Source: Alphaproteobacteria bacterium LSUCC0396 (GTDB lineage: Bacteria; Pseudomonadota; Alphaproteobacteria; Puniceispirillales; Puniceispirillaceae). Taken from it: a DNA stretch of 64,000 nucleotides. The notes beneath the pieces were generated by a model, which saw nothing but the letters and a program-made list of their open reading frames with translations, did not search any database and was not told the DNA's origin. This document shows positions 1 to 64,000 of this stretch, piece by piece; the first letter of the stretch is position 1; every line of letters begins with the position of its first letter. The stretch is taken from contig CP166131.1 of assembly GCA_041228345.1 (NCBI GenBank), positions 1,915,001 to 1,979,000 of the forward strand, written 5' to 3'. Made by a program: the position numbers and the translations under genes.

Positions 1-339
1 TATGCCAAGTGCGGCGGTTACCGGCATCTGCCGAAACATTTTGCGACTGCCATCTGTGCCAAAATGCTGTCCGGCCAAGCGGAATAGATAACCGGCAATG
101 CCAAGGCCGATAACGCCTTGAACAAACCATTGAAAAAATATCAGCTCTTTGACGAAATACAGCCAGCACATCAGATAAATTGTGGCTATGGCAATTGAAT
201 ATCCGAAAGCGCCACCTAGGCTCATGCCGGTACAGGCATGTTGGATCGGCGCAATCGGGACGCGGCGACCAATAGGCCGCAGCAAAAGGCTCATTGCAAT
301 AATAAATACCAGCCATATCAATCCACTTGTCCCCGTCAT
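1..339 (-). CDS. Unknown integral membrane protein (partial, runs off left edge)
   Basis: An open frame of 113 codons begins with ATG at 339 and is still open at base 1, so its C-terminus lies outside the window. It begins 11 bases after the stop of the ABC permease at 351, so it probably belongs to the same operon. The product is hydrophobic, with about three membrane segments (roughly residues 7-20, 40-62 and 68-86) separated by short basic loops (RPIGRR at 21-26). I do not recognise the family. It lacks the features of a DppC-type permease, which is what normally follows a DppB gene, so it is an extra component or an unrelated co-transcribed gene. The reality of the frame is supported by spacing and composition; function is unknown. 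Confidence 0.6.
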   Translation of the reverse strand, partial: MTGTSGLIWLVFIIAMSLLLRPIGRRVPIAPIQHACTGMSLGGAFGYSIAIATIYLMCWLYFVKELIFFQWFVQGVIGLGIAGYLFRLAGQHFGTDGSRKMFRQMPVTAALGI

Positions 340-350
340 TCTGCCGTCTC

Positions 351-1346
351 CTATTTTGGCATTCGCAAGCGTGGGTTTGATAAAATTGCCATGATATCGG
401 CGAGCAAATTTAGAAGAATGTAAGCTGAAGCAAAGACCATGCAGCAGGCCTGCACTACTGGGATATCCCGAATCTTGACACTATCAACAAAAAGTTGACC
501 GATGCCGGGATAGACAAACACCACCTCAACCACCACAACGCCTGTGATTAAATATGCCAAGTTCAAAGCAACCACATTGATGATTGGTGCCAACGCGTTG
601 GGTAAAGCATGCACAACAATTACCCTGAATGGGCTAAGTCCTTTTAATCTTGCCATTTCGATATAGGGAGATGCCAGTAAATTAATGATGGCGGCGCGGG
701 TCATGCGCATCATATGGGCTGTAACAACAAGTGTAAGTGTCAGCGCAGGCAATAAAGTTTTTTCAAGTCTCTCACCAAAGCTCATGCCATCAAAAATATT
801 AGACAGTGATGGCAGCAATGGGTTTAGGACGGCAAGAACGAGAATAAGAATATAGGCAACAAAAAATTCCGGGCTTGAAATTGATGTCAGGGTGCTGACA
901 TTCGCAACCCGATCAAACACTGAATGGCGGTATAATGCTGCAAGGATACCAATGATCAAAGATATCGGGATAGCAATTACTGCGGTGACGCTTGCCAGAA
1001 ACACTGTGTTGGCAAAACGTGGCGCCAGCTGTGTCGCGACACTGCCGTAATTAGAGCTACTATTTTCACCAACATAAGCACTAAAATTGGCTTGCGCAAA
1101 GCTGGTGCCAAAGTCACCCCTAGCTGCTCTGAGAAGCCAGTCAAAATAACGAGTGGCAATCGGTCGATCAAGACCAAGATCGGCGCGGATTGCGGCAACT
1201 GCTTCTGGCGTCGCGGCTTGGCCAAGCAGCGCTTGTGCAAAATCACCTGGCAACATGTTTACCGCCATGAAAATGATGATCGACACAAGGAATAGTGTCA
1301 GAACCCCTAGTCCGAGACGCTTTAATATAATCGATAGAATGCCCAT
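351..1346 (-). CDS. ABC transporter permease, DppB/OppB family
   Basis: 331-residue inner-membrane permease of the peptide/nickel-type ABC importers. The N-terminus has the usual first membrane helix followed by the family signature MLPGDFAQALLG (residues 31-42) and the LGLDRP stretch (57-62). About five further helices follow, with the cytoplasmic EAA loop near residues 229-255 (EMARLKGLSPFRVIVVHALP), which docks on the ATPase. It lies downstream of the solute-binding gene at 1479-3026 and should form the membrane channel with a second permease and ATPases beyond the left edge. The substrate cannot be read from the sequence; short peptides or other small amine compounds are typical of the family. 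Confidence 0.92.
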   Translation of the reverse strand: MGILSIILKRLGLGVLTLFLVSIIIFMAVNMLPGDFAQALLGQAATPEAVAAIRADLGLDRPIATRYFDWLLRAARGDFGTSFAQANFSAYVGENSSSNYGSVATQLAPRFANTVFLASVTAVIAIPISLIIGILAALYRHSVFDRVANVSTLTSISSPEFFVAYILILVLAVLNPLLPSLSNIFDGMSFGERLEKTLLPALTLTLVVTAHMMRMTRAAIINLLASPYIEMARLKGLSPFRVIVVHALPNALAPIINVVALNLAYLITGVVVVEVVFVYPGIGQLFVDSVKIRDIPVVQACCMVFASAYILLNLLADIMAILSNPRLRMPK

Positions 1347-1422
1347 GCGACCTAGTTTGTTTGATTGGACTGCGATATCAGCTATCCAAGATCAGGTTGA
1401 AGTCAAGCAACGTAGTATGTGG

Positions 1423-1458
1423 CGGTTTCACACAAATTAGAGAACCTGCGTGAAACCG
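1423..1458 (-). other. Intercistronic stem-loop between solute-binding protein and permease genes
   Basis: Inverted repeat CGGTTTCAC (1423-1431) and GTGAAACCG (1450-1458): a perfect 9-bp stem with an 18-base loop in the 132-base gap between the solute-binding gene and the permease gene. On the transcribed minus strand there is no U-run after the stem, so it does not look like a complete terminator; the A-rich side lies 5' of it. On the plus strand a T-run follows, so it could also stop antisense transcription. The position fits a 3' stabiliser that lets the binding protein be made in excess of the permease. Confidence 0.5.
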
Positions 1459-1478
1459 TTTGTTTTTTTGCTAATCGA

Positions 1479-3026
1479 CTAGGCGAACCACCAACGCTTA
1501 GAAATTCGTGAATTATCCAGCATCCACAAATTACCAACTTTCGGCCCATGAGCCAGCTTTGTTGAGGCAGCGTCCAGATAGTTCTGATACATCGGAATTA
1601 TTGTACCGCCCTCTTGAGAACACAGTGACTGCATTTCGGTGTAAATATCGCGACGCTTAGCGCTATCAAGTTCTGACCTGCCTTGTTTCAAAAGTGATTG
1701 GAACCTCTCATTTTCCCAACCGGCTTCGTTCCACGGCTGGCCACTTTCATACGCGGTCTGGAACATCCAGTCTTCGGTAGCTCGTCCTGACCAATACGAC
1801 GCGCACCAAGGCTTTTTCATCCAAACATTCGACCAATACCCATCGGCTGGTTCCTGAATAACATTGATGGTAATTCCACATTTTGCGGCTGAGTTAGAAT
1901 AGAGTTGTCCGGCATCTGTCGCACCGGCGAATGCGCCCTCTGATACATGCAGGTCAAGCTTTAGATTACCCAAGCCAGCCTTATTCATATGGAATTTTGC
2001 CTTGTCAGGGTCATACTGGATTTGCGGGAGGTTGCCGGCATAATACTGATTTGCTGGACCGATCGGATGGTCATTGCCGATCGCTCCATGACCTAGCAAA
2101 ATTTTATCAACCATTTCCTGCCGGTTAACCGCATGTTTTAACGCTTGCCTGACATGCACATTGTTGAAAGGCTCCATCTTGCACAGCATTGGGAAGACAT
2201 TGTGCATATTTCCGGTGACTTCAATGATTTCAACATTTGGGTTTGCCTTCATTAAAGGAACCGTTTTGAAATCAACACGGTTAACGGCATCAACCTGACC
2301 GGTCATCATTGCGTTCATCCGTGCAGAGGCATCGGCAATTGCAATAGCTTCAACCTCGGCAAAATAGCCAACTGTATCAGCGCGATAATGGTCTTCAAAT
2401 TTCTTCACCAAAGTCCGAACACCTGGTTCAAATGAAACCACCTGATATGGGCCGGTACCGATACCTTTGCTGATAGCTTCGGCAATCATACCTGCTGGGA
2501 AGATACAGATGTGGTAATCAGAAACTAGATAAGGGAAATCAGCACTGCCAGATTTCAGGGTAAATTGTACCTGTGTGTCACTAAGCTTTTTCATCTCATC
2601 CACCGACGATACGATTGGCTTGGCTGCTGATTTAGCACCTTCTTCCACATGCATTTTCATTGATTCGATAACGTCATCGGCGCCAAAGCTCTTGCCGTTA
2701 TGGAATTTTACGCCTTTACGCAAATTAAATGTCCAGACTTTGGCATCTGGTGTGGCTTCCCAGCTTTCTGCTAGTTCGCCTCTAAGGCTGCCATCAGAAG
2801 CCACTTCCGTCAGGGTCTCAAATACACAACCAGCGCCCATGTTAATCATATAGTTATCAGAATGGGTTCGGCTATCCCACGTGTCTGATGTATTGGCACC
2901 AGCAAGCCCTAGCCGCAAACGGCCACCATGCTTTGGCGCCGCCCAGGCTGGCATTCCCATCGTTGAAAGCAGGCCAGCCGCAGCTGACGTTTGCAACAAT
3001 GTTCTTCTTGAAAATTGATTAGTCAT
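1479..3026 (-). CDS. ABC transporter solute-binding protein, family 5 (DppA/OppA type), Tat-exported
   Basis: About 515-residue periplasmic binding protein for the adjacent peptide-type ABC permease. The N-terminus has a twin-arginine motif (SRRTLLQ) followed by a hydrophobic stretch and a PAWA cleavage region, so export by Tat in folded form is likely. The SBP_bac_5 fold is indicated by GGRLRLGLAGANTSDTWDSR near the mature N-terminus, WTFNLRKGVKFHNGKSFGADDV around residue 100 and the later NNVHVRQALKHAVNRQEMV helix. A longer frame reaches 3041, but a strong GGAGGA at 3031-3036 sits just before the ATG at 3026, which I take as the start. The ligand is not predictable from sequence. Confidence 0.9.
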   Translation of the reverse strand: MTNQFSRRTLLQTSAAAGLLSTMGMPAWAAPKHGGRLRLGLAGANTSDTWDSRTHSDNYMINMGAGCVFETLTEVASDGSLRGELAESWEATPDAKVWTFNLRKGVKFHNGKSFGADDVIESMKMHVEEGAKSAAKPIVSSVDEMKKLSDTQVQFTLKSGSADFPYLVSDYHICIFPAGMIAEAISKGIGTGPYQVVSFEPGVRTLVKKFEDHYRADTVGYFAEVEAIAIADASARMNAMMTGQVDAVNRVDFKTVPLMKANPNVEIIEVTGNMHNVFPMLCKMEPFNNVHVRQALKHAVNRQEMVDKILLGHGAIGNDHPIGPANQYYAGNLPQIQYDPDKAKFHMNKAGLGNLKLDLHVSEGAFAGATDAGQLYSNSAAKCGITINVIQEPADGYWSNVWMKKPWCASYWSGRATEDWMFQTAYESGQPWNEAGWENERFQSLLKQGRSELDSAKRRDIYTEMQSLCSQEGGTIIPMYQNYLDAASTKLAHGPKVGNLWMLDNSRISKRWWFA

Positions 3027-3030
3027 TTTT

Positions 3031-3036
3031 TCCTCC
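3031..3036 (-). promoter_or_regulatory. Shine-Dalgarno site deciding the solute-binding protein start
   Basis: GGAGGA on the minus strand, 4 bases before the ATG at 3026. It lies inside the five codons of the longer possible frame (ATG at 3041), which therefore is unlikely to be the true start. Confidence 0.7.
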
Positions 3037-3302
3037 GACAAAAAAGATTAAGAAGTGGCATCCGACTGACCGCGCTTCGACTTCCGAATGCTTAAAGGTG
3101 CCATTCCCCCTTATGTTTTAACCATAGCGTAAAAGGAGAATTGGGTCTTTGACAAGCATTTTGGCGTTAGCTAGATTTTAGATTTAGTAGCTAGTTGATC
3201 GTTATTTTATGCGGCAAATCATATTTTCTTTCACCATATGACACTTTTTTCTGGTTCTGAAAAATTGGTAATAACAGCTCAATCACTGAGATATATTCAT
3301 CG

Positions 3303-4427
3303 TTAATACTGTGAATGGTGCCTAACCAGACCATGTGTTTTCAAACTACTTAAATAGTCCTCACGATTTATATAGGCGCCTGCCATTTTTCGTTTTCCCT
3401 GAAAAGCGCCCCGGCCATGTAGGATCCGCCAATTATCAAAAACTATCATTTCGCCGGGCTTTAGTTGATACCGCCATTGATAGTTTGAGCTGTTAAATCG
3501 GCCATCCAGATAACGGATCCCGGCATAGAGCTGGGTCATCTGTGATTCGGGAAGTCGTATCGTTGCCCGGTCATAATTGTTAAAGGTTAACTGAAGGAGC
3601 CGTCCCTCATGGTCATGTCGTAGGATTGGTCGGCGTGCCTGCAAATTTGAACCATCCCCTTTGTAAATGCCAGTAACCTCAATCTGGCCAAGTGCGGCAT
3701 ATAAAATCGGGTCATCTTGTTGAAGCTGGTGAGCCACTCTAAAACCGTCAACCATGACAGACTCACCGCCAGTTGCGTCATACTCCATACAAAGAAGTAT
3801 TTGCAGCCCAGGTGCGTCTAAACTGTAAGTCGAGTCGGTATGTGGTCGCAGTTCCTTTGGCGTATACGCGCTATCTGCCATGGTTTCATTCGCTTCAAAC
3901 TCCCACAACCCACCAAAAATAGTCTCGCGAATATAGCCAATATTATTTGCAAACTTGGCCACAGACGTCTGTTCGCATGGACAGTGTTTCACAAGCACAA
4001 ATCCATAATCGGCAATCTTTTTTAGAGCGTCTGAGGTGCCTGATCGAGTTAACGCCTGATCATACTCAATTGAAACAAGATCACTGGTTATGTTATGCGC
4101 ATCCCAGAGCATGGGCACCGGTACATCAATTTCATCCATCGGCTTAAAGTAAGCTGCAAGAAATCCGCTATCATAGTCCGCGAAATTTTCAAGGTCGGGC
4201 CATTTGATGCAAATGAATTGGCCGTCCTCTTTTAGTTCTACCTGTTCTGGGGAGATATTGGCAGGCACTTTCGCTGTGAATAATTCACGTTGGTGACTTT
4301 GACTGTCAAAGCTTACGGGGTCGCGTGCGTTATCACGCAACCAAAAATAAGAAAAATCAGAAGACTGTCCGTTTTGCAACACAACCTTCAAAGAGCTAGA
4401 ATCAAGTCGAAAAGCGCTGATTTTCAT
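3303..4427 (-). CDS. Gamma-butyrobetaine-hydroxylase-like Fe(II)/2-oxoglutarate dioxygenase
   Basis: 374-residue protein with the two-domain layout of gamma-butyrobetaine/trimethyllysine dioxygenases: an N-terminal DUF971-type domain (about residues 1-95, with FWLRDNARDP at 28-37) and a C-terminal TauD/TfdA double-stranded beta-helix. Iron ligands are visible as H196-x-D198 (RPHTDSTYS) and the distal H337 (ILHGRG); the 2-oxoglutarate-binding arginine is probably in the following KRKMAG stretch. The family hydroxylates quaternary amine substrates in carnitine metabolism. Unusually, the zinc-binding cysteines that follow WLRDN in the characterised animal enzyme are absent here. The gene stands between two unrelated transport genes, so the substrate is open. 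Confidence 0.82.
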   Translation of the reverse strand: MKISAFRLDSSSLKVVLQNGQSSDFSYFWLRDNARDPVSFDSQSHQRELFTAKVPANISPEQVELKEDGQFICIKWPDLENFADYDSGFLAAYFKPMDEIDVPVPMLWDAHNITSDLVSIEYDQALTRSGTSDALKKIADYGFVLVKHCPCEQTSVAKFANNIGYIRETIFGGLWEFEANETMADSAYTPKELRPHTDSTYSLDAPGLQILLCMEYDATGGESVMVDGFRVAHQLQQDDPILYAALGQIEVTGIYKGDGSNLQARRPILRHDHEGRLLQLTFNNYDRATIRLPESQMTQLYAGIRYLDGRFNSSNYQWRYQLKPGEMIVFDNWRILHGRGAFQGKRKMAGAYINREDYLSSLKTHGLVRHHSQY

Positions 4428-4481
4428 CTGTGTGTCCCCTCGATATAATTTATAACTGAAATCTCCTTCGCTCTCTTTCTT

Positions 4482-5678
4482 TCAATTAGATGACTTTCTT
4501 TCAATCACAAAGCTAACAATTGCTCCAAAAACAAGGCCCCAAAAAGGCGAGCCAATATTTAGCATTGGAACTTCACCTAATGTGACTAAAAATGCAATTA
4601 GCCCCCCCATTGGGTGACTTGAGCTAAATGCACCAGAGAAAGCGGCTTGAAGTGTTTTCAATAGGGCTAGGCCGGCAAGAGTGGCAAGAAATGCTGGTGG
4701 AGCTGCAATCAGAATGTTTGTTACTGTTGGAGCAGTGAGACCAAATAAGATTGCAAAAACTCCCAAAAATACAGCAGAAATCCAATGCGCATCTGGCCTA
4801 TTGCTTGATACAAGGATAGCATTCACCGGGCCCGTTAAGCAGGTTGAGATGCCACCATAAATTGCTGTGAATAGGGACATAAATCCACAGTAAGAAGTGA
4901 TTGTATTAACTGGCGGGTTGTGACCAACATTTTTAAGTACAACAATGCCCTGAGCATTTTGAGCCGCAATAACTGTTACAGCAAGAGGCACGACTAGTTC
5001 TAGAGTTGCTGACAGTGAGAATTCAGGAAGGTAAGTTTTTGGTGTAACAATAAAGGCGGTTAACGGGAATTCACCAGTCTCGAAACCTTGCCGCTCAAAA
5101 ATTATTATGACTCCAACTATCAGCGCATAAATCAGTGGTGGAAGTAAAAGAGGCATTCGATTAAGTGCGATAACTGCAACGAAGGTCAATGACATTGCCG
5201 AGACAAGAAAAAAGTCGGCTTCAAACGCTCTAACCCAGTCAAGTCCGAAACTCACAAATACACCGGCGACCATGCCCATTACGATTGGCATCGGAAGCCA
5301 GTCCATAATTTTTTTGACCCAACCAGTCAAACCAAGACACAGCAGTAAAGCGCCTGTAAGGATGTATGCTCCAATAACTTCTTCAAAGGAAATAGAGTTC
5401 AATGCAGTGCCAACTAATATTGCACCAGGTATGGTCCAAAGAAAGACGAGTGGCTGCCTGTAACTCACAGACATTGCAATGCTTAAGAAGCCATTAAAGA
5501 CAAATACGGCAAAAATCCAAGAGCCAATGTCACTCTCACTCAGGCCAGAACCGAGAGATACGCTTATGATTATCGCTACAGGTGCGGATGCTGCAAAAAG
5601 AAAAGCAACAAAAGCATTCAAAAATTCATTGAGCAAAACGCTGATGGAATTTCTTTGGCTCAATGGTTTTTGCTTCAC
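4482..5678 (-). CDS. benE: Benzoate/H+ symporter, BenE family
   Basis: 398-residue hydrophobic protein with about 11-12 membrane segments and the BenE-type repeat PMPIVMGMVAGVFVSFGLDWV in the middle, plus GPVNAILVSSN and an ending of PFWGLVFGAIVSF. BenE proteins import benzoate-like carboxylates by proton symport across the inner membrane. No aromatic-degradation genes adjoin it, so the actual substrate may be another small carboxylate. The start ATG at 5678 opens straight into the first helix region. A sampled stretch (5101-5160) has 23 G+C in 60, clearly poorer than most of the window, which hints at acquisition by transfer. Confidence 0.82.
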   Translation of the reverse strand: MKQKPLSQRNSISVLLNEFLNAFVAFLFAASAPVAIIISVSLGSGLSESDIGSWIFAVFVFNGFLSIAMSVSYRQPLVFLWTIPGAILVGTALNSISFEEVIGAYILTGALLLCLGLTGWVKKIMDWLPMPIVMGMVAGVFVSFGLDWVRAFEADFFLVSAMSLTFVAVIALNRMPLLLPPLIYALIVGVIIIFERQGFETGEFPLTAFIVTPKTYLPEFSLSATLELVVPLAVTVIAAQNAQGIVVLKNVGHNPPVNTITSYCGFMSLFTAIYGGISTCLTGPVNAILVSSNRPDAHWISAVFLGVFAILFGLTAPTVTNILIAAPPAFLATLAGLALLKTLQAAFSGAFSSSHPMGGLIAFLVTLGEVPMLNIGSPFWGLVFGAIVSFVIERKSSN

Positions 5679-5799
5679 AGAATCAAACTTTCCAGCATTA
5701 GAAGATATTTAAAATGACGCCGTCGATTAACAAGTCTCATTCAGAAACTGTTTTGTTCAAAATTCGTTGGCACAAATAAGTCTGTATTTGAGTTGAAGT

Positions 5800-6090
5800 T
5801 TAATCCAAGCCCTCGATTACTCGGACATCTCGCTCAACATCCCCCAGAAGTGCGAATGCTGCCTTATACGCATCACTGGTGAAGGCCGCGCGGGCCAAAT
5901 CAGTGCTATCGAATTCTGCTATTACAGTTCGTTGCTCAATACCATTTTCAAACGTAGCCACCGGCATCCCCCTAGCTATAAATTTAGCACCGGCATTTTT
6001 CATAGCCTCTAGGGCTTTTGGCGCATAGTTGCTGAGATTTTTCTCATTTGGGGCTTCTCTGTAGGAAACCACTATGTATCCTTTTGGCAT
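5800..6090 (-). CDS. DUF1330 domain protein
   Basis: 96-residue protein matching the DUF1330 layout of the ferredoxin-like dimeric alpha/beta-barrel superfamily: an opening strand KGYIVVSYRE, a central KFIARGMPVATFENG, then a strand with the RTVIAEFDS type motif and AAFTSDAYKAAFAL. The biochemical role of DUF1330 proteins is not established. A strong AAGGAGG lies 5-6 bases before the ATG. The hairpin element at 6118-6164 lies just upstream, so transcription from the oxidoreductase gene at 6283 should be reduced or stopped before it. Confidence 0.85.
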   Translation of the reverse strand: MPKGYIVVSYREAPNEKNLSNYAPKALEAMKNAGAKFIARGMPVATFENGIEQRTVIAEFDSTDLARAAFTSDAYKAAFALLGDVERDVRVIEGLD

Positions 6091-6117
6091 TCTTACCTCC
6101 TTTTTCTGTTAAAATGG

Positions 6118-6164
6118 TGCCACAAAAAAAGGCCAGCGCAAAGGCTAGCCGTGAGTGAAGCGCC
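6118..6164 (-). terminator. Rho-independent terminator-type hairpin, copy A of a two-copy element
   Basis: Read on the minus strand: stem GGCTAGC (6150-6144), loop of 6, stem GCTGGCC (6137-6131, one G-U pair), then seven T (6130-6124). It lies 118 bases after the stop of the oxidoreductase gene at 6283 and 28 bases before the DUF1330 start. The 47-base block including TGCCACAAAA on the outer side and the GTGAGTGA side reappears with about six mismatches and a 2-base gap at 7417-7461. Confidence 0.75.
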
Positions 6165-6282
6165 ACAGTCATAGCAAGCCTTCCAATAACCAAACGACGG
6201 GACAGCTAATCCTATAAGAGTGGTATTATTTCTCATTGTAGAGATTTACAAACCCGCTTCTAGAAGAAGCCATGGCGCGCCA

Positions 6283-7245
6283 TTAAAGTGTGTGCGCAAG
6301 TATGCCCTCCACAAGTTTTTGTACGCGAAAAGCCTCATCCATAGTTGCAAGTTGATTAGGTTTGCCCGAGAAATGAAGTGCCAAATTGTTGAGTTGTGCT
6401 CTAAGAATCTCGGCTCGCGGGTCTTTGGGTGGTTCGCGCAAGGCAATGAAATCGCCGCCGCCACTGACTGCATCTTTATGAAAATCAACAATGCGGCGGC
6501 TCGTTTTGGTTCCTTTGACGGTAAATTCCTGTCTGTCTGGTTGAGTGCCACCCACGGTCGCCAAGATAGAAACAGCTTGCCCTGTTTCCGATTCAAGCCT
6601 TGCCAGGACACCAGTTTCACACAAAGACGGGTCATCGGGGTATGTCGTCGTCGCAAAAACAAGCGATAAGGGCCCCAAGACCCTTTGGGTGAAAAAGAGA
6701 AAATGGGAAATCACTTCGCGGGTCATGCCACCCTCAGCACGAAACCGCAACCAATCTGCGCCTTTTTGCCATTCACGAGGCCAATTAGGGTAGGTCACAA
6801 CAATATCGACACCAACCAATTCACCCATCTCTCCTTTTGCGTTTGCCTCCAACAACTCCGATAAGGCTACGCCTGATGCCTGGGTAAAATTGACAGCCAC
6901 CGGAACAGTAAAGGCGTTTAGGCGGTCAAACAACCTCTGGCTCTCTTCAAGGTTGATGCCAAAGGGTTTTTCAAGAAACAGGGCTTTCCCTGCTGCTGCC
7001 GCTTCAAGGGCATACGCTTCCCGGGAGGCCGGTGGACATGCCAGATAAACGAGGTCTGCGTTTTTTATGGCATGGCTCGCACTTTCCATGATTTGAGATT
7101 GGGAGTCTAAAGAGATGGCTTGTTTGCAAGCAGATTGTTTTGGGTCCCATAAATAATCTGGCTCGAATTCTGGATGAAGACGCATGTGGGTAAGCATCCG
7201 CTGTCCCATTATACCCAACCCAATGATGGCTACTTTGATAGTCAT
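6283..7245 (-). CDS. Gfo/Idh/MocA family NAD(P)-dependent oxidoreductase
   Basis: About 320-residue soluble dehydrogenase. The N-terminal Rossmann fold is plain (IKVAIIGLGIMGQRM with GxGxxG), followed by the family motif EKPFGINLEES near residue 100, where the lysine is the usual catalytic residue, and a C-terminal alpha/beta domain containing GGMTREVISHFLF. These enzymes oxidise or reduce sugars, inositols and related polyols; the substrate here is unknown. The ATG at 7245 overlaps the stop of the small upstream gene in an ATGA arrangement, which fixes the start better than the longer frame to 7281 and implies translational coupling. Confidence 0.87.
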   Translation of the reverse strand: MTIKVAIIGLGIMGQRMLTHMRLHPEFEPDYLWDPKQSACKQAISLDSQSQIMESASHAIKNADLVYLACPPASREAYALEAAAAGKALFLEKPFGINLEESQRLFDRLNAFTVPVAVNFTQASGVALSELLEANAKGEMGELVGVDIVVTYPNWPREWQKGADWLRFRAEGGMTREVISHFLFFTQRVLGPLSLVFATTTYPDDPSLCETGVLARLESETGQAVSILATVGGTQPDRQEFTVKGTKTSRRIVDFHKDAVSGGGDFIALREPPKDPRAEILRAQLNNLALHFSGKPNQLATMDEAFRVQKLVEGILAHTL

Positions 7246-7406
7246 TTGTTTAGCTCTTCCAGTTCCTGTCTTGCCTGCCACATATCAACACAAGGCTGGC
7301 AACGACCCGTAGCTGGGCGAATAGCTCTGTACGCAGGATGCTTCTTGCACCCGTCGACGAGAATGCTCAGCAACTTAACCTGCTTTTCTAAATTGTCAGT
7401 TTTCAT
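7242..7406 (-). CDS. Small CxxH/CxxC protein, likely metal-binding
   Basis: 54-residue protein whose reality is supported by its ATGA overlap with the oxidoreductase gene and by an ordered cysteine/histidine pattern: C20-x2-H23 (CKKHPAYRAIRP) and C36-x2-C39 (CQPCVDMW). Such a four-ligand set in a short protein usually binds one zinc. I recall similar short, basic proteins with a HPxYR...C..C..LW pattern in proteobacterial and phage-like genomes, but I cannot assign a function. The ATG at 7406 is preceded by little Shine-Dalgarno sequence; a TTG six codons upstream would also be in frame. It could be a regulator of the coupled enzyme. Confidence 0.6.
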   Translation of the reverse strand: MKTDNLEKQVKLLSILVDGCKKHPAYRAIRPATGRCQPCVDMWQARQELEELNK

Positions 7407-7416
7407 CCTAAAACTT

Positions 7417-7461
7417 TGCCACAAAACAAGACCAGCGCAAATACTGGCCGTCAGTGACGCC
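7417..7461 (-). terminator. Terminator-type hairpin, copy B of a two-copy element
   Basis: Minus strand: stem GGCCAG (7449-7444), loop, CTGGTC (7435-7430, one G-U pair), then TTGTTTTGT. It shares about 85% of positions with copy A at 6118-6164 by my alignment. Unlike copy A it has no minus-strand gene close upstream: the cupin gene at 7626 is on the plus strand. It therefore probably ends a short RNA starting within 7460-7620, or acts as an attenuator in the leader of the small gene that starts 11 bases later. Both copies have AGCTAAT (plus strand) a few tens of bases upstream on the transcribed side. Confidence 0.55.
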
Positions 7462-7625
7462 TATGCTCTCACTGAGCTAATACAGTGGGTATGGTGGTCT
7501 AGGGTCAGGAGAGGAGAGCCAATCACCCTTTATCTTCCGTCACCTAGGATGCGTAGGTTGTTTGAAGAGTCGCTTTTGAGTTAGAGTTTTCGTTAGTGCC
7601 GTCGATATTTTAAGGAGGCGAAGCC

Positions 7626-7913
7626 GTGATGCGTGAAAAAGCGAAACCAACCGTTCAAATTGATGACGGCAAAGTGAAAGTGACCCGATGGGATTTTTCA
7701 CCAGGAGCGGAAACAGGGTGGCATAGGCACGAGATGGATTATGTTGTCGTACCTTTAACTGATGGCGCTTTGACGGCAGAAATGCCAGACGGCTCTGTTA
7801 TTGAGAACAAATTGACTGTGGGGGCAAGCTACGTTCGTCCAGTAGGTGTTGAACACAACATCATTAACAACAACGATGGGCCGTATAGCTTCATTGAAGT
7901 CGAATTGAAGTAA
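7626..7913 (+). CDS. Small cupin-domain protein
   Basis: 95-residue single-domain cupin. Cupin motif 1 is visible as GAETGWHRHEMDYVVVPLTDG (G..WHRHE at about residues 29-36) and motif 2 as the PVGVEHNIIN part near residue 75, giving the usual histidine/glutamate metal ligands. Small cupins of this type include enzymes and sensors of small polar ligands, and none can be singled out. An AAGGAGG at 7612-7618 precedes both the GTG at 7626 and the ATG at 7629; the two starts differ by one residue. It is divergent from the small metal-binding gene and convergent with the dehalogenase-like gene. Confidence 0.85.
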   Translation: MMREKAKPTVQIDDGKVKVTRWDFSPGAETGWHRHEMDYVVVPLTDGALTAEMPDGSVIENKLTVGASYVRPVGVEHNIINNNDGPYSFIEVELK

Positions 7914-7914
7914 C

Positions 7915-8808
7915 TCAAAAGAAATTAACTAGTTCGTTGAAAACATCGTCTGGCACTTGTTCTGCTGGGTAATGTCCACAATCTAGCTTTTTCATGTTTA
8001 CAATGTTGTTACAATATTGGGGCCAGGCGATATTGGGATCGAAGAATTTCTCAGTGTGACTGTGCGCACCCCAGTAAACAGCTGTTGGACAAGTGACCAC
8101 ACGACCTGCATCGTGGTCTAACTTATCATGCTCCATGTCGACACTAACCCCAGCTCGATAATCCTCGCAAACAGCATGGATGTTTTCTGGTGTGCAGCAT
8201 CGTGCATATTCAGCCAATGTTTCTTCGCTAAAGCCACCTTTGCCAATGCCCATTTTAGTTAGCTTTTTCAAAATATAATAATCTTCCCGCCCCCCAATCA
8301 GTTTTTCGGGGATGTCATATGGCTGTGCCATGAAAAACCAATGATAGGAATTTAAAGCAGATCGCCAGCTTGTGTTGCTCAGAACATAGTGCGTCGGAAG
8401 AATATCGAACGTAGCTAGCTTCTGAACTGCCTTTGGGTGGTCGAGTGCCATGCGATGCGCAACGCGACCACCACGGTCATGGCCGGCGACGCAAAACTCC
8501 TCGAAACCAAGTTGCGCCATGACATCAATGTGATCCTGAGCCATGCGACGAAAGGAATAATTTGAGTGGTCTGCCTTGCCACGCGGTTTGCTACTGTCTC
8601 CGTACCCCCGAAGATCAGGAACCACCACGGTAAACTTCTCAGCTAAGCGTGGGGCAACAAGGTGCCAGTGGACATGGGTCAGAGGGTTGCCATGGAGCAG
8701 AAGTATCGGTGGGCCAGCTCCACCGTAGCGAAGGTTAATAGAGACTTCAGGGTCAGTCGTTTGAACTTTTGCTTGGTGGAAGTTTTCAAACATTTTCGTT
8801 ATCCCCAT
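7915..8808 (-). CDS. Alpha/beta hydrolase, fluoroacetate (haloacetate) dehalogenase type
   Basis: 297-residue hydrolase with the residues of fluoroacetate dehalogenases at nearly the same numbering: nucleophile D111 in GHDRGGR (with carboxylate-binding R112 and R115), D135 in FDILPT, halide-pocket H156-W157 (SYHWFF) and Y217 (DYRAG), and the general base H279 (CGHYPAEQ). The oxyanion motif LLLHGNP is at 37-43. The family hydrolyses the carbon-halogen bond of haloacetates to give glycolate. A GGGGAT before M6 (8793) suggests translation may begin there rather than at 8808. No transporter or haloacid regulator is adjacent. Related epoxide hydrolases share the fold but not the His-Trp-Tyr pocket. 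Confidence 0.85.
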   Translation of the reverse strand: MGITKMFENFHQAKVQTTDPEVSINLRYGGAGPPILLLHGNPLTHVHWHLVAPRLAEKFTVVVPDLRGYGDSSKPRGKADHSNYSFRRMAQDHIDVMAQLGFEEFCVAGHDRGGRVAHRMALDHPKAVQKLATFDILPTHYVLSNTSWRSALNSYHWFFMAQPYDIPEKLIGGREDYYILKKLTKMGIGKGGFSEETLAEYARCCTPENIHAVCEDYRAGVSVDMEHDKLDHDAGRVVTCPTAVYWGAHSHTEKFFDPNIAWPQYCNNIVNMKKLDCGHYPAEQVPDDVFNELVNFF

Positions 8809-8986
8809 AGAAAAGCTGTGTCTATGTTGAAAAGCGTATGGTTTGGCTTTTTAAAAAACAACAACTAACAACCGACCCTTTAGCCCCCTTTTTTGAAGGC
8901 GTGAGACTAAGATGGTTACTGGGGCGAGCTTTGAGGGCTATGGTATCAGTTTTTCCCATGCTTGACGCTAAGTCTTTAGCAGAGTG

Positions 8987-9220
8987 TCATTTATTTGAGT
9001 CTATAACTAGCTTGCTGACGAGACGCCTAGTTAATGGCGCGACAACAAGTACAGTTGGAAATGCAACAATCCAGCTTTTGAACCAAGCGGTCATCCACAG
9101 ATTTAAAAATCCATCAATCAATCCAGTTGTGTTCAAGACTGAGACACCTGAGACAACGCAAGACATAAAGATTGATAGGAAAAAGCCAAACGTTAGTTGG
9201 GTGTATTTGGTTGGGATCAT
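8987..9220 (-). CDS. DUF2798 small membrane protein
   Basis: 77-residue protein with two hydrophobic segments (about residues 9-28 and 45-62) and the DUF2798 pattern: SIFMSCVVSG, then NTTGL...FLNLWMTAWFKSWIVAFP, then APLTRRLV. DUF2798 proteins are short two-helix inner-membrane proteins of unknown function. The ATG at 9220 is the only sensible start; a purine-rich AAGG lies about 10 bases upstream. It is separated by 178 bases from the hydrolase gene downstream. Confidence 0.72.
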   Translation of the reverse strand: MIPTKYTQLTFGFFLSIFMSCVVSGVSVLNTTGLIDGFLNLWMTAWFKSWIVAFPTVLVVAPLTRRLVSKLVIDSNK

Positions 9221-9397
9221 TTCTATTGAACCTTGTAACGTGTAATTTTAATCTAAATGTGAGGACTGCCCGATCCGGCAAATAAACCCATCTTCAAGGG
9301 CTGAAAAAACACATCGGTTATTGTTGGTTTGATGTTAGGTGATCAATTGCCTAGACTTTTAATAGTTTTAAGTCTAGCGGCCGTAAAAATATACCAA

Positions 9398-10948
9398 ATG
9401 ACCAAGCACAAACCAAAGGTAGCCTTACTCGGTCTTATCCTCGAGTCTAACCGTTTTGCACGACCAGCATCTCTTGAAGATTTTACGCTGTTAACGCTAA
9501 AACGGGGTCAGGAATTGATCAATGATGCAAGGTCAGAAACGCCGTCAATAGCGATTGAATTTTCGGCTTTTGTAAAGACCATGGACGCCACTGGTGATTG
9601 GAATCCTGAGCCAATAATCCTGATGGCTTCACGCCCTCTTGGCGTGGTGCAAAAAGAGGTTTTTGACAATTATTGTGCCGAGGCAATCAGGAGGTTAGAC
9701 CAGAGTTATGATGCGGTTTATCTGTGTCATCACGGTGCTATGGTAGCCGAGCATCTGCATGATCCTGATGGTGTCATCGCCGCCGCGGTGCGATCCGCAA
9801 TTGGGCCAGATACGCCAATCATTATGACCCTCGATCTACATGCAAATATTTCTGACAGGATGTGCCGTTCGGTGAATCTTGTTTGCGGTTACAGAACGAA
9901 CCCCCATGTTGATCAATATGATAGAGGTCAAGAAGCGGCATTCGGACTTCGCCAGATACTAGCTGGTATGGCGTCGCCCAAAATATCGCATATCAAATTG
10001 CCCCTCGCGCCATCTTCGGTAACCTTGCTTACCGCTGGCGGGCCGTTGGGACGGGCGATTGATTTTGGTCAACGCCGTCTGGCGGAATATGGCAGCCGGG
10101 TTATGAATGTTTCAGTATTTGGAAATTTCATTTTCTCAGACGTCCCCGAAAACGGTGTTTCTGTCGTCGTCACGGCAAGAGATGATTGTGATATTGCAAC
10201 CAGTTTAGCCGCCGAAATCGCGACATTTATATGGGATATAAGAGAAGATTTTGTAAAGGCTCTAACGCCGTTTGATAAGGCTATTGAAATCGCCTTGGAT
10301 AGAAATCGCGAGCCGGTGATTTTTGCCGACTCTGGTGATAATCCTGGCGGTGGCGGCAGCGGACGAACGACTAGCTTGTTGTCGGCATTACTGGCGTCTG
10401 ATGCGCGCAATATCCTGTACGGTTCATTCTTTGATCCGGCGCTGGCACGTGACGCTCATCAAACCGGATTAGGCGCTAGTTTTTCGGCAGTTTTCAACCA
10501 AAAACAAGGCGATGCCGCATGGGAAAACTGGGACGAGCGGCTGGTCATTGATGCAAAGGTAATCGGATTACACAATGGCGAGATCGTTGGCAAATTGGGA
10601 ATGATGGCGGGCCGCAAACTATCGCTTGGACTGTGTGCGTTGCTAGAGATCGGGGGTGTAAGAGTGGTGGTAATCTCTGAGAGATCGCAGACGGCTGATC
10701 CCGTCTTTTTTGAGATGTTCGGGCAGGATATCGCAGCCGCCCATACAGTCATTGTAAAATCACGAGGTCATTTCAGAGCGGGCTTTGCCCCTTGGTTTGG
10801 CAGTCAAAGGACATATGAGATTGATACGATTGGGTTGACGTCACCAGTGCTTTCAAGGTGGAATTTCAACAATGTTCCGCGCCCGTCATTCCCGTTTCAG
10901 CCCGATTGTGAGTGGCGCGTGTCCGTCCTAGACAATCGACAGCGATAA
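9398..10948 (+). CDS. M81 family metallopeptidase, MlrC (microcystinase C)-like
   Basis: About 516-residue protein of the MlrC family (DUF1485 N-terminal plus MlrC C-terminal domain). Visible landmarks are KVALLGLILESNRFA at the N-terminus, CHHGAMVAEH and MTLDLHANIS in the first third (metal-ligand histidines and aspartate), YRTNPHVDQYDRG, and ADSGDNPGGGGSG near residue 310. In microcystin degraders MlrC cuts the linear tetrapeptide, but most relatives are of unknown substrate and no mlrA or mlrB is present here. The frame is open back to 9329; I place the start at ATG 9398 because the family homology begins there, although its Shine-Dalgarno is weak. It is followed after one base by the DUF2805 gene. 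Confidence 0.85.
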   Translation: MTKHKPKVALLGLILESNRFARPASLEDFTLLTLKRGQELINDARSETPSIAIEFSAFVKTMDATGDWNPEPIILMASRPLGVVQKEVFDNYCAEAIRRLDQSYDAVYLCHHGAMVAEHLHDPDGVIAAAVRSAIGPDTPIIMTLDLHANISDRMCRSVNLVCGYRTNPHVDQYDRGQEAAFGLRQILAGMASPKISHIKLPLAPSSVTLLTAGGPLGRAIDFGQRRLAEYGSRVMNVSVFGNFIFSDVPENGVSVVVTARDDCDIATSLAAEIATFIWDIREDFVKALTPFDKAIEIALDRNREPVIFADSGDNPGGGGSGRTTSLLSALLASDARNILYGSFFDPALARDAHQTGLGASFSAVFNQKQGDAAWENWDERLVIDAKVIGLHNGEIVGKLGMMAGRKLSLGLCALLEIGGVRVVVISERSQTADPVFFEMFGQDIAAAHTVIVKSRGHFRAGFAPWFGSQRTYEIDTIGLTSPVLSRWNFNNVPRPSFPFQPDCEWRVSVLDNRQR

Positions 10949-10949
10949 T

Positions 10950-11192
10950 GTGTATCGTCAGATTGAACTTAAAACACCGCAGGATATTGATTTGTCGAAC
11001 GACTATAACATTGATGAGGTCATTGAGATGGCCTTGTCGGATCATACCAGCTTTGGCGATATTGAGAGGCTGTATGGTCTAAGCGCAGATGATGTTAAAC
11101 GCATCATGCGCCAAAATCTGAAACGAGGCAGCTATGAAGCATGGCGACGCCGCGTTCGCAAATTTTCTGACAGACGCGAACATTATAAATAA
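10950..11192 (+). CDS. DUF2805 (TIGR03643 family) protein
   Basis: 80-residue basic protein with the characteristic core: IEMALSDHTSFGDIERLYGLS (about 26-46), then DVKRIMRQNLKRGSYEAWRRRV and a basic tail. The family looks like a short helix-turn-helix-like fold of unknown function, often in marine bacteria. Translation begins with GTG at 10950, one base after the MlrC-like stop, so the two genes are probably translationally coupled. The pairing with an M81 peptidase gene may be incidental. Confidence 0.8.
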   Translation: MYRQIELKTPQDIDLSNDYNIDEVIEMALSDHTSFGDIERLYGLSADDVKRIMRQNLKRGSYEAWRRRVRKFSDRREHYK

Positions 11193-11217
11193 CCCTGCCA
11201 ATCAGCTAAAAAGAAAA

Positions 11218-11243
11218 GCCCACCAGTCATTAAACTGATGGGC
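11218..11243 (-). terminator. Rho-independent terminator on the minus strand
   Basis: Stem of 10 bp, GCCCATCAGT and ACTGGTGGGC on the minus strand with one G-U pair, loop of 6, followed by TTTTCTTTTT. It should end transcription of the small membrane-protein gene at 11365. On the plus strand the same stem has a C-A mismatch and no T-run, so it is a weak stop for the DUF2805 gene. Confidence 0.8.
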
Positions 11244-11364
11244 TCGGTGCATGATCGTCATGCTGACCGTTTTGCAAACTATGTGCCAGCAACAGCAATC
11301 TGGTGAATTTGTTTGCGATGATTAACGCTGTCTTGCGGCCGTAGTTGATGAATGGCCAAAGTTT

Positions 11365-11550
11365 CTAGTGGCCTCGGTTTGCTATTTTCCGGATAAGTCG
11401 TTGAACCCCCATCCAGAATAAAATCGAACTGCCAGCATAGATTCCCCTCTCTTGAAAGGAGATGCCATCCGACAATATCAAATATAAACAGACAATCACG
11501 ATAATGCTGTTGTTTAGTCCGATCAATAAACTGGGGACAACTTGTTTCAT
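11365..11550 (-). CDS. Small hypothetical membrane protein
   Basis: 61-residue frame with two hydrophobic stretches (about 7-26 and 38-50) and a basic C-terminus RLIRKIANRGH, a typical inside-out topology for a two-helix membrane protein. I recognise no family. No strong Shine-Dalgarno precedes the ATG at 11550. A convincing terminator on the same strand lies about 120 bases past its stop, which supports a transcript here. It could still be a fortuitous frame. Confidence 0.45.
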   Translation of the reverse strand: MKQVVPSLLIGLNNSIIVIVCLYLILSDGISFQERGIYAGSSILFWMGVQRLIRKIANRGH

Positions 11551-11816
11551 GATTGTAATCTACCCCTATGTTGTTTGACTTGTCGATTGAGGCTGGCCGG
11601 GCCGCACCATCTTAGCATGGCATGACAGGTACCCTAAAGACAAAGGATGGGCTATTCGCACTGTGAAATAGCGCATCTTTATCAGGGGATCACGGCGTTT
11701 TTTTAAAGGCCAAACCACGCTTTTCTTTTTGCTTAATCATGCGCCGCTATGCAAGACTCGAACCTTGTATTTGGCCAATTTTGGCGATGATAAATGTAAG
11801 TTTAGAGCGTGTATCA

Positions 11817-12548
11817 ATGATCCCGTCCGATATTGTAAAACAGCAATTAGCGCCAACCGGTGTTCTGCGCGCTGGTATTAATCTGAGTAATTTCCTGCTT
11901 GTATCTGGCCAGCTTGACGATGGCAGTCCGGACGGTATTTCGCCCGATATTGCCAGATATATTGCCGCCACGCTTGATGTGCCTTGCGAGCTGATTAGCT
12001 TTGATCGTCCCGGAAAGCTGGCCGATGCTGTGAACCAGAATATCTGGGATATTGGTAATATCGCATTTGAGGCAGAGCGCGCGCAAACGCTGGATTTCAG
12101 TAACCCTTATGTGTTGATTGAGGCCAATTTCCTGTTTCGCCAAGAGGAAGATTTTGTCAGCAATGACGATGTTGATCATGCATCTGTGCGCATCGCGGTT
12201 TCTGAGCGCAGCGCCTATGATCTGTGGCTAACCGATAATTTCAAAAAGGCACAGATTGTCCGTGCCCCGTCAATCAAGGCGGCGCATCAGATGTTTTTTG
12301 AGAACGAGGTCACTGTGCTCGCCAGCCTCAAGCCAAAATTGCTTGAAGATATGGAAAGTCATAAAGGGCTGCGGCTCATCGAAACGCCCTTTACCGCGGT
12401 GAAACAATCGGTCGGTATCGCCAAGGGCAAGCCCGAGGCAGTGGCATTTTTGAACGCGCTGATCGCAGATCTGATCCGTGATGGCTGGATTGCGGCCCAG
12501 CTCGACCGGCATGGTGTCGCAGAAAAGCTGGGTATCCCAATAGTCTAG
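11817..12548 (+). CDS. SBP_bac_3-type substrate-binding-domain protein without visible signal peptide
   Basis: About 243-residue protein of the amino-acid-binding (family 3) fold: GVLRAGINLSNFLL at the start, DGISPDIARYIAATLDVPCE, DIGNIAFEAERAQTLDFSNPY and the later SERSAYDLWLTDN hinge region. From the ATG at 11817 the mature fold begins almost at once, with no signal peptide; the longer frame to 11739 adds a poorly hydrophobic segment and lacks a Shine-Dalgarno. No permease or ATPase adjoins it. It may be a cytosolic binding protein, a cyclohexadienyl-dehydratase-like enzyme, or an orphan SBP whose export signal I have missed. Confidence 0.8.
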   Translation: MIPSDIVKQQLAPTGVLRAGINLSNFLLVSGQLDDGSPDGISPDIARYIAATLDVPCELISFDRPGKLADAVNQNIWDIGNIAFEAERAQTLDFSNPYVLIEANFLFRQEEDFVSNDDVDHASVRIAVSERSAYDLWLTDNFKKAQIVRAPSIKAAHQMFFENEVTVLASLKPKLLEDMESHKGLRLIETPFTAVKQSVGIAKGKPEAVAFLNALIADLIRDGWIAAQLDRHGVAEKLGIPIV

Positions 12549-12564
12549 GCCAAACTGGCAGGGC

Positions 12565-14103
12565 CTAATCTGCCGCCCCCAGCAATAGACCACTCATCAA
12601 TCGATCAACCGGCGCGCGGTCATCGGTTAAAATTGGCAGATCCCGTGCCGCGCTTGCGCTGGCCAGCTGTTTGCGTGGCCACCGCCACCAGCTCCGATCA
12701 AAACCGGTTTCGGCATTGATATAATCATCCTCAATCGGCCTGTTTGTGCCGACAACGATAAAGGTCGTTCGCGCGCCTTGTTGCTGTGGGTCAGGTTCAA
12801 ACCAGACGTCAACATAGTCAAATGACCGCTGTAGGGTCTTGACATAGGACAGCAGGAATAGTGGCTGCTTGGCATGATCAACAACATTCACAAGATAGAC
12901 GCCATTGTCGCCAAGCCGGCTTGCCACAAGGTCATTAAACTCTTTCGTGACCAGATGTTCGGGGATCGAAATATCATGGAACGCATCGCCGAAGATAAGA
13001 TCATAATCTACATTATTAGCCAGATTGTTTAATTCATAGCGCGCATCGCCGTGAATGATTTTGGTGCGTGATCCATTAGGGTGAAACCATAATTCGGCCT
13101 TGGCAACATCGGTGACTTTTGGATCAATTTCTGCAATGGTGATATCAGCACTGCCCTGATATTTTTCGATCCAGGCGCGCGGCAACGAGAAGCCGCCGCC
13201 ACCGATAAAGAATGAACGGGGTGGTAAGTCGCCAAAGCGAAGGCTGACATATTCATCAACAAAATGCACATAAGGGGAATGCAGCCGCTGTGGCTGATCC
13301 TTTTCATTGATCGAATGAACCAGATGATCAAGCGCAATCAGGCGGGTTTGCGCCCCCGTCATACCCACATCTTGGATCTGGATGCAGAAATAATTGCTTT
13401 CGGTCATGCAAGGGCTTGTCAGCGCCCCCAATCTTTGTGCACCGGCCATGATCGAAAGCCCGATGGCAAGCGGCATAATCATAATTTTGGCACCGTTCTT
13501 GTAGCCGAGCATGAAAAAGATCGACCCAAGAGCGAAATAGATCGCGGCAACCAAAATCACCGTGTTGCGGGATCCAAGCATCGAAATCAGAAAATAGCCC
13601 GCAAGCAACGCGCCAAAAATTGCGCCGGCTGAACCTAGCGCGTACATCCGGCCAATCACCACACCAGACTCGCCCTTGGCCTGAATATCAATTGCCAGCT
13701 TTGTTGCAATGGGTGAGACAATGCCAACAAACAGACTGGGCAGGAAAAATAGAATAATCGCGGCAAGCAGGATCGCCGTGATCACGCTCAAATCAGCGCT
13801 GCGCACCAATGCCGGAATATGGTCGAGTAACAGCAGGATCAAAAGGCTGGTAAAAGATGAAAGGAACAGCGCATTACCAATTTTGATAAATTGGGCGCGT
13901 TTGACAAATTCGCCGCGTGTCATATTGCCACCGATCCAGTGGCCAATCGACAGACCAGCCAGAACGACGGCAATAATCGACGTCCAAGTATAGAGCGACA
14001 TCCCGAATATTGGCGCTAAAAGCCTGCCTGCAACAATCTCGATGATCAAACCACAGGCCGAACTTATAAGGATGGTAAGGGCAAGCAAAATTTGAATTGT
14101 CAT
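12565..14103 (-). CDS. Membrane-anchored spermidine-synthase-like protein
   Basis: 512-residue two-part protein. Residues 1 to about 215 form around seven membrane helices beginning ACGLIIEIVAGRLLAPIFG, the usual opening of fused transporter-like/spermidine-synthase proteins. The C-terminal part is a polyamine-synthase-type Rossmann methyltransferase fold: FIGGGGFSLPRAW, ITIAEIDPKVTDVAK, IIHGDARYELNN and a YDLIFGDAFHD motif carrying the acidic pocket residue. Known soluble relatives transfer aminopropyl groups from decarboxylated S-adenosylmethionine; the membrane-fused class has no settled activity. It converges on the binding-protein gene at 12548 with 16 bases between. Confidence 0.85.
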   Translation of the reverse strand: MTIQILLALTILISSACGLIIEIVAGRLLAPIFGMSLYTWTSIIAVVLAGLSIGHWIGGNMTRGEFVKRAQFIKIGNALFLSSFTSLLILLLLDHIPALVRSADLSVITAILLAAIILFFLPSLFVGIVSPIATKLAIDIQAKGESGVVIGRMYALGSAGAIFGALLAGYFLISMLGSRNTVILVAAIYFALGSIFFMLGYKNGAKIMIMPLAIGLSIMAGAQRLGALTSPCMTESNYFCIQIQDVGMTGAQTRLIALDHLVHSINEKDQPQRLHSPYVHFVDEYVSLRFGDLPPRSFFIGGGGFSLPRAWIEKYQGSADITIAEIDPKVTDVAKAELWFHPNGSRTKIIHGDARYELNNLANNVDYDLIFGDAFHDISIPEHLVTKEFNDLVASRLGDNGVYLVNVVDHAKQPLFLLSYVKTLQRSFDYVDVWFEPDPQQQGARTTFIVVGTNRPIEDDYINAETGFDRSWWRWPRKQLASASAARDLPILTDDRAPVDRLMSGLLLGAAD

Positions 14104-14410
14104 AACCGCGCTATCCCATCATTTAAATTCGTGGCGAATATTTCTGGTCAAGGCGCCAAAGCCTATATCCCCCGTCATCACAATAATTGCATAGAGCTGG
14201 CGGCCATAAAATAGGCTATTTGCGCTTTTTATTCGGCGTTGCCACGGGCCGGTTTTGTCGCCATTTGTCATTTGAGGTAATCGGAAAACGGCCGTCTCGA
14301 CGTGAATTTTTGTTCTTGCTTTACCCGTGTCAGATTTATGCGATAGTTAAAAAAGCTAGCAGGTTTTGTGAGCGTTAAAGACCAATTTTTGATCAAGATA
14401 GGAAAAACTG
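14104..14410 (+). other. Divergent intergenic region (307 bases)
   Basis: No gene is seen here. It separates the minus-strand spermidine-synthase-like gene from the plus-strand CoA-transferase gene, so both promoters should lie here. The only ordered motif I see is an odd dyad AAATAG-G-CTATTT at 14209-14221, which could be an operator. The CoA-transferase start has a GATAGGAAAAACTG leader with AGGA as a plausible Shine-Dalgarno. Confidence 0.4.
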
Positions 14411-15814
14411 ATGTCTGCTTTGGACAATTTAATGGCTATTCGCGGCTTACCAAAACCGCATCAGGACGAAGTGAAAATCACCGGATCTGACCCGATTTTG
14501 AAAACCAATTTCCGCCTTGGAGAGAGCGCCGCTGCCGCGCTTGCGAGTGTTGGTGTTGCAGTTAATGATCTGTGGGAAATGAAAACTGGGCGACGCCAAT
14601 CCGTGGCGATTGATGCAAGAGCCGCTGCCGCCGCACTAAAGAGCAAGGATTTTTACAAAGCAAAAACGGCAAATGGCATTTTTGAGAACATAACCGACGC
14701 GGGCCATGAGGCGAACCGGGGTTTGACAGGCATTTATCAAACCAAGGATGGACGCTGGGCATTACCGCATTTTGGCCTTGATCATCTGCGCCGCCGGATG
14801 CTTGATTTATTGCAGGCTGACGCAGATAAAAACTCGATCGCAAAGGCTGTGGCCAAATGGGACGCGCGTGAGCTTGAGGCGGCCATTGATGAAAACCGTG
14901 TTTGCGGAGGAATGATCCGTACGCATGATGAATGGCTGAATGAGCCGCATGGCAAAATCATCGCCGCAAAGCCAACCGTTGAAATTATCAAGATCGGTGA
15001 CAGTGAGCCAGAGCCAATGCCAGCGGGCGAACGTCCTTTGTCGGGAATTAAGGCGCTGGATCTGACACGGATTCTGGCGGGGCCAATTACTGGCCGTACG
15101 CTGGCTGAACATGGGGCTGATGTATTGATGGTTTCGGCACCGCATCTGCCACAGGTATGGTCATATGTTGGCGACACAAGTCACGGCAAGCGCAGCTGTT
15201 TTCTGGATCTGCGTAATGATGGCGACAAGGACACGCTGCTCGATCTGGTGAAAGGCGCTGATGTGTTCTCGCAAGGCTATCGTCCCGATACGATCGGGCA
15301 ATTGGGGTTTGGCCCTGAACAGCTTGCCGAAGCTCGGCCCGGGCTGATCTATGTGTCAATCAGCTGCTATGGGGCGGATGGGCCTTTTAGCCACCGCGCT
15401 GGGTGGGAACAGATCGCGCAGATTATGACAGGCATTGCGGCCGAAGAGATGCAGGCCTCATCAAACGGCAAGCCCAACATATTACCGGTGGCGGCGAATG
15501 ATTATATCACCGGTTATCTTGGTGCTTATGGCGCGTTATTGGCGCTTGGACGGCGTGCGCGTGAAGGTGGCAGCTATCATGTGCGGGTGTCATTATGCCA
15601 AACGGCAATGATGATTTATGCACAAGGCAAACTGGATAATTTGCCGGATGAGCTGGGCCTTAATCCGGCCGAGATTGATGCGCTCTCTATCGAAACAGAT
15701 TGCCATATAGGCCGGATAAAACATCTAGGGCCATTGCTAAGCTTGTCAGAGACAGCCCCGCGATGGGCGTTGCCAACGCCAAAGCTGGGGGCTGGCAAGC
15801 CGATCTGGCAATGA
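14411..15814 (+). CDS. Family III CoA-transferase (CaiB/BaiF) with apparently permuted lobes
   Basis: 467-residue protein. The normal CaiB N-terminal signature (LSGIKALDLTRILAGP, then EHGADVLMVSAP) starts only near residue 207. It is followed by SCYGADGPFSHRAGWEQ and the catalytic-aspartate region AANDYITGYLGAYGALLAL, and the protein then ends early. The first 200 residues resemble the C-terminal lobe of the same family: GRRQSVAIDARAA, KDGRWALPHFG, EAAIDENRVCGGMIRTHDEWL and ending PTVEIIKIGDSEPEP. Order C-lobe then N-lobe suggests a circular permutation or a trimmed tandem. The family moves CoA between acyl-CoA and carboxylic acids; the substrate is unknown. No operon partner is evident. Confidence 0.82.
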   Translation: MSALDNLMAIRGLPKPHQDEVKITGSDPILKTNFRLGESAAAALASVGVAVNDLWEMKTGRRQSVAIDARAAAAALKSKDFYKAKTANGIFENITDAGHEANRGLTGIYQTKDGRWALPHFGLDHLRRRMLDLLQADADKNSIAKAVAKWDARELEAAIDENRVCGGMIRTHDEWLNEPHGKIIAAKPTVEIIKIGDSEPEPMPAGERPLSGIKALDLTRILAGPITGRTLAEHGADVLMVSAPHLPQVWSYVGDTSHGKRSCFLDLRNDGDKDTLLDLVKGADVFSQGYRPDTIGQLGFGPEQLAEARPGLIYVSISCYGADGPFSHRAGWEQIAQIMTGIAAEEMQASSNGKPNILPVAANDYITGYLGAYGALLALGRRAREGGSYHVRVSLCQTAMMIYAQGKLDNLPDELGLNPAEIDALSIETDCHIGRIKHLGPLLSLSETAPRWALPTPKLGAGKPIWQ

Positions 15815-15864
15815 TGCCAGTGACCATGGGGCGCTAAAAGCGGTGAGCGAAAAGGGTTTGAGTC

Positions 15865-17478
15865 TCAGAGCTCACGAAGCGCGTTGAACTGATCGACATA
15901 GCCGCTGGCGTCAATCTTGACCCCGATTACGGTTGTCTCATTGCTTTTTAAAGCATGGTCAAGGGCGCTGATAAGACCGGCCTCAGTGTCAACATTCGTG
16001 CCGTTTGCGCCAAAACCGCGGGCAAGATGCTCCCAATCAATGCCGCCAATATGAACGCCGTAAGGATCAATGCCTTTGATGCTTTGTTTGGTGCGGATCA
16101 GGCCAACCTCGCCATCGTCAAACACCAGAATGATGATCGGCAATTTTTCGCGGACAGATGTCTGGATATCGGCAACAGCCATCAGCATGCCGCCATCACC
16201 GGTAAAAGCAACCACAGGCCGGTCGGGGTGGGCCAAACGGGCGGCCAATGCACCGGGGATCGCAAATCCCATTGAGCCAAGGCCGTTTGATGTCAGAAAT
16301 TCACGCGCCCCATAGCTTTGCCATTTCTGCACAACCAGCAACCGGCTTGCACCCGCGTCACAGGTGGCAACCGTATCCCGCGGCATGATCTCACGAACGC
16401 GCTCGACCGCCCATTGCGGTGATAGGCCGGTGGCGGGCGTGTCCAATGCCTTATGGACACGTTCACGAAATTCCTTGGCAGCGTCAAATCCCCAGCCTGA
16501 TCCTTGTGGAACCGCCGTGCGGACTTCGGTCATTAAAGCGTGCAGGTTGCCGATCACTTCTTCGTTGCAGGCAACCAGCCCGTCTAATGACGGGTGATTA
16601 GCAAATGAGAGAACTTTTGTTTCATAGGGCCAGCCCTTCGGCTGTAACTCAACCGCGTCAAGACCAATGGTGATGATTAAGTCTGCTTTGGAAACCAAAT
16701 CACGTTCGATCAAGCCGCCGATGATGCAACCCGCCCGCAGCGGGTGATCTTCGGGAATTGCGCCTTTGCATTTTGACGTGGTCAGAACCGGCGCACCAAG
16801 ATGTTCCGCCAGCGCCACCATCGCCGGACAAGCGCCATCCCATAAAGCGCCCAGCCCAACTAACAGCACCGGCCGGTCGGCGGCCTTGATCATGGCAACC
16901 GCATCATCCAATCCGCGCGGATCAGGCTTTGGGTGATAATAATTTGGCATGAGGTTTGGCAGGTTTGGCGCCGATCCAGCAGCTTTTTTTGTTTCGCTCT
17001 GCGGCAGGTCAAAATGAACCGGACCTGGTGCATAACCGGTGGCAATTCTTACAGCACGCCGCAATTGCTGTTTAATCACCGACGCGTCAATGGCGGTTGA
17101 CCATTTAACAATTGGCTGCAGCACGGCCTGATGGTCGAGACGTTGGCGAATACCAATTGCCTGTTCGGGTGCGGAATAACGATCGGTAATCGCAATAAGT
17201 GGCGCGCGATCTAAAAAGGCGTGAGCAATGCCATTTACCATGTTTGTTGCGCCCGGCCCACGCGTAGACAGGCACACGCCCGGGCTGCCAGTAATTTCGC
17301 CCCATGTTGCCGCCAGCATCGCACCAGCGACTTCCTGTTTCATCAGAATAAAACGCATTCCCTCAGCTTTGGCAGCCTCCATCAGCTCGACTGACTCTCC
17401 GCCCGGATGCCCCACAATGAATGGCGTCCCCATCTCTTTAAAAGCGGCGGCCATTTCTTCAACTGTTGTCGTTGTCAT
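15865..17478 (-). CDS. Thiamine-diphosphate enzyme, acetolactate synthase-like
   Basis: 537-residue enzyme with the three domains of the POX/ALS group: N-terminal PYR domain (GHPGGESVELMEAAKAEG, KQEVAGAMLA with the activating glutamate, GVCLSTRGPGATNMVNGIAHA), central domain (PVLLVGLGALWDGACPAM), and C-terminal PP domain with GFAIPGALAARLAHP and the ThDP motif GDGGMLMAVADIQTSV...LVFDDGEVG. The second half of the ThDP motif has Asp-Asp where many relatives have Asn-Asn. The family condenses or decarboxylates 2-oxo acids; no ilvH-like subunit gene is nearby, so branched-chain biosynthesis is unlikely and a catabolic 2-oxo acid role is my inference. Confidence 0.82.
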   Translation of the reverse strand: MTTTTVEEMAAAFKEMGTPFIVGHPGGESVELMEAAKAEGMRFILMKQEVAGAMLAATWGEITGSPGVCLSTRGPGATNMVNGIAHAFLDRAPLIAITDRYSAPEQAIGIRQRLDHQAVLQPIVKWSTAIDASVIKQQLRRAVRIATGYAPGPVHFDLPQSETKKAAGSAPNLPNLMPNYYHPKPDPRGLDDAVAMIKAADRPVLLVGLGALWDGACPAMVALAEHLGAPVLTTSKCKGAIPEDHPLRAGCIIGGLIERDLVSKADLIITIGLDAVELQPKGWPYETKVLSFANHPSLDGLVACNEEVIGNLHALMTEVRTAVPQGSGWGFDAAKEFRERVHKALDTPATGLSPQWAVERVREIMPRDTVATCDAGASRLLVVQKWQSYGAREFLTSNGLGSMGFAIPGALAARLAHPDRPVVAFTGDGGMLMAVADIQTSVREKLPIIILVFDDGEVGLIRTKQSIKGIDPYGVHIGGIDWEHLARGFGANGTNVDTEAGLISALDHALKSNETTVIGVKIDASGYVDQFNALREL

Positions 17479-17610
17479 GCTGAATATCTATCCTTGTGAA
17501 ACCGTCTTGAACCTTGCGTTTAGTGAACCAAAAATTGGCTATCCTGTCACTTGGTGATTGCGGGTTAGCGGCTAATTCTTAGCCTTAGATTTAACCTCAT
17601 ATCTCAAAAA

Positions 17611-17648
17611 AAAGAGCCATGGTCGCTTGTGGCAACCATGGCTCTTTT
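17611..17648 (-). terminator. Rho-independent terminator of the first TctABC operon
   Basis: Perfect 11-bp stem AGAGCCATGGT (17613-17623) and ACCATGGCTCT (17635-17645) with an 11-base loop. A-run on the left and T-run on the right make it effective in both directions. On the minus strand it follows the TctA stop at 17688 by about 40 bases, so it ends that operon. Confidence 0.9.
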
Positions 17649-17687
17649 TGTTGTTTAGCGGTAATCGTCGGGCGATTAGCGTTTCGA

Positions 17688-19286
17688 TTAAACCGCTGTT
17701 TTCTTTTTCTTCGAGATCGTTGAGTATGCGCGGAACCCAACAACCAAAGCTCCAATAATCAGGAATATTGGAGCATAAGAAAACTTATTCATGTACTCAA
17801 ACTTGAAAAAGATAAGCAAACCACTGTCTGAAATAATCATAGATTGGCGGAAAGCAGTTTCCATCGAGGTTGTTAATACAAAAGCGATTATGAACGCCGC
17901 AGCGGAGAAGTTGGTGCGACGCATACCATAGCCAATAACGCCAAAAAGGATTGCAAACCCAACGTCGGATATTGAAGAGCGTGAAGAGTAACTGGCTGCC
18001 AAAGAGATCATAAAAATGAATGGGTACAAATACTCAGTCGGAAGAACCGCAATAGCTTTGCCAACTAATGGTGCAAAAAAGTATCCAATAAGCCCATAGG
18101 CTCCGATCCCAATTAGTCCACCTGCAAATATGGCAAAAATGAATTCCCGTGGGCTCATCATGTTACCACCGATGAACAGAGGAGGCTCGGTGGCAAAGAT
18201 TTGTGGGCCAACCTGCAAACCGTTCACCAGGAACATGCCGATCAAAACCGCGGCGATGGTTGAGCCAGGGATGCCCAAAGTCAGCAGTGGAATCATTGAT
18301 GGGCCAGAAACCGCGTTATTGGCTGATTCCGGCGCTGCAATGCCTTCAACGACACCTGTTCCCCATTCGGCCTTGTTTTTTGCCCGACGCTTTTCTTCAC
18401 CGTATGCAACAAAACAAGCAACAGATGAACCAAGTCCGGGCATCATACCAATCAGTGACCCATAAATTGAAGATCTGAACATTAATGGAAAACATCTTTT
18501 GAATTCCGTCCAGGTAAAATAGTGGGCTGTTGGATCATCTATTTTACCAGATCCAATATCCACCATCTTCAATTTAACAGCTTTTTCAGCCTGAATAATT
18601 ACCTCAGAGATCACAAAAACACCGATCAACAATGGCACCAATGCCATCCCTGACTCGAGTTCATCGATACCCATCGTCATCTTAAATTGACCAGTAATTG
18701 TGTCCTCCCCAATGAGAGCAATGACTGCGCCAAACAGGGTGGATATTATCCCCTTGATTATACTATCACTGACAACAGAGCCAATCACGATGAATGCCAT
18801 GAGGTAAATAGCGAAATTTTCTGGAGGGCCAAACTGTCTCGTGAAAGCTGCAATTGATACTGCGCCAAATATAAGAATTATTTCCCCAAAATAGTCGCCA
18901 AATACAGAGGCTACAGTGGCAGTCTTTAGAGCTTTCCCTGCTCGTCCAGATTGGGTCATAGGGTAGCCATCTTGCATGGTGGCGGCGGATGCAGCAGTTC
19001 CGGGCGTATTAAACAGAATTGCTGCAATTGAGCCGCCATATCGACCAGATTTCCCGACGACGTAAAGAAATGCCAACCCAGATAAACCGCCAATTATGTC
19101 GTTATACACAATTAGTATTGGGAGCATCATTGCGATTGCAGCAGCCGCTGTTAAGCCTGGCAGAGCCCCAAAAACCATTCCAATAAATGCCGCCAGGAAA
19201 ACAAACCAAATAGCAAATGGATCAGCGAAGAAGGTCTGAAAACCACCAATAATATCTGCAAAGATCATATCTAAATTAATTCCCAC
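17688..19286 (-). CDS. tctA: Tripartite tricarboxylate transporter large permease TctA (system 1)
   Basis: 532-residue inner-membrane protein with about 12 helices. Family landmarks are GMVFGALPGLTAAAAIAMML near residue 40, GGSIAAILFNTPGTAASAA and QDGYPMTQSGRAGKAL near residues 85-120, then a second GALIGMMPGLGSSVA-like repeat and APESANNAVSGPSMIPLLTLG near residue 315. It carries the transport path for the TctC-bound carboxylate, driven by an ion gradient. Its start overlaps the TctB stop by 11 bases. The gene is A+T-rich (19 G+C in 60 at 18541-18600) compared with the second TctA in this window. Confidence 0.93.
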   Translation of the reverse strand: MGINLDMIFADIIGGFQTFFADPFAIWFVFLAAFIGMVFGALPGLTAAAAIAMMLPILIVYNDIIGGLSGLAFLYVVGKSGRYGGSIAAILFNTPGTAASAATMQDGYPMTQSGRAGKALKTATVASVFGDYFGEIILIFGAVSIAAFTRQFGPPENFAIYLMAFIVIGSVVSDSIIKGIISTLFGAVIALIGEDTITGQFKMTMGIDELESGMALVPLLIGVFVISEVIIQAEKAVKLKMVDIGSGKIDDPTAHYFTWTEFKRCFPLMFRSSIYGSLIGMMPGLGSSVACFVAYGEEKRRAKNKAEWGTGVVEGIAAPESANNAVSGPSMIPLLTLGIPGSTIAAVLIGMFLVNGLQVGPQIFATEPPLFIGGNMMSPREFIFAIFAGGLIGIGAYGLIGYFFAPLVGKAIAVLPTEYLYPFIFMISLAASYSSRSSISDVGFAILFGVIGYGMRRTNFSAAAFIIAFVLTTSMETAFRQSMIISDSGLLIFFKFEYMNKFSYAPIFLIIGALVVGFRAYSTISKKKKTAV

Positions 19287-19782
19287 TAATGAGGTCAGTA
19301 AGGGGTCTCATGTCAATTAGCTCACCTTTGGGGTCGTTTAGTCTCATGACACCCATAAAAAGCCATTGAAGCACCAGGGCCATCACTATCGTAGACGCAG
19401 CGATCTTGAATTTGCTTTTAACGCCAAAGGCGTAAAGTGCCGCAACGTACCCAGCAATAACAGACATAAAAAATCCAAAGAGCCAGAATGTAATTACAAA
19501 TAACACCCCACACCCAATGACAAGCGCAATCCTTTTAATGTCACTGTCCAAAAAGCCATATTCACTTTTCACAGCTCCAACTTTTCCGCGGTATGCCCGA
19601 AGCCATAACCAACATGCACCTAAAACCAAGCTCACAGCTAGAGCCATGGGCATTGTGCGTGGGCCAACGGCCTCACTTGATACCTTGATTGTGAACGCCT
19701 GATAGATAAAAAATATCCCAATAAGCGCGACTATAGTTGCCACGCCATATTCAATTTTTACTTTGTATGTTTGATCTTGCAT
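19276..19782 (-). CDS. tctB: Tripartite tricarboxylate transporter small subunit TctB (system 1)
   Basis: About 168-residue protein with four predicted helices (near residues 12-30, 45-62, 85-120 in two parts, 130-150) and the conserved GPRTMPMALAVSLVLGACWL opening that marks TctB proteins. It is the small membrane partner of TctA. The ATG at 19782 is chosen because the only longer start is TTG at 19800. It lies downstream of tctC with a stem-loop in between. Confidence 0.85.
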   Translation of the reverse strand: MQDQTYKVKIEYGVATIVALIGIFFIYQAFTIKVSSEAVGPRTMPMALAVSLVLGACWLWLRAYRGKVGAVKSEYGFLDSDIKRIALVIGCGVLFVITFWLFGFFMSVIAGYVAALYAFGVKSKFKIAASTIVMALVLQWLFMGVMRLNDPKGELIDMRPLTDLISGN

Positions 19783-19821
19783 TACAAACTCGGATCTCAA
19801 TGCTGATGTTTTTAATTAAAT

Positions 19822-19852
19822 GAGGGGCAGGCTATTATCTAACCTGCCCCTC
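19822..19852 (-). other. Intercistronic stem-loop between tctC and tctB (system 1)
   Basis: Perfect 10-bp stem GAGGGGCAGG (19822-19831) and CCTGCCCCTC (19843-19852), 11-base loop, in the 92-base gap between tctC and tctB. On the transcribed strand it is followed by ATTTAATTAAAAAC, not a U-run. It most likely protects the tctC message or attenuates read-through, giving more binding protein than permease. Confidence 0.65.
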
Positions 19853-19874
19853 CAGGACTGACACTTCAGTCATC

Positions 19875-20855
19875 TTATTTCGCGGTTAATTTTTCCATCA
19901 CCGGGATCATAGCTTCATACATGGCATTTTGAGCTTTGATCGCATCCGCTGGACTGGTGTAGAAAGCTCCAAGGTTATTCTTCTTCATGAAGCCTTTGAA
20001 ACCCTTCAGCTTGACTACATCTTGGATAGCTGTGTCGATTTTGGTCTTGACCTCGTCCGATACGCCTTTTGGCGAAAACAGACAGAACAACCCGGTGAAG
20101 TCAGCGCCTTTCATGCCTTCTTCAGCAAAAGTTGGGAGATCTGGCATCGTCGAGTCGCGAGTGGCGCCCGCGGTTGCGAGTGGACGCATGATGTCTTCAA
20201 AGCCAGCGATTGTGTTGTTGCCCCCAAAAACAGCCTGTACAGATTGGGAGACAAGAGCAGCTCTGGCAGGAGCACCACCTTTAAAGGGCACCATCTTGTG
20301 AGGGATGCCATGCTTTTCAAAGAAAGTCACACCAATGCCAGAATGCATTGTTGTCGCGCCTGAAGTTCCCCAGGTAACAGTTTTGCCGTCAGACTTCGCC
20401 CAGTCAATGAACTCCTTCATAGATTTTGCAGGATGTGATTGGTGAACTTGCATAGAAGTAACGAGTTGGGACATACACCCAAGGTTTTCCCAATCGTTTT
20501 TCACACTGTAAGGGGCATCTTTACCCTTTGCGAGCTCACCAACAATAAAGGTTCCGATATTAATCATGTAAAGAGTATGACCGTCAGGTTTTTCGCCCAA
20601 AACTTGCTTAGCACCTTTTTGTCCAGACGCGCCAGGAACGTTTACGATATAGGCAGGCTGGCCACCCATAGCTTCTGATTCGTGAAGAAATGATGCAAAG
20701 CCTCGGGAAGTGATGTCCGTTCCGCCACCCGCAGAGAAACCAACAACGATTTTTACCGGCTTTGATGGGTAAGAACCGTGCCCTCCTGCAATTGCCGAAC
20801 CAGAGGCTAGCGTCAACGCTGCTGCGCTAAGGGCGACTGTTTTCAAAATTCTCAT
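19875..20855 (-). CDS. tctC: Tripartite tricarboxylate transporter binding protein TctC/Bug (system 1)
   Basis: 326-residue periplasmic protein. A Sec signal peptide covers about residues 1-23 (cleavage after SAIA), followed by YPSKPVKIVVGFSAGGGTDITSR, the ligand-loop signature of Bug proteins. The second loop region shows TWGTSGATTMHSGIGV and the PFKGGAPARAALVS stretch. It captures a carboxylate and delivers it to TctAB. The ligand is not predictable. A TCCTCC (minus GGAGGA) 4-5 bases before the ATG gives a strong start. First gene of the operon tctC-tctB-tctA. Confidence 0.92.
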   Translation of the reverse strand: MRILKTVALSAAALTLASGSAIAGGHGSYPSKPVKIVVGFSAGGGTDITSRGFASFLHESEAMGGQPAYIVNVPGASGQKGAKQVLGEKPDGHTLYMINIGTFIVGELAKGKDAPYSVKNDWENLGCMSQLVTSMQVHQSHPAKSMKEFIDWAKSDGKTVTWGTSGATTMHSGIGVTFFEKHGIPHKMVPFKGGAPARAALVSQSVQAVFGGNNTIAGFEDIMRPLATAGATRDSTMPDLPTFAEEGMKGADFTGLFCLFSPKGVSDEVKTKIDTAIQDVVKLKGFKGFMKKNNLGAFYTSPADAIKAQNAMYEAMIPVMEKLTAK

Positions 20856-21174
20856 TTATTCCTCCGAAAGTTTACTTGAGTTTTTTTTTACCGATAATTA
20901 GCACATCAATTTGTGTCTCTTTGGGCCCTTCATGTCAATCCATTTCTATGAAATCAGCCAGATTTTTCAAAATTATCAATATTTAAAATTATGCGGCTTA
21001 CGAGTTCCAAGCTAATGCATTAAGGGTTTTTAAATCTCCCAATATAGGCATAATCCATCTGACGAATGTGAGTGGGCAGCAGTTTGTTCACGCGTTTTCA
21101 TCAGGCACCATCGGCAGGCTTTGCTTGTTGGCGGTGCCAAGATTTATGCGCATGCAACCTGAAGGAATTCTTTT
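20856..21174 (+). other. Divergent intergenic region (319 bases)
   Basis: No gene is seen. It is A+T-rich on the tctC side, as expected for a promoter, and contains a run of T at 20880-20889 just upstream of the tctC ribosome site. On the quinone-oxidoreductase side a 6-bp inverted repeat GGCACC (21104-21109) and GGTGCC (21133-21138) would form a leader hairpin. GAAGGA at 21161-21166 is the Shine-Dalgarno for the ATG at 21175. Confidence 0.4.
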
Positions 21175-22173
21175 ATGGCGAAACGTCCTGAGGAAATGGT
21201 TTTTGTTGGCGTGAATGCGCCGGGTGGGCCGGACGCCCTGATCTTGCGAAAGGCGCCGGTTCCAACCCCGGCCGCAGGCGAGGTGCTGATCAAGGTTCAT
21301 GCGGCTGGTGTGAACGGGGCTGATCTGCGGGAACGAGAGGGAAAATATCCGGTGCCTGCTGGTGCGCCAAATATCATGGGTTTGGAGGTATCGGGCGAGA
21401 TCGTCGCAGTTGGAAACTCGTGCCAACGTTTGAAACCGGGGGATAATGTCTGCGCGCTGTTAATCGGTGGGGGCTATGCTGAATATGCGGTTGCGCCCGA
21501 GGGGCAATGTATGCGTGTTCCGGCCGGTGTGTCGGTGGTTGATGCGGCTGGCTTGCCCGAGGTGTTCTGCACAATATGGACAAATATGATGGATCGCTGC
21601 CAGTTGCAGGCGGGTGAAACTGTTCTTGTTCAAGGTGGCACCAGCGGTATTGGCTTTGCCGCGATCAAGATTGCCAAGGCATTTGGTGCGTCTGTTTTTG
21701 CCACGGCGCGCACTGCTGCAAAATGTGACGCGATCCGTCGCTTTGGTGCAGATGCTGCGATTAATTATACAGTTGATGATTTTCACGATGTCGCGCTTGA
21801 ATTGACGAATGGCCGCGGTGTCGATGTGATTATCGATATTATCGGCGGTGATTATCTGGCACGAGAGGTTGCGCTGCTTGCCCATGGCGGACGGTTGATG
21901 ATCATCAATTTGCGCGGGGGAAAAATTGCAGAAGTTGATTTTGGCCATGTCCATAGCAAGCATCTTACCATTACCGGCGCACGATTAAGGCCACGGTCAA
22001 TTGCCGAGAAATCTGCTATTTGCCGATCACTGGAGGCGAATGTCTGGCCGTTGTTTGAGGATCGCACCATTATGCCTGAAACTTATGCGGTATTTCCCTT
22101 TAGTGAGGCAGCAGCAGCACATCGCCTTATGGAGTCAAGTGAACATATTGGCAAGGTTTTGCTGGTGCCGTAA
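21175..22173 (+). CDS. NAD(P)H-quinone oxidoreductase, zinc-free MDR family (PIG3-like)
   Basis: 332-residue medium-chain dehydrogenase/reductase. It has the GroES-like N-domain (GEVLIKVHAAGVNGADLRERE, then NIMGLEVSGEIVAVG) and the Rossmann domain with VLVQGGTSGIGFAAIKIAKAFG near residue 150. The cysteines and histidine of the catalytic and structural zinc sites are absent, as in quinone oxidoreductases. The GKYPVPAGAP and FPFSEAAAAHRLMESSEHIGK stretches are typical of the PIG3 branch. It would reduce quinones with NADPH in the cytosol. It stands alone, convergent with tupA. Confidence 0.87.
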   Translation: MAKRPEEMVFVGVNAPGGPDALILRKAPVPTPAAGEVLIKVHAAGVNGADLREREGKYPVPAGAPNIMGLEVSGEIVAVGNSCQRLKPGDNVCALLIGGGYAEYAVAPEGQCMRVPAGVSVVDAAGLPEVFCTIWTNMMDRCQLQAGETVLVQGGTSGIGFAAIKIAKAFGASVFATARTAAKCDAIRRFGADAAINYTVDDFHDVALELTNGRGVDVIIDIIGGDYLAREVALLAHGGRLMIINLRGGKIAEVDFGHVHSKHLTITGARLRPRSIAEKSAICRSLEANVWPLFEDRTIMPETYAVFPFSEAAAAHRLMESSEHIGKVLLVP

Positions 22174-22187
22174 CCGGCTGAAAAGCT

Positions 22188-23012
22188 CTAGTCAGCGTTT
22201 GGAAAGAATAACTGTTTACCATTCACACGGAACGCCGCAATCGCACTCTGTCCTTTTTTGGAAATCAGCCAATCAATAAATGCCTGACCCTCTTTAGATT
22301 TGACGGTTGGGCATTTCTCCGCACTAACCAGCATCGCCCCATAGGGGTTAAATAATTGGGCGGCGCCTTCGACCATGATTTTAAAATCGCCCTTGTTGCC
22401 ATATGCGCCCCATGATGCGCGGTCACTTAACGAATAGGCGCCCATTCCAACTGCGGCATTCAACGTTGCTCCCATACCCGAGCCCGTTTCACGATACCAG
22501 TCGCCCGATCCGGCGGTTTGATCGATATTGGCCATTTTCCACAAGGATTTTTCCTTGCTATGAGTGCCCGAATCATCGCCCCGTGACGCAAATATTGACT
22601 TGGAAGTGGCAATTTTTGCCATCGCGCTGGCGATATTCTTGCTGCCGGCAATGCCAGCCGGATCAGCTGCGGGGCCAATAATCACAAAATCATTATACAT
22701 AATGTCATGACGCTGCCGCGCATAACCATCGGCAACAAACTTGTCCTCACGCTGGCGGCTATGAACAAGCAAGACATCACCATCGCAATTCATCGCATTT
22801 TTTATTGCCGCACCGGTGCCAACCGCAACAACATTAACGGTAATACCGGTATCAGACTTGATCATCGGTAGGAGATAATCATAAAGGCCTGAATTTTTTG
22901 TCGATGTGGTGGACTGCACAAGGATTGACATATCTGCCATTGCCGAACTGGCTGCAAAGAGTGCGCTAATTGCCAGTGAACTTCGAATTGCCAGTAAACT
23001 TAAAGTCTTCAT
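22188..23012 (-). CDS. tupA: Tungstate-type ABC transporter binding protein TupA
   Basis: 274-residue periplasmic protein with a Sec signal peptide (about residues 1-26, cleavage after SAMA). The mature N-terminus ILVQSTTSTKNSGLYDYLLP is the TupA anion loop, followed by VNVVAVGTGAAIKNA and DVLLVHSRQREDKF. Later MYNDFVIIGP and RGDDSGTHSKEKSLW complete the family pattern. TupA proteins bind tungstate tightly and molybdate less so; sequence alone cannot settle the metal. It is the last gene of tupB-tupC-tupA, an order in which the binding protein is distal. Confidence 0.9.
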   Translation of the reverse strand: MKTLSLLAIRSSLAISALFAASSAMADMSILVQSTTSTKNSGLYDYLLPMIKSDTGITVNVVAVGTGAAIKNAMNCDGDVLLVHSRQREDKFVADGYARQRHDIMYNDFVIIGPAADPAGIAGSKNIASAMAKIATSKSIFASRGDDSGTHSKEKSLWKMANIDQTAGSGDWYRETGSGMGATLNAAVGMGAYSLSDRASWGAYGNKGDFKIMVEGAAQLFNPYGAMLVSAEKCPTVKSKEGQAFIDWLISKKGQSAIAAFRVNGKQLFFPNAD

Positions 23013-23046
23013 TTGATGTCCTTAGCCTTTGCTGACGGGTTGATAA

Positions 23047-23781
23047 TCACAGAACTAGTTTGCCGGCCAGATAGGCCTTGGCGGCAGATGATTTCGGATT
23101 TTCAAAGAATGATCCTGCCGCGCTATGTTCAGCCAATTTTCCGTGATGCAGGAATAACACATCATCGGCAAGTCGTTTGGCCTGCCCAATATCATGCGTT
23201 ACCAGAATGATTTTTGTGCCTTGCTTGCTGACCTTTTGTAAATTGGTCTCGATGGTTTCGATCGAGGCGGGATCAAGGTTTGATGTTGCCTCATCCAGAA
23301 ATAATATAGCGGGCTTGGTGATCAACGCCCGGGCCAGTGCAAGACGCTGTTTTTCGCCGCCAGATAACAATCGCGCCGGATGGTGCAAAAGATGCTCAAG
23401 CCTAAGTTGGCGCAGATATTCACGTGATATCTCGGGGTCATCAATGCCGCGTTGGCGCGCGACAAACAGCAGATTTGCCAAAACTGTCCGTCGCAGGATG
23501 GTTGGTGTTTGAAAAACAAGCGACTGCAGCTTTCTGATCGCCGGGCTAAGCGGCTCATCAGCATATAGGATTGCGCCGTTATCAGGGATTGCAAGGCCAT
23601 GTAGACAGCGCATGAAAAGACTTTTTCCCGCGCCATTTGGCCCCATGATAATACTGATCCCGCCAGATGTGATTGTGCAGGACAGATCATCAATCAGCGT
23701 GCGATCATTGAGCGTCAGGGTGATGTTCTGAACCTTGATCGGCATGACGCGTGAATGTTTTGCCACGGTTTGCTTAAACAT
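23047..23781 (-). CDS. tupC: Tungstate-type ABC transporter ATPase TupC
   Basis: 244-residue ATPase: Walker A GPNGAGKS (residues 47-54), Q-loop VFQTPTILRR (about 89-98), signature LSGGEKQRLALARAL (139-153), Walker B ILFLDEATSNLD (159-170) and the switch histidine in VTHDIGQ. It energises TupB. Its ATG at 23781 overlaps the last codons of tupB by 8 bases, so the genes are translationally coupled; an internal ATG at 23745 is possible because the fold begins there. Confidence 0.9.
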   Translation of the reverse strand: MFKQTVAKHSRVMPIKVQNITLTLNDRTLIDDLSCTITSGGISIIMGPNGAGKSLFMRCLHGLAIPDNGAILYADEPLSPAIRKLQSLVFQTPTILRRTVLANLLFVARQRGIDDPEISREYLRQLRLEHLLHHPARLLSGGEKQRLALARALITKPAILFLDEATSNLDPASIETIETNLQKVSKQGTKIILVTHDIGQAKRLADDVLFLHHGKLAEHSAAGSFFENPKSSAAKAYLAGKLVL

Positions 23782-24481
23782 AGGCGCGCCGCTTTGCCGA
23801 GGCCTTTAACCACTGCACCAGAAAATTCACTGCAAGTGATATCGCCAGCAAAATAAACCCAAGTGCCAACGCCAGCGCGAGCTCGCCTTTTGAGGTCTCC
23901 AGCGCAATCGCCGTTGTCATGACCCGCGTCAGGTGATCAATATTACCACCGACAATAATCACCGCGCCCACTTCTGAAACAGCCCGGCCAAAACCGGCAA
24001 GAATGACCGTCAAAAGCGAATAGCGCGCGTCGATAATATAGGCCAGAAGGGCGGTTCGCCTTGGCACCACAAGACTGTCAAAAAAATCCTTATAATCTTC
24101 GTGCAGATCCTCAAGAACCTGACAGGATAGCGCGACAATGATCGGTGTGATCAATATCATCTGGGCGATCACCATCGCCTCTGGCGTATAAAGTAGCCCC
24201 AGCCAGCCAAATGGCCCAGACCTTGATAAGTGCAAATAAACCAACAGGCCAACAACAACTGGCGGCAGCCCCATCATTGCATTGAAAACCCCCACAAGAA
24301 AATCGCGCATGGGAAATTGGCGAATGGCCAGAATGGCCCCAAGTGGCAGGCCGATCAAACAGGATAGCGCCAGAGATGCAAGGCTGACATTAATTGAGAG
24401 CGCCAGAATCTCCATCAGATCATTGTCTGAACTGGCCAATAAATGAAAGGCAGCTGTGAAAGATTCTGAATAGATTGGCAT
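23774..24481 (-). CDS. tupB: Tungstate-type ABC transporter permease TupB
   Basis: 235-residue inner-membrane permease with about five to six helices and the molybdate/tungstate BPD_transp_1 pattern: LALSINVSLASLALSCLIGLP near residue 27, then GVFNAMMGLPPVVVGLLVYL around residue 85, and the EAA-type loop GFGRAVSEVGAVIIVGGNI near residue 163. First gene of the tup operon. The leader of 95 bases before it contains no obvious molybdate riboswitch that I can recognise. Confidence 0.9.
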   Translation of the reverse strand: MPIYSESFTAAFHLLASSDNDLMEILALSINVSLASLALSCLIGLPLGAILAIRQFPMRDFLVGVFNAMMGLPPVVVGLLVYLHLSRSGPFGWLGLLYTPEAMVIAQMILITPIIVALSCQVLEDLHEDYKDFFDSLVVPRRTALLAYIIDARYSLLTVILAGFGRAVSEVGAVIIVGGNIDHLTRVMTTAIALETSKGELALALALGFILLAISLAVNFLVQWLKASAKRRAYV

Positions 24482-24576
24482 GATTATCCCTAGCGGTGAA
24501 TGCCTACATCTACTATGAAAAAATCACATGAGCAACCGTTATGCTTAAAAGATCACAACGAATAGGTTTTGCCAGC

Positions 24577-25473
24577 TTATTTGTCGCTAAATTCGATGCC
24601 AAGTGCCTTTTCATAAACCTTGATGATTGCGCTTTTGGGCTCGCGGCCAAAACCGGCGGCAATGGCATTTTGATAGCTGCTTGTCATGGCGTTGACCAAC
24701 GGTGTCATGGCGCGTTTTTCAATCGCAATTCGCTGGACGTTCAAAATATCCTTATAGGCGTCTTCCATCGGGAAATCATTGTCGAACTGGCGCGCAAGCA
24801 TTCGCGGCACAAAGTGATCGCCGGCAAAGCTGCGGGCGCTGGCTGTGGTCACAACCTTGGTTAATGCCTCGGTCGACAGGCCGCCAGCAACCGCGAGTGG
24901 CAACACCTCGCACAGCGCGACAATATTAATGTCATAGATTATGTTATTGACCGCTTTCATCATTTGGCCGGCGCCACTATCGCCGCAATAGACGATAAAC
25001 TCGCCCATCGCATCAAGCTGTGGTTTAACCTGATCAAATAGGGATTTGCTGCCGCCAAACATCAGCGTCAATGTGCCATCAGTGGCGCGAAAGGGCAGGC
25101 CAGAAATCGGACAGTCAGCATAGGCAATGCCGCGACTTGCCAGCTTGTCATGGATGGCGATTGCCTCGATCCGGTCAATGGTCGAAGTGTCAATGATGGC
25201 AAGACCGTCAAGCGCAGTTTCGGCAATGCCGCCAGCGCCAAAAATGACCTCATTCACATCTTTGGCGGACGGCAGGCATAAAAATATCAGATGACAATTT
25301 TCTGCCAAAGACGTGATCGAATCGGCGATGATCATATTGTCGCCATCCAGCCGTTCGGTGGCAGTGTCTAAGGCGTCATAAGCATAAAACGGGCTGCTGA
25401 TCCGGCCAAGATTATTTGCCATGCCAAGGCCCATTTGGCCGAGGCCGATAAACCCAATCCCTCGATTGCTCAT
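24577..25473 (-). CDS. NAD(P)-dependent beta-hydroxyacid dehydrogenase (3-hydroxyisobutyrate dehydrogenase family)
   Basis: 298-residue enzyme. The N-terminal Rossmann motif is IGFIGLGQMGLGMANNL; the substrate motif ADCPISGLPFRATDGTLTLM sits near residues 118-137; the catalytic lysine is in GAGQMMKAVNN (about residue 168). The all-alpha C-terminal domain follows. Family members oxidise 3-hydroxyisobutyrate, tartronate semialdehyde, 6-phosphogluconate-like and related acids. It is divergent from the PrpF-family isomerase gene at 25624 and shares the operator-like region between them, suggesting a common acid-catabolism role. Confidence 0.87.
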   Translation of the reverse strand: MSNRGIGFIGLGQMGLGMANNLGRISSPFYAYDALDTATERLDGDNMIIADSITSLAENCHLIFLCLPSAKDVNEVIFGAGGIAETALDGLAIIDTSTIDRIEAIAIHDKLASRGIAYADCPISGLPFRATDGTLTLMFGGSKSLFDQVKPQLDAMGEFIVYCGDSGAGQMMKAVNNIIYDINIVALCEVLPLAVAGGLSTEALTKVVTTASARSFAGDHFVPRMLARQFDNDFPMEDAYKDILNVQRIAIEKRAMTPLVNAMTSSYQNAIAAGFGREPKSAIIKVYEKALGIEFSDK

Positions 25474-25535
25474 ATTCGTCCACCCTTTTGATTTATCAAT
25501 GATGCTGCAACGGCTTGTGCTAGCCTTATTCAGTC

Positions 25536-25575
25536 TATACAGAAATTTTGTCCTGTATATATTATGGCGTATACA
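25536..25575 (+). promoter_or_regulatory. Cluster of three TGTATA-type half-sites in a divergent promoter region
   Basis: TATACAG (25536-25542) and CTGTATA (25553-25559) form a 7-bp inverted repeat with a 10-base spacer; a third arm GTATACA (25569-25575) follows, which pairs with the TGTATA of the second. This arrangement resembles operators of GntR-type or similar dimeric repressors. It lies between the dehydrogenase gene (start 25473) and the isomerase gene (start 25624), so it may control both. No regulator gene is adjacent. Confidence 0.5.
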
Positions 25576-25610
25576 CCAACGGTGAAATTAGATTTTTGTC
25601 GGATAAGATC

Positions 25611-25616
25611 GAGGAA
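25611..25616 (+). promoter_or_regulatory. Shine-Dalgarno site deciding the PrpF-family start
   Basis: GAGGAA 7 bases before the ATG at 25624. A longer frame begins at 25564, but that start lies inside the operator-like repeats and the extra residues do not resemble the family. Confidence 0.6.
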
Positions 25617-25623
25617 CCCTTAT

Positions 25624-26697
25624 ATGTCTCAGCGTGAAATTCCGTTTTTATTTATGCGTGGTGGCACCTCGCGTGGTCCTTATTTTAACGCTGCTGATTT
25701 GCCGTCAGATCGTGATGCGATTGCCGCAATCCTGTTAAAGGCGGTTGGTGCAGGCCACCCTTTGAACATTGATGGTATTGGTGGCGGTAACGCGGTAACG
25801 AACAAGGTTGCGATGCTGTCGCAATCTACTGATGACGCCGCCGATATTGACTATTTCTTTGCGCAGGTTTCGGTAACGGATCAATTGGTTGATTTTAAGC
25901 CAACCTGCGGCAATATCCTATCTGGTGTTGGGCCGGCGGCAATTGAAATGGGATTGATGCCGGCGGTTGATCCGGTAACAGAGGTGCGGATCAGGCTGGT
26001 GAATACGGGCGCGCTGGTGGTGGCAAAGGTGCAAACACCCGGCGGTATTGTGCGCTATGACGGCGATACCGCGATTGATGGTGTGCCCGGGACGGCGGCA
26101 AGGATTGATCTGCAATTTATGGGCGTTGTTGGCGCGGTCACAGGAAAACTGTTACCCACCGGAAATCTGCGTGATCAGTTTGAGGGGATTGAGGTCACTT
26201 GTATGGATGTGGCGATGCCAACCGTTTGCGCCCGCGCCGATGCGTTTGGGCTTTCCGGGTATGAGACTGTTCAGGAACTCGAAGCCAATAAAGACTTCAT
26301 GGCAAAAATGGAAACTGTCCGGCTTGTTGCCGGTACGGCAATGGGCATGGGGGATGTGGGTAAATCGGTCACGCCTAAATTTGCGGTTTTCGCGCCGGCA
26401 AAGGCTGGTGGCACGATTGCCGCACGTTATTTCATGCCGTGGCAAGCGCATCCGACAATGGCGGTAACCGGCGCGCAATGTCTGGCATCTTGTGCCATCA
26501 CTCCTGGTAGTATTGCCGATGGGTTGTTGACGCGGCCAAGCGCTAGCCCTGCAACCGTTACCATCGAGCATCCGTCGGGAACGATTGATGTGGTTGTCGA
26601 TTATGGCATTGCTGACAGCGGGCTTGAATTGAAATCGGCCGGGCTGGTGCGGACCGCACGCAAATTAGCGGCGGGCCAGCTATTTGTCCCCAACTAA
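25624..26697 (+). CDS. PrpF-family isomerase, 4-oxalomesaconate tautomerase-like
   Basis: About 357-residue protein of the PrpF/AcnD-accessory fold. Landmarks are PFLFMRGGTSRGPYF at the N-terminus, GGGNAVTNKVAMLS, the catalytic-cysteine segment KPTCGNILSGVGPAAIEMG near residue 95, PTVCARADAFGLSG, and PWQAHPTMAVTGAQCLASCA near residue 275. PrpF members isomerise unsaturated tri- or dicarboxylates; the LPSDRDA and GAGHPLNIDGIGGGNA parts are closest in my recall to GalD-type 4-oxalomesaconate tautomerases of gallate degradation. Adjacent tricarboxylate transporter genes on the other strand fit uptake and use of such acids. Confidence 0.82.
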   Translation: MSQREIPFLFMRGGTSRGPYFNAADLPSDRDAIAAILLKAVGAGHPLNIDGIGGGNAVTNKVAMLSQSTDDAADIDYFFAQVSVTDQLVDFKPTCGNILSGVGPAAIEMGLMPAVDPVTEVRIRLVNTGALVVAKVQTPGGIVRYDGDTAIDGVPGTAARIDLQFMGVVGAVTGKLLPTGNLRDQFEGIEVTCMDVAMPTVCARADAFGLSGYETVQELEANKDFMAKMETVRLVAGTAMGMGDVGKSVTPKFAVFAPAKAGGTIAARYFMPWQAHPTMAVTGAQCLASCAITPGSIADGLLTRPSASPATVTIEHPSGTIDVVVDYGIADSGLELKSAGLVRTARKLAAGQLFVPN

Positions 26698-26809
26698 CTG
26701 CCCGTAAAAACCTTTAATACCGCGCTTTTGGTTGATGGAGTTTTGGCGGCGGGCTTTCCGGCTGGCATGATCGCTCACACCAGCCTTGACTTCCTGTGAG
26801 GCCTGGCGT

Positions 26810-28453
26810 CTAGGCTTTTGGTTTATTGCTAAACCGGCGCCAGAGGACAACGCTGCTAACCGCGATTGCTGCCACTGCCAGCGAGCTGCGCAAAAGACCG
26901 CCCATCATGAATAGGGGCAGTGATAGGCTGAGCAGCACCATCGGCGAAAAGAGACGCTCAAGCAGTGAGCCGGTATCGCGGTGTTTTTGATAGATCGGGA
27001 AAATCATCGAAAATACGGCAACAATGGCAAAGAATAATGACCAAGGCCGAACAAAGAACAGCATCGGGTCGGCATCAATTGCCAAGGCCCGGGCCAGATT
27101 AAGTTCGGCGATATTGCCAAGAACAACCCCGAGGATCATCGGTGCCAATGGGAACCCGAACTGGCGCATAACGAAACCCAGAATACCAAAGAAGAATAAT
27201 GTCCAGATATCTTCTATTGAATTATGCAGGGCAAAGACACCAATCGTTGCAAAAGTCAGAATAACAGTTGCCAGCACATAGGTTTTAATCCGGGTAACCA
27301 GAACAAAAACCCGAAGAACCCCCGACTGCATTCCAATCATGATGAAGCTTGCCAGGAAAAACGCGATGTAAATTGAATAGGCGAGTGCCGGCTCATCTTT
27401 AATAAAGGTCGGGCCCGGCACGATATCATGCATGAGCAATGCCCCAAGCATAATCGCGGCAGTGATATCACCGGGGATACCAAGCGCCATAAGAGGGGTC
27501 AGGGCACCGCCCTCGACAGCATTATTTGATGTTTCTGGTGCAATGATACCGCGAGGATCACCCTTGCCGAAATTGGCGTCATCCTTGGCAGCTTTTTTGG
27601 CCTGATCATAGGCCAGGATATTTGCGATAGACCCGCCGGCACCGGGCAGAATTCCGGTAAACATTCCGATCAGTGCAGAGCGAATTACGACTACCCAGTT
27701 TTTTAGCAAAATACCGATTGCGCGGCGATGTTCGATTTTCACCTTCACCTGTTTGCGGTCACTAAGGGCATTGCGTGCCGTCACTGGATTACGCAAATCA
27801 GATAGCAGTTGGGAAAAGGCAAACAAGCCAATAAGCACTGCAATAAAGTTAAAACCGCTCAAAAGATAGTCAGAGCCAAAATCAAAACGACCAACACCAA
27901 CCGCGTCATCCTCGCCTACGGTGCGGATAAATAAACCCGCCGCACCGGCAATCAAACCCTTAACCAAATGCTCGCCAGCAAGTGACGCTGTCACAGTCAA
28001 GGCAAACATAACCAGCATGAAAAAATCCCAAGGCTGAAATTCTAAGCCGACCATCGCAAGTTGAGGGGCAAACAGCACTAATAGGACGGCGGAGATAATA
28101 CCACCGCAAAATGACGACCAAACGCCAATTCCAAGGGCAAGCCCGGGCTCACCATTGCGCGCCATTGGAAACCCGTCAAAGGTTGTAGCAACTGACGATG
28201 GCGTTCCTGGAATACCTGTTAGAATGCCCGACATAAGTCCGCCGGAAAGACCACCAACCAATACCGAAATCATTGTTGCAAGCCCTTGTGCGGGCGGCAT
28301 TGAAAAAGTGAAGGGCAGCGTCAGGACAATAGCCATTGCGATGGTAAAGCCCGGAATTGAGCCGGCCATCAACCCCGCGCCAACACCGATCACCATATAA
28401 GTCAGCGTTACGGGATCAATGATGTTCAGAAGTGCTTCAAGAAAAATGTCCAT
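26810..28453 (-). CDS. tctA: Tripartite tricarboxylate transporter large permease TctA (system 2)
   Basis: 547-residue protein with about 12 helices and TctA landmarks: GLMAGSIPGFTIAMAIVLTLP near residue 28, GLMSGILTGIPGTPSSVATT and DGFPMARNGEPGLALG near residues 75-105, then GMFTGILPGAGGSIANILAYD and APETSNNAVEGGALTPLMALG around residues 265-325. Membrane channel for the TctC-delivered carboxylate. It starts 7 bases after the tctB stop. A sample at 27601-27660 has 34 G+C in 60, much richer than the first TctA, so the two systems are not recent duplicates. Confidence 0.93.
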   Translation of the reverse strand: MDIFLEALLNIIDPVTLTYMVIGVGAGLMAGSIPGFTIAMAIVLTLPFTFSMPPAQGLATMISVLVGGLSGGLMSGILTGIPGTPSSVATTFDGFPMARNGEPGLALGIGVWSSFCGGIISAVLLVLFAPQLAMVGLEFQPWDFFMLVMFALTVTASLAGEHLVKGLIAGAAGLFIRTVGEDDAVGVGRFDFGSDYLLSGFNFIAVLIGLFAFSQLLSDLRNPVTARNALSDRKQVKVKIEHRRAIGILLKNWVVVIRSALIGMFTGILPGAGGSIANILAYDQAKKAAKDDANFGKGDPRGIIAPETSNNAVEGGALTPLMALGIPGDITAAIMLGALLMHDIVPGPTFIKDEPALAYSIYIAFFLASFIMIGMQSGVLRVFVLVTRIKTYVLATVILTFATIGVFALHNSIEDIWTLFFFGILGFVMRQFGFPLAPMILGVVLGNIAELNLARALAIDADPMLFFVRPWSLFFAIVAVFSMIFPIYQKHRDTGSLLERLFSPMVLLSLSLPLFMMGGLLRSSLAVAAIAVSSVVLWRRFSNKPKA

Positions 28454-28460
28454 CTGACGC

Positions 28461-28940
28461 TTACAACCCTGTCAAAGATCCGCGTGGCAGAAAAACTTCC
28501 AACGCATAGGTAAACAAAAGCCACATGCCGCCAGAAGCCCCAAACGCCAACATTAAGTGAATTAAAATCGAATTCCAGCCACCCAGCACGGTCAGGAGAA
28601 TAAAGCTAAATAGAATATTGCCGACCAGCATACCCAGGTAAGGCAGGACAAGTAGGTAAAGTCCAAAAATTGTGAAAACAGCGATGACATTTCGCCAATA
28701 TAAAATAAATTCGCCAATGGTCTTTCTCGGCGCCGCCTCTTTGTCTTCCTTTGGCATTCCAATCGACTGCAACAGATAGATCACACTCAATACACCAATA
28801 ATAATTATTATCAGCCGCGGCCACGCTGCAGGTGACAAAACACCATAGTCTGGTTCGCGAATTTCAAAGCTGGCAAGCATGAGCCCACCGCTCATCAATA
28901 TGAGGCATAATGCAACCAATCCATCTCGATTTAGTGACAT
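28461..28940 (-). CDS. tctB: Tripartite tricarboxylate transporter small subunit TctB (system 2)
   Basis: About 159-residue protein with four helices: LVALCLILMSGGLMLASFEI, then PAAWPRLIIIIIGVLSVIYLL, a charged linker KEDKEAAPRKTIGEF, and two closing helices. A longer frame to 29021 exists, but its first 27 codons contain the stem-loop at 28980-29004 and read poorly (HHLNVIQQHGRN), so I place the start at ATG 28940. It pairs with TctA of the same operon. Confidence 0.8.
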   Translation of the reverse strand: MSLNRDGLVALCLILMSGGLMLASFEIREPDYGVLSPAAWPRLIIIIIGVLSVIYLLQSIGMPKEDKEAAPRKTIGEFILYWRNVIAVFTIFGLYLLVLPYLGMLVGNILFSFILLTVLGGWNSILIHLMLAFGASGGMWLLFTYALEVFLPRGSLTGL

Positions 28941-28979
28941 ATTACGACCGTGCTGTTGAATAACGTTAAGATGGTGGGA

Positions 28980-29004
28980 GGCTGGCAGCACTTGGCCGCC
29001 AGCC
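28980..29004 (-). other. Intercistronic stem-loop between tctC and tctB (system 2)
   Basis: Perfect 7-bp stem GGCTGGC (28980-28986) and GCCAGCC (28998-29004) with an 11-base loop, in the gap between the tctC stop (29048) and the tctB start (28940). No U-run follows on the transcribed strand. It matches the arrangement in the first Tct operon and in the DppA-type operon. Confidence 0.5.
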
Positions 29005-29047
29005 AAAATTTGTTTAGTCAAGCCGCTGGCCGTAGCAGGCGACCAGT

Positions 29048-30028
29048 TTATTTTTTATACATACCAATCTCGATGGCAACGGCTTCGTAATCTTTGTAGA
29101 TCTTATCAGCATAAGCACGGAACTCATCGGGTCCTTGGAAGCGAAGGCCAGTGCCTTTTGCATCCATTGCGGCTTGCAGTGATGGGTTATCAACCGCCTG
29201 CTTAATGATTCCTGCCCACATGTCGATTACTTCGCGTGGGGTTCCCTTTGGGGCTACGATTCCACGCTCCAGGGCGAATGTCATATCATAACCTAGTTCT
29301 TTAAGCGTCGGAACATCTGGGATTGCTTTATCACGGTCATCAGCCGCGATCGCGAGCGGCTTGATCGTGCCTGCTTCAAGGTGCTTCTTACCTGATGCCA
29401 CGTTGACTGCACCAAGGGTGATGGCGCCTGAAAGCAGCGCATTCATTCTCTCAGCGGTGCCATCATAAGGTACCAGATTCAGCTTGATGCCCAAGGTCTT
29501 CTCCAGTAACAGCCAGATAAAGTGCGACGTCGAGCCAAAGGTTGCGCCAGCAGTTACCTTTCCCGGATTAGCTTTGGCATAGGCGGCCATTTCCTGAATG
29601 GTATTAAAAGGTGCATCGGCGGAGGCGCCAATGATGTCAGGTGTCACCGTAACATTGGCAATAGTATCAAAGCCGTTGTAGTGGAAATCAATTCTGCCGT
29701 TCAAAAAGCTGGTGATTGCAGACTGGTGGATCGCAAATAAGGTGCAGCCATCAGGTTTAGCTTTGGCTGCCTGCTTGGCGCCTTTGTTGCCACCCTGACC
29801 TGGTACGGTAACGACCTTCATGTTGTAGGGTGTGTCCATTTCGTTAACAGTTTTTTCAACCAACGCATAAAGTACCTGTGTTCCGCCACCTGGCGCCCAT
29901 GGAACAATCAATTGGGCAGTATCACATGGCAGTTTTGGAACCGAATGGGATCCAGCCTGCGCAACCGATGTTGCTAACATCAGGCTCGCAGCTGCGGCTC
30001 CGAGAATTGAAAGTCTTGAGTTTAGCAT
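29048..30028 (-). CDS. tctC: Tripartite tricarboxylate transporter binding protein TctC/Bug (system 2)
   Basis: 326-residue periplasmic protein with a Sec signal peptide (about residues 1-25, cleavage after VAQA) and the first ligand loop TAQLIVPWAPGGGTQVLYAL. The second loop region is GATFGSTSHFIWLLLEKTLG followed by VPYDGTAERMNALLSG. The usual aspartate after GGGT is glutamine here (GGGTQ), which removes the residue that in characterised Bug proteins contacts the ligand backbone through water or amine; the ligand may differ. First gene of the operon. A GGGAGT Shine-Dalgarno precedes the ATG. Confidence 0.9.
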   Translation of the reverse strand: MLNSRLSILGAAAASLMLATSVAQAGSHSVPKLPCDTAQLIVPWAPGGGTQVLYALVEKTVNEMDTPYNMKVVTVPGQGGNKGAKQAAKAKPDGCTLFAIHQSAITSFLNGRIDFHYNGFDTIANVTVTPDIIGASADAPFNTIQEMAAYAKANPGKVTAGATFGSTSHFIWLLLEKTLGIKLNLVPYDGTAERMNALLSGAITLGAVNVASGKKHLEAGTIKPLAIAADDRDKAIPDVPTLKELGYDMTFALERGIVAPKGTPREVIDMWAGIIKQAVDNPSLQAAMDAKGTGLRFQGPDEFRAYADKIYKDYEAVAIEIGMYKK

Positions 30029-30044
30029 TTGAAAAATACTCCCT

Positions 30045-30071
30045 GTGATTTGTTACATGATAATTTGTCAC
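30045..30071 (-). promoter_or_regulatory. 27-bp imperfect palindrome upstream of tctC (system 2)
   Basis: Symmetric positions GTGA(4)TTA(5)TAA(4)TCAC centred at 30058, only 17 bases before the tctC start codon at 30028 and next to its ribosome site. It could be an operator overlapping the transcription start or a leader element. The symmetry is partial (14 of 27 positions), so chance is possible. Confidence 0.3.
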
Positions 30072-30216
30072 GTGTGGCGGCAAAAAAAGAGGCACCACAA
30101 TCGATCATCTTTTCGTGAATTAGGTTGCAAAGGTTCGCTATGCCGAGTCAATATATTTATTAATTCATGGAGTAAACTTTAGGTAAAAAATTTGCCCAGA
30201 ATGGGCCGGAGAAAAT

Positions 30217-31020
30217 ATGCTATCGGTGGGAATTATTGGGCTTGGAACCATTGGCAATGTGGTTGCAAAAGCGCTTGATGATGGGATCGGCGGCATGAGG
30301 TTGGCGGCGATCGCTTCGGGGCGTCGAGACAAGGCAATTGCCAGCATTGCAAAGCTATCAGAACAGGTTGATTTTTTGACAATCGACGAGGTGGCCGAGT
30401 GCTGTGACATAATTGTTGATTGTGCGCCAAAGGCGGTGTTTCGCGACATTGCTATGGCAGCATTGTCGCGTGGCCGAACACTTGTAACAGTCAGTGGCGC
30501 CGGCATTCTTGCCAATGAGGATATCGAAGAGGTCGCACGCCAGAATGGTGGGCAGCTGGTTCTGGCGACCGGTGCGCTGCTTGGCCTCGACGCAGTGCGC
30601 GCCGCCGCCGAGGGTACAATTCACTCGGTTCGGATGATCACCCGCAAACCACCCAATGCCTTGAGGGATGCGCCTCACATCATCGATAATAATATCAGCC
30701 TTGATCGTTTAAATGGCGCTATTCAGGTATTTGAAGGCAGTGCCCGCGAAGGCGCTAAGGCCTTTCCTGCCAATGTAAATGTGGCGGCGGCTTTGGGATT
30801 GGCCGGTATTGGCGCCGATGCAACCCAGCTTGAAGTTTGGGCTGATCCGCATCTTGACCGTAACACCCATTCGATTGAGGTTGATGCCGATAGCGCAAAA
30901 TTCACCCTGCAGATCGAGAATGTGCAGTCCGAGAGTAATCCGGGCACTGGCAAGATTACCGCGTTGAGCGTGATTGCCTGTTTGCGTGGCATGACAGCAC
31001 CAATGAAAGTTGGCAGTTAG
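30217..31020 (+). CDS. nadX: L-aspartate dehydrogenase (DUF108 family)
   Basis: 267-residue enzyme with the Rossmann opening LSVGIIGLGTIGNVVAKAL, the VDCAPKAVFRDIAM segment, LVTVSGAGILANEDIEEVA, ATGALLGLDAVRAAAEG and the C-terminal block FPANVNVAAALGLAGIGAD followed by WADPHLDRNTHSIEV with the conserved catalytic histidine. It interconverts aspartate and iminoaspartate/oxaloacetate with NAD(P). In many bacteria this supplies iminoaspartate for NAD synthesis, but no nadA or nadC is near, so an amino-acid catabolic role is as likely. The first of three plus-strand genes; the gap to the next is 88 bases. Confidence 0.88.
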   Translation: MLSVGIIGLGTIGNVVAKALDDGIGGMRLAAIASGRRDKAIASIAKLSEQVDFLTIDEVAECCDIIVDCAPKAVFRDIAMAALSRGRTLVTVSGAGILANEDIEEVARQNGGQLVLATGALLGLDAVRAAAEGTIHSVRMITRKPPNALRDAPHIIDNNISLDRLNGAIQVFEGSAREGAKAFPANVNVAAALGLAGIGADATQLEVWADPHLDRNTHSIEVDADSAKFTLQIENVQSESNPGTGKITALSVIACLRGMTAPMKVGS

Positions 31021-31108
31021 GATCAGGCGTTTCCGAGGCATAGGGTTCCGGTTTTTGGCGGCGTTAAATAACAATCATCAAAAATTTGATAGATAGGGGA
31101 GAGTCGTT

Positions 31109-31966
31109 ATGCGGTTAGTAGCATTTGAAAAGGCGGGTGGACCGCATATTGGTGTTATCACTGATCGGGGCGTTGTCGATCTGTCGCTCGTTGACCCGTT
31201 GGCACCGCGTGATCTTGGCGCGGTTATCAAGGCAGGTCAGCTCGATGAGATTGCGGCAATTATGGCCGGCGCCGGTGACGCAGTGCATCATCAAATGGCC
31301 GATTTGAAATTTGCCCTGCCAGTTGCAAATCCGGGCAAAATTCTGTGTCTTGGTCTCAATTACATGGATCATGTTGCCGAGGGGCCATTTGATAAACAGC
31401 CGTTCCCAGCTATTTTCATGCGTAGCGCAACATCGCTGGTCGCTGCCAATCAGCCGATCATTGCTCCAAAAGTTTCTGAAACGCTGGATTATGAGGCTGA
31501 ATTGGCGGTGATCATCGGCAAGGAATGTAAAAACCTTACCAAGGCGAACGCGCTAGAGTCTATTGCGGGCTACAGCTGTTTTAACGATGGATCGGTGCGT
31601 GAATTTCAGCGTCATACCATCCAATGGACGATGGGAAAAAACTTTGACAAGACGGGCCCTTTTGGCCCGATCCTCGTAACGCCAGATGAATTGCCAGAGG
31701 CAGCAACTGGGTTGAAAATTGAATGTCGGCTGAACGGCCAAACTGTGCAGTCAAGCACAACTGATATGATGATTTTCCCAGTTATCGAAACGCTGGTATA
31801 TATCACAAAGGCCTTCACTCTCGAGCCAGGCGATCTGGTTATTATGGGCACGCCATCTGGCGTTGGTCACGCCCGAAAGCCGCCTTTGTGGATGAAGCAT
31901 GGTGATCTGGTTGAGGTGGAAATTGAGGGTATTGGGATTCTTGCTAACCCCATTGAAGCCGAGTAA
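31109..31966 (+). CDS. Fumarylacetoacetate hydrolase (FAH) family protein
   Basis: 285-residue enzyme. The FAH fold is clear from KILCLGLNYMDHVAE (about 78-92), PAIFMRSATSLVAANQPI, the metal-ligand segment DYEAELAVIIGKECKN near residue 130, GYSCFNDGSVREFQ and VIMGTPSGVGHARKPPLW. Members hydrolyse or decarboxylate C-C bonds of 2,4-dioxo acids, oxaloacetate or acylpyruvates, using Mg2+ or Mn2+. GATAGGGGAGAG gives a strong Shine-Dalgarno for the ATG at 31109. Substrate unknown; the neighbouring aspartate dehydrogenase would produce oxaloacetate-type acids. Confidence 0.88.
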   Translation: MRLVAFEKAGGPHIGVITDRGVVDLSLVDPLAPRDLGAVIKAGQLDEIAAIMAGAGDAVHHQMADLKFALPVANPGKILCLGLNYMDHVAEGPFDKQPFPAIFMRSATSLVAANQPIIAPKVSETLDYEAELAVIIGKECKNLTKANALESIAGYSCFNDGSVREFQRHTIQWTMGKNFDKTGPFGPILVTPDELPEAATGLKIECRLNGQTVQSSTTDMMIFPVIETLVYITKAFTLEPGDLVIMGTPSGVGHARKPPLWMKHGDLVEVEIEGIGILANPIEAE

Positions 31967-32166
31967 TTGCTATATTTTTGGTGGTTTTTTGAAAAAAAGC
32001 TCAAGATTTTTTGACGGGCAAGACCTGCTGTAAAATCGAAAAAAATTGCGTCAAAGCTACCCTACAAAGAATTTAAATTCATTGATTGGGAATTTTCGTC
32101 AAATTCTCGTTGCATTGGCGTGCAGGCTCTAAAAAAGGGGCTTTATATCATTGACTTTTGAGGTGC

Positions 32167-32184
32167 CGCCGCATCGCTGCGGCG
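32167..32184 (+). other. Compact leader hairpin upstream of the ketopantoate-reductase-like gene
   Basis: Perfect 7-bp stem CGCCGCA (32167-32173) and TGCGGCG (32178-32184) closed by a 4-base loop, then TTGAAGTTTTGTCTTTT. It lies 66 bases before the ATG at 32250 and about 200 bases after the FAH stop. The imperfect T-rich tail could make it a weak terminator for the FAH transcript or an attenuator of the next gene. The rest of the 283-base gap is A+T-rich with nothing else recognised. Confidence 0.45.
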
Positions 32185-32249
32185 TTGAAGTTTTGTCTTT
32201 TACCGGCTAAGAAAGCATATTATTTTTCCTAAACCGGAGACTCCCCCAA

Positions 32250-33317
32250 ATGACCCCCCTTAATATCCTAATCCTCGGTGCATCATATGGCTCGCTTTTG
32301 GCAACCAAAATTGTCTTGGCTGGTCATAATGCCAAAATGATCTGCCTCCCGGCCGAGGCCGATTTGTTTAATGCCGAAGGTGCGATTATCCGCACACCGG
32401 TAAAAGGGCGCGATGGCCTTGTTGAAATTCGTACCAGCGGACTGGCGGGCCAGCTGTCTGCAGGTGGGCCTGCTGATGCCAATCCGGCAGAATTTGACCT
32501 GATCGTGCTTGCTATGCAGGAACCACAATATTCATCACCCGGCGTCCGTGATTTGCTGCATTCTGTGGCTGAATCTGGTGTACCATGTATGTCGATTATG
32601 AATATGCCACCACTAAGCTTTATGAAGCGGTTGCCGAATATGAATATTGATGCGCTGCGTCCATGCTATGCTGAATCAAATCTATGGGATGCATTTAATC
32701 CAGAAAAATTTACCCTTTGCAGCCCCGACCCACAGGCATTCCGTCCCCCTGAAGAAAATCTGAATGTCTTGCAGGTTCGCTTGCCAACTAATTTCAAGGC
32801 AGCTGGGTTTCATCATGCAGAAGATAACGCAATGCTGCGCCGCCTTCAGGCCGATATTGAGGCTGTTCGCTTTACCACTGACGATGGTGATACAATCGAG
32901 TTACCGGTCAAGCTGAAGGTGCATGACTCAGTTTTTGTGCCATTGGCCAAATGGGCAATGCTGGTTGCTGGCAATTATCGCTGTGTTCAGAGTGCTGAAA
33001 TGCGGCCGATCCAAGCGGCCGTTCATACCGACATTGATCAGTCACGCGAAATCTATAACTGGGTTGTTGACCTTTGCGTCAGCCTTGGCGGCGCGCCAGC
33101 AGATTTTGTTCCGTTTGAAAAATATGCCAATGCAGCACAGTCGCTTGGTAGCCCATCATCGGCTGCACGTGCGCTTGCTGCTGGTGCAAAAAATATCGAA
33201 CGTGTTGACAAGCTGGTGCAAACCGTTGCCGCGCAAAAGGGCCTTCAATTGGCAAGCCTCGATGAAACCGTTGCACTGGTTGATGGCTGGCTAGATAAGA
33301 ACCGCGCCGCCGGTTAA
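32250..33317 (+). CDS. Ketopantoate reductase-like (ApbA/PanE family) dehydrogenase
   Basis: 355-residue protein with a Rossmann N-domain (NILILGASYGSLLATKIVLAGHNA; the usual GxGxxG is GASYGS) and an ApbA_C-like helical C-domain containing KLKVHDSVFVPLAKWAMLVAGNYRCV and PIQAAVHTDIDQSR. The lysine in the KWAML helix could be the catalytic one. True PanE reduces ketopantoate, but this protein is longer than PanE (about 300) and has an insertion around residues 75-180, so another 2-oxo acid is likely. It is followed by a strong terminator. Confidence 0.75.
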   Translation: MTPLNILILGASYGSLLATKIVLAGHNAKMICLPAEADLFNAEGAIIRTPVKGRDGLVEIRTSGLAGQLSAGGPADANPAEFDLIVLAMQEPQYSSPGVRDLLHSVAESGVPCMSIMNMPPLSFMKRLPNMNIDALRPCYAESNLWDAFNPEKFTLCSPDPQAFRPPEENLNVLQVRLPTNFKAAGFHHAEDNAMLRRLQADIEAVRFTTDDGDTIELPVKLKVHDSVFVPLAKWAMLVAGNYRCVQSAEMRPIQAAVHTDIDQSREIYNWVVDLCVSLGGAPADFVPFEKYANAAQSLGSPSSAARALAAGAKNIERVDKLVQTVAAQKGLQLASLDETVALVDGWLDKNRAAG

Positions 33318-33348
33318 GGCGAATGCCATATAGCGGTTGCCGGCCTTT

Positions 33349-33376
33349 CATAAAATTGGGGCCATAAAATTGGGGC
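33349..33376 (+). repeat. 14-bp perfect tandem repeat
   Basis: CATAAAATTGGGGC occurs at 33349-33362 and again at 33363-33376, directly in front of and touching the terminator stem of the ketopantoate-reductase-like gene. It looks like a local slippage duplication. Confidence 0.85.
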
Positions 33377-33420
33377 CATGGATGAATGCAATAACGGGCA
33401 TTGATCCATGGCTTTTTTTT
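33375..33420 (+). terminator. Rho-independent terminator of the ketopantoate-reductase-like gene
   Basis: Perfect 9-bp stem GCCATGGAT (33375-33383) and ATCCATGGC (33404-33412) with a 20-base loop, followed by eight T (33413-33420). Confidence 0.85.
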
Positions 33421-33881
33421 GCGGGTTGATATCAGGCAGGTGGGTCATGCCATCTAAGTCATGCCGGCTAAGTCATGTCAATTCACTCGAGATGCCCGCG
33501 ATAAAGGCCAAACAAAACCCGCAGACAGCGGCGTTGTCGCAAATCCTTAATGACATTAGCGTCATCTAATGTTTCTCAAAAGGCTGCAGCAATTTGATCA
33601 TCGAGCGCGACATTGTCTAACTATTGCTCGATCATGCCGCATTAGGCGTCCGGATTTGGAGAGATATGGCCTTTATTTCGCTGCTACCATCGCTGGTTTT
33701 GCCACGGTCATTTCATATTTCGCCGCGCCTTAACGCGTGCCAATATTTGATCTTGCCGTCTGGGTGATTGCGCTGGGATACGCATTTGGTGTTTGGGGTG
33801 TTGGCATTGCGCTTAGGCTGGTGGCCGAAAAAGCTGAATAGCCTCAGCCGCCGCTATTTATCTGATCATTGTTTGATACGA
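33421..33881 (+). other. Intergenic region (461 bases) with a broken-looking coding remnant
   Basis: No intact gene. The first 230 bases show nothing I recognise. The last part holds a hydrophobic frame described separately at 33653-33841. The region lies between two converging transcripts' ends, a place where decayed sequence can persist. Confidence 0.5.
33653..33841 (+). pseudogene. Possible remnant of a small two-helix membrane protein
   Basis: A 63-codon frame ending in TAG at 33839-33841 reads as two well-formed hydrophobic segments, YGLYFAATIAGFATVISYF and FDLAVWVIALGYAFGVWGVG, with the charged end RLVAEKAE. A TAA at 33731-33733 interrupts it between the two segments and no start codon with a ribosome site precedes it. 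It could be a decayed gene, or a sequencing difference in a real one, or chance hydrophobicity. Confidence 0.3.
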
Positions 33882-34703
33882 CTATAGATCAAGCGGCATA
33901 TGCCGGTTCACATCTTTATATAGTAAATAGCGGAACGGATCTGCCCCTCCGGCATAGCAGGCTTGCGGGCAGAAGGCGCGAAGCCACATATAATCGCCAG
34001 CCTCAACCTCGACCCAGTCCTGATTCAAATGATAAACAGCCTTGCCGCTAAGGACGAACAGCCCATGTTCCATCACATGGGTTTCGGCAAAGGGGATTGT
34101 GCCGCCCGGCTGGAAGGTGACAATATTGACATGCATATCATGGCGTAAATCGGCCGGATCGACAAAGCGGGTGGTGGCCCAGCGACCATCGGTATCCGGC
34201 ATGGCAATCGGCTCGATTGCGGCATCACTGGTCACAAAGGCGTCGGGACGATCGATGCCCTCAACAGCAATGTAACGTTTCCGAATCCAGTGGAACGTTG
34301 CGGTTTCATCACCATGATTATGAAGGCGCCAGTTTGCTGCTGCTGGCAGATAGGCATAGCTGCCGGTGGCCAATGCATGGCTGGTACCATCAATATCAAG
34401 GCTGAGGGCACCACTTGTAACAAACAGAACGGATTGCGCCGCAGAATTATCATCTGGCCGGTCACTACCGCCACCAGCTTCGACTTCCATCAGATAATGT
34501 GAAAAACTCTCGGAAAAGCCAGTCATTGGCCGTGCTAGAACCCATAATCTGGTTTTGCTCCAGAAGGGCAGATAGCTTGTTACAATATCGGATAAAACGC
34601 CTTTTGGAATTACTGCGTAGCCATTCGTGAAAACGGCACGGTCTGATAGCAATTGTGTCTGCGGCGGCAGGCCGCCTGACGGTGTCCAATATTGTGAACT
34701 CAT
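33882..34703 (-). CDS. allE: (S)-ureidoglycine aminohydrolase (bicupin)
   Basis: About 273-residue bicupin. The C-terminal cupin carries the family-specific segment FAETHVMEHGLFVLSGKAVY, with the Mn-ligand Glu, His and His, then LNQDWVEVEAGDYMWLRAFC, and PQACYAGG followed by YLLYKDVNRH. The N-terminal cupin contains LFVTSGALSLDIDG and GSYAYLPA. The enzyme releases ammonia from ureidoglycine in allantoin (purine) catabolism. No other allantoin gene is visible nearby. The frame runs to 34736, but AGAGGA at 34712-34717 favours the ATG at 34703. Confidence 0.87.
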   Translation of the reverse strand: MSSQYWTPSGGLPPQTQLLSDRAVFTNGYAVIPKGVLSDIVTSYLPFWSKTRLWVLARPMTGFSESFSHYLMEVEAGGGSDRPDDNSAAQSVLFVTSGALSLDIDGTSHALATGSYAYLPAAANWRLHNHGDETATFHWIRKRYIAVEGIDRPDAFVTSDAAIEPIAMPDTDGRWATTRFVDPADLRHDMHVNIVTFQPGGTIPFAETHVMEHGLFVLSGKAVYHLNQDWVEVEAGDYMWLRAFCPQACYAGGADPFRYLLYKDVNRHMPLDL

Positions 34704-34711
34704 ATTATCAT

Positions 34712-34717
34712 TCCTCT
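34712..34717 (-). promoter_or_regulatory. Shine-Dalgarno site deciding the ureidoglycine aminohydrolase start
   Basis: AGAGGA on the minus strand, 8 bases before the ATG at 34703, and inside the longer frame that begins at 34736. Confidence 0.6.
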
Positions 34718-34861
34718 TACAACGCCAATTTGTCACAAAGCCAGTAAATTTGCCCAGCTATTTGTCAATTAGGGCGAATTTCTGAAAATTGTCAAATCCA
34801 CAGGGCATATCTTGGAACAGATAGCGTGGCTTGTGGCCAGTTGCCTGTATTATTTTTGAGC

Positions 34862-35734
34862 TTACTTCAAAAACTGTTCGGAATCGCTATCATAGGCGTC
34901 TTCACGGGTTAAGCCTCGCAGAATTTTAGCATCGATAACGGGCGGTGCTGCCTCTTGCGACTTTTGAATGCTAGCATTTTCGCCAAGAACCTGCTGAATG
35001 GCGCTATAGGTTGCGGCAAGAGATGCCAGATAGGGCTGATGCCCGCGAAGGCAAATACGCGCGCCCATTTTGGCCGCCTCGTCTGGCGTTGGTGCTATTG
35101 ACCCAAGGCCGCCAAGCATGATGGGAAGATCGGTCGCAGCGCATAAAGCATCGAGATCGTCGCGGGATCGGGCACCGATTAGGGTGATGCCATCAACGCC
35201 GGTTTTTGCATAGGCCTTGATCCGCGCGATACAGTCATCGCGGCCAGTGATGGCGGCGGCGCTGGTCCGCGCTAGAATAACCAGATCAGGATCAACACGT
35301 CCGGCAACCGCCGCCCGCATCTTGCCAGTGCCCTCTTCAATACTTAAAAGCTGGGCATTGACCGAGCCAAATGGTTGCGGCAAATCTGTATCTTCAATAG
35401 TGATTGCGGCAAGACCAGCATGATCAAGCTCGCGAATTGTACGCTGGACATTCATCGCATTGCCATAGCCATGATCGGCATCAGCAATCACTGCCAAATC
35501 ACCAGCCCGGCAAATTCGCAATGCCATATCGGCAAATTCACTTGCAGTTATCAGCATTTTATCCGGCGCACCAAGAATTGCCATTGCGGCGACCGATCCG
35601 GCAAGCATACCAACCTGCCCACCAAGATCTTCGACCATACGCGCTGATAGCGGGTCAAACACGGTAACAGGGGTAATACAGTCAGTGCCTTGCAGAATCT
35701 GGCGAAATCGTTGGCGGCGTGGTGTCCAGTTCAT
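34862..35734 (-). CDS. Isocitrate lyase/PEP mutase family protein, oxaloacetate decarboxylase-like
   Basis: 290-residue enzyme of the PEP mutase/isocitrate lyase superfamily. Landmarks are FDPLSARMVEDLGGQVGMLA near residue 27, the metal-binding IADADHGYGNAMNV (about 83-96), AAITIEDTDLPQPFG (about 108-122) and MGARICLRGHQPY near residue 240. The lack of the KKCGH catalytic-cysteine loop separates it from isocitrate and methylisocitrate lyases; the pattern is that of the Pseudomonas oxaloacetate decarboxylase group. It would decarboxylate oxaloacetate or a related 2-oxo acid with Mg2+. Upstream of the ureidoglycine gene by 158 bases on the same strand. Confidence 0.83.
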   Translation of the reverse strand: MNWTPRRQRFRQILQGTDCITPVTVFDPLSARMVEDLGGQVGMLAGSVAAMAILGAPDKMLITASEFADMALRICRAGDLAVIADADHGYGNAMNVQRTIRELDHAGLAAITIEDTDLPQPFGSVNAQLLSIEEGTGKMRAAVAGRVDPDLVILARTSAAAITGRDDCIARIKAYAKTGVDGITLIGARSRDDLDALCAATDLPIMLGGLGSIAPTPDEAAKMGARICLRGHQPYLASLAATYSAIQQVLGENASIQKSQEAAPPVIDAKILRGLTREDAYDSDSEQFLK

Positions 35735-35795
35735 GCTAGCTTGTCCTCATTACTGAAATTCAGGTCGGGAATATTGAGATATAGATTGGGATAGC

Positions 35796-36662
35796 TTAAC
35801 CGATCTTATCTTGGGTTTTGGTGTCAAAATCGCTGGCATCATGGCGTTCATGGAGCTGATATTGCGGCGCACCAGACATACGGTTGACCATGCGGCCCCG
35901 TTTCACCGCTGGTCGATCATCAATCGCCTTGGCCCACCGCATCACATGGGTATAGCTGGTAACATCAAGAAATTCAGCGGCATCATAAAGGCGGCCAAGC
36001 ACCAGCTGCCCATACCATGCCCAAATCGCAATATCGGCAATGCTGTATTCGTCAGCGGCAATATAGCTGTGGTCGGCAAGCTGGCGGTCGAGGACATCCA
36101 ACTGGCGTTTGGTTTCCATGGTAAAGCGATCAATCGGATAGGCCATTTTTGTTGGTGCATAGGCATAGAAATGACCAAAGCCACCACCAAGGTAGGGCGC
36201 GCTTCCCATCTGCCAGAAAAGCCATGACAGGCATTCAGTTCGTTTCGCCGGTTCATTTGGCAATAGCTGGCCAAATTTTTCAGCCAGATAGAGCAGGATA
36301 TTGCCGGACTCAAATACCCGGATTGCTGGTGATACAGAATGATCCATCAGCGCCGGAATTTTTGAATTTGGATTCACCTCGACAAAGCCGCTGCCAAATT
36401 GATCACCATCGCGGATCTTGATCAGCCATGCGTCATATTCCGCGCCGGTAACTTCGGCTGCCAATAATTCCTCCAGCATCACGGTCACTTTGACCCCGTT
36501 GGGTGTGGCCAGCGAATAAAGCTGTAGCGGATGTTTGCCGACCAGTAATGGCTTGTCATGGGTCGCACCGGCAATCGGCCGGTTGATATTGGCAAAAGTA
36601 CCGCCATTCTCGGCTTCCCATTTCCAGACAGATGGCGGGTTGTAAGGGGTGTTATCTGTCAT
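35796..36662 (-). CDS. yghU: Glutathione S-transferase / disulfide-bond reductase, YghU (Nu) class
   Basis: 288-residue protein with the long N-terminal extension typical of YghU (SVWKWEAENGGTFANINRPI), then the thioredoxin-like domain (LYSLATPNGVKVTVMLEEL, FGSGFVEVNPNSKIPALMDH, VFESGNILLYLAEKFG) and the helical GST domain (CLSWLFWQMGSAPYLGGGFGHFY). The TPNG segment is where these proteins bind two glutathiones. Members reduce disulfides and some organic peroxides. The gene lies in a run of four minus-strand genes with short gaps. Confidence 0.9.
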   Translation of the reverse strand: MTDNTPYNPPSVWKWEAENGGTFANINRPIAGATHDKPLLVGKHPLQLYSLATPNGVKVTVMLEELLAAEVTGAEYDAWLIKIRDGDQFGSGFVEVNPNSKIPALMDHSVSPAIRVFESGNILLYLAEKFGQLLPNEPAKRTECLSWLFWQMGSAPYLGGGFGHFYAYAPTKMAYPIDRFTMETKRQLDVLDRQLADHSYIAADEYSIADIAIWAWYGQLVLGRLYDAAEFLDVTSYTHVMRWAKAIDDRPAVKRGRMVNRMSGAPQYQLHERHDASDFDTKTQDKIG

Positions 36663-36696
36663 TTTTCATCTCCATGATGTTTAGATCTTTTGACCG

Positions 36697-37920
36697 TTAT
36701 CTTGTCCAAGACGGTTTGGTGTCTTCGGGCGGGCATAGATCAGCAAGCCTGTCCAGATGGCGCAGCTTTGGAAATAAATACCAGCCGCCAACCGCAACGC
36801 CCAATGCTGCCAGCCCGCCAATAAAGACAGTTGTCACAGGGCCAAGAATTGCCGCGGCACTGCCAGCTCGTACATCCCCCATTTCATTCGATGATGAAAT
36901 GAAAATCGCATTCACCGCGCTTACTCTGCCGCGAAGATGATCGGGCGTGGCAAGCTGGATCAAGGTCATGCGAATATTGACGCTAACCATATCGGCTGCA
37001 CCATAGACAAACAATGCCATAAGGCTAAGCCAGTAAACAGTCGATAGTGAAAAGACCAGAATTGAGCCGGCAAAAACGACCAGCGCCGTGAACAGGCAAA
37101 GTCCGGAGCGCCGCATCGGTGGTAGGGCTGCAAGGCCAAGGCCAACAACAACGCCGCCAAGCGCAGGCATTCCGCGCAACACACCAAGTGATTCCGGCCC
37201 AACATTCAAAATATCAGCTGCATATACCGGCAATAATGCAACAACCGAACCCATGAGAACGATAAAGAGATCAAGCGCAATGGCGCCCAGAACAATCGAA
37301 TTTGACCGGACATATGCAACCCCACCAAGCACCATCTCAAGGCTTCTGCCAGCCGGTTTCAGGCGGGTTAATTTCGGCAGGAATAAATAGGCAATCGTAC
37401 CAATGCCCATCAGACCAGCTGCAACAAGATATGTATAGTCATCAATTAAGGTGATTAAGATACCCGCCAGCAGCGGCCCTGCTGTTCCAAAAACCTTGCC
37501 AATGGTTGAATTTAGCGCAATCGCCCGCGACAGCATATCTGCCGGCACGATATTGGGGATGATCGCTTGTTGTGCCGGGGTATAGAATGCCTTGACGCCG
37601 CCATGCGCGAATAACAACGAAAAGATGATCGTTAGATTCAGCTCATCAGCCAGCATAACAAGCGTTATGCCGCCTAAAATCACCATTTCACTGATCGTGC
37701 AGATGATCAGCAGTGCTTTGCGCGGCAGGCTGTCGGTGGCCCAGCCGGTCACAAAGAAGAACAGAAAAATCGGCAGGATCTGCATAAGCCCGACGAGCGC
37801 CAGATCAAAGGGGTCACCACTATTTTGATAAAGATGCCATCCAATCGCAATTGACAGCATTGCGGTAACAAGACTGACGGCAGCGCGGGCGGTTAGAAAG
37901 GCGTAAAAGGTGGCTGGCAT
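36697..37920 (-). CDS. MFS transporter (drug/siderophore exporter-like)
   Basis: About 407-residue protein with 10-12 helices. It opens FLTARAAVSLVTAMLSIAIGWHLYQ, has GWATDSLPRKALLIICTISE as the loop 2-3 motif (G-x3-D-x2-R-R/K), and ATPDHLRGRVSAVNAIFISSSNEMGDVRAG as the matching loop in the second half, the pattern of the MFS_3/EntS-like exporter group. The frame extends to a TTG at 37953; the ATG at 37920 is preferred because the homology starts there. Substrate unknown. Confidence 0.85.
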   Translation of the reverse strand: MPATFYAFLTARAAVSLVTAMLSIAIGWHLYQNSGDPFDLALVGLMQILPIFLFFFVTGWATDSLPRKALLIICTISEMVILGGITLVMLADELNLTIIFSLLFAHGGVKAFYTPAQQAIIPNIVPADMLSRAIALNSTIGKVFGTAGPLLAGILITLIDDYTYLVAAGLMGIGTIAYLFLPKLTRLKPAGRSLEMVLGGVAYVRSNSIVLGAIALDLFIVLMGSVVALLPVYAADILNVGPESLGVLRGMPALGGVVVGLGLAALPPMRRSGLCLFTALVVFAGSILVFSLSTVYWLSLMALFVYGAADMVSVNIRMTLIQLATPDHLRGRVSAVNAIFISSSNEMGDVRAGSAAAILGPVTTVFIGGLAALGVAVGGWYLFPKLRHLDRLADLCPPEDTKPSWTR

Positions 37921-38080
37921 GGCTATTGGTGATTTCTTTGGGCAGGGCCTCAAACCGGCAGGCTTAACGACGCCTTAGCCAGATATCGGCATAGTTGATT
38001 TGGTTAAGTTACGCCACCTTCGATCGGTTGTCGCCCAAAATATCATGTCAAAATATTGGGGCCTTGGCAGATGATGATGG

Positions 38081-39337
38081 CTAGTCTGGCTGGTGGGCAA
38101 TGGCGTGATCGGCAATCAATTGGTCAATCTCATCATCGTGAAATCCGGCCTCGGCTAGCAGGCTGCGACTATGCTGGCCAAGCGTGGGCGCCGGAAACCG
38201 GAGGCGGCCAAGGTTATTCTGCATGATCGGCAAGGGCTGGTGCATCGCTACCTCGCTGCCCGAAATATCCTCGGCCGCGACATAAATGCCGCGTTCGATA
38301 AAATGCGGGTCTGCCGCATTGTCGGCAATGTCATTCACCGGTGCTGCGGTAATACCCTCGGACTCAAAAATTGTCATAACCTCTTGCCGGTTGCGTTTTG
38401 CAATCCAGCCACCAATGATTTTGTCAATTTCGGCCTGATGCTCGACCCGCGCCGCATTGCTGGAAAAGCGCGGATCTTCAATCATCTCGCCAGCGCCAAC
38501 TGCCGTAAATAGCCGTTTGGCGGTCGATTGAATGGATGCTGAAATGGCAATGTAATGATGATCCGATGTTTGATAGATGTTCCGCGGGCTTGCCGTGTTT
38601 GAGCCATTGCCAACGCGTTGTTTCACTGCCCCAGTAACGGCATAATCAAACGCATCGGGCCCTAAAACCGACACCATCGAGTCTAGTAATGCAAGATCAA
38701 TAACCTGTCCAAGGCCGGTTTTCTGGCGGCTTTGCAAGGCCATCATAATGCCGTTTGACCCATAAAGGCCGGACACCATATCCGCCAGTGCCACCGGCGG
38801 TAGTAGCGGTCCGCCACCAACCTCGCCAGTACGGCTGGCAAATCCTGACATAGCCTCGACCATCGTGCCAAAGCCGGGGCGGTGGCTGTAGGGGCCGGTC
38901 TGGCCAAATCCCGATACACGTAAAATGATCAAACCCGGATTGCGTTGATGCAGCTGTGCCGGTGCCAACCCCATCGATTCCAACGTTCCCGTTCGAAAGC
39001 TTTCGATCAGGACATCAGCCCGGTCAATCAGCCGCGTTAAAATGCCGATTGATTGATCATGCCGGAAATCCAGCGCGAGGCTTTTCTTGTTGCGGCAATA
39101 GACCGACCAGAATGTCTGGATCCCATCCTGCTGCCAAGCGCGAAGCGGATCTCCTGCGGGTAATGGCTCAATTTTCGTGACATCGGCGCCCGCATCGGCA
39201 AGTTGAAGCGATGCCATATTGCCAGCAACAAGGCGCGATAGATCAACCACGCGCAACCCATTAAGGGGGCCCGTGCTTGCTGGAGAGAATTGCACTTTTT
39301 TCCAGGGCTGCCGACCGGCAGCTTTGGCTTTTTCCAT
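38081..39337 (-). CDS. Family III CoA-transferase (CaiB/BaiF)
   Basis: 418-residue enzyme with the complete family layout: LNGLRVVDLSRLVAGNMASLQLADAGADVTKIEP (about 25-58; CoA-binding start), YCRNKKSLALDFRH, ADVLIESFRTGTLESMG, VSGFGQTGPYSHRPGFG, the catalytic aspartate in VALADMVSGLYGSNG and a QKTGLGQVIDLALLDS helix, then the C-terminal lobe ending EAGFHDDEIDQLIAD. It exchanges CoA between acids. The SLC13 permease gene lies 49 bases upstream on the same strand, so the pair may import and activate one dicarboxylate. Confidence 0.9.
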   Translation of the reverse strand: MEKAKAAGRQPWKKVQFSPASTGPLNGLRVVDLSRLVAGNMASLQLADAGADVTKIEPLPAGDPLRAWQQDGIQTFWSVYCRNKKSLALDFRHDQSIGILTRLIDRADVLIESFRTGTLESMGLAPAQLHQRNPGLIILRVSGFGQTGPYSHRPGFGTMVEAMSGFASRTGEVGGGPLLPPVALADMVSGLYGSNGIMMALQSRQKTGLGQVIDLALLDSMVSVLGPDAFDYAVTGAVKQRVGNGSNTASPRNIYQTSDHHYIAISASIQSTAKRLFTAVGAGEMIEDPRFSSNAARVEHQAEIDKIIGGWIAKRNRQEVMTIFESEGITAAPVNDIADNAADPHFIERGIYVAAEDISGSEVAMHQPLPIMQNNLGRLRFPAPTLGQHSRSLLAEAGFHDDEIDQLIADHAIAHQPD

Positions 39338-39386
39338 GCTGTCTAAACCTTCCTGTGCGGCGCGGTGCGATGGCTAGCGTTTATAA

Positions 39387-41231
39387 CTACAACCCGTAAT
39401 ACCAAGGCACAAAGGCCGAATAAACCAGCCAGATCAGGATCACCAGCGGAAACCCGACTTTGAAAAAGTCTTTGAAATGGTAACTCCCCGGCCCCATCAC
39501 CAACAAGCTGGTCTGATAGGCAAACGGGGTGGCAAAGGCGCAATTGGCTGCAAAGACGATGGTGATTGCAAAAATGCGGGGATCAACCCCGATCTCGGCA
39601 CCGATATGAAGACCAATAGGCGCAAATAAAACGGCGCAGGTTTTGGTGCTAATAATGTTCGACATCAGCGCGACCAGCAGGAAAAATGAGCTAAGCACAA
39701 TGGTTGGGCTTGCGGTTCCGGTAATCGACAAGATCAGGTTGGCAAGATAGGTCGCGGCGCCAGTCGCCTCCATCGCAACACCAAGCGCAAGCGCTGCTGC
39801 GATGGTCGTTATGACTTTATGATCGAGCGCACGAGCGGCCTGAGGCAGGGTGATGACGTTCGTCACCACCATCGCCAACGCGCCAAAGAACGATGATATG
39901 ACAATCGGCACAAGGCCAAATGCTGCCGACAGAACAACCGCCATAAAAATGCAAATTGATAGATTTGCTGCCTTCAGGTTAGGTAATTCTTCAACTGAGA
40001 ATTCGACCAGAACAACATCAAGATCCTCGCGCAACCCGCGCAGCGTTTCGGCGTCGCATTTGACCAGCAACAGATCACCAGCGGATAATTTTGCCTGTCC
40101 CATGCGGCTGCGGATCATATGGGCGTGATGCTGTATGCCGAGAACCTGACAATTATGCCGATATTCAAAACCAGTGCGGCCAATCGTGGAATCCACCAGC
40201 GATGATGACGGCGTGACCATCATCTCAACAATGATCTGTTCAGACTTTTGGTGGCTGGTCGGGTTGCGCCGATAACCCTCGGCAGGTGTCAGGCCATAGC
40301 CGGACTCCATCAGTTTTGTCAGGTCTTCGCGCGTTGCCGACAGTGCGATGGTGTCGCCATGCCGCAATTTAAGTCCTGTAAAAGGTGGTAAAATGGTTTT
40401 GCCAAGACGGTTGATCATGCGGATATTTATTTCAGGTAATTCCTGAAACATCCGAACCCCAAGTGACTGGCCAATCAGTTTCGAGTCGTTGTCGATCGAG
40501 ATTTCCGCCATGAAATGCTGATCAAGACGTTCCCGCATCCGGTGACTAAGGCTGGTACGGTGCGGCAGGAATTTTGGCGCAATTAGCATCATATAGGCAA
40601 GGCCGGTACCGGCAAGAAGTAATCCGGGAAGGGTGAACTCAAAAAAGCTAAACCCCGGTAATCCAGCCTCGATCAGCGCGTTTGATACCAGCAAATTCGT
40701 ACCGGATCCGACCAGTGTTGTCATGCCGCCCACCACCGCAACAAAACTCAGCGGCATCAATAATTTTGATGCTGGCACATGAAATCTTTGGGCAATACCT
40801 TGCATGATCGGGATGAAGATAATGACCACAGGAATATTGTTCAAAAAGGCACTGATAAAAAGCACCGTGATCAATGAAATTAAAGTGGCTATCCATAATC
40901 TACCCATGCTGAGGCTCAGCACATGGCGCGAGAAAATCTCGAGAATACCGGTTTTGACGACGCCTTGCCCCACAACGAGCAAGGCCAGAACGGTCAGCAT
41001 CGCCGGATTGGCAAAGCCTGATAATATCTTGCTCGTGGGGAGTTGATTAACGCCATTTGCATCAATGATTGGCGCAAAGTGAAAGAACACCAATAGGATA
41101 AGTATTACCCCAAGGGCGGTAACTTCCATTGGTATGGTTTCACTTGCATAACAAAATAACGCACCAACGATCAGCCCGAACAGGAACAGCATTTCGAGGG
41201 ACATGCCAGCATTTTCGATCAAGGTATTCAT
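39387..41231 (-). CDS. SLC13/DASS-family permease with two TrkA-C (RCK_C) domains
   Basis: 614-residue inner-membrane protein. About six helices at the N-terminus (opening SLEMLFLFGLIVGALFCYAS) and six at the C-terminus flank a cytoplasmic insert of two RCK_C domains (about residues 205-290 and 300-385, for example LRHGDTIALSATREDLTKL and LSAGDLLLVKCDAETLRGL). The helix-hairpin motifs VGGMTTLVGSGTNLLVSNAL and the second NIISTKTCAVLFAPIG give the Ser-Asn-Thr-type binding site of the family. Members carry dicarboxylates, sulfate or similar anions; the RCK domains may sense a ligand. Two palindromes lie in its upstream region. Confidence 0.88.
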   Translation of the reverse strand: MNTLIENAGMSLEMLFLFGLIVGALFCYASETIPMEVTALGVILILLVFFHFAPIIDANGVNQLPTSKILSGFANPAMLTVLALLVVGQGVVKTGILEIFSRHVLSLSMGRLWIATLISLITVLFISAFLNNIPVVIIFIPIMQGIAQRFHVPASKLLMPLSFVAVVGGMTTLVGSGTNLLVSNALIEAGLPGFSFFEFTLPGLLLAGTGLAYMMLIAPKFLPHRTSLSHRMRERLDQHFMAEISIDNDSKLIGQSLGVRMFQELPEINIRMINRLGKTILPPFTGLKLRHGDTIALSATREDLTKLMESGYGLTPAEGYRRNPTSHQKSEQIIVEMMVTPSSSLVDSTIGRTGFEYRHNCQVLGIQHHAHMIRSRMGQAKLSAGDLLLVKCDAETLRGLREDLDVVLVEFSVEELPNLKAANLSICIFMAVVLSAAFGLVPIVISSFFGALAMVVTNVITLPQAARALDHKVITTIAAALALGVAMEATGAATYLANLILSITGTASPTIVLSSFFLLVALMSNIISTKTCAVLFAPIGLHIGAEIGVDPRIFAITIVFAANCAFATPFAYQTSLLVMGPGSYHFKDFFKVGFPLVILIWLVYSAFVPWYYGL

Positions 41232-41253
41232 CTAATATATGCCTTTTCCTCGC

Positions 41254-41265
41254 GCAAAATTTTGC
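41254..41265. promoter_or_regulatory. Perfect palindrome GCAAAATTTTGC upstream of the SLC13 gene
   Basis: 12-bp perfect palindrome 23 bases before the permease ATG at 41231. A shorter version, GCAAATTTGC, is in the same region at 41408-41417. Position in the leader suits a repressor site. Confidence 0.5.
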
Positions 41266-41407
41266 ATGTCAGGGCTGAATGTGAGGTTGATGTTAAGGTG
41301 TTTCAGAAGGTAAATTAAACTTGAGTGAACTTTAGCCTAGCAAGTCTCAAAATCTAGTATTTTTTGACATAATGCATAAGAAATAGGCATCTGCATTTTT
41401 CTGCGAC

Positions 41408-41417
41408 GCAAATTTGC
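41408..41417. promoter_or_regulatory. Perfect palindrome GCAAATTTGC in the divergent region
   Basis: 10-bp perfect palindrome near the middle of the 370-base divergent region, sharing GCAAA-TTTGC arms with the site at 41254-41265. The pair could bind one dimeric regulator controlling both transcripts. Confidence 0.45.
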
Positions 41418-41601
41418 CGCATGCAATGAAGAATGCCGCTGATTTTGGGCTGGTTACGTATGGGCATTATCTATTTTGCATCATAACTGCACAAGTTTTC
41501 CTTTTCATTCTGCCCATTTTACCTTTTCATATTAGATAGCGGTTATGATCCGGCCGCCGCCATAATCTCGTATCCCTCATCAAATCAAGGTAGACCCAGC
41601 C

Positions 41602-43797
41602 ATGCCCTATAATGACTATCGCCAAGACCTGATGGGTGAAGCCACGCTATCGCCATTGGGCAGCTTTGAAGTTGGTACCTATCAGACCTTTAAACTGGTT
41701 TATACTGCAGGCAAATTCGGCCTTGACGATCAGGGCGGGTTGCGTATCGGGTTTCGGGGCCATTTTGATGGATCAACAATCCAATTCGATGATCCGGCAG
41801 CGCCCGGATATACCACGGTTGAGGCATCGAATGGTGCCGTCCTAGATGTGTCGTGGGAGGCGCGGCGTAATATTCGCCCGTGGAACAAAAGCCTTTATAT
41901 CCGCTGCCTGCGCTTTTTGCGCGAGGGCGACAGGATTGAGATTATCTTTGGCAATCAAACAAAGGGATCGCCCGGCTGGTTGATGCAGACTTTTTGCGAG
42001 TCTGCTTTTACCTTTCAGATCACCGTCGACCCGTTTGCCACACAAGATTTCATCGCCCTGCCAAGTGCGGCAAATCCGACGATTTCAATGGTGCCCGGTG
42101 ATCCGGTCAATTGGAAGGCTGTTTTGCCAACATTGCGCCGCCCCGCCGAGGCGTTTCGGCTGTCGATAAAGGGTGATGATTGCTGGGGCAATCCGTCCAA
42201 CCGGCTTGGTGGCCAGATCAGGCTGAAAAGCAATATGCCTGTAAACGGTTTGCCTGTTGTGGTTGATCTCAAGGCGGGCGATTTTGCGGCAGTTATTGAA
42301 GACCTGTCAGTCGATGCTGAGGGGGTTTTGCATATCAGCGTGCTCAATGAACAGGATGCGGTGATTGCGACGACAAACCCGCTTGTAATCCGCAAGGCTG
42401 AATGGGCGCATTTCTGGAGTGACATGCACGCCCAAAGCGGCGAGACAATTGGGGTTGGCACTGCGCGTGAGTATTTTGACTTTGCCCGCAATAAGGCGTT
42501 TCTTGATATCGCAGGCCATCAGGGAAATGATTTTCAGATAACCGATGCGTTCTGGCAGCATCTAAATGAATTGACCGCCGAATATAATGAAGATGGCCGC
42601 TTTATGACCTTGCCCGGTTATGAATGGTCGGGCAATACCGGCCTTGGCGGTGATCACAATGTCTGGTTTCGCAGCGAAGGTCGGCCAATTTACCGGTCTA
42701 GCCGTGCGCTGATAAGTGATCGCACCCATCCTGAAAATGACGTGTTATCAACGCCTGATCTGATCGAAAAGCTGCAGGGTGAAGACGCCATTGTTGTTGC
42801 TCATGTCGGTGGACGCTATGCCGATATCAAATATGCGCATGATGCGAAACTAGAGCCATCAGTCGAGGTGCATTCGTCTTGGGGAACCTTTGAATGGATT
42901 CTTCGTGATGCGTTCGAGTCCGGCTATCGGGTTGGCATCGTCGGATCAAGTGATGGCCATAAGGGCCGGCCGGGTGCCGAATATCCGGGCGATAGCCAAT
43001 TTGGCTCATATGGCGGGCTGACCTGTCATCTGTTGCCTAAACTGGATCGTGATACCTTCTTTGGCGCTTTTCGCAATCGCCGTCATTACGCAACAACCGG
43101 TGCGCGGATCTATATGAATGTGACAGCACGCGCCGGCGATCAGCATTTGCAAATTGGCGATATCGCCACCAGTGATGCGGATAAGCTTAACCTTGAATTT
43201 GAGATTATCGGGACAGCGCCACTCGAGCGTGTAGATATATTCAATGGTCTGGATCTGGTGCGCACAATCCGTCCATGGAACGATCAAAGTCCGCTTAGCC
43301 GGTTGCGTGTTACCTGCGCCGGACAGCATTATCGTGGCCGTGGCCGGCTGGTCAAATGGGACGCCTCGACGGCGTTCAGCGCCGGAACGGTTAAGCGCAT
43401 AAATGCGGTGAATTTCTGGAATCCGAACCGGCAGCCGCAGCAGGTTTCTGCCACAAGGGTTGAGTGGAAAACCGTCACCACAGGCGGCGCATCATCGGTG
43501 GATTTCTGGCTTGATGATGCGGCGCTGGCAGGCATGGTCAAGGTGCAAACCAATTTCGAATCCCTCGAGGCATCGGTGGCTGACATTGACCAGAACGGTA
43601 TTTCCGTCGATTGCGGCGGTATGGATATCCGCCTGCATATTGAGCGGTTGCCTGATGTGCTGGACAGCTACACGCTATCTGGTGAGCAGTCGTTCAGCCT
43701 TGAAAGCGGCACTGAACAGCGGCTTTATCTGCGTGTTACCCAAGAAGATGGTCATCAGGCATGGAGTAGCCCGATTTATGTTCAAAAGGCCAAATAA
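41602..43797 (+). CDS. Large PHP-like (DUF3604-type) metal-dependent protein
   Basis: 731-residue cytosolic protein. Residues 1 to about 265 form beta-rich domains of unknown type. The middle (about 268-500) is PHP-like, with an ordered series of metal-ligand motifs: HFWSDMHAQSGE (H276), LDIAGHQGND, TLPGYEWSG, GDHNVWF, IVVAHVGGRY, VEVHSSWG and VGSSDGHKGRPG. These are the Asp/His/Glu sites of a binuclear or trinuclear hydrolase. The C-terminal third is again beta-rich. The DUF3604 group has no settled substrate. It is followed after 78 bases by the enolase-superfamily gene, likely the same transcript. Confidence 0.75.
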   Translation: MPYNDYRQDLMGEATLSPLGSFEVGTYQTFKLVYTAGKFGLDDQGGLRIGFRGHFDGSTIQFDDPAAPGYTTVEASNGAVLDVSWEARRNIRPWNKSLYIRCLRFLREGDRIEIIFGNQTKGSPGWLMQTFCESAFTFQITVDPFATQDFIALPSAANPTISMVPGDPVNWKAVLPTLRRPAEAFRLSIKGDDCWGNPSNRLGGQIRLKSNMPVNGLPVVVDLKAGDFAAVIEDLSVDAEGVLHISVLNEQDAVIATTNPLVIRKAEWAHFWSDMHAQSGETIGVGTAREYFDFARNKAFLDIAGHQGNDFQITDAFWQHLNELTAEYNEDGRFMTLPGYEWSGNTGLGGDHNVWFRSEGRPIYRSSRALISDRTHPENDVLSTPDLIEKLQGEDAIVVAHVGGRYADIKYAHDAKLEPSVEVHSSWGTFEWILRDAFESGYRVGIVGSSDGHKGRPGAEYPGDSQFGSYGGLTCHLLPKLDRDTFFGAFRNRRHYATTGARIYMNVTARAGDQHLQIGDIATSDADKLNLEFEIIGTAPLERVDIFNGLDLVRTIRPWNDQSPLSRLRVTCAGQHYRGRGRLVKWDASTAFSAGTVKRINAVNFWNPNRQPQQVSATRVEWKTVTTGGASSVDFWLDDAALAGMVKVQTNFESLEASVADIDQNGISVDCGGMDIRLHIERLPDVLDSYTLSGEQSFSLESGTEQRLYLRVTQEDGHQAWSSPIYVQKAK

Positions 43798-43875
43798 TGT
43801 CTCAGCCCAGAATAATGCCGTAAAGGCCCGCTTCATAAGTCAAAAGAGCGTCATAGTTTAAAAGAGGAACAGTTA

Positions 43876-44988
43876 ATGAAACCGGTTAGCATTCAGGCGC
43901 TTGAGGTCTTTGTTGTTGCAATGCCATTGGTTGGGGTTTTTTCCAGTGGTGGAAAATCCAAAAATGTCACCAAAGGCGTGGTGGTCAGAATGACTGCATC
44001 TGACGGGTCGTATGGGATTAGCAGTGTTGATCCGTCAACGCGGGCGGTATTTCCTGACCGCGCCGAGGATATTGCGGCAACGATTACGCAGAAAATCAAA
44101 CCGCTTGTGCTGGGGCAGTCAGCCACAAATATAAATCGGCTGTCGGATATGATCGGCGCGGTGGCGGATGTGCAAATTGGTGCTAGAGCCGCAGTTGAAA
44201 TGGCTGCGGTTGAACTGGCCTGTCGGCGCTTGGGCATTTCTTTATGTGACTATCTTGGCGGAGCGGTGGCGGGTGAGGTTGTGTTTAATGGATGGGTCGG
44301 TGAATTACCAGCTGATGAAGCGGCGTTGGATGCAGCGCGCTGGGCAAAAGCGGGTTTCAAATCGCTGAAAATTAAAATTGGCGGCGATGTTGATGCCGAT
44401 ATCCAGCGGGTCGAGGCGGTACGCGCTGCGGTTGGCGCGGATATGCAGTTGCGCATGGATGCGAATGAGCAATATAGCGTGAAGGATGCGATCAAATTAT
44501 GCGCCGCGGTTCGTCAATGTGATCTGCAGCTGTTTGAGCAGCCGGTTCCGCGCGACGATCTGGCTGGATTGGCTGAAGTTAGGCGCGTTGGCGGGATCAG
44601 CATCATGGCGGATGAAGCGATTAGTGATCATGCCAGCCTGTTAAAAGTGATCGAGGCTGACTGCGCCGATTTGGTGAAATTTGGCATTGCACAGGCTGGC
44701 GGCATCATGCCGGCAGTGCAGATGATGGCAACGGCCGAGGCGGCTGGCCTAAAGGTCGTTATGGGGCATGGATTTGGTCTCGATATGAGCACGATGGCCG
44801 AAATTATGGTTGGCGCATCATCCAGCAATATTCTGCCTGGTCTTGAGTGTGTTGGGCCGCTAAAGGTCAAGGATACTGTTGCTAAAACCCGGCTTGATAT
44901 CAGTGCAGGCAGCTTTCAAGTGCCGGACGGGGCAGGCCTGACGATTGATCTGGATGAGGAGAAGCTGGCGCTCTATACGGTAGGGTGA
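43876..44988 (+). CDS. Mandelate racemase/muconate lactonizing enzyme family (enolase superfamily)
   Basis: 370-residue TIM-barrel enzyme with a capping domain. Catalytic residues are visible: K165-x-K167 (SLKIKIG), metal ligands D195 (RMDAN), E221 (FEQPVP) and D246 (MADEA), and a second lysine K268 (VKFGIAQ) on the opposite face, which is the MLE subgroup pattern. It abstracts a proton next to a carboxylate to racemise, dehydrate or cycloisomerise. AAAGAGGAAC gives a good Shine-Dalgarno. The PHP-like gene upstream may process the same compound. Confidence 0.87.
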   Translation: MKPVSIQALEVFVVAMPLVGVFSSGGKSKNVTKGVVVRMTASDGSYGISSVDPSTRAVFPDRAEDIAATITQKIKPLVLGQSATNINRLSDMIGAVADVQIGARAAVEMAAVELACRRLGISLCDYLGGAVAGEVVFNGWVGELPADEAALDAARWAKAGFKSLKIKIGGDVDADIQRVEAVRAAVGADMQLRMDANEQYSVKDAIKLCAAVRQCDLQLFEQPVPRDDLAGLAEVRRVGGISIMADEAISDHASLLKVIEADCADLVKFGIAQAGGIMPAVQMMATAEAAGLKVVMGHGFGLDMSTMAEIMVGASSSNILPGLECVGPLKVKDTVAKTRLDISAGSFQVPDGAGLTIDLDEEKLALYTVG

Positions 44989-45030
44989 TTTGCCCTCCCC
45001 CCCCGTAATTTCATCGCGCCCAGCTTGTGA

Positions 45031-45060
45031 CCCGAAATCATATGGCCCGAAATCGTATTA
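45031..45060 (+). repeat. Imperfect 15-bp tandem repeat
   Basis: CCCGAAATCATATGG (45031-45045) followed by CCCGAAATCGTATTA (45046-45060), three mismatches, in the short gap between converging genes. Probably a local duplication with no function. Confidence 0.6.
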
Positions 45061-45102
45061 CCAGTTACCGGGATGATGCTGATAAGATTGGCGGCGGTAG
45101 GT

Positions 45103-45834
45103 CTATTTAAGGGCTATCCAAATAAAGTTCAGGCCGCCACCCAAGGTCACGATATCGACCAGAAGAGTATGCGCGTTTACTTTCAGCTTTTTCAGGATTT
45201 TCCGGCCGAGGATATTGCCTGGTATTGTTGCAAGGCCCCCTAACAATCCGATCATCAGCAAATCCATGTCAATCAGCCCAAGGCTGCTGAAGCTGGCAAC
45301 CCGCGCTACATTGGTAAAGGAGGCAATCACCGCCAAAGTGGCCACAAAATTAACCGGTGTCAGGCCAAAGCCAAGCATAAAGGGTATCAACAGCATGCCG
45401 GGGCCAACCGCCGACCCGCACAGAAAACCAAAGAGCCCGCCGACACTGCTTAGCACCAGCGGTGAGGTTTTGATTTCGCGTGATTTAGCCCAGCGCCGGA
45501 TCGGGATCGAAGATAAAATCACCACCCCCAAAAACAGCGAAATCATTCTTGGTTCAAGCACCGAATAGAAGTAGCTACCCAGAAACACCATCGGGGTTGC
45601 CGGAATGGCAATATGCAAAAATGCGCGTTTGTGAAAATCGGCCCGGTTAATCCATGAGCGTGAAAAATTGCTGATCAGCAGCATTACGCTCAGCATCGGC
45701 AAAAGCGACTTCATGCCGATTACCGGCGCCAGAAATACGGCTGGCAAAAACCCGCCACCAACGCCAATAAAGCTATTGATTGCGGCCGTCACAAAGGCGA
45801 CGCACATCACATATGCGAGTTCAAAACTGTCCAA
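45103..45834 (-). CDS. TSUP (TauE/SafE) family permease
   Basis: 243-residue protein with about eight helices. It opens FVTAAINSFIGVGGGFLPAVFLAPVIG, the GxGGG signature of the first half, and repeats it as GGLFGFLCGSAVGPGMLLIPFMLGFG in the second half, as in the TSUP family of sulfite, sulfoacetate and related anion exporters or importers. Direction and substrate cannot be read. It is convergent with the enolase-superfamily gene and lies downstream of the UbiD gene with an 89-base gap, so weak co-transcription with ubiD is possible. Confidence 0.85.
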   Translation of the reverse strand: MDSFELAYVMCVAFVTAAINSFIGVGGGFLPAVFLAPVIGMKSLLPMLSVMLLISNFSRSWINRADFHKRAFLHIAIPATPMVFLGSYFYSVLEPRMISLFLGVVILSSIPIRRWAKSREIKTSPLVLSSVGGLFGFLCGSAVGPGMLLIPFMLGFGLTPVNFVATLAVIASFTNVARVASFSSLGLIDMDLLMIGLLGGLATIPGNILGRKILKKLKVNAHTLLVDIVTLGGGLNFIWIALK

Positions 45835-45923
45835 ATTTAGGGCTGGCCTTTCACGGCGAAAAACGGCGATAAAAGAGTATAATTATGCGGGGATAAGCAG
45901 GAATTAAGCAGGATTATAGGCTC

Positions 45924-47567
45924 TTATTTTTTTGCAGGAAGGCCAGTATCAGGATCCAGCTTTGACTCAGGCTTGAGGTTTTCTTGGGTTTGACCAGCTG
46001 AAATGCGGCCGTTTTCCAGATAGTCACCGGTGGCGGCGCGCCTGCCAGCATCGTCCCATATCTGGTGCCATGCGCCAAGTGAATAGCCATGCCATGGCAT
46101 TTTCACATTTACCGGCGGCAAGCCCAATTCGTCCCAGATGTCTTTCGCGCGTTCCATATATTCCTTGCTTGGTAGTGCCAGTGGCGGCATTGGCGATTTC
46201 ATTGTCGCATCAATCAGCACGCTGGAATCTTCCTCGCCATCATGCTCGCGCTTGGGCCCATGACCTTGGCCGCGATGCAGCAAGGTTTGCATATCTTCGG
46301 ACGGGTTGGTGCGATATGACATCGCCCAGAAAAGGGCGTCGGCATTATCAACATCAATATCTTCATTCACGGCAATACAGATTTTGCTGCAATCCCCTTT
46401 GAAAAACGCTGCGCTATAAAGGGCGCGCCATATTTCGGTGCGGGGCATCTTGGCGTCACAGGTGATAACAGTCACACGAAGCAGGCCGGTCAATGGTTCG
46501 TGAAGCGATACTTTCTTCACGCCCTTAATGTTGTTTTCGTCACGTAGATGACGCAGGAACAATGGTTCATAGGCCACCCGTTTGATCACGCTGGACTCGC
46601 TTGGTGCGACTTGCGAGATATAGGAGGGCACGACCGCCTTTTTGCGGCGGGTAATCGTGGTAATGCGCATTGGCATATTATATTCTTCCAGCGCGATGTG
46701 CCCATGTGACTCGCCGAACGGGCCTTCAGGTTCGACTTTGGTTGTGTCGATAAAGCCCTCGATCACAATCTCGGCTTCGGCGGGGACGACCAGATCGACG
46801 CTTTTTGCTGTGGTCACATTGATCGGCGCACCGGCAAGCCCGCCAGCAACGGTAAATTCATCAACCCCAAGCGGCAGTTTCTGCGGCCCCATAAAAGCCA
46901 CATAAGGCGGGCAGCCAAGTACAATTGCCACAGGCATTTCGGTAATGCCCATCTGCTGGCATTTCTGATAATGCTGGTAACCGCCGGCCCCACCAACCCT
47001 TGTTGCCATTCTGACAACTAACCGGTCAGGCGCCTTTAAGGCACAGCGATAGGTGCCCATATTTTGCACACCAGTTTCCGGATCTTTGGTAATGACATTG
47101 CCAGCGCTTAACGTCGGGGCGCTGTCGAAACCAGGCGTTGAAACCGGAATCGGCAGCGCATCAAGACCGTGCCCCGGCTGGCTTAGGCTATCACCATCTT
47201 CGATGATTTCATGGCACGGCGCATCATCAATGAATTGCGGGTCAATCGGGTTTGAAATGGCATTGTCCCATTTCGCCTGAATCTCGTCTACCGAGCTGCC
47301 CATGCCAACGCTATAGATGCTGCGATTGGCGGCCAGACCGCCAACCAAAACCGGTATGTCGAACTTGCGCCCCTTGCCATCAACAACATTGGTAAACAAG
47401 AACGCCTTGCGATCTTCTTCCTTCATGCCGCCAATAAATTGCCACCTTACCAATGCGTGCATTTCACTGTCTTTGTCGATTTGACGATCAACCTCGATGA
47501 GGAGGTTACGCTCTTTCAACGCGGCAATATGCTGCTGAAGATCATTATAGGCTGGTGTCGTGGTCAT
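45924..47567 (-). CDS. UbiD family decarboxylase (prenylated-FMN type)
   Basis: About 547-residue enzyme. UbiD landmarks are GNVITKDPETGVQNMGTYR (cofactor and metal loop), DRLVVRMATRVGGAGGYQHY, and IVIEGFIDTTKVEPEGPFGE followed by SHGHIALEEYNMP, which holds the two glutamates of the Glu-Arg-Glu catalytic set. The enzyme decarboxylates (or carboxylates) alpha,beta-unsaturated or aromatic acids and needs prenyl-FMN from a UbiX, not present in this window. The frame reaches 47621 but GGAGC six bases before the ATG at 47567 and the overlap it removes favour this start. It follows the MmgE/PrpD gene by 19 bases. Confidence 0.88.
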   Translation of the reverse strand: MTTTPAYNDLQQHIAALKERNLLIEVDRQIDKDSEMHALVRWQFIGGMKEEDRKAFLFTNVVDGKGRKFDIPVLVGGLAANRSIYSVGMGSSVDEIQAKWDNAISNPIDPQFIDDAPCHEIIEDGDSLSQPGHGLDALPIPVSTPGFDSAPTLSAGNVITKDPETGVQNMGTYRCALKAPDRLVVRMATRVGGAGGYQHYQKCQQMGITEMPVAIVLGCPPYVAFMGPQKLPLGVDEFTVAGGLAGAPINVTTAKSVDLVVPAEAEIVIEGFIDTTKVEPEGPFGESHGHIALEEYNMPMRITTITRRKKAVVPSYISQVAPSESSVIKRVAYEPLFLRHLRDENNIKGVKKVSLHEPLTGLLRVTVITCDAKMPRTEIWRALYSAAFFKGDCSKICIAVNEDIDVDNADALFWAMSYRTNPSEDMQTLLHRGQGHGPKREHDGEEDSSVLIDATMKSPMPPLALPSKEYMERAKDIWDELGLPPVNVKMPWHGYSLGAWHQIWDDAGRRAATGDYLENGRISAGQTQENLKPESKLDPDTGLPAKK

Positions 47568-47586
47568 TTTGTGCTCCAAAGCATGG

Positions 47587-48972
47587 TCAGTTTGGCAAGT
47601 TATTACCGGTTTCGTCATCACGGCGGATCACGGCAGATGTAGCTATGCTGGCGACGTCGATGGTTTCAAGTTTCCATAATTTTTTCAAAAGCGCGTTGGT
47701 CGAAATGCTGCCAAGAATTGGCGAGGTTAGTTCGATGAATTTTGCGTTCAATTCATCATCTGATAGCGGCAGATCGGGATCGCCTTTTCGGGTGGGTTGA
47801 TAATGAGAAACTGTCCTGCCATCACGCGTCATGATGGAGATACGCGCCGCCCGACGCGATGGAAATTCGGCGTCAATTTCCGGATCAAGGCTGACCTGAA
47901 TATGGGGCAGCATCGCCCGAATAGCCGGATCACGCATCCGGTCTGGAGCAAAAGCCTCGATGCGGACACTGCCATAATGCGCGGCGTGCGCCACCACATA
48001 TTGCATTGAAAATTTGCCCTCTTGTGGGGTTTGCGGATCAACTCTATCGGTAATCGAAACCGCCGGACCATAGGTTGCGATGGCGATATCCGCAATATCA
48101 CCGGCGCTGATCTGCTCGGCTTTCATCACCGCCAATAACCCGTCAATGGCGGCAAAGGTGTGACCGCAACAACCATGGTTTTTAAAAGTAATCATTTCTA
48201 TATTATAGGTATCGCCAAGGCCTGATGTGGCTTTATCCCAATCGGCAGTGCCGCTCATCGCGGCGCCCATTCCAGCTGGCCCCTCAAGCACATCAAGCGC
48301 CCCCGTCACCCCTTTGCTGGCAGCAATCGCAGCCATTACCCCGGTTTCGGCGGCATGGCCGGCGTGAAGCGGTTTGCTCATCCCGTCAGAACGAAACGCC
48401 TGCTGCAATCCGGCGGCAAGCGTTGCCGAAGTTGCCAAAGCATGGGCTGTCTGATCTCGGTTCAGGCGCAACAGCACCGCCGCCGCAGCGGCAGCACCAA
48501 AGGTGGCAATCGTCGCCGTTGTGTGCCAATAACGATAATGGTCACGGCCCATCGCAGCACTGATCCGGCTGCTAACTTCATAACCGGCGATAACGCTACG
48601 CAGCAAGGCATCGCCGGATAAGGTATGTTTTTGCGCCACGGCAAGCGCAGCTGCAATTGTCGCACAGCCCGGATGCAGTCCGCCATCGCGGAAAATATCG
48701 TCAAATTCTGAGGTATGAGCGCTAGCCCCATTCAAAAAGGCCGCAACTTTGACTGTCGAATGATCACTAGTCGGAAAGATGATTGCGTGCTGCGGATCAC
48801 CACTGTCAAGGAAGGCGGCACGCAGCATCGGATTAGGGGCCTGAACAGCACCTGGATACATTGCGGCAAACCAGTCGATCACAGCGCGTTTGGCGTGATG
48901 GATCGTGCGCGGTGGAAGGGTACGGGTTTGTTCCTGCACAATATAATCGGCGATTTTTTTTATAAGAACCAT
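47587..48972 (-). CDS. MmgE/PrpD family protein
   Basis: 461-residue enzyme of the 2-methylcitrate dehydratase fold. It begins IADYIVQEQTRTLPPRTIHHAKRAVIDWFA, then NGASAHTSEFDDIFRDGGLHPG (conserved His/Asp region), LHAGHAAETGVMAAIAAS near residue 215 and the KNHGCCGHTFAAIDGLLAV segment near residue 263. Members dehydrate methylcitrate or decarboxylate cis-aconitate to itaconate, and many have unknown substrates. First gene of the pair with ubiD, transcribed away from the six-gene CoA operon at 49226. Confidence 0.88.
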   Translation of the reverse strand: MVLIKKIADYIVQEQTRTLPPRTIHHAKRAVIDWFAAMYPGAVQAPNPMLRAAFLDSGDPQHAIIFPTSDHSTVKVAAFLNGASAHTSEFDDIFRDGGLHPGCATIAAALAVAQKHTLSGDALLRSVIAGYEVSSRISAAMGRDHYRYWHTTATIATFGAAAAAAVLLRLNRDQTAHALATSATLAAGLQQAFRSDGMSKPLHAGHAAETGVMAAIAASKGVTGALDVLEGPAGMGAAMSGTADWDKATSGLGDTYNIEMITFKNHGCCGHTFAAIDGLLAVMKAEQISAGDIADIAIATYGPAVSITDRVDPQTPQEGKFSMQYVVAHAAHYGSVRIEAFAPDRMRDPAIRAMLPHIQVSLDPEIDAEFPSRRAARISIMTRDGRTVSHYQPTRKGDPDLPLSDDELNAKFIELTSPILGSISTNALLKKLWKLETIDVASIATSAVIRRDDETGNNLPN

Positions 48973-49166
48973 GTTGGCACCAAGGGGGAATATGCTCGCG
49001 AAGTGACTAGCATTGTTTCAACAGACGGGCAGTGCTGCAAGGTCAAAATAGCCTGTCTTTGAATAAATCTTTCCTATGGCAAGCGTAATTAAATCTGCCG
49101 CATGACAAGGGCATTTTTTTACCTTATTCTTTTTGATGAATATATGATCTATTCGCCGCGTTTCAT

Positions 49167-49180
49167 GCCTTTGCAAAGGC
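49167..49180. promoter_or_regulatory. Perfect 14-bp palindrome in the divergent promoter region
   Basis: GCCTTTGCAAAGGC, 45 bases before the first start codon of the plus-strand CoA operon (49226) and 194 bases before the MmgE/PrpD start. A good candidate operator for co-ordinated control of both transcripts; it could also be a small leader hairpin, but a stem without a loop is awkward in RNA. Confidence 0.6.
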
Positions 49181-49225
49181 TTTTGCTGGCGGTCCAACCC
49201 TATAAATCACCGAGGCAAACCCCTG

Positions 49226-50017
49226 ATGACAAGCATACAACCCCTGATTGATGTCGCCCGTGATGGCAAGGTGGCGACGGTTATATTAAACCGGCCAGAA
49301 AAGCGAAATGCGATCAATGATGCGATGCGAAATGCCCTGATCGATTCGCTTAACGAGGTGAACGCCGATGACGAGGTTGGCGCAGTTGTCCTCACTGGTG
49401 CGGGGCGTGGGTTTTGCGCTGGCGGCGATATTGGTGGGATGCGTGAACGGTTGGAGGCGCCGCGCGGCAAGGTTGGATTTAACGGTTGGAAGCGGCAAAA
49501 ACAGACGCATCGTCTGATTTCCACGATCTATCATATGGACAAGCCAGTGATTGCCGCGGTTAATGGTGCCGCGTCGGGCTTGGGCTGTGATCTTGCGCTG
49601 GCGTGTGATTTTATTGTTGCAGGGCCGGCGGCAAGCTTCTCGATGACCTATCTGAAACGCGGCTTAATTCCTGATGGCGGCGGGCTGTATTTCCTGCCGC
49701 GCCGTGTTGGAACAACAGTTGCCAAAGAACTGATCTTCAGTGCCCGTACCGTCGCTGCTGACGAGGCGGCAATGATTGGCCTTGCCGATCGGTTGGCCGA
49801 TGCCGAGACATTGCTGGATGAGGCACGCAACTGGGCACAAAGCCTGTGCTTTGGACCGCCAAGCGCTGTGGCCTTGTCAAAATCAATCGTCAATCGGTCA
49901 GTTGATTTAACGCTCGAAACCGTGTTTGCGCTGGGTTCTGAGGCGCAGTCAATCTGTTATGCCAGTGATGAGCATCATGAGGCGGTAACAGCGTTTCTTG
50001 ACAAAAAGAGCCGCTAG
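49226..50017 (+). CDS. Crotonase superfamily enzyme, PaaG-like
   Basis: 263-residue protein. The crotonase oxyanion and CoA-binding segments are RPEKRNAIN (23-31), GRGFCAGGDIGGM (60-72) and NGAASGLGCDLALACDF (113-129). The two hydratase glutamates are replaced: Asp122 stands where one is expected and the other position is not acidic, while GLIPDGGGLYFLPRRVG (146-162) is the pattern of PaaG-type isomerases. So it is more likely an isomerase, hydrolase or decarboxylase acting on a CoA thioester than a simple hydratase. It opens the six-gene operon; its stop and the next ATG are separated by one base. Confidence 0.85.
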   Translation: MTSIQPLIDVARDGKVATVILNRPEKRNAINDAMRNALIDSLNEVNADDEVGAVVLTGAGRGFCAGGDIGGMRERLEAPRGKVGFNGWKRQKQTHRLISTIYHMDKPVIAAVNGAASGLGCDLALACDFIVAGPAASFSMTYLKRGLIPDGGGLYFLPRRVGTTVAKELIFSARTVAADEAAMIGLADRLADAETLLDEARNWAQSLCFGPPSAVALSKSIVNRSVDLTLETVFALGSEAQSICYASDEHHEAVTAFLDKKSR

Positions 50018-50018
50018 C

Positions 50019-51224
50019 ATGACCGATCCAATGGCAGATGCGTTTGACGGGTTGCTTGTTGTGGAATTTGCCCAAGGGGTGGCTGCACCCTATTGCGGGC
50101 TGCTTTTAGGTCGCAACGGCGCCAGTGTTATCAAGGTAGAGCCGCAAGGTAGTGGCGACTGGTGCCGCTCACTTGGTCTTCGCAAAGGCGATTTTTCGGC
50201 TGAATCAATCGTCTTGAACCGCGGTAAAAAGAGCCTTGCCCTCGATATGAAAAGCCCTGATGGCCGTGCTGCGGCGTTCAAGCTGGCGGCAAAGGCGGAT
50301 GTCATTATTGAAAATTACCGGCCTAATGTGACAAAGCGACTGGGCATTGATTATGCGGCTGTGGCGGCGGTTAACCCAAATGTTGTTTATGCATCGGTTA
50401 CCGGATTTGGACCGACGGGCCCGAAAAGCCGTATGCCGGCGACTGATACCGTGATGCAGGGCTATACCGGCCTGATGAGCATCAACCGGGATCAAGCTGG
50501 ATTGCCGCGCCGGATCAATATGCTGGCGATTGATTATTCGACCGGCCTTTATCTTAGTCAGGCGGTATTTGCCGGGCTGTACCGGCGCGCAACAACTGGA
50601 CGCGGTTGTCATATTCAAACAAGCCTTTTGGAAAGTGCGATGGCCTTTCAAGAGGCGCGTCTTGTTGCACAAAAATTTGAAGGCTCGGCTGTTCAGCCGG
50701 TCGGCGCACCCGTTGGCACCTTTGCCACAGCGGATGGTTATCTTAGTTTAAATGCGCGCCGTGATCCGCATTTTACCGCCCTGTGCCAGCATTTGGGCAC
50801 CAATGAATGGCTGGATGATCCGCGGTTTAATTCGGCCGAGGCCCGGCTTGATAACGCTGCAGAAATCAACAATCTTGTCGCGCCTCACATTATGCAAAGG
50901 CCAACGGCGCATTGGGTAGATGTGTTGTCGAAAGCCGATATACTGAATGCGCCGGTACATAATTATGATGATTTGTTTGACGATCCTCAAATTGCTGAAA
51001 TCGAGGCAATTGGCTGGGTTGAGATCGAAGAGTTTGGTCAATTGCCAGCGGCACGCATCGCTGGATTGTCGCCGGCATCGTTGAGTGATCACGCGGCAAT
51101 GACACCGCCGCGCCTTGGCCAAGGGGGGCGGGCTGCATTATTGGCAGCTGGATTTAGCGATGATGAAATTAGCCAGCTTGCCTCTAGCGGGGCGGCTGTT
51201 TTTAATGATGATGAGGATACCTAG
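50019..51224 (+). CDS. Family III CoA-transferase (CaiB/BaiF), operon copy 1
   Basis: 401-residue enzyme: VVEFAQGVAAPYCGLLLGRNGASVIKVEP (CoA-binding start), LNRGKKSLALDMKSPDGR, VIIENYRPNVTKRLGIDY, VTGFGPTGPKSRMPATDTVMQ, and the catalytic aspartate in MLAIDYSTGLYLS followed by ATTGRGCHIQTSLLESAM. C-terminal lobe ends in AAGFSDDEISQLA. It should place CoA on a carboxylic acid for the enzymes of this operon. The start at 50019 directly follows the upstream stop; the longer frame to 49998 would overlap it. The next gene begins on the base after its stop. Confidence 0.9.
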   Translation: MTDPMADAFDGLLVVEFAQGVAAPYCGLLLGRNGASVIKVEPQGSGDWCRSLGLRKGDFSAESIVLNRGKKSLALDMKSPDGRAAAFKLAAKADVIIENYRPNVTKRLGIDYAAVAAVNPNVVYASVTGFGPTGPKSRMPATDTVMQGYTGLMSINRDQAGLPRRINMLAIDYSTGLYLSQAVFAGLYRRATTGRGCHIQTSLLESAMAFQEARLVAQKFEGSAVQPVGAPVGTFATADGYLSLNARRDPHFTALCQHLGTNEWLDDPRFNSAEARLDNAAEINNLVAPHIMQRPTAHWVDVLSKADILNAPVHNYDDLFDDPQIAEIEAIGWVEIEEFGQLPAARIAGLSPASLSDHAAMTPPRLGQGGRAALLAAGFSDDEISQLASSGAAVFNDDEDT

Positions 51225-52394
51225 ATGGATTTCGAACTCACCCAAGATCAGCAGATTTTCTATGATACGGTCCGGCGCTTTGCCGCTGCTGAACTGGCGG
51301 ATGGTGCGGTTGACCGGGCCAATAGCGACGGCTATCCATGGGATATTGCCGCCCGGTTTGCCGAGATGGGACTTCTTGGGATTACCATTCCCGAAGCCAA
51401 GGGCGGTATCGGCGGCAGTCTAAGCGATGCGGTGTTGGCGATTCAGGCGGTTGCTGAATTTTGTCCGCGCAGTGCTGATGTGGTGCAGGCTGGCAATTTC
51501 GGTGCAATCCGCACATTCGCCGAATATGCTAGTGATGATCAACTGGCACGCTTCCTGCCTGACCTTTTGGCCGGAAAAGGGGTGATGTCGGTTGGTATGT
51601 CCGAACCCGATGCAGGGTCATCTGTTACCGAACTGAAAACATCTGCAACGCCTGACGGGGATGATTTCTTAATCAATGGTAGCAAGGTTTTTGGGACGAA
51701 TAGCGGTGAGGCAGACTTGTTCCTGATCTATTTGCGGTTTGGCCCGGGTACCGAGGGTATCGGGTCGGCGATCATTGAAAAGGGCACCCCAGGTTTTACT
51801 ATTGGCCCGGGCTATCGCTATATGAATGGCGAGGCATGGTCGCCGCTTTATTTTGACAATTGCCGGATACCAAAGGCGAATATCCTGCTTGGCCCGGGGG
51901 GATTCAAAAAGCAGATATCCGGCTTTAACATTGAACGGCTCGGCAATGCCGCGCGTGCCGTGGCGGTTGGGCGCAAAGCATTTAGCGAGGCGCGTGATCA
52001 TGCCAAAACGCGCCAACAATTTGGCCGTGATATTTGCGAATTTCAGGGGATACAGTGGAAATTCGCCGAAATGGAAATGCGGCTTGAGGCTGCACAGCTA
52101 TTGCTGATGCGGGCAGTAACGCGGGCTGATAATGGCCTGCCATCGGCGCATGATTCGGCTGTGGCAAAACTGGCATGTAACGAGGCTGGCTTCTTTGCCG
52201 CAAATGAGGCGTTGCAGGTGATGGGTGCGCTGGGCTTTAGTGACGACAGCATCGTGCAATATTGCATGCGGCGGACACGCGGCTGGATGATTGCTGGCGG
52301 GTCAACAGAAATTCTGAAAAACCGGATTGCCGAGGGTGTTTTTGAACGGCGTTTCCAGCAGCGCCCGCCAAAGCCGCCAAAAATTGATGGCTGA
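51225..52394 (+). CDS. Acyl-CoA dehydrogenase
   Basis: 389-residue flavoenzyme with the three family domains: N-terminal helices (LTQDQQIFYDTVRRFAAAE), middle beta-domain (GVMSVGMSEPDAGSSVTELKTSA; NGSKVFGTNSGEADLFL), and C-terminal helices (FNIERLGNAARAVAVGRKAF, TRQQFGRDICEFQGIQWKFA, AGGSTEILKNRIAEGVF). It oxidises an acyl-CoA to a 2,3-enoyl-CoA with FAD. The usual active-site glutamate cannot be placed with certainty by eye. It starts exactly after the previous stop, a sign of tight coupling. Confidence 0.9.
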   Translation: MDFELTQDQQIFYDTVRRFAAAELADGAVDRANSDGYPWDIAARFAEMGLLGITIPEAKGGIGGSLSDAVLAIQAVAEFCPRSADVVQAGNFGAIRTFAEYASDDQLARFLPDLLAGKGVMSVGMSEPDAGSSVTELKTSATPDGDDFLINGSKVFGTNSGEADLFLIYLRFGPGTEGIGSAIIEKGTPGFTIGPGYRYMNGEAWSPLYFDNCRIPKANILLGPGGFKKQISGFNIERLGNAARAVAVGRKAFSEARDHAKTRQQFGRDICEFQGIQWKFAEMEMRLEAAQLLLMRAVTRADNGLPSAHDSAVAKLACNEAGFFAANEALQVMGALGFSDDSIVQYCMRRTRGWMIAGGSTEILKNRIAEGVFERRFQQRPPKPPKIDG

Positions 52395-52396
52395 TC

Positions 52397-54631
52397 ATGC
52401 GCGATATTAAGGGCAATATTATGGGTGATTTTGCGGATGAGGCTGGGCATGATTTAGGGTGCGCGCTTGTTGCGCCAAAATCAATTGCGCTCATTGGTGT
52501 ATCGGGTGATGCAAAAAAACTGTCGGCGCGGCCGTTGCAATTCTGCCAGCAACATGGGTTTGCCGGTAAAATTTATATCGTCAACCCGCGCCGTGACGAG
52601 GTGCTTGGCATCAAGGCTTATCCGTCGGTCTCGGCAATCCCTGAAAAGATAGATCACGCCTATATTCTGCTTGGCACTGAACTGGTTGAGGCGGCGCTGG
52701 ATGATTGTATCGCCGCCGGTGTGCAGATTGTCTCGGTGCTGGCCGACGGGTTTGCCGAGGCCGGCAGCGAGGGGCAAGCACGCCAAGCGCGGCTTGTGGA
52801 AAAGGCGAATGCCGCCAAGCTGATGCTGATCGGGCCAAATTCGATGGGCGTGGTAAACACTAATAATGGCTTCGTCTGCACCACCAATGCGGCCTTTAAA
52901 ATCGACGATTTACCGCGCGGGCGGCTGGCGGTTCTATCGCATAGTGGCAGTCTGATTGGCACGCTTGTTTCGCGGGGGCAGGCACGAAATATCGGCTTTG
53001 CCGCGCTGGTCTCGCTTGGTAATGAGGCGCAGGTTTGTGTTGGCAGGCTTGGCCTGACCTTGGTTGATGATGAAGATATCGACGGGTTTGTCTTGTTTCT
53101 GGAAACCATGCGCAATCCGCAGATATTCGCTGAATTTGCCCAAGCAGCCAAACGGCTTGGCAAGCCGGTAGTGGCCTATATGCTTGGAAAATCGACCGAT
53201 GGTCAGGCCTTGTCGGTTTCGCATACTGGTGCCATGACTGGTGAGGCGGCGGCGGTTCGGGCGTTTCTAGCACAGCATTCGGTGGCCGAGGTTCGCCAGT
53301 TTGATGCGCTGTTTGAGGCGCCGGCATTATTGATGAAAAAGTCCCAATTGGGATCGCGTCCACGCCGTGCAACCGTTGTCACGACAACTGGCGGCGGTGG
53401 GGCGATGCTGGTTGACCAGCTCAGCCTCCGCGGTGTCGAGTTGACCGGATTAAGCCCGGCTTCGAAAGCGTTTTTTACGTCGCAGAACATTCCAAGTGGC
53501 AGTGGCAAACTTGTCGATGTTACGCTCGCCGGTGCCCAGTATGATATTATGAAAAAGGCCATCACTCAATTGATCAATGATCCCGAAACCGGGATTGTTG
53601 TGGTGGCGATTGGCTCGTCGGCGCAGTTTAATCCCGAACTGGCGGTAAAGCCCATTATTGATGCGGTTGCTGAAAATCCGGCAGCGGCACCGGTGGCGGC
53701 CTTTCCGTTGCCGGTTGCAGTCACCTCAATGACGATGCTGGAGGCGGCTGGAATTCCATGCTTTGGCAGTGTCGAGAGCTGTGCCGACAGCATTGGACTA
53801 TTGCTGTGTGATGATGTGGAAACCGATCAAGATGATCATGGTGATGAACGTCATATTGGCACAAAGGCGGATGATCATCTGGCCATAGGGCAGCAGCTAG
53901 AGACAATGATTTCGACTGCCAAAATCGGTGATGCCGGGGGGCTGTTGAATGAGGTTGATGGGTGCCGGCTTTTTGCCGCGCTTGGTATCGAGGGGCCGCG
54001 GCATTTATTTTTACCGGCCGGTGATGACGCAGCGTTTAAAGCATCGGCCATGGTGGCTGAAACAGGGTTAGAATTCCCGCTGGTTGCTAAACTGGTCTCG
54101 GCGGATTTGCCGCATAAATCTGATTATGGTGCGGTGGTTCTGTCGATTGAATCTGAGGCGGCGCTTGAGGCGGCGATTGCCGAGATGCAGCGTGCGGTAA
54201 AAATTCATGCGCCAACGGCAAATATTGATGGGGTGCTGGTTCAAGAAATGGCCCTCGGGCTTGGCGAGGCGCTGGTTGGGTTGCGGCATGATAATCTGGT
54301 TGGGCCGTTCATTACCGTTGGCGCCGGCGGTATTTTTGCCGAGATTTACCAAGATGTAACTATACGCCCCGCACCGGTCAGTCTTGCAACCGCGCATAAG
54401 ATGATTGCCGAGGTGAAGGGCTTTGCCGCCCTTCGTGGTTATCGCGGAAAACCTAAAGGCGATCTTGACGCATTGGCTAGGTTGATAACAAACCTATCAA
54501 GGCTGGCTGGTAGTGACCGGATTGCCGAGGCCGAGATTAATCCGGTATTGGTGCGATCTGATGGCGTTCTGATGCTTGATGCGCTGGTCCGGATAGGCCC
54601 GAAAAATGGTGCCGGCGGAGACACTATATGA
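52397..54631 (+). CDS. Acyl-CoA synthetase, ADP-forming (fused alpha and beta chains)
   Basis: 744-residue fused enzyme: CoA-binding domain (ALIGVSGDAKKLSARPLQF, about 30-50), succinyl-CoA-ligase-like domains with IGPNSMGVVNTNNGF and the phospho-histidine loop SVSHTGAMTGEAAAVRAFL near residue 275, then a C-terminal ATP-grasp domain (FPLVAKLVSADLPHKSDYGAV, QEMALGLGEALVGLRHDN, VGAGGIFAEIYQDV, EAEINPVLV). It interconverts acyl-CoA plus ADP and phosphate with acid plus ATP and CoA, so it can conserve energy in a degradative route. ATG at 52421, with AAGGG before it, is an alternative start. Its stop overlaps the next ATG. Confidence 0.9.
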   Translation: MRDIKGNIMGDFADEAGHDLGCALVAPKSIALIGVSGDAKKLSARPLQFCQQHGFAGKIYIVNPRRDEVLGIKAYPSVSAIPEKIDHAYILLGTELVEAALDDCIAAGVQIVSVLADGFAEAGSEGQARQARLVEKANAAKLMLIGPNSMGVVNTNNGFVCTTNAAFKIDDLPRGRLAVLSHSGSLIGTLVSRGQARNIGFAALVSLGNEAQVCVGRLGLTLVDDEDIDGFVLFLETMRNPQIFAEFAQAAKRLGKPVVAYMLGKSTDGQALSVSHTGAMTGEAAAVRAFLAQHSVAEVRQFDALFEAPALLMKKSQLGSRPRRATVVTTTGGGGAMLVDQLSLRGVELTGLSPASKAFFTSQNIPSGSGKLVDVTLAGAQYDIMKKAITQLINDPETGIVVVAIGSSAQFNPELAVKPIIDAVAENPAAAPVAAFPLPVAVTSMTMLEAAGIPCFGSVESCADSIGLLLCDDVETDQDDHGDERHIGTKADDHLAIGQQLETMISTAKIGDAGGLLNEVDGCRLFAALGIEGPRHLFLPAGDDAAFKASAMVAETGLEFPLVAKLVSADLPHKSDYGAVVLSIESEAALEAAIAEMQRAVKIHAPTANIDGVLVQEMALGLGEALVGLRHDNLVGPFITVGAGGIFAEIYQDVTIRPAPVSLATAHKMIAEVKGFAALRGYRGKPKGDLDALARLITNLSRLAGSDRIAEAEINPVLVRSDGVLMLDALVRIGPKNGAGGDTI

Positions 54632-55845
54632 GTGCCGATGCCATGCCGCTTGCGGGGTTGCGCGTGCTTGATTTCGGCCACACGGTTATGGGGCCAACCG
54701 CCGGATTGATCCTTGCTGATCTTGGCGCTGAGGTGATCCGGATTGAGCCTGTTGCCGGTGATCCGACACGGCGGTTAAAGGGCTTTGGTACCGGTTACTT
54801 TCCCTTTTTTAACCGTAATAAGCAAAGTGTGGCACTTAATCTGAAAGATCCGCGCGGCCTTGGGATCGTCAAACGGCTTTTGACTAAAACTGACGTGCTG
54901 ATTGAAAATTTTGCCCCCGGAACGATGACACGGCTGGGGCTTGATTACGGTCAAATAGGCGCAGATTACCCGCGTCTGATCTATCTGTCGTTAAAGGGAT
55001 TTTTGCCGGGCCTTTATGAAAACCGGATTGCGCTTGATGAGGTTGTGCAAATGATGAGTGGGCTGGCCTATATGACTGGGCCGCCCGGTCAGCCATTGCG
55101 CGCGGGTGCGTCCGTTGTCGATATTATGGGCGGTACATTTGGTGTTGTTGCGGTTCAGGCAGCATTGATAGAACGGCAAAAAACCGGCCAAGGGCAATTG
55201 GTTAAATCGGCATTGTTTGAAAGCGCGATGTTCCTGATGGGCCAGCATCTTGCCTATGCCGCCCAGTCGGATGAGCCGGTGCCGCCGATGCCGGCACGGG
55301 TATCTGCATGGGCGATTTATGATCAATTCCGCACCAAGGATGATCACATGGTGTTTCTTGGCATCACCTCGGATAAGCATTGGCTCAGATTTTGTAATAT
55401 TTTTGGCTGTGATGATCTAAGTGCTGATGCAACGCTGGCAACCAATAATCAGCGTATCGAGGCGCGCGCGCGTCTGTTGCCACGGCTGGCGGCGACGATC
55501 GCCGGTCTGGATCTGGCGGCGGTGACCGAAAAAGCGATTGCGGCTGATCTGCCATTTGCGCCGATCGCGCGGCCCGAAGCGCTGTTCAACGATCCGCACC
55601 TAAATGACGGTGGTTACCTTCTTGAAACGATCATGCCCAATGGGGAAAAAGGCCGGCTGCCAAACCTGCCGATAAGCCTTGATGGGCGCATTGGCAATCT
55701 AACGCGTAATCCGCCGGTCATTGGCGCTGATACTGCCCCATGTCTTGAAAGCCTTGGGTTTTCAGCCGCCCAGATCAAGGAATTATATGCTGACGGTATC
55801 ATTGGTCTTGCCGATGATGCAATTGAGGCAGAAACCAACGCATAG
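54628..55845 (+). CDS. Family III CoA-transferase (CaiB/BaiF), operon copy 2
   Basis: 405-residue enzyme starting in an ATGA overlap with the synthetase gene. It has GLRVLDFGHTVMGPTAGLILADLGAEVIRIEP, FFNRNKQSVALNLKDPRGL, TDVLIENFAPGTMTRLGLDY, the catalytic aspartate in GASVVDIMGGTFG and TGQGQLVKSALFESAMF, and a C-lobe ending SLGFSAAQIKELYADG. The usual GFGxxGP turn is replaced by LKGFLPGLYENR, so its pocket may differ from copy 1. Two CoA-transferases in one operon suggests two different acid/CoA exchanges in the same route. Confidence 0.9.
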   Translation: MSADAMPLAGLRVLDFGHTVMGPTAGLILADLGAEVIRIEPVAGDPTRRLKGFGTGYFPFFNRNKQSVALNLKDPRGLGIVKRLLTKTDVLIENFAPGTMTRLGLDYGQIGADYPRLIYLSLKGFLPGLYENRIALDEVVQMMSGLAYMTGPPGQPLRAGASVVDIMGGTFGVVAVQAALIERQKTGQGQLVKSALFESAMFLMGQHLAYAAQSDEPVPPMPARVSAWAIYDQFRTKDDHMVFLGITSDKHWLRFCNIFGCDDLSADATLATNNQRIEARARLLPRLAATIAGLDLAAVTEKAIAADLPFAPIARPEALFNDPHLNDGGYLLETIMPNGEKGRLPNLPISLDGRIGNLTRNPPVIGADTAPCLESLGFSAAQIKELYADGIIGLADDAIEAETNA

Positions 55846-55850
55846 CGGCA

Positions 55851-55856
55851 AAGGAG
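55851..55856 (+). promoter_or_regulatory. Shine-Dalgarno site deciding the citryl-CoA-lyase-like start
   Basis: AAGGAG, 8 bases before the ATG at 55865. It falls after the stop of the CoA-transferase gene and rules out the longer frame that begins at 55721 inside that gene. Confidence 0.75.
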
Positions 55857-55864
55857 TGAAGGCC

Positions 55865-56650
55865 ATGACGGATGTAGCAGATTGGTGGCAAACCGATATT
55901 ATTGATATGGCGCCGGGTCAAATTCGGCTGCGGGGGTTTCCGATTGAGGATTTGATCGGCAATATCGGCTTTGCTGAAGTGGTCTGGCTGATGACCCGTG
56001 GCACGCGGCCTGATAAATCACAGGCGGCCTTGCTTGAGGCGGCGCTGGTGTCAGCGGTTGATCATGGCCCACAAGCGCCCTCAATTGCTGCGGCGCGGAT
56101 GGCGGTTAGCTGCGGCCTGTCGCTTAATAATGCGATGGCGAACGCGATCAATATGCTAGGCGATGTTCATGGCGGTGCCGGCGAGCAGGCCATGCAATTC
56201 TTCCATGATGTCAAAGCACAGGCGGTGGAGATGCCGCTAGAAACGGCGATCAAGACTGTCTATCAGGCGAATAATCGTCTTGTTCCGGGATTTGGTCACC
56301 GCTTTCATAAGAACGCTGACCCTCGATCGTTGCGGTTGATGACGCTGCTTGAGGCGGCGGTTGCAGCAAACATCTGCGATGGTGGCTTTGCCGAAATTGC
56401 GGTGGGGGTTGAACGGTTTCTAGCCGATTTAAAAGGCAAGCCAATTCCGATGAATGTTGATGGTGTGACCGCGGTAATTTATGCCGAGCTTGGGTTTGAG
56501 CCTGCATTGGCGCGCGGCCTTTTCTGTCTGTCAAGATCGGTTGGGGCACTTGCGCATGCGCATGAGCAAGCTGGCCGCAAAGAGAGGAATAAAGGCCCAA
56601 CACCACCGCATTACCGCTGGACTTATGGTGGCGCGAACCCAATTAAATAA
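55865..56650 (+). CDS. Citryl-CoA-lyase-like protein (short citrate synthase family)
   Basis: 261-residue protein, far shorter than citrate synthase (about 430). All three citrate-synthase catalytic residues are in place: H102 (GDVHGGAGEQ), H145 (VPGFGHRFH) and D199 (PMNVDGVTA); the CoA-adenine segment HAHEQ follows near 231. Short members of this family act as citryl-CoA lyases, cutting citryl-CoA-like thioesters to acetyl-CoA and a 2-oxo acid. It is the last gene of the operon and would perform the final C-C cleavage. The true thioester is unknown; a substituted malyl- or citryl-CoA is plausible. Confidence 0.85.
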   Translation: MTDVADWWQTDIIDMAPGQIRLRGFPIEDLIGNIGFAEVVWLMTRGTRPDKSQAALLEAALVSAVDHGPQAPSIAAARMAVSCGLSLNNAMANAINMLGDVHGGAGEQAMQFFHDVKAQAVEMPLETAIKTVYQANNRLVPGFGHRFHKNADPRSLRLMTLLEAAVAANICDGGFAEIAVGVERFLADLKGKPIPMNVDGVTAVIYAELGFEPALARGLFCLSRSVGALAHAHEQAGRKERNKGPTPPHYRWTYGGANPIK

Positions 56651-56683
56651 CACGATTGTTTATTATCAAATTAAGCCACTAGT

Positions 56684-57904
56684 CTAATCTGCGGAAGCAT
56701 CGGCATTACTGAGAAAATAACTCAGACTTTTGGTAATTTCCGTTTCGTCTTGATTTATCTTCATTTCTTTTTGGCTCTCCCGAAGGCGAAGGCGATGAGC
56801 ATAGCCCTCTGGGAGGTAGGCAAACGGATCTTGTAACCCTAATGCCTTTGCTGAGTGGGAGGGCCAGTCAGCATTCCACAAAAGTTCGCGTGCTAAAGCT
56901 ATCAAATCAGCATCGCCTGCTTGCAATATTTCTTCGGCTTGTTTTGGTTCTGTTATACCGCCAACAGCAACAGTTTTGATTCCAACTGCTGATCTTATGC
57001 GTTTTGAAAACTCGACCTGATAGGCTGGTATGCGTGGCACCATGGGCATCTCGCTGTCGCCCATCACTCCTCCAGAAGATACATCAATCATATCAATCTC
57101 AACTGCTTTGAGTGCTGCAGCTAGCTGGATTGACTCAAAAAGTGACCAGCTACCCCCTTTGCCATCAACAGCAGAAAGCCTGAAAAAAACAGGTTTATCT
57201 TGAGGCCAAACTTCTCTGACAGCCACAGCAACCTCGACGGCAAGCCTCATTCTGTTCTCAAGGCTTCCACCATAAGCGTCCTCTCTTTGGTTTGAGGTTG
57301 ATGAGAGAAATTGATGTATCAGGTAGCCGTGCGCGCCATGAATCTCAACAATTTCATAACCGGAGTCGATGCTCATTTTAGCAGCTGTGCGAAAAGAGCT
57401 GATCACCTTTTTTATGTCATCAAGATCCATTTCTTTTGGGAAAATAGGACGAGGGGGACAGTTATGTGCCGTAGGGGCCATGACTTGCCAGGGAGCTTTC
57501 CCATACTTGGCGTCCTCGAGTTCGAGTGGCCGCCAGCCTTCGATAGCACCATGGCAGGACCCTTTACGGCCAGAGTGCCCCAATTGAATAGCGGGCACTG
57601 CTCCATTTTTCTTTATAACATTAGTAAGGCGACGATACGCACCTACATGCTTTGTGTCATACATGCCTGCGCAAGAGTATGTTTTGCGGCCATTCGGTTC
57701 GACCGCAGTCTCTTCGCCAAAAACAATGCCACAGCCTCCGATAGCAAGGCGGCCTAAATGCATTAGGTGCCAGTCATTAGGGCCGCCACCTTCTGACAAA
57801 TATTGACACATTGGAGATGCCATTATTCTATTGCGTATTTCGAGACCACGCAATTTTATTGGAGTGAATAGCAAGGGAAGTGAGGAGTGAGCTGTTGTTG
57901 TCAT
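56684..57904 (-). CDS. NADH:flavin oxidoreductase, old yellow enzyme family (YqjM-like)
   Basis: 406-residue FMN enzyme. The YqjM-type markers are MASPMCQYLSEGGGPNDWHLMHLG (regulatory cysteine in SPMCQY), the IQLGHSGRKGS loop, the substrate-binding EIHGAHGYLIHQFLSSTSNQR and GGSLENRMRLAVEV segment. The C-terminus extends about 30 residues with many charged residues (ESQKEMKINQDETEITKS) beyond usual members. It reduces activated C=C bonds with NAD(P)H. Composition is unlike the neighbours: 26 G+C in 60 at 57061-57120 against 37 in 60 at 55501-55560, suggesting later arrival. Confidence 0.88.
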   Translation of the reverse strand: MTTTAHSSLPLLFTPIKLRGLEIRNRIMASPMCQYLSEGGGPNDWHLMHLGRLAIGGCGIVFGEETAVEPNGRKTYSCAGMYDTKHVGAYRRLTNVIKKNGAVPAIQLGHSGRKGSCHGAIEGWRPLELEDAKYGKAPWQVMAPTAHNCPPRPIFPKEMDLDDIKKVISSFRTAAKMSIDSGYEIVEIHGAHGYLIHQFLSSTSNQREDAYGGSLENRMRLAVEVAVAVREVWPQDKPVFFRLSAVDGKGGSWSLFESIQLAAALKAVEIDMIDVSSGGVMGDSEMPMVPRIPAYQVEFSKRIRSAVGIKTVAVGGITEPKQAEEILQAGDADLIALARELLWNADWPSHSAKALGLQDPFAYLPEGYAHRLRLRESQKEMKINQDETEITKSLSYFLSNADASAD

Positions 57905-58115
57905 GATAATAGACTTGATTTTCGATTGGCCAAATAATTAATAAGAAAAACAAAATTGGTGCTGCACTATAGCAACATAAATATTTTTACGAGGATATCT
58001 TCGCTGGTCAACCGGCTCAAGGCAACAGTATAATTTACCCCTAAACAGGAAAGCTTTATCATATTCCCGCGTCAGTGGTATCAGTTGTCAGCAATCCCTA
58101 TACGGAGATATAACA

Positions 58116-58505
58116 ATGAAAGAGCTTGCACCTCTTGCCGGCCATCAGGCCGCACGGATTGAGGTTCGCGATTCACCGTTGCATGGGCTTGGCGTCTTTG
58201 CGTGTGTCGATTTGCCAAAAGGTAGCCTGATCGAACGCTGTTTCTATTTGGTAATCGATGACGATGATTTACATGAAATCAACCGGCTGAATGATTACCT
58301 TTTTACCAGCCCTGATGTGAAAAGCGATTATCTTTGCGTGCTGGGGTGCGGGATGATCTATAATCATGGCTCACCGGCAAATGCAGAATGGCAAATTGCC
58401 GATGTTGACAACCGGTTTATCGAATTCACAGCGCTTGCCGACATCAGGGCTGGTGATGAAATTCTTCATGATTACGGCGAGGAATATTGGGCTAGCCGCG
58501 CATAG
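58116..58505 (+). CDS. Mini SET-domain protein
   Basis: 129-residue protein that is almost nothing but a SET domain: DSPLHGLGVFACVDLPKGSL (19-38), the NHG motif Y82-N83-H84-G85 (usually NHS) and the C-terminal FTALADIRAGDEILHDYGEEYW (104-125) with the catalytic-type tyrosine Y120. SET domains transfer a methyl group from S-adenosylmethionine to lysine in proteins. No pre-SET or post-SET part and no target gene is visible; ribosomal or other basic proteins are possible targets. ACGGAGA gives a Shine-Dalgarno about 8 bases before the ATG. Confidence 0.83.
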   Translation: MKELAPLAGHQAARIEVRDSPLHGLGVFACVDLPKGSLIERCFYLVIDDDDLHEINRLNDYLFTSPDVKSDYLCVLGCGMIYNHGSPANAEWQIADVDNRFIEFTALADIRAGDEILHDYGEEYWASRA

Positions 58506-58511
58506 ACAGCG

Positions 58512-59327
58512 TTAAAAAGGGTTCTCGTCAAGTCGCACCACCAAGCCATCTTTTCCAGCCAGTGCCGGATATTTTTTCATTACCTTTGGGTCATGGCCGG
58601 GAATAATGTGATCGAGACTTGGTGCAACCTTTTTCAGTCGGTCAAAACTTTCCATCATTTCGCCAACGTGAAAGGCGATGGTAAAAGGCCGATAGCTCTC
58701 CATATGTTCATAATAATGGCTGGCATCCGAGGCTAGAACTACCCAGCCGCGCTTGGTGTGAACCGACACAAATTGCAGCCCGGCGGAATGGCCGCCAGTG
58801 CGGTGCAGCCGCAGTCCTGTGGAAACCTCACCGTCGCCATCATAGAATGTAACTTTTTGCGCGTAATTAAGGCGCACGATCCCGCATACATCATCCAGCT
58901 CAAACGCGTGTTGCAATTGCGGATAGCGCATGTAGCGGCCAGTTGCATATTGCAGCTCTTGTTCCTGAAGATGAAACTGTGCCCCGGGAAACCGGTCGAA
59001 ATGGCCCGAGTGATCATAATGAAGATGGGTTAAAATAACATCATCAACAGCATCGGCTTGAATGCCAAGCGCGTCTAAAGTCTTGATCGGGCACTGGATG
59101 AATTGCCGGTTACGCTTGGTCGCCATATCGGCGGTAAAGCCTGTATCAATCACCACAATATGATTTTCAGATTTTGCCAGCCAGATAAAATAATCCATCG
59201 GCATCGGGCCATCATGTGGATCGCCGCCAATAAAATGCTCGCTTCTGACGGCGTCACGGGTGGCATAACGAATGGCATAAAGCTCATAGACGGGAAGATC
59301 AGGTAAGGTGAGGTTTGACATAAACAT
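58512..59327 (-). CDS. Metallo-beta-lactamase fold hydrolase, N-acyl-homoserine-lactonase type
   Basis: 271-residue protein. The dinuclear zinc motif HLHYDHSGH is at 101-109, with later ligands in RTGGHSAG (about residue 176), VLASDASHYYE and IIPGHDP. The layout and the FIWLAKSENHIVVIDTGF opening match the AttM/AiiB-like lactonases. These enzymes open homoserine-lactone rings, quenching quorum signals, but similar proteins act on other lactones. A second ATG two codons in (MSNLT) is an alternative start. It converges on the SET gene with 6 bases between. Confidence 0.82.
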   Translation of the reverse strand: MFMSNLTLPDLPVYELYAIRYATRDAVRSEHFIGGDPHDGPMPMDYFIWLAKSENHIVVIDTGFTADMATKRNRQFIQCPIKTLDALGIQADAVDDVILTHLHYDHSGHFDRFPGAQFHLQEQELQYATGRYMRYPQLQHAFELDDVCGIVRLNYAQKVTFYDGDGEVSTGLRLHRTGGHSAGLQFVSVHTKRGWVVLASDASHYYEHMESYRPFTIAFHVGEMMESFDRLKKVAPSLDHIIPGHDPKVMKKYPALAGKDGLVVRLDENPF

Positions 59328-59411
59328 TCATCCAGTTACAGCGATAAGAGATAAACGAGGTTTTAAGTGTGCCGTTACCATCACCAATCGCAACAAAAAA
59401 ATATCCAGAGG

Positions 59412-59433
59412 CGGTCAGTAGCGCCGGTCAGTA
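59412..59433 (+). repeat. Short direct repeat upstream of the molybdoenzyme gene
   Basis: CGGTCAGTA at 59412-59420 and at 59425-59433 (13-base period) in the 273-base divergent region between the lactonase-type and molybdoenzyme genes. It could be a tandem activator site or a chance repeat. Confidence 0.35.
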
Positions 59434-59600
59434 AAGTGGTAAAAACCGAGAGGCAAAGGGATTAAAACCGCAGCAAAAATGGGGTTTGATTTCCGCTAGA
59501 TTTTCGCCGGCAATCGCGTATTGTCATAGAAATGCGGACGTCACGCGCTGGCAGAATGTGTCGGCCAATCCATGGTGGGGCAGCAAAGGGATGCGATCAA

Positions 59601-61925
59601 ATGAGCCTAACAAGCGCACATTGGGGTACCTATCACGCTCATGTAAAGGACGGCCGATTGACCGGCCTCAGCCATTTCGCTGAAGATTCCGATCCGACTG
59701 AGATTGGAAAGGGTATCGTTGACGTTATTGATCATGAATCGCGCATCATTGGGCCAATGATCCGTAAAAGCTGGCTGGATCATGGGCCGGCAAGTCATCC
59801 CGAACGCCGCGGCCTCGATCCATTTGTTCGGGTAAGCTGGGATCAGGCAGATCAAATCGTTGCCGCCGAGCTGGACCGGGTTATCAGCGCATATGGAAAT
59901 GAGGCGATCTATGCTGGTTCTTATGGCTGGGCAAGCGCCGGCCGGTTTCATCATGCGCCGGGGCAGTTACACCGATTTTTGAACAGCATTGGCGGCTATA
60001 CAAAATCGGTCAACACCTACAGCTTTGCTGCCGCTGAGGTTATCGTGCCGCATGTGATTGGGCATTTCCGTGATTACATATACAATCAGACGAGCTGGAA
60101 GTCGGTGCGTGACCATGCACAGCTATTTGTCGCTTTTGGCGGGGTGCCACTGAAGAATGGGCAAATTGGGCAGGGCGGACTTGGTCGGCATATTCAGAAG
60201 GAGTCCATTCTCGCAGCGCATCAAAACGGTGTTGAATTTGTCTCAGTGTCACCGTTGCGCACGGACATGATTGATGATGTTAATGCTGAATGGATGCCGA
60301 TACGCCCGAACAGTGATACAGCGCTGATGATTGGCCTGTGCCATACGCTGTTTGGTCAGGGGCTGCATGACCGCAGTTTTCTTGACCGGTATTGTGTTGG
60401 CTTTGATGCTTTTGCCGATTATCTGACCGGTGCCACTGATGGTCTGGTTAAGGATGCCGCGTGGGCGGCCGCGCTTTGCAATATTGAGGTGGAGGCGATC
60501 GAGGCGCTGGCGATTAAAATGGCGCAATCACGAACCATGTTGTCATTTAGCTGGTCACTAACCCGACAGGCGCATGGTGAACAGCCATTTTGGGCTGGCA
60601 TTACGCTGGCGGCGATGCTTGGCCAGATCGGCTTGCCCGGGGGCGGATTTGGGCTTGGTTATTCGGCGGTAAATACGGTTGGTAATGATATTCAGCGGCT
60701 GCCGGTTGCGGCCATGCCGCAGGGCATAAACGGGGTTTCAAGTTTTATTCCGGTGGCGCGTATTGCTGATATGCTGCTCAATCCTGGTGATGAATTTGAC
60801 TATGATGGTGTGCGTTACCGTTATCCCGATATCAAGATGATCTATTGGGCCGGTGGCAATCCTTTTCATCATCATCAGGATTTGAATAGACTTTGTGCGG
60901 GCTGGCAGAAACCAGAGACGATTATTGCGCATGAATGGTGCTGGAACGCCCTTGCCAAACACGCCGATATTGTTCTGCCTTGCACAACAACGCTGGAGCG
61001 AGACGATATTGCGATGTCGCCGATGGATAATTATTTCGTCTCGATGCAGGCGGCCATTGCACCGGTTGGTGATGCGCGTGATGATTTTGAAATTTTCCGC
61101 GGGATTGCTGCAAGGATGGGGGCTGAAGATGCCTTTACCGAAGGCCGTAATGCCGAAGATTGGCAACGCTGGCTCTATGATATGACGAAACAGGCCGCCG
61201 CCCAACAAGGCCATGAATTGCCCGGCTATGATGCGTTTCGAGACGAAGGCTGGTTCAAGCTGGAACCACCAGAAGAAGCCCATGTTATGCTGGCTGATTT
61301 TCGCGCTGACCCGATCGCCAATCCGCTGTCAACGCCAAGTGGCAAGATCGAGATCTATTCAGAAACGATCGCCGGTTTTAAATATGATGATTGCGCAGCG
61401 CACCCGTGTTGGTTTGTTCCGCCAGAGTGGCTTGGCAGCCCTGATTGCGGCACCCGACTTCACCTTCTTGGTAACCAGCCAACCGCCCGTCTGCACTCGC
61501 AACTTGATCATGGCAGTATTAGCCGCGCTTCCAAGATTGACGGACATGAGCCGGTCAAGATTAATCGCCAAGATGCAGCGGCACGTGGGATTGTAAACGG
61601 CGATATCGTGCGGCTTTATAATGATCGCGGTGCGTGTCTTTGCGGCGCGGTTGTCAGTGATGAGGTGATGCAGGGGGTGCTGATTGTCAGCACTGGCGCA
61701 TGGTTTGATCCAGACCTTTCAGGAACATCTGGCCTTAGCTGCCATCACGGTAATCCGAATGTGTTGACGCCGGATATTGGCACCTCAAAGCTGGCGCAGG
61801 GACCCGCCGCACATTCATGTCTTGTTGAGGTGGAATTATGGACCGGCGGGTCGGTTACGATGACGGCGCATAAGCCGCCCGTTATTTTAGATGGCCGCAA
61901 AATATCAGGGCAGAATTCTACATGA
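59601..61925 (+). CDS. Molybdopterin oxidoreductase, DMSO/TMAO/biotin sulfoxide reductase family
   Basis: About 774-residue enzyme. The bis-MGD fold is indicated by SHWGTYHAHV-like opening (AHWGTYHAHVKDGR), PMIRKSWLDHGP and RRGLDPFVRVSWDQA; the molybdenum-ligand serine is in IYAGSYGWASAGRFHHA (YGWxSxG) near residue 120. There is no N-terminal Fe-S cluster motif and no Tat signal, as in cytosolic biotin-sulfoxide-reductase-type enzymes. It reduces an S- or N-oxide. An extended frame to 59532 has a weaker start; ATG 59601 follows AAAGGGATG. The next gene overlaps its stop. The tup operon in this window could supply the metal. Confidence 0.87.
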   Translation: MSLTSAHWGTYHAHVKDGRLTGLSHFAEDSDPTEIGKGIVDVIDHESRIIGPMIRKSWLDHGPASHPERRGLDPFVRVSWDQADQIVAAELDRVISAYGNEAIYAGSYGWASAGRFHHAPGQLHRFLNSIGGYTKSVNTYSFAAAEVIVPHVIGHFRDYIYNQTSWKSVRDHAQLFVAFGGVPLKNGQIGQGGLGRHIQKESILAAHQNGVEFVSVSPLRTDMIDDVNAEWMPIRPNSDTALMIGLCHTLFGQGLHDRSFLDRYCVGFDAFADYLTGATDGLVKDAAWAAALCNIEVEAIEALAIKMAQSRTMLSFSWSLTRQAHGEQPFWAGITLAAMLGQIGLPGGGFGLGYSAVNTVGNDIQRLPVAAMPQGINGVSSFIPVARIADMLLNPGDEFDYDGVRYRYPDIKMIYWAGGNPFHHHQDLNRLCAGWQKPETIIAHEWCWNALAKHADIVLPCTTTLERDDIAMSPMDNYFVSMQAAIAPVGDARDDFEIFRGIAARMGAEDAFTEGRNAEDWQRWLYDMTKQAAAQQGHELPGYDAFRDEGWFKLEPPEEAHVMLADFRADPIANPLSTPSGKIEIYSETIAGFKYDDCAAHPCWFVPPEWLGSPDCGTRLHLLGNQPTARLHSQLDHGSISRASKIDGHEPVKINRQDAAARGIVNGDIVRLYNDRGACLCGAVVSDEVMQGVLIVSTGAWFDPDLSGTSGLSCHHGNPNVLTPDIGTSKLAQGPAAHSCLVEVELWTGGSVTMTAHKPPVILDGRKISGQNST

Positions 61926-62761
61926 GCTGGGTTGAATGGCGTCATCATGACATGGAAGCACAGTTTAATCCGCGCGTTGCTGTTGGGGATGAGGCGGCGC
62001 TATGTCTTGCGGCATGGGCCGACCGTTCGGCAGCGCGCCGGGCGGAGCTGACCGGCAGGTTTAATGTGGCCTATGGGGCGCATCGCCTGATGCAGTTTGA
62101 CCTGCATCCAGGGGCTGCAAATCAGCCAATTATTCTGAATATCCATGGTGGGTATTGGCGTGCATTGGACAAGGCCGATATGGATCATCATATGGCAGAT
62201 CTTGCCAAAAGCGGGTTTGGGCTGGTGAATATGAATTACCCGCTATGCCCTGAGGTTAGCGTGACCCAGATGATGCAGCATCTTCATGTCGGTATTGACG
62301 AGATTATCGGCACTCTGGATGCTGCAGGCCAAGATCAGCCGATCATCATGCTCGGGCATTCGGCGGGCGCGCATATCGCCCTGCATTTGTCACATCACCC
62401 GAAATTGCAGGGCAGGCTTGCCGGTATTGCGGCCTTGTCGGGAATATATGAAACCGAGCTGGTTCGAGAATTGGCGGTCAATGACGATGTGCGGCTTAGT
62501 AAGGATGAGGCCAGTAACTGGAACTGCCTGACCCATATGCCTGCGGTTGGGCCGGCCTATTATATCGCAGTTGGCGGCGGCGAGCCGTCGGGGTGGATTG
62601 ATCAATCATGGATTATGGCAGATGCGTTGCGCCAGCGCGGAGATCAGGTCATGTTTCACGGATGCGGGGGCTTGCATCATTTCAATCTGGTTGATCGTCT
62701 TTGCGATGGCAGCGACCATGATGGCGCGCGGCTTCACCGCTGGATGAAAAGCCTCTATTGA
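61922..62761 (+). CDS. Alpha/beta hydrolase, kynurenine-formamidase-like
   Basis: 279-residue esterase-fold protein in an ATGA overlap with the molybdoenzyme gene. Oxyanion motif HGGYW (75-79), nucleophile S147 in GHSAGAH, and a C-terminal histidine in GLHHFNLVDRL. HGGYWR plus the MEAQFNPRVAV opening match bacterial arylformamidase-like proteins, which hydrolyse N-formylkynurenine or other small esters and amides. The coupling with a sulfoxide-reductase-type enzyme suggests the two act on one compound rather than on tryptophan breakdown. Confidence 0.82.
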   Translation: MSWVEWRHHDMEAQFNPRVAVGDEAALCLAAWADRSAARRAELTGRFNVAYGAHRLMQFDLHPGAANQPIILNIHGGYWRALDKADMDHHMADLAKSGFGLVNMNYPLCPEVSVTQMMQHLHVGIDEIIGTLDAAGQDQPIIMLGHSAGAHIALHLSHHPKLQGRLAGIAALSGIYETELVRELAVNDDVRLSKDEASNWNCLTHMPAVGPAYYIAVGGGEPSGWIDQSWIMADALRQRGDQVMFHGCGGLHHFNLVDRLCDGSDHDGARLHRWMKSLY

Positions 62762-62790
62762 GACCAACAATCTTGGTCAACGGGGGTCAA

Positions 62791-63864
62791 TCAGGCGGTT
62801 TTGCCAAGATAGCGTGACAGAATATCAGCGCCAAGCATGGCAACGAGTTGCGCTTGACCACCGACCGATGCCGCATTGTCAGCTGACGCATTACCATCTA
62901 GGTGGCGTTTTAGAACGCCTTGCAGGATTGCGGCGAAACGGAAACATTGAAAGGCAATCAACGCCTCCCAATTTGCCGGACGATCAAGCCCAGTTTTTGC
63001 GCAGAAGGCGCTGACCAATTGCGCCTCATCAGGTATGCCAAGGCCGGTCCGGTTGATACCACCAAGCCCGCCAATCGGCCAGTCAGACTGCATCCGCAGC
63101 ATTGCACACCAATAGCTAAGATCAATAAAGGCGGGCCCCAGCGTGCTAAGTTCCCAATCAATCAGCGCGGCAATTTCGGTGCGATTGCGGATCAGCAGAT
63201 TATCTAGCCGGAAATCGCCATGGATAATGCAAAATCCGGGCATATCCCCGTCGAGACAGGCGGGCAATTCGGTAATCAGAAATTCCATTGCGGCGATCGT
63301 TTCGGTTTCGCTGGCACGATATTGGCGTGTCCATGTGGCGAATTGGCGGTCGATATAGCCGGTTGGTTTCCCATAGCCTTCCAGCCCTTGCGCAATCGGA
63401 TCAATCGCGGCGAGTGCGGCAAGCACGTCAATTTTGGCATAAAACAGGGCGCCGCGGTCACCGGCACTATAGCTGGCTAATGCCGGATCAAACAGCGTTT
63501 CGCCATCAACTTCGCGCATGACAAAAAATTTCATACCGACCACATCTGGATCATCGCAGACGGCAATCATATCGGGTACGGGCACCGGGCTTTTCCCCAA
63601 TGCCTTCATTACGCGATATTCACGGTCAACGGCATGGGCTGATTTCAGCAGCAATCCGGCGGGCTGGGTACGCAGCACAAAGCGGCCATCCGCGCCGCCA
63701 AGATCGGTTTGCAGCCGGTAGGTTGGGTTCGACTGGCCAGTGGAAAATTTATCCAAAGATAACGGCACGCCGATATCAGGTGCAGCGTCTCTCAGCCATG
63801 CAACGAGAGGCTTATAGAAAGACGGGTCACGCGCGGTATTGGGGCCGTTTTCAGGATTGGTCAT
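62791..63864 (-). CDS. APH-family phosphotransferase (ACAD11-type)
   Basis: About 357-residue protein with the protein-kinase-like APH fold: substrate/ATP region FSTGQSNPTYRLQTD, RFVLRTQP with the ATP lysine position as arginine, FFVMREVDGETLFDP, catalytic loop IIHGDFRLDNLLI and metal aspartate in LIDWELSTLGP. Proteins of this type stand near acyl-CoA dehydrogenases and may phosphorylate 4-hydroxyacyl-CoA for dehydration. ATG 63864 is preferred over the TTG at 63882. The 136 bases after it to the right edge show nothing I recognise. Confidence 0.87.
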   Translation of the reverse strand: MTNPENGPNTARDPSFYKPLVAWLRDAAPDIGVPLSLDKFSTGQSNPTYRLQTDLGGADGRFVLRTQPAGLLLKSAHAVDREYRVMKALGKSPVPVPDMIAVCDDPDVVGMKFFVMREVDGETLFDPALASYSAGDRGALFYAKIDVLAALAAIDPIAQGLEGYGKPTGYIDRQFATWTRQYRASETETIAAMEFLITELPACLDGDMPGFCIIHGDFRLDNLLIRNRTEIAALIDWELSTLGPAFIDLSYWCAMLRMQSDWPIGGLGGINRTGLGIPDEAQLVSAFCAKTGLDRPANWEALIAFQCFRFAAILQGVLKRHLDGNASADNAASVGGQAQLVAMLGADILSRYLGKTA

Positions 63865-64000
63865 GTTCTGGCTCGGGCTCAAAAGTAACGGAGTTGATAA
63901 TAAACTGCCGATAGAATCACATGATGGCAGAGAAGATTGTTTTGACCATATTGGCTCAGCTAGCGTAAGTTTACTAGGCTGTTTCAGGCAATGGCGAAAA

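Follow-up and report, generated by a model that had tools for sequence, protein, structure and literature searches.

On the minus strand of the window, the whole 64,000-nucleotide stretch of strain LSUCC0396 analysed here, two copies of a real and conserved short hairpin element occur, which is most likely a chimera of terminator and promoter as well as a module boundary. The preferred reading, held at a probability of about 0.6 from sequence comparison, is a 37-base joint in which a terminator and a promoter on the same strand are fused, with transcription starting downstream of the hairpin, and which bounds a gene module. Further copies, covariation of the stem, a fixed spacing of two boxes, copies with one half only and mosaic flanks have been observed.

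The two copies in the window

Copies A and B (Table 1) lie where the initial annotation had placed them. It described the pair as near-identical; two copies are real, but the wording was generous, with 37 of 46 bases identical (28 of 33 over the final part). Each consists of a 7-pair stem, a 6-base loop, a T-run and a GTGGCA tail. Both score as terminators on the minus strand, as had been claimed, and fold better than most shuffled sequences (3 to 5 of 200 shuffles equal them). An AGCTAAT box, thought to accompany both hairpins, occurs six times in the window against 6.0 expected by chance, its distance to the hairpin differs between A and B, and it has been discarded.

The description of both copies as lying just before a start codon was borne out. 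Copy A ends 27 nt ahead of the ATG of a DUF1330 gene (6090), copy B 10 nt ahead of the ATG of an ORF for 54 amino acids with CxxH and CxxC motifs. The pair of DUF1330 gene and BenE-like transporter gene is also present in L060 and L117. The 54-aa ORF is 77% identical to the ORF following a copy in L128. As noted in the initial annotation, copy B has no minus-strand gene directly ahead of it to terminate, because the cupin gene behind it (7629-7913, plus strand) is divergent. Its stem is intact although no upstream gene is there to be terminated.

Two other parts of the window, 7447-7570 and 8843-8924, have numerous matches in G004 and G009 and thus resemble additional dispersed repeats of intergenic regions; 7447-7570 ends inside hairpin B.

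Table 1. Elements A and B, their parts and the genes downstream, in window positions
Feature	Position	Strand	Basis or remark
BenE-like transporter gene after the DUF1330 gene	4482..5678	-	PF03594
DUF1330 gene downstream of copy A	5800..6090	-	PF07045
Copy A, element (3 flanking bases, stem-loop, T-run, GTGGCA tail)	6118..6153	-	pattern and covariance-model matches, covariation
Copy A, stem-loop GGCTAGC-CTTTGC-GCTGGCC, then T-run 6130-6124 (putative intrinsic terminator part)	6131..6150	-	fold, covariation
Copy A, putative -35 box TTTGCG (loop and first stem base)	6137..6142	-	conserved loop, fixed spacing
Copy A, putative extended -10 box TGTG-G-CACCAT	6114..6124	-	conservation, spacing; predicted start point 6107
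GFO/IDH/MocA oxidoreductase gene after the 54-aa ORF	6283..7245	-	domain match
54-aa CxxH/CxxC ORF downstream of copy B	7242..7406	-	no Pfam match
Copy B, element	7417..7452	-	pattern and covariance-model matches, covariation
Copy B, stem-loop GGCCAGT-ATTTGC-GCTGGTC, then TTGTTTT (7429-7423)	7430..7449	-	terminator score, fold
Copy B, putative -35 box TTTGCG	7436..7441	-	conservation, spacing
Copy B, putative extended -10 box TGTG-G-CAAAGT	7413..7423	-	predicted start point 7406, the A of the ATG (leaderless)

Copies in the genome and in relatives

A 26-base pattern with up to three mismatches occurred at nine places in the 2.59-Mb genome, its reversed control at none. A DNA search of the same genome gave 14 matches at E values up to 10. 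The covariance-model search that the initial annotation had proposed yielded further copies with compensatory changes: 12 copies in the window's genome at E<=0.1 (weakest 0.057), 11 of them at 0.01. In the genus, 13 of 16 genomes gave matches at E values up to 0.1, G001 and G013 weakly, and the number of matches ranged from 0 to 13 per genome. Copies at E<=0.01 were present in 27 of 61 genomes of the family.

An exact pattern was found in 16 stretches among 84,980 genomes. Twelve are labelled SAR116 or Ca. Puniceispirillum, the others are single MAGs labelled Planktomarina, Filomicrobium, Rhodospirillaceae and Proteobacteria. The contig of the Planktomarina MAG (L060) is probably a mis-binned SAR116 contig, since near its copies it shares 99.8% identity with G006:C85 of the window's genus. 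No exact match was obtained in the viral contigs of IMG/VR, and no near match among the 16 order-level relatives searched. Genome G041, listed as the same species, contained neither a copy nor a match to window positions 3303-9300, a weak absence because the assembly consists of 260 contigs.

The 35-row alignment A4 excludes L028, L045 and L052, which represent one false match recurring in three genomes, with another stem and TTTTTTGGTGGCA. L121, nearly a duplicate of L060, was excluded from the counts of start distances, flank pairs, upstream genes and stem pairing and kept in the flank-homology comparison and the conservation analysis of 39 groups. From the flank-homology comparison onward, window matches scoring below 24 were dropped.

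Stem and putative terminator half

Over 31 distinct rows, 95.4% of the stem cells were paired, and both sides had changed in five of the seven pairs. Covariation amounted to 0.368 versus 0.181 in shuffled alignments, and slid versions of the structure scored far lower. None of 500 shuffles reached the observed value, a count that is no probability because the structure was derived from the same sequences, which are related. As in intrinsic terminators, a stable G+C-rich hairpin is followed by a T-run. From structure and covariation, the stem-loop and T-run are predicted to end transcripts arriving from upstream.

This role cannot be claimed for every copy, because stem integrity does not follow the presence of an upstream gene on the same strand. 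Stems of six to seven pairs had an upstream neighbour on the same strand in 14 cases, on the opposite strand in nine and none in two; the figures for weaker stems were eight, eight and two, all from a crude ORF caller. The idea that the hairpin is kept solely where a same-strand gene lies upstream was not supported by these counts. That the left arm might pair with the tail as an antiterminator was rejected by eye, the tail remaining constant when the stem changes.

Promoter-like boxes

Copies were sorted by homology of their downstream DNA into 39 groups with one representative each, 30 of which have the CA of the tail in register. In these 30, which lack detected downstream homology, loop and tail are nearly invariant. 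The weakest loop position is G in 26 of 30, and the tail reads [GA]TGGCA with few exceptions. The three positions after the tail (d1-d3) hold 0.65, 0.34 and 0.02 bits, and d5 to d24 at most 0.49 bits each. Between them, a lone T stands at d4, four bases after the tail, in 29 of the 30 representatives, which were chosen for CA and not for T. This position lies outside the 36-column model and the patterns by which the copies had been found.

Such conservation of loop and tail exceeds the needs of a terminator, which alone would leave both free, and thus points to a second signal. TTTGCG, a spacer of 17 bp and TRTGn-CANNNT is, in sequence terms, the layout of a putative -35 box and extended -10 box. 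The R of TRTG corresponds to the alternation of G and A in the tail.

The spacing was examined with TTTGC-N{4,14}-TTTTRTGNCANNNT in 16 genomes. From 54 matches, 45 had a spacer of 17 bp, one of 18 bp and none of 16 bp, against an average of 1.0 match at the spacings other than 16-18 bp. Replacement of the C of the -10 box by A, G or T gave 13 matches, none with 17 bp. The stem was broken (at most four of seven positions paired in register) in 13 of the 45 sites, representing nine distinct loci, where 1.0 was expected; an ORF check covering nine of these 13 sites placed two (L156, L158) within called ORFs. The family-level sites L180 and L183 with broken stems and L181 and L182 with five pairs are not among the 13. 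A looser motif without TTTT was noisy, with 253 matches over nine spacings and 67 at the right one, and its reversed-pattern control (67 versus 1) therefore understates chance. Outside the genus it gave 0 to 7 matches per genome, and 10 of 15 inspected sites were located inside called ORFs; these matches were left out of the evidence.

Positions 2 and 6 of the putative -10 hexamer are A and T, respectively. The hexamers TTTGCG and CANNNT depart from the consensus TTGACA/TATAAT, and a generic promoter scan did not call the sites of A and B. Every match at the right spacing opens the -10 box with C, an uncommon choice among ordinary sigma-70 promoters. In 74 upstream regions from the same genome, promoters of the E. 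coli type showed no enrichment and thus supplied no local consensus for comparison. A search with PF04542 revealed only three sigma-70-type factors in the genome: RpoH, FliA and a frame of 691 amino acids, which by its length would be RpoD. RpoD appears the likeliest user of the boxes. It leaves the strict C at the first -10 position unexplained, and an activator may be involved. A sigma-54 site, suggested by TGGCA, was rejected by eye for either strand, the order and spacing of TGGCA and TTGC being unfit.

At L156, L157 and L211 (in G010, G007 and G004), the box pair occurs without hairpin in similar sequences, with no clear ORF just downstream. These may possibly represent an RNA gene.

Distance to gene starts and halves found alone

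In 58 of 66 copies both boxes are present (at most two of 12 positions mismatched), and the next start codon follows at a median distance of 33 nt. The eight copies without boxes have a median of 221 nt (p=0.0004). For six of the 58, where the nearest 450 nt held no ORF start, the distance was set to 450, and copy B was counted with a later start, the 54-aa ORF falling below the limit of 55 amino acids. The 66 copies stem from regions fetched for a match to a model that includes the tail, so that tail-less and stem-less copies are undersampled.

An ATG is placed exactly at the predicted start point in four different genes (L123, L135/L136/L138, L169 and copy B), and, at the sites compared, no start codon precedes that point except one alternative ATG in L151. 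Leaderless mRNAs are reported for the alphaproteobacterium Sinorhizobium meliloti (PMC3616915).

The boxes are also kept where the stem decays. Ahead of CRP-like genes (L110, L125, L168) they accompany weak stems (4/7). In the G008 relative of copy A, 90% identical over the gene pair, the stem is weakened to 5/7 and both boxes are retained; in the G004 relative of copy B (82% identity), the stem is lost (3/7) and both boxes are again retained.

Gene exchange at the element

Among pairs of copies with shared flanks, eight share both sides, 38 the upstream side alone and 37 the downstream side alone. G008 and G000 have 566 nt in common upstream of one copy and different genes after it, DUF1330 in one genome and a polysaccharide-deacetylase-like gene (below the Pfam cut-off) in the other. 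An array in G000 (L009) packs seven elements, two weak and one tail-less, into about 4 kb next to a tyrosine integrase, and the elements are separated by small genes on the same strand. Tyrosine integrases are found near the clusters in L009 and L012. Two integrases were scanned, with the architectures DUF6538/Phage_integrase and Arm-DNA-bind_3/Phage_integrase. NCBIfam gave no integron-integrase match for them; a weak XerC match and an integrase-domain match both stayed below the cut-off. From the flanking sequences, the element appears to accompany accessory genes and to be a boundary where the gene modules on its upstream and downstream sides are exchanged. The agent may be either a recombinase or plain homologous recombination.

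Several further recurrences were noted in these regions. An ORF of 61 amino acids without Pfam match lies just before the element with a different gene after each (L012:2839-3024, L060:5117-5302, L125, and L129 upstream of 15758); it is intact in L060, L125 and L140/L012, and L129 matched at the DNA level only. A second recurrent boundary is ATGACCCGCA, which coincides with or closely follows stop codons. The genes concerned differ, and the loci comprise at least L009 (minus strand, behind ORFs 5869-6171 and 3438-4334), L010:3369, L060, L111, L116, L118 and L200. A short ORF beginning MTEIIND follows two different genes (L009, L010). In L012:939-2456 and L118:10430-11900, a tyrosine integrase with DUF6538 faces a DUF1330 gene in convergent orientation, and each frame starts with LTALVTL, as if flanked by an inverted repeat. 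In the arrays L009, L060, L117 and L118, several genes adjacent to the element come from small families, namely DUF1330, GYD, DUF3764 and a Dabb-like ORF without Pfam match. These families are presumably ferredoxin-fold barrels.

Proposed function and alternatives

The start points, the involvement of the main sigma factor and the activity of the element as promoter and terminator are predictions from the sequences. Transcripts from upstream would stop in the T-run of the stem-loop. TTTGCG in the loop would act as -35 box, the right arm and T-run as the 17-bp spacer, and TRTGn-CANNNT directly after the T-run as extended -10 box. RNA polymerase would initiate about 7 nt downstream of the -10 box, and the next transcript would begin some 17-23 nt past the T-run. 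For copy A, a start at 6107 would give a short leader with a ribosome site; for copy B, a start on the ATG at 7406 would give a leaderless mRNA. The hairpin is then expected outside the gene's own mRNA, because the boxes place the start downstream of it.

The boxes could instead be operator half-sites of a dedicated activator or repressor whose site is embedded in terminators. Their invariance, higher than in ordinary promoters, the strict C and the 0 to 13 model matches per genus genome would suit such a protein. By eye, however, the boxes are neither inverted nor direct repeats of each other, and RNA polymerase geometry would account for the distances to start codons, for TRTG as an extension and for the lone T that follows CA by four bases, so that a regulator site is judged unlikely. 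The initial annotation had proposed either a leader attenuator, with the hairpin transcribed in the leader of the downstream gene, or the ends of two related small RNAs. A hairpin with T-run shortly before start codons speaks for them, and a TTGCTATAAT-like stretch 20-30 nt upstream was seen by eye in some copies. Against them stand the predicted start point downstream of the hairpin, the unrelated sequences that precede copies of the same gene, the lack of a conserved leader or sRNA body upstream, and an excess of box pairs over background even at broken stems. Moreover, no Rfam family reached its gathering score in the window. Both modes are now considered quite unlikely. What stands of the proposed control is a repeated, covarying, terminator-like hairpin ahead of genes that it probably controls.

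The mosaic flanks might also reflect an integron-like site at which a recombinase recognises the hairpin and moves units of start side, gene and hairpin. The L009 array of seven elements in about 4 kb with small same-strand genes, the integrases near L009 and L012, the predominance of one-sided sharing (38 and 37 versus 8) and the 61-aa ORF or its DNA before the element in L060, L125, L129 and L140, where the gene that follows varies, would agree with this. Yet the two integrases scanned lack an integron-integrase match in NCBIfam, many copies are single, box pairs occur without hairpin, and homologous recombination between 33-bp repeats would yield the same mosaics; cassette recombination of this kind is held to be improbable. 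A plain terminator or a REP/MITE-like dispersed repeat without any role for the next gene accounts for a dispersed, multi-copy hairpin with T-run. It can hardly be right, as tail and lone T are conserved past the T-run without detected downstream homology, and boxes accompany a nearby start codon (median 33 nt in the 58 boxed copies).

A bolder version of the fused terminator-promoter, speculative and itself unlikely, is a stop-start joint. The terminated polymerase would be released onto the next -10 box and restart there, and the same hairpin would be where SAR116 exchanges accessory genes in a cassette-like system that needs no integron integrase. Each shuffled gene would arrive with half of a joint that shields it and draws in polymerase from the adjacent gene.

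If the fused joint is real, about 40 bp suffice in an ocean bacterium to end one transcript and begin another. It would provide a searchable promoter class for a group without promoter maps in the literature searched, explain how single genes slot into islands and stay expressed, and lend itself, as a natural system, to tests of whether polymerase restarts after termination.

Comparison with known systems

The element is not described in the available parts of the literature searched on overlapping terminator-promoters, SAR116 promoters and repeats, and morons, nor in those of a SAR116 genome paper (PMC12421898). Restart of RNA polymerase after intrinsic termination is reported in single-molecule studies (PMC6978322, PMC6978380, PMC7957599). 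A polymerase that terminates beside a promoter would be favoured to restart there itself. Those studies did not concern a natural element, however, and the link to the present one is drawn here.

Intrinsic (Rho-independent) terminators share the G+C-rich 7-pair stem, the 6-base loop, the T-run and the compensatory changes. Unlike in these, the loop and the six bases after the T-run, unneeded for termination, are nearly invariant in the element. The extended -10 promoter of sigma-70 family factors reads TRTGnTANNNT. The element has TRTGn before NANNNT, a second box 17 bp upstream and a fitting distance to start codon or ribosome site; it differs by CANNNT with a strict C, by TTTGCG as -35 box and by the position of both boxes in or adjoining a terminator hairpin.

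In integron cassette arrays, small same-strand genes are separated by a hairpin element, attC, with the core boxes RYYYAAC and GTTRRRY, and their order varies between genomes. Small same-strand genes parted by a hairpin, in varying order, are found here as well. By eye, RYYYAAC occurs upstream in some copies, with no conserved GTTRRRY downstream. In contrast to attC, the conserved positions of the element are promoter-like, the modules would carry a promoter, and the two integrases scanned are of non-integron type. Phage morons are units of promoter, gene and terminator inserted between other genes, and resemble the modules as small self-contained expression units moved between contexts. The element differs from them in its setting in bacterial genomes and in a single 37-bp joint that would serve as terminator of one unit and promoter of the next.
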